38,603 nucleotides of DNA from a virus. This document shows positions 1 through 38,603 of this stretch, piece by piece (the first letter of the stretch is position 1; the number at the start of each line of letters is the position of its first letter). A program made the translations under genes and the position numbers. The notes under the pieces are model-generated. The model did no database searches. It worked only from the letters and a program-made list of their open reading frames with translations, and was not told the origin of the DNA. The stretch covers positions 1 through 38,603 of the IMG/VR virus record IMGVR_UViG_3300043548_000624. One strand, given 5' to 3'.

Positions 1-2104
1 CTGCTCCAGCGGAGTCGTCGGAGTCAGAAGGGCGCTAGGGGCTTTCTCTGGAGTGTAGGTTTGCTGAATCTCATCGACCTGAACGAGCTTGTCGTAAAGC
101 GGCTTGGTGGCTTCCTCTTTCTCCGCGTGGGGGATGTCGCGTTTCTCGATCTGCGTGATCGCGTTCTCCAGTGACTTCTGCGCGTCGTCGAGGAGCGAGA
201 TGGAAGTTTCGTCGGGGTCTTCGACCGCGTTCACGATGTCCACCTCTGGCAAGGCCAAGGTGGTCTTGGAGAGTTCTATTGCTGAAAGGGTGTTGTCTTG
301 CTGGGTAAGAGCCCCACCTTGCCACCCCTCATCCTCGATTTTGTTGTCGAGAACTCCAGCATCGGATGGGGCGGTTTCGGGGGTTTTCTTTACTACGGGG
401 TTTAACTGGGATGTGAGCGTATTGTTTTGAACAGAGAGTGAAGTTGAAACACCGCCCTCCTCATTCTCGATCTTGTTGTCGAGAACGGAAGGGTCAAAGT
501 CCAGGGGTTCCCGCTTCTCGGGTTCTTTGGATTGCTCCTCCTGATCGTCGTCCTCTTGGATTTTCCCTAGGGCCTTGGCGCGGGCGGTATCGCCACGAAC
601 GGCCAGCGTATTGCCTGCACTGTTAGCGGTGAGGATGAGTTTGCCATCATCCACATACCCACTGTTTCCAAATTCCTTGAGCACGGCTTCGGTGGGATTG
701 TCGATCGCCCAGCCGGTCGTCTCGGTGCCTTTGATCTTGAAGCGGCGAGCATTGATGCCGTTGCCAATGTCGTAGGCTTCAGGCTCGTATTCGCGGGCTT
801 CGCTTGTGAACGGATCGGTTTCGTTCGGGGGGAGCCCTGTCTCGGGATCGCTGAGAGGTTTCTGCACGAGCCCTTGCAACGCGTTCTTGGTTCTTGGGGC
901 GAGTGCCTCCAGCGCCCCACCCACGGGGCCAATGGTGCCGCCAACCACGGAGCCTGCTGCTGCGGCATTGAGCCGCTCGCGCTTGGCTTGTTCGCTGTCG
1001 ATGCCGTCTGGGCCGTAATAGTTCGGGTTGTCTTTCAGCTTCGCCAACTGCTCGATGTAGGTCTGCGGGTATTCTTCCAGCGGACCTTCCACGGCCACGC
1101 CTTTGACGAAACCTTTGGCGGCTTTGTCCAGCACTGGGGAGCCTATTGTAAGTTCGGTTTTTGAATTTGGAGTTTCGGTAGTCCAAGTCCCAGGGGTTTT
1201 GTTTTTGATGGATCGCTCGGCGACATCCACGCCGAAAGCCCGCTTGGCAAATGGGCTGAAAAGCACCGTGTCGGCGAGACCCTCGACCGCACCGGAAACG
1301 GCTCCGTAGCCAAGCCCCAGCCCCGCATCTTCCGTATCTCCGTAGATCGAACCCATCGACATCGCTTGCGCGGAGGCGATATTTCCGGCAGCGACTCCCA
1401 CCTGGGGCGCGAGCTTCCCGGCGGCGACACGCCCTAGGGCGGCTTCTGTGGCTTCGCGGGAGAGTCCACCCTCCATCAACTGTCGGGCTGCGGCTTTATC
1501 CGCTGTCCCCGTGAGGAAGGCTTTCGCCCCGCCTCGGGACGCGACGGCATTGGCGACCGCGGCTTCCGCCGCTTTGCGCGAGAGTCCGGCGCTGACGCCT
1601 TCTTCGATGACTTCCTGCAACCCCTTTTTAACGAGTTGCCTGCCAGCTATGCCGCCCGCTCCACCGAGCGCAAGCGTCGGGGCGAGTTGGGGCAGTTGCT
1701 CTAAAAGAGTTCCATACGCCCATTTCCCTGCGCTGCCGACTCCGTCGATCTCGTCGAAATCCACCATGCCTGCTTCTTCGCGGGCCACGGCGGCATCCTG
1801 CATATTTCGCTGGTAGCCTTCGAGTCCGAAATCTTTGATCGCCTCCGACCCAACCACATCGCCAGCCAGCCCCACAACCCCATAACCCAAGCCCTGCACC
1901 TGATCCGTCCCAGCGCCCAGCATCTTGCCGGTGAACTCGCCAAGGGTGGGGCGCTCTTGGAAGAGATTTTTCGTCTCGATCGGCGATCGGGGTTCCGTCC
2001 TCATTAAAATACTTTGGGGTAGATAAAACATTTTCATCCTCTGCTGGCGTTTTCTCTACTTCCGGTTCTTCCCACCCAAGTTCCTCGCGAGTGAAAGTAA
2101 ACAT
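1..2104 (-). CDS. Large virion (probable internal/ejection) protein, partial, with an apparent one-base frameshift
   Basis: The frame is open through the left edge, so the C-terminus is missing; about 700 codons are visible. The first ATG is at 2104, two bases past the stop of the gene before it, which fits tight operon coupling. The first 45 or so residues (MFTFTREELGW...) read as protein in one frame. From about 1970 the protein-like frame is the next one (NLFQERPTLGEF...). Removing one A from the A5 run at 1967-1971 joins them. An ATG at 2004 could instead start the second frame. The middle is rich in Gly/Ala and hydrophobic helices (LAPTLALGGAGGIAG). The C-terminal part is acidic and contains two imperfect copies of a VLDNKIE(N/D)E-type segment of about 35 residues. 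Position at the end of the tail operon suggests an internal virion or DNA-ejection protein. No enzymatic motif is recognised. Confidence 0.6.
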
Positions 2105-2106
2105 TT

Positions 2107-3642
2107 TTATTTTTTAACAGATCCCCAAGTTCCGTCTTCGTCTCTTTGCAGCCCCATTTTTTTGAGTGAGTCAGTTATATTAAGAGTCCGAGGTATTTTA
2201 AGTGGCACATTAAATACACCTGCGCCGGTTTCGACTATTGCAGCCCCCGCGTTTAACGCACTGGAAGGAACATTGGAAATAGCTTCGCCCACCGAAGTCG
2301 AACCCCCTCTGACTGCTCTCACTAATCCCCCACCAGCTTTCCTAATCTTTTGACCCGCCTGCCCTGCTCTACTAAACTCAGAATTTGTTTCTGGGGCTTC
2401 CGAAGCGGCAGCAGGTTGTGGCTTATTGAAGTCCGCAATCTTCCACTGCTTTTCTATTGGGCTCCAGCGTCGATAGACATTTTCTTTACCAGTTGGCTGA
2501 AAAGTTCCAGCCCCATCAGAAAGTATCGCATTAAAAGGCAGCGACTTCGTTTCGTTTTTACTTAGCCAATCCTGCATTCGAGCCTTATCGGCGGGGTCGG
2601 TCATGTTAAATGTCGGGGCTCGTTCGATAGCCAGAGTGATTTTTTGCTCGTTTAGCTTTTCAAGTTCTTGAGGAATAGAATCTTTTGAAATATCTCCAAA
2701 ATTGACCCCGTTCGCGAAGGCTAGGTTAAGTTTACGCTCGCGATCTGAAAGCCTGCTAAACTGGTCGGAGAAACGAGAAACCCCCGTAGGAAGTTTAAGC
2801 AAAGCGTCTTTACGCGAGGTTAGAGATTCATACTCTGCCTCTTTCCCTTGCAAAGCGTTACCATACTCGTCGGAAATCGACTTCACTGCGGTATTGATTT
2901 TGTTGATTTCCCCTACAATATCTCCTTCGGTAGCCCCAGCGCCTTTAGTTCGGGATTTTAACTCTTGAGCCCAAACGAGTTTATCAGCTTCAAACGCCCG
3001 ATCCCAGTCGAGTCCTTTTTCAATAACGACTTCATTGCCGTTGTCGTCCTTCAGCACAGCGCCCTCGCGGCGGATGCGATCCACTCGGTCGATCTCTTCC
3101 GCAGTGCGAAACCCGCCGCCTGGCAAAGCTCCTAACCTACTAACAAGGTTGCGATCCATGTTCCGCTCCTCAAACAAATCCCCCATGCGGCTATACACCT
3201 GACCGATAAATTGCTCGTCGATAGCTTTTTCTCTGGCGACTTCGCGGGCATTCGCGCCGGTCCTGCCATTCTTGAGTTTTTGGACTTGGCTTATCAAGCC
3301 GTAGCCTTCTGCCACAATTTCTCCTATTGTAAGTTCTTTTTTAGATGGCGATTGTTGAGGAGCTTGTTTAACCTCAAAGTTATCGAGGGGGTTGCCAGTC
3401 TCTTCCGCTTTTGCCCTTCGTAGTTCCGAGTTCACGGAGGCTCTGGTTTTAATGTCTTCCAAGGGAGCGATGTTAGACCCCGAAACAAATGATCCCTTTG
3501 AGTTCTCATTGAGATCACCCCCTGAATCAATGACCCTTACAGCTTCTTCTTTTCGTAATTGATCCACCGCAGAGGGCAGACTGTCGAAAAGCGACTCTGA
3601 GCCCATGTCGGTATTAAGTTGGTCTGCGAGATTCCAAGCCAT
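2107..3642 (-). CDS. Virion-associated protein, 511 aa, probably internal virion protein
   Basis: This hydrophilic, largely helical protein starts MAWNLADQLNTDMG. It has long charged stretches between residues 60 and 360. The C-terminal part has Gly/Ala/Ser-rich segments (GGGLVRAVRGGSTSVGEA) of the kind seen in membrane-interacting ejection proteins. It ends 2 bases before the ATG of the next large protein and starts 3 bases after the previous stop, so it is translated as part of one tail/ejection operon. I do not recognise a named family. The role is inferred from position between two other putative virion proteins in a podovirus-like gene order. Confidence 0.6.
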   Translation of the reverse strand: MAWNLADQLNTDMGSESLFDSLPSAVDQLRKEEAVRVIDSGGDLNENSKGSFVSGSNIAPLEDIKTRASVNSELRRAKAEETGNPLDNFEVKQAPQQSPSKKELTIGEIVAEGYGLISQVQKLKNGRTGANAREVAREKAIDEQFIGQVYSRMGDLFEERNMDRNLVSRLGALPGGGFRTAEEIDRVDRIRREGAVLKDDNGNEVVIEKGLDWDRAFEADKLVWAQELKSRTKGAGATEGDIVGEINKINTAVKSISDEYGNALQGKEAEYESLTSRKDALLKLPTGVSRFSDQFSRLSDRERKLNLAFANGVNFGDISKDSIPQELEKLNEQKITLAIERAPTFNMTDPADKARMQDWLSKNETKSLPFNAILSDGAGTFQPTGKENVYRRWSPIEKQWKIADFNKPQPAAASEAPETNSEFSRAGQAGQKIRKAGGGLVRAVRGGSTSVGEAISNVPSSALNAGAAIVETGAGVFNVPLKIPRTLNITDSLKKMGLQRDEDGTWGSVKK

Positions 3643-3645
3643 AAG

Positions 3646-4107
3646 TTAAAAAAATGAAGTATCAGAGTATAAACTAAAAGGGTTGTTACCCTGGGGCGTT
3701 TGTGTCACAGGCTGTGCGGAATCACCAGAAAGCCAAAGTCGCGAGTTTTTCAAGAGATCACCATATCTTGCGTCAATTACGGAGCCTGAGACGCCAGAAC
3801 CCATCAAAAATTTGGAGTCATACATTCCTTTAAGCCGTTCTGCGTTAGCATTATTCTCATTGATCTCGGACTGCATTTTCACGAGTTGAAGCTCTGCGGC
3901 CTTCTGCTTGGAAGGGAAGAGGAGTTTTTCCAACTCGAACTCCTCCTGCTTGCGCTTTTCTTCCTTGTTGCTTTGGACCATGTTGAAAGTCGTCGTCGCC
4001 GCTTTCATGGCCGTGTCAAAAGGCTTCCAATCCCACTGGGCGAGGTTGGCCCCGTATTCGCTGGCCCCTAGGGTGGGGTTAATCATTGGAACATCGAATC
4101 CTCTCAT
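3646..4107 (-). CDS. Small virion protein, 153 aa, function unknown
   Basis: The N-terminus (MRGFDVPMINPTLGASEYG) is followed by a strongly charged helix around residues 45-95 (SNKEEKRKQEEFELEKLL), likely a coiled coil. A Gly/Ser-containing tail ends in SDTSFF. It lies between two larger putative ejection or virion proteins with 3-base gaps on both sides, so it should be co-translated with them. The size and position suit a minor internal virion protein or a tail assembly factor, but no family is recognised. Confidence 0.55.
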   Translation of the reverse strand: MRGFDVPMINPTLGASEYGANLAQWDWKPFDTAMKAATTTFNMVQSNKEEKRKQEEFELEKLLFPSKQKAAELQLVKMQSEINENNANAERLKGMYDSKFLMGSGVSGSVIDARYGDLLKNSRLWLSGDSAQPVTQTPQGNNPFSLYSDTSFF

Positions 4108-4110
4108 AAA

Positions 4111-5442
4111 TTATTTATTGAGCCACCTCACGGTTGCAGGGGTATCTGTGGCAGTGGCCGATCCGCCTCCAAAGCCAGCTAAATAGCCCGAACGATCGCC
4201 ATAAGGAATTGTTGTTCCGCTTGCTTTGCCTAGCCCAGCGCCATACGCGCTCATTCCAAATCCCATTAAAGACCCGCCGATCTGCGACGAGGCGTTGCTC
4301 ACGAGTTGCGCGTTGGCTACGGCGCTTGCCATGGAGCGGTTGGCGTTGGCGTAGGCATTGGAGAGCCCCTGCCCCGCGATGCCGAGCTTGGCGTTCGTGC
4401 GGGCCTCTGCTGCTGCCGCCTCCATCGCGGCCATGGCGCGGGCTGTCTCGCTCTCTTGCCCATAGACATTGGAGTAAGTCGTGTGGAGGAAGCTCGCTTG
4501 GTTCGTGGCGAGGTCGAACCTCTTGTCCAGTGCGGTGTTGAGCCCGACCATCTTGTAGTCGAGCGGCACTTTCTGGGCCTCAAAGAGCTTCCAACTGTTC
4601 TCGTTATTGACATCAATGACCTTGTTGGTATTGAGCCCCATCCAGTTGTAAACATTTTCGACCCCGACCTGCGTTCCAGCGACGAGCGTGTTGTAATCTT
4701 GAAGCTGGCGGTTTTGGAAATTCTGCTGCCCCTGCTGAATCCCCGCCATGGAGGAAAGCCCCAAGTCACGCATCGACAGGTTGTTTTTAAGTTGGCTCCC
4801 CGCGCCGGTTCCCGCCCCTAGGGCGCGTTGGGCGGCTGCACGCTCGATCTCGGCTTGCACCGAGGCGGGCACGATTCCCTGGGTTAGCTGGAGGTCGTTG
4901 AGCGCCATCTGCGAGCGGGTCTCGTCAAAGAGCGGGGTCGCCGCTCTGGCAAGGTTCAACCGGATTTTCTGGTTCTCCTCGCTCAGTCGGGTCGCGAAAT
5001 TGGTGAAATCGTCGAACCTTCCGAGGTTGTAATCGTAAGTCTGATCCGCCGATTCCTTAATGACATTTCGGGAGCGGGTCTCAAAGTCCGTGACATTTTG
5101 ATCGGCTTTGTCAACGACCCCACTCCATCCGGTGAAGTAATCAGGAAAATTCCCCAGGGCTTCTTTAACTTGCTGCCCGTATTGATCCACGAGCTTTCCC
5201 GTGCGGTCGATGTAAGTGTTTGAAAGCCCCGACTGCGATCCCCCCAGCTTCCCGATCGCCGCCATCATGTCGCCGTAGCCCCGCTCGGCTTCCGCCGAGG
5301 CCAGCTTCATGTATTTCTTGGTGGCCGCGGCGGATGAGGCATTGGCCCTGTTCGTAGCGTCGGCCTGCATGGCTCCTGCGGCGACGGCTCCTCCGGCTGC
5401 GATCACCGCGCCCCCAACGAGTGCTCCTGCGATTAAGCCCAT
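4111..5442 (-). CDS. Internal virion/DNA ejection-like protein, 443 aa
   Basis: The first 25 residues are almost all Gly, Ala, Val and Ile (GLIAGALVGGAVIAAGGAVAAGA), a membrane-inserting N-terminus. Long Ala/Gln/Asn-rich helices follow, with a second Ala-rich segment near residues 330-380 and a Gly-rich C-terminus. Such N-termini are typical of podovirus internal virion proteins and of the P22-type ejection proteins, which enter the cell envelope during DNA delivery. The gene follows the sulfotransferase fusion with 1 base between stop and start and precedes three more putative virion genes. Assignment is by composition and position only. Confidence 0.6.
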   Translation of the reverse strand: MGLIAGALVGGAVIAAGGAVAAGAMQADATNRANASSAAATKKYMKLASAEAERGYGDMMAAIGKLGGSQSGLSNTYIDRTGKLVDQYGQQVKEALGNFPDYFTGWSGVVDKADQNVTDFETRSRNVIKESADQTYDYNLGRFDDFTNFATRLSEENQKIRLNLARAATPLFDETRSQMALNDLQLTQGIVPASVQAEIERAAAQRALGAGTGAGSQLKNNLSMRDLGLSSMAGIQQGQQNFQNRQLQDYNTLVAGTQVGVENVYNWMGLNTNKVIDVNNENSWKLFEAQKVPLDYKMVGLNTALDKRFDLATNQASFLHTTYSNVYGQESETARAMAAMEAAAAEARTNAKLGIAGQGLSNAYANANRSMASAVANAQLVSNASSQIGGSLMGFGMSAYGAGLGKASGTTIPYGDRSGYLAGFGGGSATATDTPATVRWLNK

Positions 5443-5443
5443 G

Positions 5444-6535
5444 TTAGATTTCTCCTCTCATAAAAATTTTAACCCACTCCAAAAGACGACCTTGAATGAA
5501 CAAAAAAGCGGCGCAACGAGGCGGGATTCCGAGTGCCAAAGCGGCGGCTGCGGTGTAGGTCGAAGGGTTTGGCATCACAGGCTTTCCAGTTGAGCGGAGA
5601 AAATCGGTGACGGCTTGAATTTTTGCATACAAATCTGGGCGATTCTCTTGGAGCCATTGATCGACTTCAGCCCAGCACGGGTCGGGCTCTCCGCGATGAA
5701 ACGAGTTGCCCCAGCCAGGAACTTTGTAACCGTCGGCAACGAGTAGCCGAGCCCCTTCGACGGGGTTACTAGCCATCAGCACCTCGCAGGATTGCTCTAA
5801 AGGAGCGTGGGTTCCGCCCAGAGTTAGCAGCCCTGCCGCAATGCTATTGGTCAAGGTGCCGTTGCCCGCCGCGCATTGCAAAACCGTGGTCGTAGAAATG
5901 TTCTGCCGGAGGGCGCTTTTAGCGTGCGCCTCTAACACCAGTGCCAATAACTGCGTTTCTTTTTCTGTAAGCGGGGCCACGCGACCAGGGAGTTCCATAC
6001 CGCCTCTCAAAGCACCTCGAATGAACTGCGGCTCCATTTGCACATTCAGAGTCCGCAACAAATCAAACTGGTCCGTAGGAAATTCCATGTAGCCCCCGAG
6101 ACAATGGTTCCAAATTTTCTTTGCCGTCTCGGCAGAAGACAGTGAGTGGAAATTTACGACAAGCGCCTGCGGCTCCAAGCCTTCCAAAATCTTTTGGTTG
6201 ATTTCCAAAAAAGACCGTAGTTTTTCTAGCTTTTCTCCGGCAACTTTTTGGTAGGAAGATAAAACTTCCTCCATAGGGCGCTTGATGACGACTAGCTTTA
6301 GCTCAGGCAAAAGCCTCAATAACTCTGCTACGATTGGCGACGCGGCGCTGTCGGAGTTCCCTACGAACCGAGCCCCCCTCGACATCTCTGCGGCCATGGC
6401 GGCGGCATTCAGCCCACGACCGCTAAGTTCATGGTGGCAAATGGAATCCCCCCGCGTAAGGAAATTTGCAAGCCACGCCGTGCGGGACCTAGGCTGTCCT
6501 AGAATTAGAAATTGGCGTTCGGATCGGGTTTCCAT
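5444..6535 (-). CDS. Sulfotransferase domain fused to a degenerate citrate-synthase-like domain, 363 aa
   Basis: Residues about 8-190 look like a PAPS-dependent sulfotransferase. The loop FLILGQPRSRTAWLANFL matches the 5'-phosphosulfate-binding loop, and VVIKRPMEEVLSSYQ matches the 3'-phosphate-binding R..P...S element. From about residue 190 the sequence changes to the C-terminal part of the citrate synthase/citryl-CoA lyase family: ISTTTV, then a GGTHAP loop with the first catalytic His, VPGWGNSFHRG, a PNPSTYTAA segment and FLFIQGRLLEW. The second catalytic His (family GFGH) is Asn here, and the catalytic Asp (family PNVDFY) is Ser, so citrate synthase chemistry is unlikely. A promoter-like motif lies just upstream, and the gene heads the virion protein operon. 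A role in sulfating a virion or cell-surface glycan is a guess. Confidence 0.75.
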   Translation of the reverse strand: METRSERQFLILGQPRSRTAWLANFLTRGDSICHHELSGRGLNAAAMAAEMSRGARFVGNSDSAASPIVAELLRLLPELKLVVIKRPMEEVLSSYQKVAGEKLEKLRSFLEINQKILEGLEPQALVVNFHSLSSAETAKKIWNHCLGGYMEFPTDQFDLLRTLNVQMEPQFIRGALRGGMELPGRVAPLTEKETQLLALVLEAHAKSALRQNISTTTVLQCAAGNGTLTNSIAAGLLTLGGTHAPLEQSCEVLMASNPVEGARLLVADGYKVPGWGNSFHRGEPDPCWAEVDQWLQENRPDLYAKIQAVTDFLRSTGKPVMPNPSTYTAAAALALGIPPRCAAFLFIQGRLLEWVKIFMRGEI

Positions 6536-6551
6536 TTAATAACCTTTGCTG

Positions 6552-6580
6552 TTATTACACCATGCCCTAGCGCAAGGCAA
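6552..6580 (-). promoter_or_regulatory. Promoter of the sulfotransferase-ejection operon
   Basis: On the minus strand, TTGCCT (6575-6580) is followed after 17 bases by TAATAA (6552-6557) with GTG just before it, then CAGCAAAGG. ATG 6535 follows 16 bases after the -10, a predicted leader of about 9 bases. Confidence 0.6.
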
Positions 6581-8195
6581 GGACAGGTTTGTTGTGAACC
6601 CCATAAAGTTGTGGCTTGAAGTATTGCTGGTAAACCTGCGCGGCGAGGAGTTGCTTCGCCGCTTCAAAGTTCCCTTGCTGCCCGTTGGTCAGAATCGCCA
6701 TCGCCGCTTGGGCGATCGCCTCGTAGTTGTTCAGATACATGGGCTCCGAATCGCTCGTGTGCGGCACGAAACGGCGTTTGGCGAGGTAGCGGATCACGGT
6801 CGCCTTGTCCTCCTGTGGCACAGTCACAAAGTATTTTCGTTTCGTCTTGCCATCCACGGAGTCCACCGAGTCGCCAAGGTCGGAGAAGCCACTGCGCCCA
6901 GGGTTCTCCGTCGTGCGGATGCCGGTGCCGCCGGTCATGTATTCGGCGAACCGATCGTGGACGGGGCGCGGGTCGCCGTCGAAGGAGACGAACAGCACAG
7001 TCTCGATTTCCCTGGGGAGAAAAACCTCGCCGGAGTTCGAGAGGGTCAAGGTGTATTCGGCAATCGTGCCGACCCACTTGCCAGAGTTCATCAGGGATTC
7101 CTCGGCGCTCGTCACCGCCCGCTTGATCGCGTTGTTGGAAAAGGTGAGCGAGTTCTCGAAGCCCAGCCCCACGCGGCCCCAGTGGTAGCCGAAGCTGTTC
7201 GGCGAGGTGAGCGAGAGATCGTAGCGTGTGGTGCGGCGGAGCGTCTGGTCGTGCGCCTCCACATCGCGCTGGATCAGGTCGAGCGCGGTTTTCTTCAACC
7301 CTAGGGCGACCTCTGCGGCTCCCTCCATCGCGGCCAGATAACTCTCCACGAGCGCCCGCTTGATTTCAAAAGTGATCGGCGGCGCGGCGAAGTCGTCGTC
7401 ATCCGGCTTTTGCAGGAATTTCTGATGGGCGATCGCATCATTCACAGCCTGGTTCAGCAGGGTCGTCATGCGCGAAGTCGGCACCTTCAACCCTGTGGCA
7501 AGCTCGTTGTGCAGCCGCCCCACCTCGCCCGTGGTGGCTTTGCGGAGTTGGTGAACCGCCGCGATCGTGTCGCGTTCGAGCAGATCGAGCGCGTCTTTTT
7601 TAAGCGCCATCGCAGGCTCGACTGCCGCTTGGGAAGTGGCGAGGTAGGATTCGACGAGTTTTTTCCTCACCTCGAAAGAGGCTGTCAAAGTCGGCCCCTC
7701 AAATTCCTCGCGTCTTTGGAGGAACTCCAAATGAGCCGTTGCCTCCGTCGCCGCCTGCCCGAGCAAAGTCGTCAACCGCGAAGTCGAGAATTTCAACCCC
7801 TCGGGAAGCTCGTTGTGCAGCCGCCCCACTTCGCCTGTGACGACGCGGCGGGCGCGTTGCACCTCGGCCATGAGATTGCGCTCCACAAAAGCCAGAGCCT
7901 TTTGCTCCAGCCCTGTCGCAATTTCCAGTTCGTTGTTCTCCTCGCGCCATAGGGCGAGGATCATCACCTTGGTCGCGTCGAGATCATCAAGGGTGAGGTA
8001 TCCACTGGTTCCATTTTCTACATAGACCAACGGGTCCTTCTCCAACTCCTCGCGGCGGGAGAGAAAGTTGTAGTGGTCGATCAACCGGCGCTGGGCCTCA
8101 TTGATCCTTGCCGTGACGCGGGCATTCTCTGGGTCAATCCCGTTGTCCACATACGGCGCGAGCGCCGCTTTGGCGGCTTGAAAGCTAGTAGCCAT
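6567..8195 (-). CDS. Tail tubular protein A-like (T7 gp11-like) adaptor with triplicated segment
   Basis: I choose the ATG at 8195 (MATSFQAAKAALAPYVDNG) because GGAGGG lies 9 bases upstream; an in-frame ATG 22 codons earlier lies inside the preceding gene. The length is about 542 aa. Opening helices with INEAQRRLI are typical of podovirus head-tail adaptor or tail tube A proteins. The first 310 residues contain three related units of about 100 residues, each with an ALxL(E/K)(Q/K)xAL..(V/L)(E/Q)R helix; the first two also carry TGEVGRLHNEL. The C-terminal half (AKRRFVPHTSDSEPMYLNNY) is the conserved part and ends in FKPQLYGVHNKPVLALR. It lies directly downstream of tail tube B. The family assignment is from remembered similarity and gene order. 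Confidence 0.7.
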   Translation of the reverse strand: MATSFQAAKAALAPYVDNGIDPENARVTARINEAQRRLIDHYNFLSRREELEKDPLVYVENGTSGYLTLDDLDATKVMILALWREENNELEIATGLEQKALAFVERNLMAEVQRARRVVTGEVGRLHNELPEGLKFSTSRLTTLLGQAATEATAHLEFLQRREEFEGPTLTASFEVRKKLVESYLATSQAAVEPAMALKKDALDLLERDTIAAVHQLRKATTGEVGRLHNELATGLKVPTSRMTTLLNQAVNDAIAHQKFLQKPDDDDFAAPPITFEIKRALVESYLAAMEGAAEVALGLKKTALDLIQRDVEAHDQTLRRTTRYDLSLTSPNSFGYHWGRVGLGFENSLTFSNNAIKRAVTSAEESLMNSGKWVGTIAEYTLTLSNSGEVFLPREIETVLFVSFDGDPRPVHDRFAEYMTGGTGIRTTENPGRSGFSDLGDSVDSVDGKTKRKYFVTVPQEDKATVIRYLAKRRFVPHTSDSEPMYLNNYEAIAQAAMAILTNGQQGNFEAAKQLLAAQVYQQYFKPQLYGVHNKPVLALR

Positions 8196-8778
8196 AAGCA
8201 AAAACCCTCCAGCCTTGAGTAGTTCCTTCGTAGCGCAGCAGTATTTCCCCTGTGGTGTCACAAACGAGGTTCTCCGCCAGCCCGTTGATGAGGCTGTTGT
8301 TTCGAGCTACCGTTAAATTGTTGGTGCCCCATTTTTGCGCGATGTCGGAGATCAGCACCCAATCCAACGCGGCAGGGCTGGCGGGGAGCGTGATCGTGAA
8401 AGCCCCCGCTGTCGTATCCGCCGCAATCCGGTCGCACGCGATAGCCGTGTAGTTGGCGGTTTTTTTCGCCCAAGCGTTCACGCGAACCGAAGGCGCGAGC
8501 TTCGCGGATGTCACAGCGTTGTCGGCGATGCCTAGCGGGGCAGTGAAATTTTCAAAAGTGATTCCCTCCACCACCGGAACTCCGCCCGCATAAGAAACAA
8601 TGGGGACGATCTTTCCCGAAGGATCGGTCGCCGCCGACCGTTGCCGGAAGATCAGCTTGTCGAGGTTCTCCCCTTTGACTTTTCGCGTTCCGTTTGCCGA
8701 AGTCGCCCAGACCACGAACTGATCGTTCGTTGCGAGGGTTGTGACTTCCGAGAGTCCGTTGATTGTCGAGTTTGCCAT
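8185..8778 (-). CDS. Tail fibre-like protein, 197 aa, with C-terminal domain shared with the long collagen fibre
   Basis: The N-terminus (MANSTINGLSEVTTLATND) is a fibre-type opening. From about residue 110 to the end it carries a beta-rich domain (YTAIACDRIAADTTAGAF, TITLPASPAA, LTVARNNSLINGLAENLVC, LLRYEGTTQGWRVF) nearly repeated at the C-terminus of the fibre at 25832-27526. That domain likely forms a trimeric fibre tip or attachment module. The gene sits between tail tube B and tail tube A and overlaps both: ATG/TAG overlap by 1 base upstream and 11 bases with the next start. It is probably a short tail-associated fibre or a nozzle decoration. Confidence 0.6.
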   Translation of the reverse strand: MANSTINGLSEVTTLATNDQFVVWATSANGTRKVKGENLDKLIFRQRSAATDPSGKIVPIVSYAGGVPVVEGITFENFTAPLGIADNAVTSAKLAPSVRVNAWAKKTANYTAIACDRIAADTTAGAFTITLPASPAALDWVLISDIAQKWGTNNLTVARNNSLINGLAENLVCDTTGEILLRYEGTTQGWRVFAYGY

Positions 8779-10988
8779 TAGATGTATTTCTGGTAGCCGA
8801 TGAGTAAACCGCCGGTTTCAGTGGAGAGGTAGTCCACGCCGCCGGTTGTGAGTTGAATGAAGTAGTCGAGCGTCTGCCCGTCGGGCTCCCACGCCTTGTA
8901 GGTGTTTTCCAAAGTCTCCTCGACGCTGTCGGGCAAAACCAAAACGCAGCCCCCCGTGTCGCGTTGCACCCCAGCGCCCACGGGCTCGACGAGTTGCAAA
9001 GAGTGAACGAGGAGTTTTTCCAGCTTCGCCCGCCCGCGCCATTCGACGCGCAGCTTGAAGTCATACCCACGCCCGATCGTGCGGTCGGTGAAGTCATTGG
9101 TCGTCACCTCGGGCACCACGGCGCGAAGTTGTGGCGCGTATCCCCGGAGCGCCCTAGGTTCATCGCCCGGATCGTTTGGGTTGTCCTCCGAAAAACAAAG
9201 TTCCCAGTCACCCCAATCCGTCCAGTTGGGGTTGTTGTCAGGCCGGAATTTCAAGTCGGCGGTGAATTTTTTATTCTCCTGGCTCCACCCGCCCACCTCG
9301 CTGAACCACAGATCACCGTGGATGAGTTTCTTTTCCGAGTAGGGGGATTTGAAATCGTAGGCTTTCGTCAGCACCAGCGAGCGGATGAAGCGATACTCGT
9401 TACCTTGATAGGAATTTTTGTCTTGAACTTCGTTCTTCGTAATCTCCCAGAGTTGATGCTGGTCGATGTCGTCGCCGTGGTAGCAGAGGGCAAAAGCGCG
9501 GGGCGTGTCGTTGAATACCCCCGTGAGCAGCGTCACCACTTGCAGCCCGCCCCACACGCCATCGTAGATCGCATACCCTTTGCCACTGTTGGCCGACACG
9601 GGGCGGAAATCCATCGCCGTGATTCCGCGGTAGACCTGCCGCCCATCCACCGTGGCAGGCTTGCAGGTCATAAGCAGACGGTCGTCGAAATAAATCATCG
9701 AGACGCGGGAGAGCTTGCTCAAATCCTCTTTGTCAAAGATCGGGTCCATCTCGGCGGAGATTGGCGTCTGCCCGAAGGAACTGAACTCCGCCCTCGCATT
9801 GCGGTAGGAGCGAATGCCATTCCCCTCGCGAGAACGGAAAAAGATGTCGCCGTTGATCGTGCAGGTTGTCTCGGCCAGTGAGCCGATGTTGGAGAACAGC
9901 ACCCGCTGGAACCCTGCCGTCTCCTTCCATTGCGTGCGCGGCGTGGAGACCGCGAAACTCGTCGCCGCCCGTTCGCCAAAGACAATCAAGTCGCCCTGCC
10001 CCGTGCTCACATCCTGGATCGGGAGGAACTCCATCGTCTTCACAGGCCCCATCTCCAGCGGGATCACAAAATTCCCGCCCTCGTTGATAAAAGTGTTTTC
10101 GCTGAAATTGAGCGCGTCGGAGGAAGTGCCTGCATTGAACTTCGTCGCCTGCCCGCCCGAGCCTGGCACGCCGACCGCTGCTGCGATCGTGAACTTGTCA
10201 GTCGCGGGCTTGGATTCGATTTTGAAAGTGCCGTTGATCGCGGGGAGCGAACTATGCCCCGAGATCGTCACATAGTCGCCGACATTCCAGCCATGCGCCG
10301 TCGCGGTCGTGATGACGACTTGGTCGTCGTCGGAGGAGGAGACGATGTCCTTCGAGGTCAGGCTTCCGCCAAAAGCGATGTCGCCCGCTGTGATTTCCCG
10401 CCCGTTCGGAGTGGTCACAAACAACCGCCCATGCCCGTAAGCCATCTGCTTCCCAGTTGGGATCGGCGTCTCTGCCGAATAATAGGTCGCTAGATTCAAC
10501 CGCATCGTTGTGGAGTCGGTAAAAACCAAAACCCGAGGCGTCGAAACCCCATCTTGGATCACCAAGAACTCTTCGACTTGGCAGGCGTAGCACGGGTTCG
10601 TGCGGTTCGTGAAGACCGGCACGATGGCGTTGTTTTGGTCGGTGTTCACATAGGTCACTTCCTTCCCGACCAGATCGACCGCGATCACATTGCCGTCCGC
10701 CACAAAGACCATCACGGGCTCGCGGTTCGGAGGGTTGAAGACCGTCGCGCATTGAACGACCGTGGCTCCTGTCAGAAGCCCCGTTCCGCCGTTGATGGCG
10801 GTGAAAGTGCCGAAGAGGTCCACATAATGAAACCCAGGGCGCGTCCTTGGCCCCGCCCCTCCGCGGAAGACCACATTTTCGGCGTAGTAAACCGAAGTCT
10901 CGGGCGTCAAGACAGGGTCTTGGCTCCCGTCCATTCCGCCGGGAAGCCCTCGAAACCCATCTACGAGCCTGAGCTTGTCGGCGATCAT
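8778..10988 (-). CDS. Tail tubular protein B-like (T7 gp12-like) tail nozzle protein, 736 aa
   Basis: The N-terminal pattern (LRLVDGFRGLPGGMDGSQDP, SVYYAENVVFRGGAGPRTRPGF) is the usual opening of podovirus tail nozzle or stabilisation proteins, which close the tail and hold DNA in the capsid. Around residues 205-290 there is an FCCH-type small beta domain (VVITTATAHGWNVGDYVTIS, followed by NGTFKI and DKFTIAA), a common insertion in this family. The rest is mostly beta with Trp/Tyr-rich segments, as in a beta-propeller-like nozzle. It lies 6 bases after a small acidic gene and overlaps the next gene by 1 base. Confidence 0.75.
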   Translation of the reverse strand: MIADKLRLVDGFRGLPGGMDGSQDPVLTPETSVYYAENVVFRGGAGPRTRPGFHYVDLFGTFTAINGGTGLLTGATVVQCATVFNPPNREPVMVFVADGNVIAVDLVGKEVTYVNTDQNNAIVPVFTNRTNPCYACQVEEFLVIQDGVSTPRVLVFTDSTTMRLNLATYYSAETPIPTGKQMAYGHGRLFVTTPNGREITAGDIAFGGSLTSKDIVSSSDDDQVVITTATAHGWNVGDYVTISGHSSLPAINGTFKIESKPATDKFTIAAAVGVPGSGGQATKFNAGTSSDALNFSENTFINEGGNFVIPLEMGPVKTMEFLPIQDVSTGQGDLIVFGERAATSFAVSTPRTQWKETAGFQRVLFSNIGSLAETTCTINGDIFFRSREGNGIRSYRNARAEFSSFGQTPISAEMDPIFDKEDLSKLSRVSMIYFDDRLLMTCKPATVDGRQVYRGITAMDFRPVSANSGKGYAIYDGVWGGLQVVTLLTGVFNDTPRAFALCYHGDDIDQHQLWEITKNEVQDKNSYQGNEYRFIRSLVLTKAYDFKSPYSEKKLIHGDLWFSEVGGWSQENKKFTADLKFRPDNNPNWTDWGDWELCFSEDNPNDPGDEPRALRGYAPQLRAVVPEVTTNDFTDRTIGRGYDFKLRVEWRGRAKLEKLLVHSLQLVEPVGAGVQRDTGGCVLVLPDSVEETLENTYKAWEPDGQTLDYFIQLTTGGVDYLSTETGGLLIGYQKYI

Positions 10989-10994
10989 GGAGAA

Positions 10995-11246
10995 CTACCG
11001 TCCCATCATGCCCATCGCCATGGCCTTTTGGAAATCCCCTGTGTCGGGGTTGGTGGCCTCGGCGTAGGCTTCGTCTTCTTCGTCCGTCTCCTTCGATTCA
11101 TCACCCTCGCCGCCGACGGGGAGGCCGTCGATCGCGGTGAGCACGAGGTTTTCGCCATCGACTTCCAAAGTTGCAAGGGCCTCGAAGGTGCCTTTGTCGG
11201 CCCCCTCGGGGAGTGTGTAGCCTTCCGGCATCGGGAATTTAATCAT
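10995..11246 (-). CDS. Small acidic protein, 83 aa, unknown
   Basis: The N-terminus (MIKFPMPEGYTLPEGADKG) is followed by a short beta-like segment and a very acidic stretch (GGEGDESKETDEEDEAYAEA), then a Met-rich end (KAMAMGMMGR). It lies between the capsid gene and the tail nozzle gene, downstream of a long intergenic hairpin. Small acidic proteins at this location can be head decoration or head-tail assembly factors, but I do not recognise a family. Confidence 0.6.
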   Translation of the reverse strand: MIKFPMPEGYTLPEGADKGTFEALATLEVDGENLVLTAIDGLPVGGEGDESKETDEEDEAYAEATNPDTGDFQKAMAMGMMGR

Positions 11247-11278
11247 GTGGGTTGGTCGGGTTTGATGTGTTGGTCAAA

Positions 11279-11327
11279 CCTCAAGACCGCCCCCGATCCC
11301 CTAGGGAACCGGAGGCGGGGTTTGAGG
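11279..11327 (-). terminator. Long hairpin between capsid gene and small acidic gene (attenuator, terminator or processing site)
   Basis: Nested complementary arms are CCTCAA (11279-11284) with TTGAGG (11322-11327), CCGCCCCCG (11287-11295) with CGGAGGCGG (11310-11318, one mismatch), and CCC with GGG around the central CTA. On the minus strand it follows the capsid stop codon by about 10 bases. There is no clean U-run after it, so partial termination or RNA end protection is as likely as full termination. One copy of CCCTAGGG forms the apex. Confidence 0.5.
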
Positions 11328-11336
11328 CTTACCTAA

Positions 11337-12668
11337 TCAAGGAGCCGGAGGGCAGACATGGTCGCCGTCGCAGTCGGTGAGATCGTTCGCACGATCCACG
11401 CAACGGAGGTGGCGGACCACAAAGCCCAACTCGGGGCGCTCGACTTTCGAGCCGTAGGCGTAGAGCGCACGGAAGAAGCCGGTGTTGCCGTCGATGTTGC
11501 TCTCGCGGTCAGGGATGTTCCTCCACACGAACTCGCCAGCCCAGCTATAAGCAGGGTTGTAGGTCATGCCGCCCTTGCTGGTGCGGGGCGAAGGAGTGAG
11601 GACTTTCATCACATCCTGGTGGTAGATCACGGTGTCGGTGTAAGGAGCGGCCTTGTAGGCGGCGCTGATCTCCCAACGCATACCACGCGAAGTCGCGATG
11701 GGCTCGTAGGGGAACACGCGGACCCAGTCACCAGCCACAGCGTCGAAGGTGTAGCGAGGAGGCAACTCAACCGTGAAAAACTTGAAGCCACGGTAGATGG
11801 CGTTCAGCCCTGGGGCCGAAAGCATCGGGTTGCTGTCACCGTTGCCCATGTAGGCATAGCGGAAGTCGTCGCGGACATTGGCGTCTTGGCGCTTGAGGTC
11901 CGAGAAGGTGTAACGCTCGCCGACAGCGGCATAGATCGGAGTCATCTCGTCCACGCGGGCGAACGGGTTGATCGACCCGCCGTTGTAGCCGAGTTGCTCG
12001 TAGATCGCTTCGAGGATGCCCCAGGTGAGCTTCGAGGTCGCCGGAGTGGCCGCGAAGTCGGTCGTGGTGGGGTCGAAGTTGGCAACCGCCACGGATTTTT
12101 GTCCGCAGGCGTTGACATACTCGTCCTGGTAGGTGTTGGTCCAGACATACTTGGTGTTCTCGGAAAGGACACGGATCACATTCTTGACCTGGTCCTCGAC
12201 CTGCCAAGCGAATTGGAGGTCATCGAGGTTGATGTCGGGGCTGTTGAGAGCCGCCTTTTTGAGCGACATGGTGCGAACGGTCACGCCGAAGCTGTCGATC
12301 TTTTGACCGACGATGTGGCTTCCGCCGCCGAGCATACCGCTGCGGGAGAGAGAACCGCCATTGGCTCCAACGAGGTTGGAGTTGTTCGGGGAAGCGGTGT
12401 AAGTGCCGCTCTTGGTGGCGTTGTCGCCATCGCCGCCCGAGGAGGTCCAGTTCTCAAAAATCACGCCACCTGGAGTCGAGACCGCGGCGCTGGAAAGCGA
12501 ACGCTCGAAAATAGGATAGCTGACTTGGTTGCCCTGACCATCCACCCACTTATCTTTAGGAAGATATTTGAGGTAGAAGTCGGAGGTTACGATGTTCTTC
12601 GCGACATTGTTGCGGATCAAACCGCCCCACTCCACGAAAAGTTGTTCGATGTTTTGTAGTGCTGCCAT
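11337..12668 (-). CDS. Major capsid protein, 443 aa
   Basis: It lies directly after the scaffold gene in transcription order and has its own promoter-like region and a downstream hairpin, as expected for the most expressed virion gene. The sequence is balanced alpha/beta: MAALQNIEQLFVEWGGLIRN, a Gly/Ser/Asn-rich loop near residues 65-110 (NWTSSGGDGDN) that fits an E-loop region, and beta-rich segments such as LGFVVRHLRCVDRAND near the end. The last 20 residues carry three Cys (CVD, DCDGDHVC) ending in PPAP, which could allow cross-linking. No Shine-Dalgarno lies before ATG 12668; the leader is T-rich. The call rests on position and general character rather than a diagnostic motif. Confidence 0.75.
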   Translation of the reverse strand: MAALQNIEQLFVEWGGLIRNNVAKNIVTSDFYLKYLPKDKWVDGQGNQVSYPIFERSLSSAAVSTPGGVIFENWTSSGGDGDNATKSGTYTASPNNSNLVGANGGSLSRSGMLGGGSHIVGQKIDSFGVTVRTMSLKKAALNSPDINLDDLQFAWQVEDQVKNVIRVLSENTKYVWTNTYQDEYVNACGQKSVAVANFDPTTTDFAATPATSKLTWGILEAIYEQLGYNGGSINPFARVDEMTPIYAAVGERYTFSDLKRQDANVRDDFRYAYMGNGDSNPMLSAPGLNAIYRGFKFFTVELPPRYTFDAVAGDWVRVFPYEPIATSRGMRWEISAAYKAAPYTDTVIYHQDVMKVLTPSPRTSKGGMTYNPAYSWAGEFVWRNIPDRESNIDGNTGFFRALYAYGSKVERPELGFVVRHLRCVDRANDLTDCDGDHVCPPAP

Positions 12669-12699
12669 AGGATTAGAAAAAACAAAAAGTTGAGGTTGT

Positions 12700-12713
12700 G
12701 AGGTTGTTACACC
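12700..12713 (-). promoter_or_regulatory. Capsid promoter/operator motif (GTGTAACAACC variant)
   Basis: On the minus strand this reads GGTGTAACAACCT and continues CACAACCTC, matching the TAATAACC-n-CAyAACCy family found before other blocks. It ends 32 bases before the capsid ATG. GAGGT/ACCTC dyad symmetry surrounds it. I do not see a good -35 hexamer at 16-17 bases. Confidence 0.45.
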
Positions 12714-12847
12714 TCGTTCGTTTTTTCCGTGCGGGGATCGGAATTACACGCAAGTAATGTCCATGCAGTTACCGCCTGCAAGCAGCGTCAGGAATGTAAT
12801 AACCCTGCAATCCCGCAAAGTCAACAGACAATTTTCAAGAGGTTGCG

Positions 12848-12885
12848 AAAAAGAAAAACCCCACAGAGACTAAGTCCCTGTGGGG
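12848..12885 (-). terminator. Rho-independent terminator of the head operon
   Basis: The stem CCCCACAGAGAC (12859-12870) pairs with GTCCCTGTGGGG (12874-12885) with one mismatch and a 3-base loop. On the minus strand it is followed by a T-rich run TTTTTCTTTTTC (12858 downwards). It lies 19 bases past the stop of the scaffold gene, so it separates the scaffold transcript from the independently promoted capsid gene. Confidence 0.85.
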
Positions 12886-12904
12886 TCATGGGGAGGGGAA
12901 GCTC

Positions 12905-14152
12905 TTAGCGCAGATTGGCTTTAAGCGCCGACATGAAGTCGTCAAACTCCTCCTTGGCTGGGGCCGCTGGGGCGCTGCCGCCTCCGCCCGCCTTGGGGGT
13001 CGCTTTCTGGTATTTCTCCAGGGACTTCTCAAGTTCCTGATACCGATTGTAGAGCGAGACGAATTGGCCGTAGATGATCGGGGCCACCGCGGAGCGATAA
13101 GCCACACGGGCGCGGGAATCCTCGTTCAGCCCCTCGAAGTCGAGTTCGCGCACGAATTTCTCGGCTCCGGCGAGTTGGCCGTTCCACTCGTCGTCGCCGT
13201 CGATCGGGCGCAGGAGCGGCACAGCCTGTCGGCCTTCCTCGATGACCTTGTCCACCACGCCGTTGTATCGCTTGCCGTATTCCTCTTTTTGAAGTTTGGA
13301 CTGCTCCTCACGGTGTTGCTCGATTTTTTCCAGCGCCAGCTTGGCGTTGTTGACCACTTTCTGACGGGTGCTCTGCACCTTGGCGAAGCGGGTCTCCAAG
13401 TCGTAGAGGGCGAATTTGTCGCGGTCGTTCATTCCGGCGGCGATGTCGCTGAGTTTGTCAGCGCGGGCGCTGGCATCGGACTCAGCGAAGGCGTTCACGA
13501 TGTCGGCTTCCACAATCTCGTATTTCGAGGCGATCTGGCTGATCGACTCGCGGATCGCCTGCATGGGGGCGACCACGGCGTCCTTGAACTCCTTGGTGGC
13601 CTCGACGCGGGCGACTTGGAGTTCGCGCTCATACTCCTCGTTCTGCGAGCGCAGGCGTTGCACCTCCTCGGGGTCGGTCTCGGATTTGGATTTCTCCAAC
13701 TCGGCGAGGCGGGCCTCCAGCGCGGCGGCTTTTTCCCGCTCGGCCTTCAGGTCTTTTCGCATGGCGGCAAAAGCGTTCTTCGCGCTCTCACTGGCATTCT
13801 CCAAGCCCCGATCTTCCGAAGGCTCGTGGGTCTCCTCTTTTTTCTTCGCGGGGGCTTTTTTCCCGCGCAGCTTGGCGAGGTCGTCGGAGGTGGGGACTTT
13901 GATCTCCTTCTCCTCGGATTCGGGCTTGCCTGCCTCACCCTCGGGCCCTTTGTCCCCAGAGTGGTTTGTGGGCCCTGTGGGCTCGGTTTCGATCGGCGCG
14001 TCGGGGGCGGCGTCGCCGTCTTTGAGCTTGGCGAAGGCGTCCGCGATACTCGCGGCGGCGTCGAAGCTCATCATTCCTCCCTTGCCTTGGGGTTCCCCCT
14101 CGGGCGCGGGTGTTGTCTGTGTGGTTTCGGTGGTGTCTGACATAAAGTTCAA
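12905..14152 (-). CDS. Scaffolding protein, 415 aa
   Basis: It is highly charged, low in aromatic residues, and located immediately before the capsid gene. Residues 1-110 are Pro/Glu/Lys-rich and disordered (TPAPEGEPQGKGG). Residues 120-190 form a strong coiled coil (KAEREKAAALEARLAELEKS). Helices continue to about residue 290, and the tail contains a Gly/Ala/Pro linker (GGGGSAPAAPAKEEF) before a short C-terminal helix (FDDFMSALKANLR), as in scaffolds that bind capsid through their C-terminus. ATG 14152 overlaps the stop of the previous gene by 4 bases; a second ATG follows at codon 4. The terminator lies just downstream. Confidence 0.8.
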   Translation of the reverse strand: MNFMSDTTETTQTTPAPEGEPQGKGGMMSFDAAASIADAFAKLKDGDAAPDAPIETEPTGPTNHSGDKGPEGEAGKPESEEKEIKVPTSDDLAKLRGKKAPAKKKEETHEPSEDRGLENASESAKNAFAAMRKDLKAEREKAAALEARLAELEKSKSETDPEEVQRLRSQNEEYERELQVARVEATKEFKDAVVAPMQAIRESISQIASKYEIVEADIVNAFAESDASARADKLSDIAAGMNDRDKFALYDLETRFAKVQSTRQKVVNNAKLALEKIEQHREEQSKLQKEEYGKRYNGVVDKVIEEGRQAVPLLRPIDGDDEWNGQLAGAEKFVRELDFEGLNEDSRARVAYRSAVAPIIYGQFVSLYNRYQELEKSLEKYQKATPKAGGGGSAPAAPAKEEFDDFMSALKANLR

Positions 14153-14436
14153 TCCTCGGGTTCGAGGCTGGGCATGAGGTCGCTATCGCTCTTGCGCGGC
14201 TTGATCGGCACGCCGAGGGCGAGGAGCGCGTCGATCGCTTGGTTGAAGCCCTCGAAGCGCGTGTTCTGGTGCGAGTTCCATTCGGAGAAGCCCACGCCGG
14301 TCGGCGGAGCGATCTCCCTGGGGCACCCCAACTGGCGCAGCGCCTCGATGGCGGCTTTCATCTCGGGGCGTTTCAGTAGGTCGGCGAAGGCGCTCGTAAG
14401 CACCTCGCTGGATCGGAAGGTTTCAATCGTGGTCAT
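14149..14436 (-). CDS. Small protein, 95 aa, unknown, head operon
   Basis: It starts MTTIETFRSSEVLTSAFADL and contains a helical first half (LLKRPEMKAAIEALRQLG) and a segment SEWNSHQNTRFEGFNQAIDA resembling small phage proteins of unknown function near capsid genes. It overlaps both neighbours by 4 bases (ATGA type), so translation is coupled with scaffold. No motif points to a function. Confidence 0.6.
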   Translation of the reverse strand: MTTIETFRSSEVLTSAFADLLKRPEMKAAIEALRQLGCPREIAPPTGVGFSEWNSHQNTRFEGFNQAIDALLALGVPIKPRKSDSDLMPSLEPED

Positions 14437-14915
14437 GGTGAGTCGTAGGCGTCGATGTTCACGGAGGCGTCACCCGTGAAGGTCATCACATAAATAAACG
14501 CGACATTGTCGCCGTTGCTGTCGGCCACAGGGGACGCGGTGATGGCGGTGCTGGGGAGCGTGGTGATGGCGGCGGCTTGGTCGGGGGCGAGATACACGCC
14601 CACCGCGTAGGAGGCGGTGCTGCTGGCCGTGTCGTCGATCAAGACCTCGTGCGTGTAGGTGCCTGGGTCTTCGATCGTTTTCACATAGGCCGCATCGGCG
14701 CGGGCGATCACCACCCTGGGGAGGATTCCCACAGAGGACACCTCGCGGGTCGCCGTGGTGGTGAAGCCGATCGTCACGGTCTTTGCCATCGGGTCTTCCC
14801 GCTCCACCCACTCCAGCTTGCCATTGCGGGCCGCGAGCAGGAAAAACCCTTCGGCCTGCGGCTTCGGGATCACCGTGAAATTCTGCGTGAAGGGATTGAA
14901 AAGAAATCGGCCCAT
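14433..14915 (-). CDS. Putative virion protein with RFLFNP N-terminus shared with the long tail fibre, 160 aa
   Basis: Residues 2-13 (GRFLFNPFTQNF) match the start of the fibre at 25832-27526 (RFLFNPITSQF), suggesting a common attachment peptide. Residues 42-160 are beta-rich (AKTVTIGFTTTATREVSSVG, TASYAVGVYLAPDQAAAI) and low in Lys, as in a small decoration or Ig-like domain. It lies in the head operon between a zinc-ribbon protein and a small unknown, with 4-base overlap downstream. A head fibre or decoration role is inferred. Confidence 0.5.
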   Translation of the reverse strand: MGRFLFNPFTQNFTVIPKPQAEGFFLLAARNGKLEWVEREDPMAKTVTIGFTTTATREVSSVGILPRVVIARADAAYVKTIEDPGTYTHEVLIDDTASSTASYAVGVYLAPDQAAAITTLPSTAITASPVADSNGDNVAFIYVMTFTGDASVNIDAYDSP

Positions 14916-15152
14916 CTACCATTTCCCTTTCGGGCATTTGGAGGTTTCGAGAACGAGCTTGGCCTTGGTCGAGCAGCCGCAGACCGTGCATTTGCCGGAG
15001 CCACCCCATGCCTTCGAGTTCCAAAATGGACACGCTTGGCACTGCTCGAACCGGTTCGTGATGACCTCGCCCGAGGCGAGCTTGAAGCCTTTCTTGGCCC
15101 ACTTCGCGGTGTCGGTAAGCAAACTTTTCGCCATGTCGAAGGCGCTCGGCAT
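14916..15152 (-). CDS. Zinc-ribbon protein, 78 aa
   Basis: The first 35 residues are a helical basic segment (MAKSLLTDTAKWAKKGFKLA). A cysteine cluster follows: CQAC, then CTVCGC about 13 residues later, and a final KCPKGKW. Four to six Cys could bind one zinc ion. Small proteins of this type occur beside portal or capsid genes in environmental phages, with no established function. It abuts both neighbours without a gap. Confidence 0.65.
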   Translation of the reverse strand: MPSAFDMAKSLLTDTAKWAKKGFKLASGEVITNRFEQCQACPFWNSKAWGGSGKCTVCGCSTKAKLVLETSKCPKGKW

Positions 15153-15371
15153 TTATTTCAAGGAGCGATTGATTTTCGCCCGCAGGGCTTGCAGGTTGCC
15201 AGGGTTGTTGTTGAGCGGGTTGCCGTCCTTGTGGTGGACATCCATCCCGTCGCCTTTCTTCACGCGGCCCTCGCGGGCCAGCTTCCGGCGGGCGGCGTTG
15301 CGATTCGCCCGTTTCTTTTTCTGATCGGGGCGGGCGTGGTAGTTGTCGTATTCGGCGCGGTAGTCTCTCAT
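15153..15371 (-). CDS. Small HNH endonuclease-like protein, 72 aa
   Basis: The sequence MDVHHKDGNPLNNNPGNLQ is the core of the HNH nuclease fold: two adjacent His (one metal-activating), an Asn-rich loop and NL. A very basic N-terminus (DQKKKRANRNAARRKLAREG) could bind DNA. At 72 aa it is a minimal domain. HNH proteins next to portal and terminase genes often help DNA packaging. It overlaps the portal stop by 4 bases (ATGA). The second catalytic His is not obvious (alternatives are Asn), so activity is uncertain. Confidence 0.7.
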   Translation of the reverse strand: MRDYRAEYDNYHARPDQKKKRANRNAARRKLAREGRVKKGDGMDVHHKDGNPLNNNPGNLQALRAKINRSLK

Positions 15372-17698
15372 GGTTGTGGAGTGGCGGGAGTCGTCATCGA
15401 GCGAATCTTCGCGGCGGCTTTGGCGTCTTCCAAAGCGAGCTTCTGGGCGGTCTGCGCGTCCTTCATTTGCAGGTCAGCTTGGTGCTTCTCGATTTTCATT
15501 TGCAGTTCGGCGCGGCGCTCCAGAAGCCGTTGCTGGGCCTCAGGGCTCAACTGCTCGGACTCGGCGAGCTTCTTCTGCATCGCCTGATACTCGGCCATGA
15601 GGGCGGTCTGTTGGCGCTCGGCTTCGGCTTGTTGGGCTTTCTGCTGGTTCTCCTGCATCGCCTGCAACTCGTCAGCGAGGCGTTGGGCGCTGGCGCTGAG
15701 TTGCTGGTGGCGCTGGCGCATGAGGGCGACCTGGTCTTTGCGAACGAGGTCGCTGCCCAACTGGGACAAATGCTCGCCCAAATGCGGCAAGAACATTTTG
15801 AAGGCGCTCAATGCTTCCATCGGGTTGCTTGCTCCCTCGGCCACGGCGCGGTCGAGTTGGTCCATCGCGTTGAGGTGGGTGGAGGCGTGGATGAAATGAT
15901 TTTCCCCAGGGCTCACGGGGATCGGGCTTCCCGTGGACATCGTTGCGTTCTCCAAGACCGCGATCTTGAAATCCAATGGCGGGCGGAGCGTCGTCTGCGG
16001 GGAAGGAATGTAGCGGTCCACCACTTCCTGTCCGAAACGAGCCGCCACGCGGTCGCGGAGCAGGTTGATGCGGCCCATTTCATCGAGCGAGCCGAAGATC
16101 GACATGGTCTCGTCAATCGCCGCCATTCGCATCGCGGGGCTTCCGTAGCCGATCGCCCGCACTGGCTCGACATTGATGACGCGGTGAATCGCTTCTTCAG
16201 GCACGCCGCGTTTAAGAAGGCGTTTGCGGAACTCTACCGCTTCCTTGCCGCCTGGCTCGCGGGCGTTGTAATCGCGGCGTGTGAGGCGGCGGAAGACCTC
16301 GGTGAGAAGCCGCTTCCACGGGTGGTAGAAAAGGTTGATCGAGGCGTTGGACAGCACGGCCTCTTTCTGCAACTGCGCCTTCACCTCGTAGGCGGTGCGG
16401 GCTTGATTGCTGTCGCCCGTGTTGGCACGGGTCTGGTAGGCCCCCGTGTTGTTGCTCATCTGCATCGCCATGTCGTTAATCACGGGGATGATGTTCTGCT
16501 GAAGGTTCGGGACGGCTTTGTCCACGATCTTCAAGCCAGGCGGGAACAGGGCGTAAGGGCCGTAGTAGGTGAGTGTCAGGTCATCGAGAGCGCGAGTGCT
16601 GCTGTCGCTCGGCTGCACGATGAGCGAGGAGGAGAGCAGCGCCCCATCCACCATGCCGCAACGCAGGCGGTTGAGCACTTGAATGTGCGGGTAGATTTTG
16701 AAGCCCAGCCCGCGGATGCCGTGGTAGGTGCCGTTGCCGACGCCGTAGGTGAATGTCACCCAGCATTGCGTCGGCGTGTCGAAGCGTTTTTCTTTTCGGT
16801 AAAGGAAGCTCTCCTTGATCGCGCCGACATCGGTGGGAAGCGGCTCTTGCAGGAAAATCAAATGCGACACACAGCCGCAAAATTCCTTCACCCACATATG
16901 AACGACTTTAACGACCTTGCTCTTGGCAGTGCCGTAAAGGATGTCGTTGTTTTTTAGCTCTACCTCCAATTTCTCCCAGTCCCCCAGGGAGGTTGTGGTG
17001 TCTTGAGCGCAAGCCCGCTTCAGGGCTTCTTTGACCGTGGCGACATCCCACCCCAGGGAGGCGGCGATCTCAGGGTCGCGGATAAATCCGTAAAGCTCGT
17101 CGGCGCGGTATTCGCGGTCCACTGTGGCGACCTCGATCTCGGCCTCGCTCGCCCGCGTGCCTCGGGGGATGCGAAATTCATTGAGCCCCGTTACGCGCCA
17201 GCGCCAATCCAGTTCGTCCTCGAAATACGAGACACCGACGCCGTGGCTCACGAAATAATCCGAGAGCCGCTGGTGGTTAAATTCAAACTCGCTCCATCCG
17301 CGAAGGGTGCGGTGGAACTCCTCGCCGATGATTTCGCTCCACTCGGCGGCTTGCTCGGGGCTTCCGTAAGTGGTGCGAACGCGGGCGAGCATATCGACCG
17401 AGTTCGTCAGATCGTAGTAGCCTGCGAGGGCTTGATCCTTGAGCGCGGCGGCTTCGCCGAAATCCAGATTCGTGCGCTCGCCTTGCCCGACCTCTTTCAG
17501 ATCGTTGGCGTTGAAGGGCGGCGCTCCGTTGAACATCCCGTCGATCAAAGCGCGGTTGCGGCTGCTGCCTTCGTCGGCTTTTTTCAGCGAGAGGTAAATC
17601 GAGCGGGCGGCGTCCACATCGCCCACGCGGGCGCAAGGGACTTCGCCGGTCACGGGGTCGAGCCCCTTCAGTTCAAGCGGAGAGTGGTTCAGATTCAT
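15368..17698 (-). CDS. Portal protein (podovirus head-tail connector type), about 776 aa
   Basis: I choose ATG 17698 (MNLNHSPLELKGL); an earlier in-frame ATG gives a low-complexity Ser/Pro/Arg extension inside the preceding gene. The length and layout fit large podovirus portals: an N-terminal helical domain (AARSIYLSLKKADEGSSRNR), a mixed clip/stem region, FNHQRLSDYFVSHGVGVSYF, a wing with MSNNTGAYQTRAN, and a C-terminal Gln/Ala/Glu coiled coil of about 120 residues (QKAQQAEAERQQTALMAEY) as the crown or barrel. It lies upstream of scaffold and capsid. It overlaps the end of the glycosyltransferase-like gene by 26 bases. Confidence 0.8.
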   Translation of the reverse strand: MNLNHSPLELKGLDPVTGEVPCARVGDVDAARSIYLSLKKADEGSSRNRALIDGMFNGAPPFNANDLKEVGQGERTNLDFGEAAALKDQALAGYYDLTNSVDMLARVRTTYGSPEQAAEWSEIIGEEFHRTLRGWSEFEFNHQRLSDYFVSHGVGVSYFEDELDWRWRVTGLNEFRIPRGTRASEAEIEVATVDREYRADELYGFIRDPEIAASLGWDVATVKEALKRACAQDTTTSLGDWEKLEVELKNNDILYGTAKSKVVKVVHMWVKEFCGCVSHLIFLQEPLPTDVGAIKESFLYRKEKRFDTPTQCWVTFTYGVGNGTYHGIRGLGFKIYPHIQVLNRLRCGMVDGALLSSSLIVQPSDSSTRALDDLTLTYYGPYALFPPGLKIVDKAVPNLQQNIIPVINDMAMQMSNNTGAYQTRANTGDSNQARTAYEVKAQLQKEAVLSNASINLFYHPWKRLLTEVFRRLTRRDYNAREPGGKEAVEFRKRLLKRGVPEEAIHRVINVEPVRAIGYGSPAMRMAAIDETMSIFGSLDEMGRINLLRDRVAARFGQEVVDRYIPSPQTTLRPPLDFKIAVLENATMSTGSPIPVSPGENHFIHASTHLNAMDQLDRAVAEGASNPMEALSAFKMFLPHLGEHLSQLGSDLVRKDQVALMRQRHQQLSASAQRLADELQAMQENQQKAQQAEAERQQTALMAEYQAMQKKLAESEQLSPEAQQRLLERRAELQMKIEKHQADLQMKDAQTAQKLALEDAKAAAKIRSMTTPATPQP

Positions 17699-18440
17699 CG
17701 GATTTTTTCTTGGCCGGTTTGGGCTTGGGGTTGAGGACTTCGAGCACAGACCCATCGGAGACTCCGGCGACGACTGCCGTGTGCGGGGCAATCGGCTCGG
17801 CGTTCACCCCAGGGGCTTCTTTGAAAAAATACTTCCCATCAGGACCACCCCGATAATTCGAGGTGCCCGCTTGGTTTTGGATGAGCTTGGAAGTCGCGGC
17901 TTCCTTGCGAATCTCGAACCGCATCGTCACATTCCACGGCGTCTCCTTCGGACCGTAGCCCAAGCGGCGGATCAGCGTGCTCCGCAGGTAAAGATCGGGC
18001 GGGTAGATCGACGAAGCGATCAGGCGCGGCGGCTCCTCATAGGGCTTCCCCGTGGCAGGGTTGCGCTCCACGCTACGCTCGGTGGCTCCGAGGTAGGGCA
18101 TCTTCGCGGCGAAATACTCCTTTGCGATCTCCGTCAGCCATGAAGGGCGCAGCGGGCAGCAGGTCTCGTCGAACCAATACCACGGATCGGTGCAGCCCAC
18201 GAGGTCGAGGTAGTGCGCCGTGTCGTGAAAGAGTTTGTTCCGCGAGGTGTAAACATGGTCGCCTGTGAAAACATCCGCGTTGGCAAAAGCTCCCTTCAAA
18301 ATGTTGAGCGCCTTCTCGATCTCGGCGACATCGCGGTTCCCGCCGACCAGCAAAACATCGTGCATCGCCACGCCCCCTAGGGAAAAAAGGTGCTGATACA
18401 GAGGCAGAGACTTTTCGGCAAACGGGATGACAAGCAGCAT
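17673..18440 (-). CDS. Putative GT-A type glycosyltransferase, 255 aa
   Basis: The start MLLVIPFAEKSLPLYQHLFS is a typical beta-alpha opening. DVLLVGGNRD and a central WYWFDETCCPLRPSWLTEIA segment follow. The latter resembles the acidic metal/UDP-sugar site (usually W.W.E.D..P....WL) of phage glycosyltransferase-like proteins, with D and E present. The last 30 residues are a Lys/Pro/Ser-rich tail. It heads the head operon directly after a promoter-like element, with no Shine-Dalgarno. It may glycosylate a capsid or host surface component. Fold assignment is by pattern only; an alternative is a nucleotide-sugar-binding protein without activity. Confidence 0.45.
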   Translation of the reverse strand: MLLVIPFAEKSLPLYQHLFSLGGVAMHDVLLVGGNRDVAEIEKALNILKGAFANADVFTGDHVYTSRNKLFHDTAHYLDLVGCTDPWYWFDETCCPLRPSWLTEIAKEYFAAKMPYLGATERSVERNPATGKPYEEPPRLIASSIYPPDLYLRSTLIRRLGYGPKETPWNVTMRFEIRKEAATSKLIQNQAGTSNYRGGPDGKYFFKEAPGVNAEPIAPHTAVVAGVSDGSVLEVLNPKPKPAKKKSDESEPLSA

Positions 18441-18488
18441 GGGTTATTATTCTACAAGGTTATTAACATTCGGCAACCAGTTTTTCAA
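18441..18488 (-). promoter_or_regulatory. Promoter of the head operon
   Basis: On the minus strand, TTGAAA (18483-18488) is followed after 17 bases by TAATAA (18460-18465), and a second AATAATAACCC copy reaches to the base before ATG 18440. The predicted transcript start is about 12 bases before the ATG. This gene has no ribosome-binding site. Confidence 0.55.
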
Positions 18489-18750
18489 AAACTTTGTCGG
18501 CATTTTCATGGGCGTCCTCGATCTCCTCCACCGTGGGCTCGTCCAGGTCGGGCTGGCAGGCGTGGGTTACTTCATGCCGCAGAGTCGCCTTCATGTTGAA
18601 TTGCGGGTTCAAGTAAATCGTTCGCTTGGAATAATCACAGAGTCCGTGGAGCGAGGACCAGCCGCCTTCTTTTTTGATAGGCGCGAGCCGCTTTATTTCG
18701 ATTTTCCACCACTTGCCACGGATTCGGACTCTGCCGGAGGTTTTTTTCAC
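18463..18750 (-). CDS. Small zinc metallopeptidase-like protein (HExxH), 95 aa
   Basis: TLRHEVTHACQPDLDEPTVE contains an HExxH zinc motif (HEVTH) followed by an acidic DEPTVEEIED segment, as in small ImmA/SprT-like phage proteins where a downstream Glu completes the metal site. The N-terminus (GRVRIRGKWWKIEIKRL) is basic and beta-like. The upstream HTH gene overlaps its start by 4 bases. It is the last gene of a long fibre-lysis operon. In repressors, ImmA-type peptidases cleave the HTH partner; whether that holds here is unknown. Confidence 0.6.
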   Translation of the reverse strand: MKKTSGRVRIRGKWWKIEIKRLAPIKKEGGWSSLHGLCDYSKRTIYLNPQFNMKATLRHEVTHACQPDLDEPTVEEIEDAHENADKVFEKLVAEC

Positions 18751-19163
18751 ACTGCGAGAATCTTTTGAGTCGAGCTACCTTTTGGCGTGCTGATGTGCCC
18801 GTTCGCCCACTCGATGCGCCCGCCTGAAATCACCACCCCCGTTTGGGTGCTGTCATACCGGCGAACCTTGGTTCCCACGGGGTAAGGCCAGCGTTTGCTT
18901 TTCGCAGGAGCCGATTCCGAGGATTTGCGGGTTGCGATCGAATAACAGGGGATCGAAACGACCTTGCCTTCGAGCGCGTCCCACACCGCAAATTTATCCA
19001 TCAAAACATCTTTGGCCTTGATCGCCGAGCGGAGGTTTTCGTTCACTCGGGACTCGGAGCATCCGAGTTTTTCGGCGACTTGGGCGCGGGTGAGCCACCC
19101 CTCGGGGATGGGCTTTACGCTTTTGGCTTTGTGTTTAACGACGAGGGCTTTCCAAGGGTTCAT
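18747..19163 (-). CDS. HTH DNA-binding protein, 138 aa
   Basis: Residues 24-50 (WLTRAQVAEKLGCSESRVNE) form a clear helix-turn-helix. The C-terminal third (PVGTKVRRYDSTQTGVVISG, then GRIEWANG) looks like a small SH3-like barrel. It overlaps the HExxH peptidase start by 4 bases and follows a metallophosphoesterase. It could be a transcriptional regulator or the small terminase subunit, which I could not otherwise find in the window. I cannot decide from sequence alone. Confidence 0.55.
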   Translation of the reverse strand: MNPWKALVVKHKAKSVKPIPEGWLTRAQVAEKLGCSESRVNENLRSAIKAKDVLMDKFAVWDALEGKVVSIPCYSIATRKSSESAPAKSKRWPYPVGTKVRRYDSTQTGVVISGGRIEWANGHISTPKGSSTQKILAV

Positions 19164-19175
19164 AAGTTTACAGGG

Positions 19176-20213
19176 TTAATCTTCTAAAAAGATGGGCCAG
19201 GTGCCGGTGCGTCCGCGCTTCGCATTGAAAAGAAAGAGCGTTTGCTGGGGCGGTTCATAGGGCGCTTTGATGGCGATGGAGTAGGCGTTGTGGCCGATGA
19301 GGCTCCCGTTTGATACCCACTTCGGATTTTGTTGGCTCTGATGCCAATGCCCGAAAATATCGAGGTCCGCTACGCGGCCCTTGTTCCAGTTTGAGATGGC
19401 TTTCTCGACGGGTATGGTGAGCCCGCCCACGCCCCCCTGAAATTTCAATCCGTCCCCATGGTGCAGGCGGAAGGTCTTGCCATAGACATCGAGGTAGGTG
19501 TGATACGACTCCCCAATAACCCATGTCACCTTGTCAGTGATCTCTTGCTCCAAGATTTTGTAAAGGAGCCACTCGTAGGAGTTCTTCCAACTCGTCCCAT
19601 GGCGGGGCTTGACTGTGGTGCGACCGTGGTTGCCCACCGAGCAGGGAATGATGATGTGGTCAAAGCCTCCCTCTTTGCGGAAGGTGTTGATGAATTTCGC
19701 CACGCGCTCTTTGAGCCACAGAACGGTTTGGGTGGGAGTGAGTTCGTTTTCCTCCCGCAATTCCTCGTGAATAAAACCGGACATCAAATCTCCCAACAGC
19801 GCGAGAATGCAAATCGGGATGTCGCAGCCACCGCGCTGGATTTCGAGGAGTCGGATCGCCGACTTGGCAAACCGCTCGATGCGTTGATCGGCCACCTCCA
19901 AGTTAAAGGTGTTGAGGTGCGAGACCGTGCGGGGATCGACCGATTCCTCGCAGTGCCAATCGCTCGCTACGACAACCGCGGCGGATTCCGTGGAGGATTT
20001 GCCTTTGCGCTCGATGGCGTAGGTGCGGTTGCTTGCGGGCGACTCCTTCAGCAGGGACGCGACATCCATGCTGGCGCTCAACTCTTCGATCGCCTGCTGG
20101 TAGCTTGCGATCTGTTTCTTCAGGTCGTCCACCTCGGAGCGGTGGGCGCGAGTCGTGGAGGAGCGTTCGATCTCCTGCCAAACATTGTTGGCTGCGGGTT
20201 GTTTTTTTGGCAT
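19176..20213 (-). CDS. Calcineurin-like metallophosphoesterase, 345 aa
   Basis: All family motifs are present in order: SDWHCEE (about residue 84), LLGDLMSGF (about 138), SVGNHGR (about 190), LHHGDG (about 252) and GHWHQS (about 292), which supply the two-metal site. The first 60 residues contain a coiled coil (DDLKKQIASYQQAIEELSAS). The substrate is unknown; phage members act on phosphoesters of nucleic acids or nucleotides. The gene lies 4 bases after the endolysin and in the same operon, which is an unusual location for a nucleic acid enzyme. Confidence 0.85.
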   Translation of the reverse strand: MPKKQPAANNVWQEIERSSTTRAHRSEVDDLKKQIASYQQAIEELSASMDVASLLKESPASNRTYAIERKGKSSTESAAVVVASDWHCEESVDPRTVSHLNTFNLEVADQRIERFAKSAIRLLEIQRGGCDIPICILALLGDLMSGFIHEELREENELTPTQTVLWLKERVAKFINTFRKEGGFDHIIIPCSVGNHGRTTVKPRHGTSWKNSYEWLLYKILEQEITDKVTWVIGESYHTYLDVYGKTFRLHHGDGLKFQGGVGGLTIPVEKAISNWNKGRVADLDIFGHWHQSQQNPKWVSNGSLIGHNAYSIAIKAPYEPPQQTLFLFNAKRGRTGTWPIFLED

Positions 20214-20217
20214 AAAT

Positions 20218-20802
20218 TCAAGCCCTAGGGCGGGTCGCCTCGAAGTGCATGGCGTCGTAGCCCCAGAAGGCTCCGGCGCTCTGCCAGCCTTCGCGGGCGA
20301 AAGCCTCCATGATCTCCAGGGGCATATCGGCCTTCAGCGGCCAGGTGTCGCGAAAAGTGTTGTCGTCGGCGTCGAGGTCGATTGCCGCCCCCCAAGCATG
20401 GACAGAAAACGAGTTTCCGCCGCGTTTTTGTCGAAAGTTGAAGATACCGCCGTAGTCCTCGGCCTCTTCCATGACCTCGCGATCTTTGCCGTGCAGGCTC
20501 CCGATCGCTTGGAGAATCCGCGTCAGGGAAGGCGCGACCTTCAGATGGCAGCGGGATTTTTTGACGAGCTTCCCATCGTAATACATGGGGAAGGGAAACT
20601 CGATCGTGACGAGGTTCGATTCATCCCCTGGCTCGCCATAGAACTCACGGAGCGCCGCTTGCGTGGAGTGCGGCCATGGGTTCGGGCTCGGCATCAGCGA
20701 GCGCAGATGCTCGCGGCAACGGGCCTGGGACTTGGGGCCCCAGAACCCGTCCGGCACGACGCCAATGCGCCGTTGCATCCGCTGGATTTGCTCTTGGGTC
20801 AC
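20218..20802 (-). CDS. Endolysin: M15-type peptidase with short peptidoglycan-binding N-terminus, 194 aa
   Basis: Residues 5-45 (IQRMQRRIGVVPDGFWGPKS) look like a peptidoglycan-binding repeat. Residues 120-190 carry the M15 zinc peptidase signature: SVHAWGAAIDLDADDN with the His and Asp ligands and WGYDAMHFEATR with the HFE end. M15 endolysins cut the L-Ala-D-Glu or related peptide bonds of the cell wall. It overlaps the holin gene by 4 bases, completing a lysis cassette. No signal peptide is present, so release depends on the holin. Confidence 0.85.
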   Translation of the reverse strand: MTQEQIQRMQRRIGVVPDGFWGPKSQARCREHLRSLMPSPNPWPHSTQAALREFYGEPGDESNLVTIEFPFPMYYDGKLVKKSRCHLKVAPSLTRILQAIGSLHGKDREVMEEAEDYGGIFNFRQKRGGNSFSVHAWGAAIDLDADDNTFRDTWPLKADMPLEIMEAFAREGWQSAGAFWGYDAMHFEATRPRA

Positions 20803-20972
20803 TTACCCTTGCGAACGATGTTGATGAGGCCGACGAGTGAGAGGCCCGCCGCAACGATCTGATTCTGAAGCTCTGGCTCCAAACGGAGCCCTAGGGCGGT
20901 GACGACGAGGATGAGCCCGCGCCAGGTGGAATTTTCACTGAGTCGTTCGATGACGATGTTTACTATTTTCAT
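20799..20972 (-). CDS. Holin-like small membrane protein, 57 aa
   Basis: The true start is the ATG at 20972 (MKIVNIVIERLSENSTW), since its ATGA overlaps the o-spanin stop; longer readings add out-of-frame Arg/Pro sequence. There are two hydrophobic segments (GLILVVTALGLRL and IVAAGLSLVGLINIV) separated by PELQNQ, with a basic C-terminus RKGK. This two-segment plan fits a class II-type holin that forms the pores releasing the endolysin. It lies between spanin and endolysin genes. Confidence 0.7.
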   Translation of the reverse strand: MKIVNIVIERLSENSTWRGLILVVTALGLRLEPELQNQIVAAGLSLVGLINIVRKGK

Positions 20973-21193
20973 TTGTCTTTTAACAGTTTGGGTTGCGTTA
21001 AGCCGAATTGCTCCCAGGCAAAAGCCATGGAATCGCTCGGCGGTCGTTCGGGGGAGGATTTGGGTTCGTAGGAAACTTTGACGCTGAGTTTGAGGTTGCC
21101 TAATTCTCCCACGCGATCGCCGATCGGAGGGATGGGGACGCTGACACAGCCGGTAAATACTAATGTGATACAAAATAGTAGGGCTCTATTCAT
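20969..21193 (-). CDS. o-spanin (Rz1-like) lipoprotein, 74 aa
   Basis: ATG 21193 is inside the stop of the i-spanin gene (ATGA). The signal peptide MNRALLFCITLVFTGC ends in a lipobox (VFTGC) whose Cys would be lipidated and sorted to the outer membrane. A Pro/Ser-rich mature part follows (VPIPPIG, SSPERPPSDS). With the upstream single-TM coiled-coil protein it should form the two-component spanin that fuses inner and outer membranes at lysis. This implies a diderm host. Confidence 0.75.
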   Translation of the reverse strand: MNRALLFCITLVFTGCVSVPIPPIGDRVGELGNLKLSVKVSYEPKSSPERPPSDSMAFAWEQFGLTQPKLLKDK

Positions 21194-21507
21194 AAACTCT
21201 TTTCGAGCTTTCGTTCGACCCGCTCCATGAGCGTCGCGTTCCGGTGGAGCGTGGCGTTGGTCTCGGTGAGGATTTGGGTGAGTTCGCGGTTGGCCGTCTG
21301 CAAGTGAGTGATGAACTGCTGGTTTTGCTCCCGACTCTCCGCGCCGATCCGGTCGATTTTGGCTTCGAGGGCTTGCTCGCGGGCAGTGAAATGCTTGAAT
21401 AACATCCACGCGGCAAAAATCCCGATCGCCAACAAAGCGACAAATATCCACCGATCGCTTTGACTACTGATGTGCGAGATCGTGTTAAGAGCGGCGTCGG
21501 GCGTCAT
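21190..21507 (-). CDS. i-spanin (Rz-like) inner-membrane protein, 105 aa
   Basis: ATG 21507 overlaps the stop of the short upstream gene by 3 bases. One transmembrane helix near residues 19-35 (WIFVALLAIGIFAAWMLF) is followed by a long coiled coil (REQALEAKIDRIGAESREQN through RVERKLEKSL). That is the standard i-spanin topology with the coiled coil in the periplasm. Its 4-base coupling to the lipoprotein gene supports the assignment. Confidence 0.7.
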   Translation of the reverse strand: MTPDAALNTISHISSQSDRWIFVALLAIGIFAAWMLFKHFTAREQALEAKIDRIGAESREQNQQFITHLQTANRELTQILTETNATLHRNATLMERVERKLEKSL

Positions 21508-21683
21508 AGCAAAGCTCCTCGCGCTTCCTCTTCGCTGTCGAACCAATGCCACCCGTCCACAGGATACGAATGATTATTTTTTTCCTGTTTGGTTAGGAGG
21601 TATTGCTCGTATGGCCCGTAAATTTTAGTGCCATATAATAGCTCGCCGTTATCGTTTTTGTAAAAGCCGGATGTATCGTCCAT
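21504..21683 (-). CDS. Small protein, 59 aa, fibre-associated, missed by length cut-offs
   Basis: Translation from ATG 21683 gives MDDTSGFYKNDNGELLYGTK, then a Tyr-rich YGPYEQYLL, and it ends DGWHWFDSEEEARGALL. The start is one base past the stop of the LRR fibre gene, and the stop (TGA 21504-21506) overlaps the ATG of the i-spanin. The G-x-W-x-W-F and Tyr/Asp patterns resemble small proteins encoded after phage tail fibres. The function is unknown; an accessory fibre cap or chaperone is possible. Confidence 0.65.
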   Translation of the reverse strand: MDDTSGFYKNDNGELLYGTKIYGPYEQYLLTKQEKNNHSYPVDGWHWFDSEEEARGALL

Positions 21684-21684
21684 A

Positions 21685-23028
21685 TTAAACTATTGCTACG
21701 GTCCAGCCTTTTGCGGTCGCGATTGAGGTGTCGTGAGTTGCGATGCCGTGGTTCCCAGCTACGCCAATCGTTTTGCCCGTTCCATTTGATGAGAGGTTGG
21801 CGTAAATCGTATTCAGCGCCGCGCCACTCAAATTGCAGTTAGTCACATTAAATGTCGCATTCATGCCGGTTAAAGTCATCTTGGAAAGCGAGTTGCATCC
21901 TGCAAGAAACGGAGTGCCGAGGGAGGTTGCGGCAGAAATGTTGCACCCCAGCAATTCACGAAGGCTGGGACAGTTGTTAAAAGCCGTGGTAGCATTGGTG
22001 CAGAGATTCAAGTTCCAGTTTGTTAAATTTATTGATTGCAATAAAATACAACCTTGAAACATATTGTTGATCGTGGTGACCTTGGCAGTGTTCCAGTTTG
22101 AAACATCAACTCGCGGTAGGGCGCATCCGTTGAAAACATAAGCGAGCGAGGTTACATTTTGTGTGTCCCAATTCGAGCAATCCAGCTCTTGCAGACTATT
22201 CGCACCAAAAAACATATTCACCATCACGGTTGCAGTCTGGGTGATGAATTGAGGGGGCATTTTTATGGCGGTGATTGCGATAGCGTCACGGAACATATCC
22301 CCAAAGTTCGTGACATTTGCCGTGTTCCAGTTTGAAGCATCAAGGGTCGTTAAAGCCCAACATGAAAAAAACGCCCCATTAAGACTTGTGATATTAGTCG
22401 TGTTCCATTCATGCTCGTTTAGGGAACGAAGCCGAACGCATAGCCTAAAAGCTCCGTTCAATGAGGTTATCGCGCCCCAAGATGTGATGTTGACTCTTTC
22501 CAAGAAACCATGCCTAATTGCACTGCTTCCGAGGACTAGATTAAGTCCAGCCACAAGATTCGGCAGGTTGATATTCATGTCCAACCATCCACTTGAGTAG
22601 GTTTGCAAACCTGCTGGGGAAGTAGCCTTCACGCCGAGGTCAAATCTGGAAAAAGTTTTCCCGGCTTGAGGATAGATGCGAACTAAGCATTGCTTGTAAC
22701 CGAACTTGGTTACGGTTGCAGAATCCAAAGCCGCATTAGAATAGTCATAGACATGAGTGCGAAGCGAATTGGATGTTGCGGTTTCTATTTGCCCATCGCC
22801 CCAATCAATAAAATAAGTCGAGGCATCGGTCGTATTCATCCGAACCGTGCAAAAATTTTCCGTATTGTCGAAAACAGCGTGGAGGGCGCGAACCTCGTTC
22901 GCGGCGGCAGACGGGAGGGCCAACCATTCAGCAGGGCGGGTGTATGAATCCGACGAGCGGTATGTTTTAGGCGCTTCGTTTGAAAACAAAGGAGTCGTTC
23001 CAAGATACGCTTTAATAAATTCAGGCAT
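21685..23028 (-). CDS. Tail fibre/receptor-binding protein with BspA-type leucine-rich repeats, 447 aa
   Basis: From about residue 190 to 390 there are eight or nine repeats of the BspA/DUF285 type: N-x-x-x-V/I-T-x-(M/L)-x-x-(M/V/A)-F-x-x-(C/A)-x-x-L-x-x-L-(D/N)-x-S/T-N-W-N/D-T, e.g. LDASNWNTANVTNFGDMF and LDCSNWDTQNVTSLAYVF. Such repeats are common in host-associated bacterial surface adhesins. The N-terminus (MPEFIKAYLGTTPLFSN) is a short fibre anchor, and residues 65-120 contain a beta segment with FIDWGDGQIET like a PKD fold. The C-terminus (IGVAGNHGIATHDTSIATAK) closes the domain. It is probably the host-binding tip. Confidence 0.7.
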   Translation of the reverse strand: MPEFIKAYLGTTPLFSNEAPKTYRSSDSYTRPAEWLALPSAAANEVRALHAVFDNTENFCTVRMNTTDASTYFIDWGDGQIETATSNSLRTHVYDYSNAALDSATVTKFGYKQCLVRIYPQAGKTFSRFDLGVKATSPAGLQTYSSGWLDMNINLPNLVAGLNLVLGSSAIRHGFLERVNITSWGAITSLNGAFRLCVRLRSLNEHEWNTTNITSLNGAFFSCWALTTLDASNWNTANVTNFGDMFRDAIAITAIKMPPQFITQTATVMVNMFFGANSLQELDCSNWDTQNVTSLAYVFNGCALPRVDVSNWNTAKVTTINNMFQGCILLQSINLTNWNLNLCTNATTAFNNCPSLRELLGCNISAATSLGTPFLAGCNSLSKMTLTGMNATFNVTNCNLSGAALNTIYANLSSNGTGKTIGVAGNHGIATHDTSIATAKGWTVAIV

Positions 23029-23336
23029 TACGACTTAATAAAATAAAGGGTGGTCGCGTCTTTCGGAACTATGCCGTCATATTCCGCCTGCGTAAGAACC
23101 CGAATGGTATTGACGGGCGTGGCGTCCGAGGGGTTTTTGGAAATCGAGATGTCCGCCTTTTCCCCTTGAGCGACCGAAGCGGCGATCTGAACGACAGCCC
23201 CCATCGGGTCATCGTGCCGAGCGTAGATTTTTTTGTCGGCGATATTGTAGCCGATCGCCCCTGGGGGGAGGTCAGATGCCGTGGGGATTCGCCCCACGAC
23301 ATCTGTGCGTCTCAGTTTGAGGACTGGATCAGCCAT
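23028..23336 (-). CDS. Short tail fibre-like protein, 102 aa
   Basis: The opening PVLKLRRTDVVGRIPTASDL, then GAIGYNIADKKIYARHD, is a common beta-hairpin module at the N-terminus of phage fibre proteins; it is also at the N-terminus of the next upstream fibre ([21 protein letters not shown]). The rest is short and ends DATTLYFIKS. It overlaps the LRR fibre start by 1 base and begins 3 bases after the previous stop, so it probably forms one complex with its neighbours. Confidence 0.6.
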   Translation of the reverse strand: MADPVLKLRRTDVVGRIPTASDLPPGAIGYNIADKKIYARHDDPMGAVVQIAASVAQGEKADISISKNPSDATPVNTIRVLTQAEYDGIVPKDATTLYFIKS

Positions 23337-23339
23337 TCG

Positions 23340-24374
23340 TCAGAATGTTCCAGCGTCAATGATGCAGTCCGTGATTTCGGTCGAGCCGTCACCCACAATG
23401 TTGCCATTGAAGGTCGCATTGCCAGAAGCCGAAACCGTGGTGAACGCGCCAGCCGCAGCAGTCGTGCCGCCGATCGCCATGCCATTGATCGTGCCGCCCG
23501 TGAGGGTAGCGCCGGAACTGGCCAGGGTGTTCAGGGTCGCGGTCGAGGAAGCTGTGAGCGTGGTGAACGCGCCAGCCGCAGCAGTCGTGCCGCCGATCGC
23601 CGTGCCATTAACCGTGCCGCCGGTGATGGCAACGCTGTTGGCATTCTGCGTGGACATGGTGCCGAGCCCTGCAAGAGTGGTCTCCGCAGTTGTGAGACGG
23701 GTCTTGAAGGCGCTGTCGATGTCCACCGTGTAGCCGGTGTCGGTGCTACCAGAAACGGAAATGTAGTTCGCCGTGCCTGCAACAGTGCTGTTGGTATTGT
23801 CGATCTTGTCGATTCCACCAGTGAGGTTGAAGACGAGGCCGTCTCCGCTATTGGCGAAGAACGAAGCTGCGGGAGCGAGAACGAAGTGTCCTGCCGTGCC
23901 TACTTTGTAGTAATCGCCCGCGTCCTTCTCGGTCAGCGAGGCAAGGTTAGTCGCCGCGCCAGAGTTTGCACCACCGTTGACAGTGCCAACATAGTTCAGC
24001 GCGCTCCCTAGGGCGTCGATGCGGAGACCAAGAGCGGTGTCTGCCGAGGCTCTCGTCGTCGCCTCAGTCGTGATGGCACCTTGAAGTGCAGTGACTTCGG
24101 TGTCGAGATCGGTTTTACGAACGACATCGGTCGTAGCACTTGGCGCGGTGGAGACGGTCGCCGAGGTGAAATTCTTTTTGCCGGTGACGCTCTGCTCGGA
24201 GCCTTTGTCCACGAACTCGCCCTTACCCGCAACGGGGATTGCGGAAGTGCCGTTGTGGATATAGACTTTTTCGTCAACGGAATTTATTGCGATTTGTCCC
24301 GCTTCCATGTCGGAAGGGGCTCCGGCTGCGCCAGTAAGGCGGCGGCGGACTACTTTGAGGTTGGGATTAGCCAT
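23340..24374 (-). CDS. Tail fibre protein with Gly/Thr/Ala-rich repeats, 344 aa
   Basis: The N-terminal module ([37 protein letters not shown]) resembles the start of the 102-aa fibre. A coiled-coil segment around residues 85-125 ([20 protein letters not shown]) follows. The C-terminal part has two copies of (V/I)NG(T/M)[14 protein letters not shown], a repetitive beta-helix style shaft. It ends in DAGTF, as does the collagen-like protein at 24425-24766. It heads an operon that continues through the lysis genes. No Shine-Dalgarno is seen before ATG 24374; a promoter motif is 11 to 33 bases upstream. Confidence 0.65.
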
Positions 24375-24384
24375 GTTTTAATTG

Positions 24385-24428
24385 GGTTGGGTTATGTGGT
24401 TATTACTGCTAGTTCTGGGAAAAGTCAA
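24385..24428 (-). promoter_or_regulatory. Promoter of fibre-lysis operon
   Basis: On the minus strand, TTGACT (24423-24428) is followed after 17 bases by TAATAA (24400-24405), then CCACATAACCC. The -35 hexamer contains the stop codon of the upstream gene. It is the best sigma70-like match of the family and shares a 15-base core with the 28290 promoter. Confidence 0.65.
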
Positions 24429-24766
24429 AAAGTTCCGGCATCAAAGTCCAAAGTGGAGGAGGCCACGCCGCTCTCCACAAAAACAAAGCCGGTGCCCGAA
24501 GGGGCAGGGCCTGGAGGCCCTGGATCGCCTGGTGCGCCGCTCGCCCCAGCGGGGCCTGCTGGGCCAACTGGACCGGCGGGGCCAGCCTCGCCTCGCTGCC
24601 CTTGGGGACCGGCTGGGCCTGCGGGTCCGGCGGGCCCTGGGGCCCCAGGGGGGCCTTGCGCCCCCGTAACCGGAATCGACCGCCACACCGCGCCGTTCCA
24701 CTGGTAGATGCGATCTACGAGTTGGACGGTATCGCCAAGTTGCGGGCTTGTGGGAAAAGTGAACAT
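24425..24766 (-). CDS. Collagen-like fibre protein, 113 aa
   Basis: Residues 1-35 form a small N-terminal module with [20 protein letters not shown], of a type seen in phage fibre proteins. About 16 Gly-X-Y triplets follow ([15 protein letters not shown]), which would form a collagen triple helix. A short beta tail ends LDFDAGTF. The C-terminal DAGTF is shared with the fibre just downstream. Start and previous stop are adjacent (TAAATG). Confidence 0.7.
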
Positions 24767-25174
24767 TTACTCGTTAATTCGCTCCCATGGCGGGGATGTT
24801 TGATCCCAAGACCACGCAGGAATTTGCTCCTGCGGAGAAGAAGGCCACACAACTTCTTCAGGCGTAGCAAAACTCGAAGGCAGATCGCGCAAGGCTTGAC
24901 GGTAAACGGTCCAAGCCTGCTTTTGTTCAGGGCTCAATGGTGCGTCGGCGAGTTGAGTCCAATCGCTTTTGGTAAGTTTAGCGTTCCGCTCAAAACGCAC
25001 TCTTTCCCATGTAGAAGGGGTTAATTTTTCTAACCAATACGGCAACCTTAACCATGCGTCATCTGGGCTGTCATAACTTTCGGGGATAGAATATATCAAA
25101 TCGTAAGTGTCGGGGTCTTTTAATTCCAAAAAGAATTTACCCTCAGATTGCTTAAAAATTGGCGTGTATTTCAT
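24767..25174 (-). CDS. Tail fibre assembly chaperone-like protein, 135 aa
   Basis: Residues 75-110 (NAKLTKSDWTQLADAPLSPE, then WTVYRQALRDLP) match the conserved sequence of phage tail fibre assembly proteins (R..LL..SDW.Q..D.P...R..W..YR..LR). The N-terminal half is an unrelated beta/alpha segment. Such chaperones help trimerise fibres. It lies between two fibre genes with 0- and 4-base gaps, consistent with that role. Confidence 0.65.
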   Translation of the reverse strand: MKYTPIFKQSEGKFFLELKDPDTYDLIYSIPESYDSPDDAWLRLPYWLEKLTPSTWERVRFERNAKLTKSDWTQLADAPLSPEQKQAWTVYRQALRDLPSSFATPEEVVWPSSPQEQIPAWSWDQTSPPWERINE

Positions 25175-25178
25175 ATAT

Positions 25179-25835
25179 TTAGCTTAATTTTTCAATCTCG
25201 ACATACCCCCCACCTCCGTAAACCGCGCTACCTGATACAGCAGCGTGTTCCAAAGCGAAAGTAGCGTTCGCTGCGGCTGTAAAAGTGCAACTTAGCTCCC
25301 CAGACCCATTGCAAGCAGTAAAAATAGACTGACCGCTCCCAATTCCAGCCCGAACAGCGACTAGGGTCCCCGCAGAAGGAGTTTTTTGAACGAACCTGAT
25401 TTCAGCAGTTCCACTTGCCATATAGCCAGTTAAGTAACTGTTACCATGTCCTATTACTGCCCTATAAGTTCCTGCTTGTAGTATTTGTATGTTTCCTCCG
25501 CTAGTAGATGCCCAAGAAGTATTATTTGAGCTTCCACCATATTCATACTGAAGTGCGTGAGCCCCAGAAATTCCGCTCCATCTGGCGACAGGGTTATTAG
25601 TGTTCATAGATAAATTAAAAGCAGATTTTGTGATTCTTTTTAATGTGGATGTTGAGGCTTCCCAAACCAGCAACTCATCCGCGTCAGCGAGGGTGGTTGC
25701 CGCAGTCATGGTATGAATCCCATCGGGATGCAACTCACTTGCCTTGCCGACCATTCTATTATTTGCGTCGCGCAAGACTAAAGTGTTAGCCACAGCGGAC
25801 GCGCTAAAATTTGGTTTAATGCTACTTAGGTTCAT
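25179..25835 (-). CDS. Tail fibre protein with C-terminal jelly-roll-like domain, 218 aa
   Basis: The N-terminus (MNLSSIKPNFSASAVANTLV) and the LADADELLVWEASTSTLKRI segment are fibre-type modules. From about residue 80 it is beta-rich with Ser/Gly/Asn (ISGAHALQYEYGGSSNNTSW, GTYRAVIGHGN), and it ends FALEHAAVSGSAVYGGGGYV and EIEKLS. This looks like a C1q/TNF-like trimeric tip, but the fold call is tentative. It overlaps the long collagen fibre by 4 bases (ATGA). Confidence 0.6.
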   Translation of the reverse strand: MNLSSIKPNFSASAVANTLVLRDANNRMVGKASELHPDGIHTMTAATTLADADELLVWEASTSTLKRITKSAFNLSMNTNNPVARWSGISGAHALQYEYGGSSNNTSWASTSGGNIQILQAGTYRAVIGHGNSYLTGYMASGTAEIRFVQKTPSAGTLVAVRAGIGSGQSIFTACNGSGELSCTFTAAANATFALEHAAVSGSAVYGGGGYVEIEKLS

Positions 25836-27526
25836 GTATAGACTCTCCAGGTTGTTCCTTCATATCGTAAGGTGATTTGTAATCCGGCGACATTGCACAC
25901 AAGGTCTTCAGCGAGCCCCTCGATGTTTTGCCCATTACGGGCAATCGTGAGATTGCGAGTTGCCCACTGGTTGTAATGGTCAGCAAAAACAATTTCAGTG
26001 AACGCAGCGGGGGAGGCTGGGAGGGTGATCGTAAACGCTGCCGCCGTGGTGTTGGCGCTGATCCGGTCGCCTGCGACTGCGGTGTAGGAAGTGGTCTTTG
26101 AAACCCACGGGGTTTGAAGGCGGGGGTCATTACCTTGGCAGAAACTCCCCGCAGTCGTTCCAAAAGCCCCTGCTTGGAGGACGCCGCTCGCGCCAGTAAT
26201 AATCGGTAAGCTCGCAGTCGTTCCGATCGCTCCTGCATTGGTAATGTTCCCATGCGCGTGGGAACTTGCCGCTGCTCCGAGATTAACCAACGCACCTGCC
26301 GCCGTGCTCGCCCCCGTGCCGCCGTTAAGAATTGCTACCGTTCCAGAAACATTCGTAGCGTTGCCGGTAACATTGCCCGTGAGATTCGCGGTGATTTGGT
26401 TTGCAGAAAAATTGCCGTTTGCATCCCGCGCCACGATTGCAAAAGCGGTGTTCGCGCTTGTCGCCGTGGTGGCGGAGTTGCTTACCTTATTCGCCGTTGA
26501 AATCGTCGCGAGCTTTGTGTCGGAAATGTTCGCTGCGGTATTGATGTCAGCATCGACAATCGAACCCGCCGTAATCGCCGTTGGGATCGAAATGTCCGCC
26601 GAGCCGTCGAAACTCTGCGCCGTCCCCGTGACATCGCCGGAGACATTGATCGTGCGGGCCGTGGCGAGTTTGGTCGCGGTGCCTGCGTTGCCGGATACGC
26701 CGCCAGTCACGCTCCCCGTGACATTGCCGGTGATATTCGCTGTGATCGTGCCTGCCGAAAAATTTCCACTGGCGTCACGCTGAACGAGTGTGCTGGCGAC
26801 ATTGGTGGTGCCGTAACCGACGGGCGTTCCCACAACACCGTTACTCACAACCACCGCACCGGTTCCCGCTGGCGCGGGGCCTGCGGGGCCTTGCGCTCCG
26901 GTGTCGCCTTTCGGTCCGCGGATTTGCCCGACATTTACCCAGCCCGATCCACTCCACACATACCCGTTGCCGTCGCTTTGGACGACATACAGATCGCCTT
27001 GGGTCTTGTTAGTGATTGCAGAAAGATCAGAATAAAAATTCACTGCGCCTTTGAGCACGACGCTTGCGCCGTCGTCGCCTTTCGGCCCCTGTATGCCCTG
27101 TGGCCCCTGGGGGCCGACTGCGCCGGTTTGCCCGACTGCGCCCCTAGGGATTGTAAAATCTAAAACCGCGGCTCCGCTTGTGCCTGCATTCGAGACCGAA
27201 ACACTCGTTCCAGGCTCACCAGTCGTGACGGTGCCAACAGCTACCGTGGCAGCAGGGCCTTGTTCGCCTTGGATTCCCTGGATGCCTTGGATTCCCTGGA
27301 TGCCTTGGATTCCCTGCTCCCCCTGGGGGCCGGTCGATCCGACGCCCACTTCCACCCAATACCCCGTGCCGCTGGCATCGAAGGTAAATACATACTCGCG
27401 AATCTCCAGCGTATTGACCCAGCGAGTGCCCTCAACAGGAAACGCAGGGGCCGTGTCAGAGTAAACGATCTCCCTAGGAGGAGCCGCATTAAACTGCGAG
27501 GTGATAGGGTTGAATAAAAATCTCAT
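25832..27526 (-). CDS. Long tail fibre with collagen-like stalk and beta-repeat shaft, 564 aa
   Basis: The order is as follows. The RFLFNPITSQF anchor is also found in the head-operon protein at 14433-14915. A short N-terminal domain (YSDTAPAFPVEGTRWVNTLE) precedes a collagen stalk with pure GIQ repeats near residues 75-95. A second collagen block (GPQGPQGIQGPKGDDGAS), a third with GPKGDTGAQGPAGPAP, and a long shaft of NLTGNVTGNATNVSG-type repeats follow. The C-terminal domain (TITLPASPAAF, AGLQITLRYEGTTWRVY) closely matches that of the protein at 8185-8778. It overlaps neighbours by 4 bases. Confidence 0.7.
   Translation of the reverse strand: MRFLFNPITSQFNAAPPREIVYSDTAPAFPVEGTRWVNTLEIREYVFTFDASGTGYWVEVGVGSTGPQGEQGIQGIQGIQGIQGIQGEQGPAATVAVGTVTTGEPGTSVSVSNAGTSGAAVLDFTIPRGAVGQTGAVGPQGPQGIQGPKGDDGASVVLKGAVNFYSDLSAITNKTQGDLYVVQSDGNGYVWSGSGWVNVGQIRGPKGDTGAQGPAGPAPAGTGAVVVSNGVVGTPVGYGTTNVASTLVQRDASGNFSAGTITANITGNVTGSVTGGVSGNAGTATKLATARTINVSGDVTGTAQSFDGSADISIPTAITAGSIVDADINTAANISDTKLATISTANKVSNSATTATSANTAFAIVARDANGNFSANQITANLTGNVTGNATNVSGTVAILNGGTGASTAAGALVNLGAAASSHAHGNITNAGAIGTTASLPIITGASGVLQAGAFGTTAGSFCQGNDPRLQTPWVSKTTSYTAVAGDRISANTTAAAFTITLPASPAAFTEIVFADHYNQWATRNLTIARNGQNIEGLAEDLVCNVAGLQITLRYEGTTWRVYT
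27271..27316. repeat. 18-bp tandem repeat encoding Gly-Ile-Gln triplets
   Basis: Two and a half copies of an 18-base unit (GGATTCCCTGGATGCCTT) lie in tandem within the collagen stalk of the long fibre, encoding repeated GIQ. It is prone to copy-number change and so to stalk-length variation. Confidence 0.85.
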
Positions 27527-28290
27527 CCTGGGATCACGGAAGTCAGGTTTCCGTTGAGGTCGTAAATCAAATTCACGGTCTTAACCACCGATCCACTGCG
27601 GGAAAACCTCGCTTGGGTGGGGCCGTAAGCACCATAATCCATCGCGATCGACACCCCGTTGGTCGGGTCAAAAGCCCCCACCGTTTCGACAGGGATGCGC
27701 CCGTTCACCGGATCGGGGAGCTTTGTCGTTAAAATGCTCTGCGTGTCGTCCGACTCGCTCTTTGCCTCTGTCTTAAAATCCGAAACCTTCGTGTAAAGAT
27801 TTTCAAGGATTACTTGGGTGGCATCGGACTCCGTCTTGGCTTCGGCCTTGAATGCCGTAAGAACCGTGTCGATCGACTCCAGACGCGGCTCGATGATGGC
27901 TTGAGTCTCGTCGAACTCTGCTTTGACCTCCTCTTTGAAAGCGGTCAGCAGCGTTTGTGTCTCGTTAAATTCGTTTTGAACGAGCGTCTGAGTCTCGTCC
28001 GACTCGTCCTTAATGAGCTTCCCGAGATCGACCCCGTCGTCGTAAAAAATCGAAAGTGCGTCGGTATTCCGGTGTGTGTCACAATCCTTATACGGCGGAA
28101 AAACAATGACCGTATTCCCGCCGGAGATCGAAATATCCCCATTCGGCTCAATCGCAAAATTGTGATAAACGAAACCAACCGTGGAATTAACCACCAGCAA
28201 CACCCGCTCCGGCGGCACCTCGATGCCCAGCATCGTGATCGTGCGCGTGGCGACATCGAAAAGTGTAGGGCCTTTGTATTGTTGCTTCAC
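27523..28290 (-). CDS. Coiled-coil fibre protein, 255 aa, paralogue 1
   Basis: The start is GTG (28288-28290), 10 bases after TAATAACCACATAACCC, with no Shine-Dalgarno. Residues 1-85 form a conserved head (FDVATRTITMLGIEVPPERV, YKDCDTHRNTDALSIFYDDG). Residues 90-190 are a coiled coil with six copies of (D/N)(E/A/D)TQ spaced by 10-30 residues. The C-terminal 60 residues are beta-rich (YGAYGPTQARFSRSGSVVKT). The next upstream gene is a full-length paralogue of the same length, so this is a gene duplication. Confidence 0.65.
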   Translation of the reverse strand: MKQQYKGPTLFDVATRTITMLGIEVPPERVLLVVNSTVGFVYHNFAIEPNGDISISGGNTVIVFPPYKDCDTHRNTDALSIFYDDGVDLGKLIKDESDETQTLVQNEFNETQTLLTAFKEEVKAEFDETQAIIEPRLESIDTVLTAFKAEAKTESDATQVILENLYTKVSDFKTEAKSESDDTQSILTTKLPDPVNGRIPVETVGAFDPTNGVSIAMDYGAYGPTQARFSRSGSVVKTVNLIYDLNGNLTSVIPG

Positions 28291-28301
28291 GGGTTATGTG
28301 G

Positions 28302-28329
28302 TTATTACATCAAACAAGCGAAAAATCAA
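28302..28329 (-). promoter_or_regulatory. Promoter of paralogue-1/long-fibre operon
   Basis: On the minus strand, TTGATT (28324-28329) is followed after 16 bases by TAATAA (28302-28307), then CCACATAACCC and GTG. The predicted transcript begins within a few bases of the GTG start. Confidence 0.6.
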
Positions 28330-29093
28330 GCGGAAACTAAAACCAAAGCCCCCCTCGCGTCATAAGTGAGATTGATCGTTTTAATAGGGGTGCCGCCTTG
28401 CGAAAACACAATCTGCGACGGGCCGTATCCCCCGGGGGTGAAATCAATCTCGACCCCATTTTCCGCAGAATACTTGGCGAGGGCGTCCAGCCCCAAAAAC
28501 CCGTTAATCAGCCCCGAGAGCTTGAGGTTCAAAAGCGTCTGCGTCGCATCCGACTCGCTTTTCGCTTCGGTCTTAAAACCATCCAAAACAGGACGCAGAG
28601 TATCGCTCAAAAAATTCTGCGTAGCATTGGACTCGGCCAAAGCCTCGGCTTGAAAGTCTGCAAGAGTAATGTCGATGGCCTCCAGCCGCGTCTCTAAAAC
28701 CGATTGGGTGTGGTCAATCTCGTCCTTGAACTCGTCCTTGAACGCAGAAACTAAAGTCTGCGTCTCGTCAAACTCGGCCTGCAACAACGCCTGCGTCTCG
28801 TCCGACTCGTCCTTAATCAACTGTCCAAGATCGACGCCATCGTCATAAAAAATCGACAACGCGTCGGAATCGCGATGCGTCTCGCAGTCCTTGTATTGCG
28901 GAAAAACAATCGTCGTGTCGCCGCCAGAGATCGTGACCTGCGCCGTCGGTTCGTGTTCGAGGTTGTGGTAAATAAACCCGACCGTCGAATTAACGATCAG
29001 TGCCAATCGCTCCTGGGGAACCTCAATACCCGCCAGCGTAATCGTGCGCGTGGCGAGGTCGAAGGTGTAAGGGCCGGTGTATTGCTGTTTCAC
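28326..29093 (-). CDS. Coiled-coil fibre protein, 255 aa, paralogue 2
   Basis: It is the same length as the downstream paralogue and similar throughout: FDLATRTITLAGIEVPQERL, YKDCETHRDSDALSIFYDDG, repeated (D/N)(E/A/H)TQ in the coiled coil, and YGPSQIVFSQGGTPIKTINL near the end. The GTG start (29091-29093) overlaps the stop of the collagen-like gene by 4 bases (GTGA). The two proteins may form heteromeric fibres, or this could be an older redundant copy. Confidence 0.65.
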   Translation of the reverse strand: MKQQYTGPYTFDLATRTITLAGIEVPQERLALIVNSTVGFIYHNLEHEPTAQVTISGGDTTIVFPQYKDCETHRDSDALSIFYDDGVDLGQLIKDESDETQALLQAEFDETQTLVSAFKDEFKDEIDHTQSVLETRLEAIDITLADFQAEALAESNATQNFLSDTLRPVLDGFKTEAKSESDATQTLLNLKLSGLINGFLGLDALAKYSAENGVEIDFTPGGYGPSQIVFSQGGTPIKTINLTYDARGALVLVSA

Positions 29094-29623
29094 ACGCCTC
29101 CAAGAGCGATGCTAAAAGCCATAACTGACCCTTTGCTAACCTCGCCCTGGGGGCCTTGCGGGCCGGTATAACCGCGGGGACCTGCGGGCCCGACTGCGCC
29201 GGTATCGCCTTTATTGCCCTGCACGCCCTGCAATCCGCGGGGGCCTTCGATGCCCTGGGGGCCTGGGTCGCCGCGCAAACCTTGAAAACCACGGGGGCCC
29301 ATCGCCCCAGCGGGGCCTGGTCCGCCAGACGGGCCGACGGGGCCGACGGGGCCCATAGGACCTTCCACGCCGCGGTCGCCTTTGTCGCCCTTTAACCCGC
29401 GCTCGCCCTGGGGACCGACAATGCTATCGCCTTTAGGACCTTGCAGCCCGCGGTCGCCCTTGTCGCCTTGCAAACCCTGAGGGCCGACAGGGCCGACGGG
29501 GCCGACGGGGCCAATCTGACCTTGCGCCCCAGCGGCTCCAGGGGCTCCGTTCAACCCAGGCAACCCGCGGGGCCCCTGGGGGCCAGTCAATCCCGAGCCA
29601 ATAATTTCGATAATCTCCGCCAT
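29090..29623 (-). CDS. Collagen-like fibre protein, 177 aa
   Basis: The preferred ATG is 29623 (MAEIIEIIGSGLTGPQGPRG); it is one base past the stop of the previous gene. Except for the first 10 and last 13 residues (SKGSVMAFSIALGGV) the protein is Gly-X-Y, about 50 triplets, many with charged GDKGDRG units. It should form a rigid trimeric collagen rod. A linear, low-complexity sequence makes length variation likely. The GTGA overlap couples it to the following fibre gene. Confidence 0.7.
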   Translation of the reverse strand: MAEIIEIIGSGLTGPQGPRGLPGLNGAPGAAGAQGQIGPVGPVGPVGPQGLQGDKGDRGLQGPKGDSIVGPQGERGLKGDKGDRGVEGPMGPVGPVGPSGGPGPAGAMGPRGFQGLRGDPGPQGIEGPRGLQGVQGNKGDTGAVGPAGPRGYTGPQGPQGEVSKGSVMAFSIALGGV

Positions 29624-29624
29624 A

Positions 29625-29966
29625 TCAGATCGTTGCCTCCGGCAGCACAACCACCGTGCCGCGAATAAGTTTGCGGACCACGCCGCCGGTCGTCAGTTCC
29701 AAATCGTAAACAAAATTTCCCACAGGGAGCGCCGCCGTTTCTTCAGGAGCCATCTCCAATGAGACCGTTCCCCCCGCGCCGCCCAACAAAATCCGGCTGT
29801 TCTCGGTGCTGAGTTCAAAACCAACCGCACCGCCGTAGCTCTTGCGGGCCTGCATCTTGGCCGTGTAACCCGTCAGGTTCATAACCTGCCCGTCCACCTT
29901 CCAGCGAAATTGCTTCTGAAAAGTGGAACCTTGCTCGATCGTCAAAGGGTATTCAACAGCTTCCAT
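29625..29966 (-). CDS. Fibre-associated beta-sandwich protein, 113 aa
   Basis: I choose ATG 29966 (MEAVEYPLTIEQGSTF), 10 bases after the TAATAA element. The pattern LTIEQGSTFQKQFRWKVDGQ, VMNLTGYTAKMQARKSYGG, VGNFVYDLELTTGGVVRKLI matches a family of small baseplate or fibre-linked phage proteins that occur before collagen-like fibre genes. A role in attaching fibres to the tail is inferred. It is the first gene after terminase and starts the fibre operon. Confidence 0.6.
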   Translation of the reverse strand: MEAVEYPLTIEQGSTFQKQFRWKVDGQVMNLTGYTAKMQARKSYGGAVGFELSTENSRILLGGAGGTVSLEMAPEETAALPVGNFVYDLELTTGGVVRKLIRGTVVVLPEATI

Positions 29967-29976
29967 GGTTGCAGAA

Positions 29977-30004
29977 TTATTACACCTAGGCGTCCAAAAG
30001 GCAA
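29977..30004 (-). promoter_or_regulatory. Promoter of first fibre operon, inside the end of terL
   Basis: On the minus strand, TTGCCT (29999-30004) is followed after 16 bases by TAATAA (29977-29982), preceded by GGTG. It ends 10 bases before ATG 29966, so the leader would be only a few bases. Confidence 0.55.
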
Positions 30005-31755
30005 GGCGAATTACGCTTGACATCGAAGCGCCCCATCATCTTGCGCCAAGGGCGGGCAACCCGCGATCCGCTCTCCTGGGGCGGTCGAAGGCCCATCCGC
30101 TCGCGCACCACCTCCAATAAAACAAACGCCGCGTCGGCGATGTCGGGGGAGCGCCCCATCCGCGCTTTCATGTCCGCTTTCGGCTCGACGCACAATTTCA
30201 TCCCGCCCGATTTGCGAGTCTCGAAATTGCGGGCCGTCATTTCCTGGGCGAGGTCGGGGCCAATGCCGCGCAGTTGCCCATTCTGTAAATACTCCTTGGC
30301 ACCGAACCAAAGCTCGGTGACGCGGTTCACATACTTGTCGTTGGCTTTCGTCGCATCGTAAGCCGAGAGAGACCGATCGCTCGGAGACCCGCCGAAATGC
30401 ACCCGAAGAAAATCATTGCTACCTAGAACGCGGGATAACGCATCGCAAAACGGCACGCCCCCGCCCGTCACATCGACTCCGAGGTGGTAAGACTGCACCC
30501 GCTCGCGCCGCAAAATTTCGGCGATCTTCGCCGCCACCTGAAAGGTGCGCGGCTCGTTCGAGGTCGCGTCGTCCTCGACAAAATGGAAGGTATCAAATGA
30601 TACCTGCTCTACCCCGTCTTTGTTCAAGCCATAGCTCCCAACGAACAGCACGCAGCGGTCTCCACCCGAAACAAACGAGGGATCAACGCCCGCGATCCGC
30701 GTCGTCGCGCCTTGCCAGACCGGCGGCTGATCCGCCTTGAACTTGATGATCTCGCTCTCCGAGTAGATCGCTTTGCTCACGCCCTGCGGGGGCCAGAAGC
30801 CGCGGTAGTCGCGCCAAAACATCGGTGAATCCTCGCCAAGGCGCTCCACCGCTTCCTCGATCTTTTCCCATTTTTGAATCGGCCAAAGATTTTCCTTCGC
30901 CAAATAATTCGGGTTCCGCATCGCGTCGAAGTGCAGGCAAACCCCACCCAGCTTGGTTTCCCAGCGATCGTCGTTCACCGTGATACTGCCCCATCCGTTT
31001 TGCGGCTCCGCGAATTTTCCGAAAGGATCGTAGTAAGAAACAGGGTTCGCCGCCGCGCAGATGTGGAGCACCGCGTTGTTCGCGAGGTTGCTCATCGCCG
31101 TGTCTAGGAGCGAGTGGGAAAGCTCCGACAACTCATCCGCTGCCAGAAAGACTCGCGGCGCTTTCATGCCTCGCATCTTGCCCGTCACCTCATTGGTCTT
31201 CTTCGCTTCGGCAGGGATGAGATACACGCCTGCCTGCTCCATGCGAACCTTGTCGCGCATCACATAGATCGCCGGAGTCGGCGTGTCCGTGAGCTTCGCA
31301 GGCGCGACAGGTGCAATCGCAGGCCAATAGCGGGCCACCGCACCCCAAACGCGCTTCTTGGAATCGCGAATTGAAGTCGAGGTCAGAAGCCCCAGCGTGT
31401 GATAAGGCGCGGCGAGCCAGTTGAGCAAAATCCAAACCGCCATGAAATCCGACTTGCCCGACGAACCGCAGCCCGCAAAGCCCACGAACTGCGAGTAGCA
31501 GCACTCATAGAGCATATCGTCGGCCCACGGATGCCAGATAAACGGCTCCGAGTTTTTCGAGAAAAACATCATTGCGGCCCGCTTGAAATTTTCCTCTCGC
31601 GGCGTGCCGTCTTTTGCTAATGCTCGGTAAGCGTGAAGCTCGATCGTCCAATCCGCGGTGCCCGGAGGATAAACATAGCCATAGCGAACAATGCTATTTT
31701 TTGGGACCGGTGTTTTGCCGTCATCGACAAAAATCCCAACTTTATTTTGAACCAT
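29986..31755 (-). CDS. terL: Large terminase subunit (TerL), 589 aa
   Basis: The motor domain has Walker A at FAGCGSSGKSD (about residue 95) and Walker B at RVFLAADELSEL (about 205), with the catalytic Glu after the Asp. The nuclease half has acidic clusters GVDPSFVSGGDRC (about 370), LGVDVTGGGVPF (about 440) and SPDIADAAFVL (about 550), as expected for the RNase H-like resolvase fold that cuts concatemers. The N-terminus is a small adaptor-like region. It is at the promoter-proximal end of the structural block, divergent from the integrase. No small terminase gene is found next to it. Confidence 0.85.
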   Translation of the reverse strand: MVQNKVGIFVDDGKTPVPKNSIVRYGYVYPPGTADWTIELHAYRALAKDGTPREENFKRAAMMFFSKNSEPFIWHPWADDMLYECCYSQFVGFAGCGSSGKSDFMAVWILLNWLAAPYHTLGLLTSTSIRDSKKRVWGAVARYWPAIAPVAPAKLTDTPTPAIYVMRDKVRMEQAGVYLIPAEAKKTNEVTGKMRGMKAPRVFLAADELSELSHSLLDTAMSNLANNAVLHICAAANPVSYYDPFGKFAEPQNGWGSITVNDDRWETKLGGVCLHFDAMRNPNYLAKENLWPIQKWEKIEEAVERLGEDSPMFWRDYRGFWPPQGVSKAIYSESEIIKFKADQPPVWQGATTRIAGVDPSFVSGGDRCVLFVGSYGLNKDGVEQVSFDTFHFVEDDATSNEPRTFQVAAKIAEILRRERVQSYHLGVDVTGGGVPFCDALSRVLGSNDFLRVHFGGSPSDRSLSAYDATKANDKYVNRVTELWFGAKEYLQNGQLRGIGPDLAQEMTARNFETRKSGGMKLCVEPKADMKARMGRSPDIADAAFVLLEVVRERMGLRPPQESGSRVARPWRKMMGRFDVKRNSPCLLDA

Positions 31756-31855
31756 TTCAGGACAAGGTAGGTCTAACTTGGGACACAGTCAATTTCGCTT
31801 TTACACAATATATTTTTTGGTAATACCTTATACAATTTCATACACGAATTCGAGC

Positions 31856-31928
31856 CCCGTAGGCTCCGTTCTTTTTTGTCCTAATTTTTCGGGGACAAAT
31901 TTCTGGTTCTCCTACGCAAGCCTACGGG
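31856..31928. repeat. 10-bp inverted repeat around a dyad (possible attP or terminator element)
   Basis: CCCGTAGGCT at 31856-31865 pairs with AGCCTACGGG at 31919-31928, with 53 bases between, followed by TTTTTT. Just before the left arm, TTCGAGCCCCGTAGGCTCC resembles the T-loop and acceptor end of a tRNA, a common integrase core. Whether it is the attachment site or a terminator is unresolved. Confidence 0.4.
31875..31899. promoter_or_regulatory. Operator-like dyad 1 (TTTGTCC/GGACAAA)
   Basis: TTTGTCC (31875-31881) and GGACAAA (31893-31899) flank TAATTTTTCGG. The same arms and AATTTTT spacer occur at 31984-32006, so both are likely sites for one regulator. Confidence 0.55.
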
Positions 31929-31936
31929 TTTTTTCG

Positions 31937-31976
31937 TTGCGGTGTATTATTCTTTGTATAGGTTATTACACCGCAA
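31937..31976. promoter_or_regulatory. Dyad with the TAATAACC motif in both directions
   Basis: TTGCGGTGTA (31937-31946) pairs with TACACCGCAA (31967-31976), a perfect 10-base dyad. Its right half reads GTGTAATAACC on the minus strand, its left half GTGTATTATTC on the plus strand. It may drive or block transcription toward terL and integrase at once. Confidence 0.5.
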
Positions 31977-31983
31977 AACACAC

Positions 31984-32006
31984 TTTGTCCCAATTTTTGG
32001 GACAAA
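31984..32006. promoter_or_regulatory. Operator-like dyad 2 next to integrase start
   Basis: TTTGTCCC (31984-31991) and GGGACAAA (31999-32006) are perfect arms around AATTTTT. It lies 15 bases before the integrase ATG, overlapping the likely leader and the -35 region of the leftward promoter, so binding should repress both. Confidence 0.6.
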
Positions 32007-32021
32007 ACCAGAAAGGAAAAA

Positions 32022-33227
32022 ATGAAAACCCAAATTGAAAACATCGACGAAAAAAACTCGGTCATGCGCTGCGGACACGCCGTAGTGAGAATCTCAAAAC
32101 TGCTTCGCAACGGATACACAACGCACCGCCTAAAATGGAAAGTAGGCAAGAAGACCTACAACAAATCCTACAACAAAGAAGCCGCGGCTATGATAGAGGC
32201 GGAGCGAATCGTGAAACATCTCGCGACTAGCGACGGAGCAGCCACGATGCTCTGCGGGGAAGACATCGTTTATTTCAACGAGTGCCGCCAACGCCTCGGC
32301 AAAATCCCGCTCCATGTCGCGGTCGAGTTCTACTTGAAATTCCACGAATACACTTCGGCGAATCCCAAAAGTTTTTCCGAGGTCTATGATGCGTTCTACG
32401 CCCGCGCCGAGGAGCGAGGACTTTCGCAGCGTTACTACCAGACGCTACGCCACCACCGGAATGTATGGGAGCCGGAGTTCGGCAAGCGGCACATCGACAC
32501 GATTGCGCCCGAAGAATACCTGGCCTTCCTGAGAGCCTCAAAATACAACGCGAGGTCGAAGCACAATTTGTTCGGGACGCTCTTGGCGATGCTTCGGTTC
32601 GCAAGAAAACAGCGGTTTGTTTCCGAGGACAAAGTCAATATCGACTGCGACCTTCCCGCTCTGCGCGACGAGACGCCGGTGTTCTACACCCCACCGGAGC
32701 TTTGCCGCCTCTTCATCGCGACTGACAGAAAATATCTGCCATATGTGGCGCTGATGGCGTTCGGAGGAACAAGACGCTCCGAAGCCTCGAACAAAAAACT
32801 CACGATGGCTGATGTCTTGTTCGACGAAAAAATGATCCGCCTCGGCCCTGAAATCACAAAAACCCGCACTGGGCGGACTCTGGACATCCCCGAGTGCCTC
32901 AAGCAATGGCTGAAAGAGTTCGGGCCGCAGGCAGGGCCTATCGTCCCGACACACAAAATCGAGAGTCTCGATGAAGCTCGATTGAAAGCCTGCGGGGTGG
33001 AGACCAAACAAAACGCACTGCGGCACTCGTTCTGCTCATACCACCTGGCTCTGCACCGGAACGCCGCGATGACAGCGGAAATTGCGGGGAACTCTCCCGC
33101 CATGCTCAATAAACACTACAAAGCCCTCGTCTCAAAAGTCAGCGCAGAAGGTTGGTTTTCAATAACCCCCGAACGGGTTCGGAGGTATGCGAGGGAAAAT
33201 AAACTTGACGGGTTATTAACTTGGTGA
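32022..33227 (+). CDS. int: Tyrosine site-specific integrase, 401 aa
   Basis: The C-terminal catalytic domain has box I Arg in FGGTRRSEASN (about residue 250), a Lys in TKTRTGRTLDIP (about 283), ALRHSFCSYHLA with the Arg-His pair (about 332), and the nucleophile Tyr in NKHYKALV (about 365). Two usual His positions, the first His of HxxR and the one in GHS, are Asn here (QNALRH, GNSP). Residues 110-200 form a SAM-like core-binding domain (FSEVYDAFYARAEERGLSQR), and the first 60 residues are basic and could bind arm sites. A GAAAGGA Shine-Dalgarno at 32011-32017 supports the start. A prophage lifestyle follows, unless the gene is inactive. Confidence 0.85.
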   Translation: MKTQIENIDEKNSVMRCGHAVVRISKLLRNGYTTHRLKWKVGKKTYNKSYNKEAAAMIEAERIVKHLATSDGAATMLCGEDIVYFNECRQRLGKIPLHVAVEFYLKFHEYTSANPKSFSEVYDAFYARAEERGLSQRYYQTLRHHRNVWEPEFGKRHIDTIAPEEYLAFLRASKYNARSKHNLFGTLLAMLRFARKQRFVSEDKVNIDCDLPALRDETPVFYTPPELCRLFIATDRKYLPYVALMAFGGTRRSEASNKKLTMADVLFDEKMIRLGPEITKTRTGRTLDIPECLKQWLKEFGPQAGPIVPTHKIESLDEARLKACGVETKQNALRHSFCSYHLALHRNAAMTAEIAGNSPAMLNKHYKALVSKVSAEGWFSITPERVRRYARENKLDGLLTW

Positions 33228-33234
33228 ACATTTT

Positions 33235-33260
33235 TCGGGTTGCGTTGTCTAACAACCCGA
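33235..33260. promoter_or_regulatory. Dyad between integrase and RHH gene (TCGGGTTG/CAACCCGA)
   Basis: Eight-base perfect arms lie with a 10-base spacer, 26 bases before the RHH gene start. GGGTTGCG is also in the dyad at 38369-38398. There is no T-run on either side in the right place for a terminator, so an operator is more likely. Confidence 0.45.
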
Positions 33261-33285
33261 CAGCGAAAACAACGAAAGGAACAAT

Positions 33286-33576
33286 ATGCCTAACCAACTA
33301 AAAGAAGGAACAAGTCGCGTCTCGTATGTTGAAAGCAACGAGGTCCACTACGCCTTAAAAATTATGGCCGCATATAAAAGCGTTTCAATTAGCGCCTTAA
33401 TGCGTCAAGCAACCGAACAATACCTAGAAAAAGAAGACCCGAGTGGGGTCTTCCTTGAGCAAGCCAAAAAATCCCTCACCATGCAAAGCGATTCGCCAAG
33501 AGAACGCGCTAAAGACGGGATGGACCCGAAGATCATCGAGCTTGCCAAGGTTCTTCACAAAAAGCTCTCGAAGTAA
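33286..33576 (+). CDS. Ribbon-helix-helix-type regulator, 96 aa
   Basis: Residues 10-50 (RVSYVESNEVHYALKIMAAY, then SVSISALMRQATEQYL) fit a CopG/Arc-like strand, helix, turn and helix that dimerises and binds DNA with the strand. The C-terminus is basic (AKVLHKKLSK). An AAGGA element lies 5 bases upstream of the start. It could be the lysogeny regulator binding the dyads on either side of the integrase. No CI-like repressor was found in the window. Confidence 0.55.
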   Translation: MPNQLKEGTSRVSYVESNEVHYALKIMAAYKSVSISALMRQATEQYLEKEDPSGVFLEQAKKSLTMQSDSPRERAKDGMDPKIIELAKVLHKKLSK

Positions 33577-33673
33577 AAACAAGCGTTCCCCTCAGAACTT
33601 CACTCCATTTCAACACTTTCTCCCCAGGGCGTGTAATAACCAAACCATCAAAATAAAAATAATATAACCGTAT
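33577..33673 (+). promoter_or_regulatory. Promoter-motif region before small RHH genes
   Basis: GTGTAATAACCAAACC (33631-33646) lies 33 bases before ATG 33674, a plus-strand copy of the intergenic motif. The -35 position is weak. The remaining bases hold the end of the previous unit with no clear terminator. Confidence 0.4.
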
Positions 33674-33850
33674 ATGATATTAACCCTGACAATCGACAAT
33701 GAATTGGCCGAAACCCTAAAGGAGCTTTCTGCTAAATCGGGAACTTCCGTTGATGTTCTCAGCCTAGAGTTTTTGAAAGACTCCGCTGAGTGCGCTTTGG
33801 ACGACCCTGAGTTGATTGGGTTGCCGCATGATGAACCCTCGAAATCCTAA
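33674..33850 (+). CDS. Small RHH/antitoxin-like protein, 58 aa
   Basis: ATG 33674 gives MILTLTIDNELAETLKELSA, then KSGTSVDVLSLEFLKDSAEC, and the protein ends DEPSKS. The strand-helix-helix spacing is that of ribbon-helix-helix proteins and short antitoxins. No toxin gene is obvious next to it. It starts in an A/T-rich leader without a Shine-Dalgarno. The next small gene begins inside its end (ATG 33828). Confidence 0.45.
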   Translation: MILTLTIDNELAETLKELSAKSGTSVDVLSLEFLKDSAECALDDPELIGLPHDEPSKS

Positions 33851-33992
33851 ACAGATTCGATCTTTTCCATCAGCGCCAGACATCGAAAAGGGTCTGGAGC
33901 TTGAACAAAAACGAATGAAAAAAACCGCGTCGTGGATCATCCGAAGGGCTCTCAGGCTCTATTTGAGGAGGTATCGCTATTTAAGATTATGA
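33828..33992 (+). CDS. Small basic RHH-like protein, 54 aa
   Basis: The first ATG at 33828 is followed directly by a second. The translation has IRSFPSAPDIEKGLELEQKR and TASWIIRRALRLYLRRYRYL: a strand followed by two amphipathic helices with many Arg, as in DNA-binding RHH proteins. The stop TGA overlaps the ATG of the next gene (33989-33992), which supports it as real. It overlaps the 3' end of the previous small gene. Confidence 0.4.
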   Translation: MMNPRNPKQIRSFPSAPDIEKGLELEQKRMKKTASWIIRRALRLYLRRYRYLRL

Positions 33993-34282
33993 TTCTGGAA
34001 TGCGACTACTTCAAAGCAGAGCAGGGACCAGGGGGTAAAATCCGTTTGGAAATTGTCGGGGCAAAGCCCGCCGAAGTTCCTGCGGAAACGAGCTACGAAG
34101 CGGATCGGGCTCTGGAAAGACTTTCAGAGCTTTTAGGTCGTCCAGTAAGTCGGGGAAACCTGGCTTACTGGCGTCAAGCTATGAACCTCCCATACAAAAA
34201 ACTGGGCCTCAAAAAATTCGTCTATCGCGAAGCTGACTTGGTGCGCTGGTGCAAAGGGCGAACTTCACTTTTTAATATATGA
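33989..34282 (+). CDS. Excisionase-like winged-helix protein, 97 aa
   Basis: I prefer ATG 33989 (MILECDYFKAEQGPGGKIRL); its ATG overlaps the stop before it. The C-terminal 40 residues (RPVSRGNLAYWRQAMNLPYK, FVYREADLVRWCKGR) look like a winged-helix DNA-binding domain of the excisionase/MerR type. A recombination directionality factor downstream of an integrase is common, so it may drive excision. The N-terminal 55 residues have no recognised domain. It overlaps the next gene by 4 bases. Confidence 0.45.
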   Translation: MILECDYFKAEQGPGGKIRLEIVGAKPAEVPAETSYEADRALERLSELLGRPVSRGNLAYWRQAMNLPYKKLGLKKFVYREADLVRWCKGRTSLFNI

Positions 34283-34626
34283 GCAAGCGAATCAATTCAC
34301 GCGCCAAGGGCGCACGGGGCGAGCGCGAGCTTGCCGGATTTCTCACCGATCAGGGGTTCCCCGCGAAGCGTGGGGTCCAGTTCTCGCAAGGGCGCTTCGG
34401 TCTGACCGAAAGCGATGTCGTGTGCGACTCTCTACCGCTGCACATCGAGTGCAAAAGGGTGGAGGCGGGGAACCCTTATGTCTGGCTTGAGCAGGCGCAG
34501 CGCGACGCCAAGCCAGGGAAAATCCCTGTCGTATTTCACAAGCGGAACGACCACGAATGGATCGTGGTTCTCTCCGCCGAAAAATTTATCGAAATCCTCC
34601 GCGAGTCTTCTTTGGTGAATGAGTAA
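34279..34626 (+). CDS. Holliday-junction-resolvase-like PDDEXK nuclease, 115 aa
   Basis: The sequence GARGERELAGFLTDQGF, then ESDVVCDSLPLHIECKRVEA, has the fold pattern of phage Holliday junction resolvases: GxRxE at the start, an Asp (SDV) and an ExK (ECK) active site after about 40 residues. The N-terminus is basic. It would cut branched DNA during replication or before packaging. It overlaps the previous gene by 4 bases and the next by 8, placing it in an early operon. Confidence 0.7.
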   Translation: MSKRINSRAKGARGERELAGFLTDQGFPAKRGVQFSQGRFGLTESDVVCDSLPLHIECKRVEAGNPYVWLEQAQRDAKPGKIPVVFHKRNDHEWIVVLSAEKFIEILRESSLVNE

Positions 34627-34915
34627 TAACCACACAACCTCGATTCTTCAAACCGCCATTGAAGTGACGACCGGCGATCGTCGCCGCGATTACGACAAAG
34701 CGACGCCCAACCACGAGCGAATCGCGGCCCACTGGAATGCCTATATTCAGGCCCGAAAAGACCCGAATGCCCAGCTTTCGCCGTTGGATGTGGCTCACCT
34801 GATGATTCTCCTCAAAATCGCACGGGCTGTTTACACGCCAACTCGCGATTCCTATGTGGACATTGCGGGCTATGCCCGCTGTGCCGCCCAGATTGCAGGC
34901 TTCGAGGAGGAATGA
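34619..34915 (+). CDS. DUF6378-like phage protein, 98 aa
   Basis: VTTGDRRRDYDKATPNHERI, then HLMILLKIARAVYTPTRDSY and VDIAGYARC match a common phage family of unknown function (DUF6378) with GDR..DY...N..RIA..W and LKIAR...DS.VDIAGYA. The start ATG is embedded in a GAGTAATAACCACACAACC motif copy (34621-34640), so the promoter may lie over the coding start or the real start may be slightly downstream. It is coupled to the next gene by a 4-base overlap. Confidence 0.65.
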   Translation: MSNNHTTSILQTAIEVTTGDRRRDYDKATPNHERIAAHWNAYIQARKDPNAQLSPLDVAHLMILLKIARAVYTPTRDSYVDIAGYARCAAQIAGFEEE

Positions 34916-37290
34916 AGTTTTCCCTCTACCCATTCCAGCAAGACGCGGTGGAGAAAAACCTCGCGAGTCTCGACGCCAACGGAGCCTCGCTGGAGGCGAC
35001 CGGCTGCGGGGGCGGCAAGACAATCATCGCCTGCGAAACAGCCCGTCGCTACGGTCTCCCCGTAGGGGTCGTCTGCCCCAAGAGCGTTAAAGCCAAGTGG
35101 CAAGCTACTCTGGAGGCGTTCGGCATCGAGCCGGTGTTTGTCGAAAACCCTGAAAAGCTCCGTGCGGGAAACACCCCATGGGTCAAAAAGTCAGGCAAAG
35201 ATTTTAAGTGGACTCCTGAAACGCTCCTCCTGGTCGTGGACGAAGTTCATGTTTTCGCAGGCTACAAAAGCACGAACAGCAAGATGCTCGAAGCCGCTCC
35301 CTACCGCGTGCTGATGCTCTCGGCAACCGCAGCGGAGAGCCCGCTTCGCATGAAAGCGATCGGGGCGAAGCTCGGCTTGTTTCACCCTAGGGCGTTCTGG
35401 GGCTGGGTGCGAAAGATGGGGGCTGAGAACGGGCGCTGGGGCGGTCTAGAATGGGACCCGAAGACTCCCGAGAACAAGCTCCGCATGGAGCATCTGCACC
35501 ATTCCATTTTTACGAGTCGCGGCAACCGCACCTTGGATGCCGTGCTGTCTGACCAACTCCCCGAACTCCGGCTCTGCGATGAGCCGATCCATCTTTCGAG
35601 CGAGGACCGCGACGAAATCCTCAAACTCTACTCGGAGATGATCGACATTGAAGACCCCGCTGCGGTGAAGAACCTCCGGCAACGCCAAGCGATCGAACTC
35701 ATCAAAGTCCCCTACCTCGTGGAGCGAGCGAAAGAGATCGTCGAAGAAGGCGGGAGCGTTGTGTTGTTTCTCAATTTCCACGAGTCGATCGACAAAGCCG
35801 CCGCATTGCTGGGGGAGATGAGCGAGACGATTGACGGGAGGGTGTCGCAGGAATTGCGACAGGCAAGCCGCGATAGATTTCAGGCCAATGTGCTGCGCTG
35901 TCTCGTTGTTCAAATCGGTGCCGGAGGTCAATCCATCGACCTCCACGACACGCACGGTAACGCGCCACGCACGGCCCTTCTTTGCCCGCAATTTTCAGGC
36001 ACCGCGGAGGAACAAGCGATCGGGAGAGTGCGGCGGGTCGGGGCGAAAAACCGCGCTCTGGCGCTGCGCCTTTACGCGCCAGGAACAGTCGAGCAGGCCG
36101 CTCTGCACCTCACACGCCACAAGCGCGAGAATCAGCAAATTTTGAACGAAGGAATTATGACAAAGGAAACCAACCGCGACATAGCAGAGGTGTCGATCGC
36201 GGCGGCACCAACAGAAAAAGAACACGCGGAGCATTCTCCGTCGTCACTCAAAGAAAAAGCGAAATGCCCAGGCTTTCGCAACGACAACACGCGAGACACC
36301 ACCGCTGCTGACCGCGGCACCCTAGGGCACCTCGCGATCGAAAAAGAGAACCTCGATGTCATCCCCGCCGATGACGAGTTCCTTCGCAAATGCGCGGGGC
36401 TCTGCCTGCAATACCTCCGGCAGCTTCGCGAGAAGTGCGGAGCAGGGCTGGAGGAAATTCGGGAACGGCGCTACATCGTGCTCGATCAGTTCGGGCACAT
36501 CGACCACATCATGCTTCACGGTGACACCGCCGAATTGGTTGATTACAAGTTCGCATGGGGGAAATATGAAGCGGATTCGCCTCAATTTTGGGCTTACAGC
36601 GTCGGAATTTGGGATGCACACCCCAACATAAACAAAATAACTGTTCATGTGTTGCTCCCCTTCCAGGGCATCATTGATGTCGTGGAGTGGACTCGCGATG
36701 CGGATTACGACCGGCTTGTCGCTGCGGTCACTGCCATCGTCGCCGCCGCCAAACGAAACGACCCCGCAAGCTACCAGACAGGCGGTCACTGCGCTTGGTG
36801 TAATAACCGCGCACAGTGCCACAAGCTCAACAGCCTCGCGCTCACGATCGCCAGCAAGTATCAGCCGGAAGAACTCGCGCTACCACCTGAATACGACCCT
36901 GCGGTCATCACCGATCCCGAGAAAATGGCACTCGCCAAAAAGCTCGCTCCCATCCTCAAAGGCTGGGCTGAGAAAGTGGATGCGCGGGCCTTGGAGCTTC
37001 GCCTCTCGGGCGTGGAAATTCCAGGGTGGGAACTCGCCGAACGGAGCAGCGCGTTTGAGATCACCGATCCGCAAGCCGCTTGGGAAGTCGTGAAAGAAAA
37101 AATCACGCCGGAGGCTTTTGCGGCCTGCGCCAAACTAAAAATCGGCGAGTTGGAAAAAGCCTACTCCCGCACCGCGGAGCGTGGGCAAATGGCTAAAGCC
37201 AAAGCGGCTCTACGCGACAAGCTGATCGACGCCAACGCAGCGAAAGTCGAGGGCACGATCTCGTTCTTAAAAAAATCAAAAAACTTTTGA
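34912..37290 (+). CDS. SF2 helicase fused to Cas4/RecB-like nuclease, 792 aa
   Basis: Residues 1-410 are an SF2 helicase: TGCGGGKTII (Walker A), VVDEVHVF (DEVH box), MLSATAAES (motif III) and EEQAIGRVRRVG (motif VI). Residues 416-792 begin MTKETNRDIAEVS and carry a PDDEXK nuclease core: HSPSSLKEKAKCPGF, FGHIDHIML, TAELVDYKFAWGKYEAD and QFWAYSVGIW, with CAWCNNRAQC, a Cys cluster like that of Fe-S RecB/Cas4 nucleases. An ATG at 36157 with GAAGGA five to six bases before it is in frame and could make the nuclease alone. Related phages usually encode these as separate genes. The next gene is a putative single-strand-binding protein. Confidence 0.75.
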   Translation: MKFSLYPFQQDAVEKNLASLDANGASLEATGCGGGKTIIACETARRYGLPVGVVCPKSVKAKWQATLEAFGIEPVFVENPEKLRAGNTPWVKKSGKDFKWTPETLLLVVDEVHVFAGYKSTNSKMLEAAPYRVLMLSATAAESPLRMKAIGAKLGLFHPRAFWGWVRKMGAENGRWGGLEWDPKTPENKLRMEHLHHSIFTSRGNRTLDAVLSDQLPELRLCDEPIHLSSEDRDEILKLYSEMIDIEDPAAVKNLRQRQAIELIKVPYLVERAKEIVEEGGSVVLFLNFHESIDKAAALLGEMSETIDGRVSQELRQASRDRFQANVLRCLVVQIGAGGQSIDLHDTHGNAPRTALLCPQFSGTAEEQAIGRVRRVGAKNRALALRLYAPGTVEQAALHLTRHKRENQQILNEGIMTKETNRDIAEVSIAAAPTEKEHAEHSPSSLKEKAKCPGFRNDNTRDTTAADRGTLGHLAIEKENLDVIPADDEFLRKCAGLCLQYLRQLREKCGAGLEEIRERRYIVLDQFGHIDHIMLHGDTAELVDYKFAWGKYEADSPQFWAYSVGIWDAHPNINKITVHVLLPFQGIIDVVEWTRDADYDRLVAAVTAIVAAAKRNDPASYQTGGHCAWCNNRAQCHKLNSLALTIASKYQPEELALPPEYDPAVITDPEKMALAKKLAPILKGWAEKVDARALELRLSGVEIPGWELAERSSAFEITDPQAAWEVVKEKITPEAFAACAKLKIGELEKAYSRTAERGQMAKAKAALRDKLIDANAAKVEGTISFLKKSKNF
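36157..37290 (+). other. Internal in-frame start for the nuclease domain
   Basis: The sequence CGAAGGAATTATGACA (36148-36163) gives a Shine-Dalgarno (GAAGG) upstream of an ATG in the frame of the fusion. The encoded part (377 aa) begins exactly where nuclease homology starts, so it may be a relic of a gene boundary or a second product. Confidence 0.5.
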
Positions 37291-37292
37291 AC

Positions 37293-37303
37293 GAGTAATA
37301 ACC
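37293..37303 (+). promoter_or_regulatory. GAGTAATAACC motif before ssDNA-binding candidate
   Basis: The motif copy begins inside the stop codon region of the fusion gene and is 56 bases before ATG 37359. The tail here is TCATAAGG, a weaker match. No clear -35. Confidence 0.35.
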
Positions 37304-37358
37304 TCATAAGGTCTAACCCCCACCCCAGAGCAAAAACCAAAACCGAAAAATACCAAAA

Positions 37359-38123
37359 ATGGCAACAATAACATTCGACGAAACCACCACGACAACCGAG
37401 TCCAAACAACTCGCGACCACGAAACCCGAGAGCAACGCCCTCGCCAACATCACAACCACCACCGCGCTCGCGGAGAAGGGACTGGTCGGCGACTGGAGTG
37501 CCTCAGACACACGCCTCCCGCGCATCAACCTTGTCAATAAAACGGGTGTCCTCGCTGACCAGTTCAGCCCTGGCACTTGGGTTCTCGACAAGCAACACGC
37601 GATTTCCAAAATCGACCCTACTGACAAGAAGAAGGGCGTTCCCATGCGCGTCATCGCGCTTCAAATGATGAAGCAGTATCAAGAGAATATCCCATACGAC
37701 GACCGCGAGCAGAACCCCGCGAGGCTCTTTAACAGCGCCTCCGAGGTGCGCGAAGCCGGTGGTCAAGTCCACTGGACCCGCGGTGCCGGATTCTTCTCCG
37801 AGATCGCCACGGTTGAGTTCTTGATTCAAGCGATGGATGACATCAGCGATGACGCCGAACCGTTGTTCTACAACATCGCTTCGGATGGCACCCGCTACAC
37901 CCGCGCCGTGGCGACCTTCGCTTCGACCGCTTACAGCGGCGTGGCTGTGCCGATCGCAACCAGCCTCCGCACCCACCTTGCCGCTACCGGCTTGAAGGGC
38001 GGGCAGTGGGACTTGGGCAGCGTCATTATGACAAAAGCCGACAAGTCGTGGTGGACGCCGACCATTCGTTCGGCTGGCCTTGTCACCGAGGCTCAAAAGG
38101 AACTCATCTCAACCCTCGCTTGA
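37359..38123 (+). CDS. Unknown early protein, 254 aa (possible ssDNA-binding or recombination partner)
   Basis: The N-terminus is Thr-rich (TTTTTESKQLATTKPESNAL). The conserved-looking part starts RLPRINLVNKTGVLADQFSP, then GTWVLDKQH, and has a beta-rich character to the end (AVPIATSLRTHLAATGLKGG). Its position directly after a helicase-nuclease, the usual place of a DUF2815-like or similar single-strand DNA-binding protein, suggests such a role, but I do not recognise the family. The leader is A-rich, with no Shine-Dalgarno. Confidence 0.45.
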   Translation: MATITFDETTTTTESKQLATTKPESNALANITTTTALAEKGLVGDWSASDTRLPRINLVNKTGVLADQFSPGTWVLDKQHAISKIDPTDKKKGVPMRVIALQMMKQYQENIPYDDREQNPARLFNSASEVREAGGQVHWTRGAGFFSEIATVEFLIQAMDDISDDAEPLFYNIASDGTRYTRAVATFASTAYSGVAVPIATSLRTHLAATGLKGGQWDLGSVIMTKADKSWWTPTIRSAGLVTEAQKELISTLA

Positions 38124-38124
38124 T

Positions 38125-38361
38125 ATGAACCAGCCTCAAACCTCGCTTTACATGATTGACGAACCCTCGCGTGAGATGGACCCAGTCATCGAAGACTTTA
38201 ACTGGCTCCGCGCAAATGTTCAGTTTGACGGAGTTGACGGAGACTTGGCCCCAGCAATCCTCGCTTTGGCCGCGTCTATCGGAAGGGCTGCGCCGTTCTC
38301 TGAAGAGAACGCGGGAAACTTCGGGCACGAGCTTGGCCGTGCATTAACTCACAAGGAGTAA
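38125..38361 (+). CDS. Small acidic protein, 78 aa, unknown
   Basis: ATG 38125 (MNQPQTSLYMIDEPSREM) lies one base after the previous stop. It is acidic with an Ala-rich helical middle (DLAPAILALAASIGRAAPFS). An ACAAGGAGT Shine-Dalgarno-like element is at its own end, not its start. No motif is recognised. Confidence 0.55.
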   Translation: MNQPQTSLYMIDEPSREMDPVIEDFNWLRANVQFDGVDGDLAPAILALAASIGRAAPFSEENAGNFGHELGRALTHKE

Positions 38362-38368
38362 ACAAAAA

Positions 38369-38398
38369 GGGTTGCGGGGTGTATTAACCTCGCAACCC
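38369..38398 (+). promoter_or_regulatory. Dyad containing GTGTATTAACC before DNA polymerase
   Basis: GGGTTGCG (38369-38376) and CGCAACCC (38391-38398) are perfect arms around a GTGTATTAACC motif copy (38379-38389). ATG 38411 follows 12 bases later with no Shine-Dalgarno. This could be a regulated promoter for replication genes. Confidence 0.5.
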
Positions 38399-38410
38399 GA
38401 ACACTTCTGA

Positions 38411-38603
38411 ATGCCGACCTACGCCATCGACTTTGAATCGTTCTACTCCAAGGACTGCACCGTGGGAGACATGGGCGCTTGGCACTACGCCCGCGCCACC
38501 GACATCTACCTCGTCTCGATTGTTGGAGACGACGGGCTCCGTTATGTCGGGCACCCGAAAAGTGCTCCGTGGGATTCAACAGACGGAAGCCCCTGCGTGA
38601 ACG
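38411..38603 (+). CDS. DNA polymerase (family A-type) exonuclease domain, partial
   Basis: The frame is open from ATG 38411 to the right edge (64 codons). The start YAIDFESFYSKDCTVGDMG, followed by WHYARATDIYLVSIVGDDG, matches the 3'-5' exonuclease start of phage DNA polymerases (DFE with the metal-binding Asp and Glu; YLVSV segment). The polymerase motifs would be beyond the window, so an exonuclease-only protein cannot be excluded. Confidence 0.6.
   Translation, partial: MPTYAIDFESFYSKDCTVGDMGAWHYARATDIYLVSIVGDDGLRYVGHPKSAPWDSTDGSPCVN

Follow-up and report, generated by a model that had tools for sequence, protein, structure and literature searches.

In phage T7, the genes are ordered 12-13-14-15-16, and gp13, which belongs to the Pfam family PF11090 ('probable scaffold protein'), is encoded directly before the first ejection gene. 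A GNAT encoded beside the internal virion protein genes of Cobavirus (pc40) was considered a possible gp13 counterpart, and a role in morphogenesis was suggested for it (PMC6775973), while a stand-alone GNAT occupies the gp13 position in Vibrio phage 1.015.O. GNAT-like proteins at this position are thus already known, and so are sulfotransferase-like phage genes, although the roles of phage sulfotransferases have been called unclear (PMC10580990). As for citrate synthase, gltA was reported as an abundant viral metabolic gene in the viromes of Lake Baikal (PMC8066274). In the full-text literature searched, no paper combined the terms phage, sulfotransferase, citrate synthase and 'auxiliary metabolic gene', and the phrase 'phage-encoded sulfotransferase' did not occur.

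The viral DNA analysed here, a stretch of 38,603 nucleotides hereafter called the window, carries a gene in which a sulfotransferase-like (ST) domain is fused to a citrate-synthase-like (CS-like) domain:

5444..6535, minus strand: ST-CS fusion gene (363 aa, ATG at 6535)
5972..6535, minus strand: sulfotransferase-like P-loop domain (residues 1-188; phrog_10855, Sulfotransfer_3, AF2/Foldseek)
5447..5971, minus strand: citrate-synthase-like domain (residues 189-363; PF00285, AF2, PDB matches)

The fusion is genuine and not a sequencing error, because a full-length orthologue with 60% identity is intact in the same slot, and within the same gene order, of another phage (L014/L018). The identical fusion gene is also present in two further contigs, which both depart from the window sequence past position 4242, and two genes joined by error, a concern raised in the preliminary description, are ruled out by the orthologue and these independent contigs. 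Between the two fusions, dN/dS was 0.13 for the ST part and 0.15 for the CS part, values that are rough because dS is near saturation, and separately encoded ST/CS pairs gave 0.02-0.09; a dN/dS of at most 0.15 shows both domains to be under purifying selection. A tblastn search with the fusion protein against annotated phages and plasmids returned no relatives.

Each domain was modelled separately with AF2 from an alignment of its viral relatives, because the full-length mixed alignment A6 misplaced the ST rows. The ST domain alone reached a pLDDT of 91.2, and its Foldseek search of the PDB retrieved tyrosylprotein sulfotransferases (E=7.5e-5, TMq 0.5-0.6), which account for 11 of the 12 matches at E<=1e-3. 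At the profile level, phrog_10855 matches residues 8-172 (3.4e-8), and Sulfotransfer_3 matches residues 49-109 (3.4e-5), slightly under a cut-off that other members of the N-domain family pass (L148, 7.7e-8; L121, 2.8e-6). Both PAPS-binding elements attributed to this half in the preliminary description are present as described, in a sulfotransferase fold with a PRSxT-type P-loop:

6473..6499, minus strand: 5'-PAPS-type P-loop GQPRSRTAW (residues 13-21)
6428..6439, minus strand: C-H-H-E motif (residues 33-36; H35 invariant in alignments A3 and A7)
6251..6283, minus strand: 3'-phosphate-type element KRPMEEVLSSY (residues 85-95)

Among 34 diverse family members, R16, R18, T19 and W21 of the P-loop are invariant, and the C-H-H-E motif is a candidate general-base site. 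The window protein shares the Arg...Ser of the 3'-phosphate element with most members, but the element is degraded in L048, L038 and L066; as this second PAPS element is degenerate in some members, ST activity may not be general. From its predicted fold and its motifs, the ST-like domain would be expected to bind PAPS.

The C-terminal half is matched by Citrate_synt (PF00285) at residues 189-355 (E=1.8e-7, 30.9 bits, curated cut-off 27), and the same family matches 11 of 11 members of alignment A2. Modelled alone, the CS-like domain reached a pLDDT of 94.7, and its PDB matches include citryl-CoA lyase 6hxp (E=1.9e-6) and 3tqg (TMq 0.81), with TMq ranging from 0.77 to 0.81; the best 50 of 124 matches at E<=1e-3 comprise citrate synthase and citryl-CoA lyase only. 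Separate profile and structure searches of the two halves, as proposed earlier, therefore recovered a sulfotransferase and a citrate synthase fold, and the C-terminal half, already described as citrate-synthase-like, does resemble that enzyme in predicted structure. As judged by profile and model, the domain belongs to the citrate synthase superfamily (PF00285 fold), with the following active-site positions:

5807..5818, minus strand: GGTH, first catalytic His kept (H243; residues 240-243; His in 27/27 representatives)
5705..5716, minus strand: GWGN, second catalytic His replaced (N277; residues 274-277)
5552..5572, minus strand: PNPSTYT, catalytic Asp replaced (S325; PNPSTY is residues 322-327)
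5486..5488, minus strand: R350, aligned with the conserved citrate-synthase Arg (27/27; 3tqg alignment)

When the domain is aligned to 3tqg, GGTH lines up with the first catalytic His, GWGN with GFGH and PNPSTY with PNLDFY, and the C-terminal Arg is aligned, which bears out the substitutions read earlier from the window protein. Among 27 CS representatives (viral relatives less than 70% identical), H243, the PN pair, R350 and W354 are invariant, and K/R281, four residues past N277, is kept in 24. Column 325 holds Asp in none of the 27, and column 277 holds N or S in 26, with His in L038 only; GWGH also occurs in the later-found member L148. The CS-like family lacks the His-His-Asp triad of citrate synthase and retains the first His alone. 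In the numbering of pig citrate synthase, the retained residues would correspond to His274, Arg401 and the CoA-contacting Arg324, and the missing ones to His320 and Asp375; the oxaloacetate-binding Arg329 also appears to be lost. This pattern therefore suggests that CoA-site features stay while the condensation chemistry goes, and the PG[FW]G loop together with one basic residue (K/R281) points to possible CoA binding.

The fusion gene occupies a T7 gp13-type slot, directly upstream of the first ejection-type gene, and the proposed link to the ejection genes holds in this respect:

4111..5442, minus strand: first ejection-type gene (MGLIAGALVGG..., 443 aa; starts 1 nt past the fusion stop)
6567..8204, minus strand: upstream virion-type gene 'up1' with internal repeats (conserved in L005, L006, L008, L009 and L014)

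The ribosome-binding-like GAGGAG of the first ejection-type gene sits within the end of the fusion gene. The ejection identity of this next gene rests on its N-terminus, on gene order and on a sub-threshold match in L121, where the gene at the homologous position matches P22_gp7 (PF25688, ejection protein; E=3.2e-5, below cut-off). Downstream of the ST unit, the next gene in most cases starts with MG, MP or MA and continues into a stretch rich in Ala and Gly. An Ala+Gly share of 43% or more over the first 30 residues was seen in 46 of the 69 non-redundant ST loci whose next gene could be tested, compared with 5% of 1362 background ORFs, a signal slightly favoured by start-codon choice. The earlier view that the fusion gene starts the operon has to be given up, because it begins 31 nt after the stop of the upstream gene, within a co-directional block, and no promoter-like site was found before it.

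In the close relatives L005 and L006, the slot holds an unrelated short-tail-fibre-like gene, and identity to the window breaks 8 nt into the coding sequence. The slot is therefore exchangeable, and the fusion gene dispensable or replaceable. The slot gene of these sister phages matches phrog_12032 'short tail fiber protein' and for this reason is not counted as an enzyme; a cupin-like reading of it was dropped.

Several other features were observed around this region. The repeats of the upstream gene (GEVGRLHNELP...) vary in module number from one close relative to another (window 6570-8204; L006 10788-13401; L008 10761-13630). L008 carries the first ejection-type gene twice (14335-15429 and 16001-17047), the two copies being separated by a 139-aa ORF, and L009 does likewise. 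Within the window, positions 11340-18440, the expected portal/capsid/terminase region, hold long minus-strand ORFs with neither a PHROG nor a significant Pfam match, which suggests a very divergent head module, and positions 21688-23028 encode a BspA-type leucine-rich-repeat/DUF285 protein (2.2e-26) among tail-fibre-type genes.

An alignment-led scan of viral contigs identified 177 stretches encoding CS-like relatives, mostly single-domain proteins of 175-220 aa. Two pattern scans of 84,980 prokaryote genomes found no member, a result limited to the patterns used. PHROGs contains no family for CS-like proteins, the viral structure library BFVD gave no match to the CS-like model at E<=0.001, and tblastn with two stand-alone CS-like proteins against phages returned no relatives.

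In 17 of the 27 CS representatives, an ST of the same family adjoins the CS-like gene, often overlapping it by a few bases, or is fused to it; an 18th (L088) is accompanied by a P-loop gene of another kind, whose GLMRSGTS motif is sulfotransferase-like, as well as by a gene with a weak GNAT match. Counted over non-redundant ST clusters, CS comes first in nine, ST comes first in eight and the two are fused in two. The fused pair forms one clade of the CS tree (100/99), both gene orders are intermixed in it, and the unpaired genes require two changes. The ST-CS fusion is thus found in the window lineage only, and elsewhere the two are separate overlapping genes in either order. CS-like genes lacking an ST (L028-L036, L053-L060, L064, L105 and L108) belong to phages that have a T7-type RNA polymerase and lie in their early/DNA region, near thymidylate-synthase-like and SSB-like genes (named by reading their sequences), and no ST partner was found elsewhere in the T7-RNAP-type contigs tested, which may be fragments. 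Since two groups sit in the early region without an ST, CS-like proteins are able to function in the absence of this partner and away from the slot.

The ST family scan, for which alignment A4 was used because A3 was too diverse for scanning, yielded 191 stretches, of which 80 were kept. The ST is fused to a C-terminal GNAT-like domain in 13 clusters, and such fusions were seen in the same slot in L121, L124, L128, L137, L140, L144, L146, L152, L156, L158, L162 and L196. The GNAT part of L124 matches the acetyltransferase family phrog_1249 (1.8e-4), which is also matched by the stand-alone GNAT of Vibrio phage 1.015.O. An Asp/Asn-hydroxylase-like gene follows the ST in 12-13 clusters; most of those tested match Asp_Arg_Hydrox (PF05118, down to 2.1e-12), L189 weakly, and an HxD...H pattern is visible in their sequences. 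This arrangement, too, is found directly ahead of the first ejection-type gene. A recognised partner is absent in 33 of 77 ST clusters. The share of CS among ST partners is not to be read as a frequency, because it is inflated by CS-led sampling.

The reading we favour, with chances that we judge about even, is that the gene is the joined version of a late accessory module of short-tailed phages, elsewhere made of two proteins, which modifies the ejection proteins or helps to assemble them. The ST and CS-like proteins would act together in virion assembly, on the ejection proteins encoded by the next genes; gene order does not by itself prove this target. The ST-like domain may bind PAPS or PAP and would probably sulfate or otherwise modify a protein. 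The CS-like domain, keeping part of the CoA pocket and the oligomeric core, could serve as a CoA-nucleotide-binding, dimerising partner, and the earlier suggestion that a CoA-ester fold was kept as a binding or oligomerisation module is compatible with these findings without being proven by them. In such a module, the CS-like part would fill the role of the GNAT-like domain in the sister ST-GNAT fusions, and the whole may catalyse or, as suggested for T7 gp13, only scaffold. Given that the solved folds closest to the ST model are those of protein sulfotransferases, and that the ST can instead be partnered by a GNAT-like domain or a 2-oxoglutarate-type hydroxylase, it is attractive, though still unproven, to suppose that injected proteins are modified. 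In its most specific form, which we consider rather unlikely, a partner-swapping cassette at the T7 gp13 position, consisting of ST with a CS-like protein, a GNAT or an Asp/Asn hydroxylase, would modify ejection proteins, possibly by tyrosine sulfation, and the CS-like protein would be a virus-only CoA/PAP-binding regulator derived from a disabled citrate synthase.

Pure scaffolding is a strong rival, tentative as it is in our estimation. Both folds would then have been exapted to scaffold or chaperone the assembly of ejection proteins, forming a non-enzymatic morphogenesis factor without cofactor chemistry, as the family-wide loss of CS catalytic residues, the occupation of one slot by unrelated folds and the naming of gp13 as a probable scaffold would all lead one to expect. 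The P-loop residues and H35, however, are invariant in the 34 diverse ST members, as expected of retained ligand binding, and the hydroxylase-like neighbours show the HxD...H pattern. A weaker alternative, and a distinctly doubtful one, is that the module sulfates a host envelope glycan, a target already suggested in the preliminary description, or another receptor, thereby blocking superinfection or adjusting the host. Many cellular sulfotransferases act on glycans, and the ST-family gene of a Stenotrophomonas phage lies elsewhere, adjoining an endolysin gene; against this, the ST is tightly coupled to the ejection gene across divergent phages, and the solved structures closest to its predicted fold act on protein (tyrosine) and not on glycans. 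An accidental fusion of unrelated genes without joint function, random cargo in effect, could be imagined from the near-identical relatives that lack the fusion gene, the swap beginning 8 nt past the start codon, but it is made highly improbable by the fused orthologue at 60% identity, the recurrence of adjacency in both orders and the low dN/dS (0.13-0.15) of both halves. Finally, an auxiliary metabolic gene, either a working citrate synthase or a sulfur-metabolism enzyme feeding the host TCA cycle, would agree with the PF00285 matches and with the viral gltA genes reported as such (PMC8066274), but the TCA-cycle role is essentially excluded and a working citrate synthase ruled out by the residues lost (Asp base absent in 27/27, second His in 26/27), and the protein covers no more than the C-terminal portion of the fold, has no counterpart in the pattern scans of prokaryote genomes and sits in a structural-gene slot.

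The libraries and literature searched contained no trace of the virus-only CS-like family, of its repeated association with ST or of the exchange of partners at the ejection slot. A pair that recurs, fused or neighbouring, by the ejection genes of very different short-tailed phages suggests that the ejection machinery is assembled or modified in a step so far unrecognised, and a partner system of this kind bears on the role of phage sulfotransferases and of the gp13 position, raising the question of whether injected proteins are chemically modified. As well, some viral 'gltA/citrate synthase' metabolic genes may belong to the altered CS-like family and not be TCA-cycle enzymes.

Among known systems, phrog_10855 (annotated 'hydrolase', and 'similar to sulfotransferase' in Pseudomonas phage phiH1) is matched by the ST domain, but no fusion to a CS-like domain is known there, and in the one isolate checked, a Stenotrophomonas phage, the gene is next to the endolysin and outside the ejection slot. 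The nearest solved fold is that of TPST1/2, which share a PRSxT-type P-loop with the ST domain, whereas the ST domain is much shorter, has no significant sequence match to them and, from its motif, would be expected to have His at the base position where TPST1/2 have Glu. With citryl-CoA lyase, citrate synthase and 2-methylcitrate synthase (PF00285), the CS-like proteins have in common the fold, the first His, the PG[FW]G loop and the C-terminal Arg. Unlike these enzymes, they are without the N-terminal half of citrate synthase and the catalytic Asp, the second His is mostly Asn or Ser, and the patterns used in the scans recovered no family member outside viruses. As to T7 gp13, PF11090 had no match in the window protein by Pfam search, and gp13 did not match the GNAT part of the ST-GNAT fusions by single-sequence hhalign. 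T7 gp13, the GNAT proteins at its position and the fusion are all small accessory proteins in the slot between the tail genes and the first ejection gene, and in the sister fusions a GNAT-like domain is joined to the same ST family; unlike T7 gp13 and the GNAT proteins, the slot of the window holds an ST and a CS fold together.
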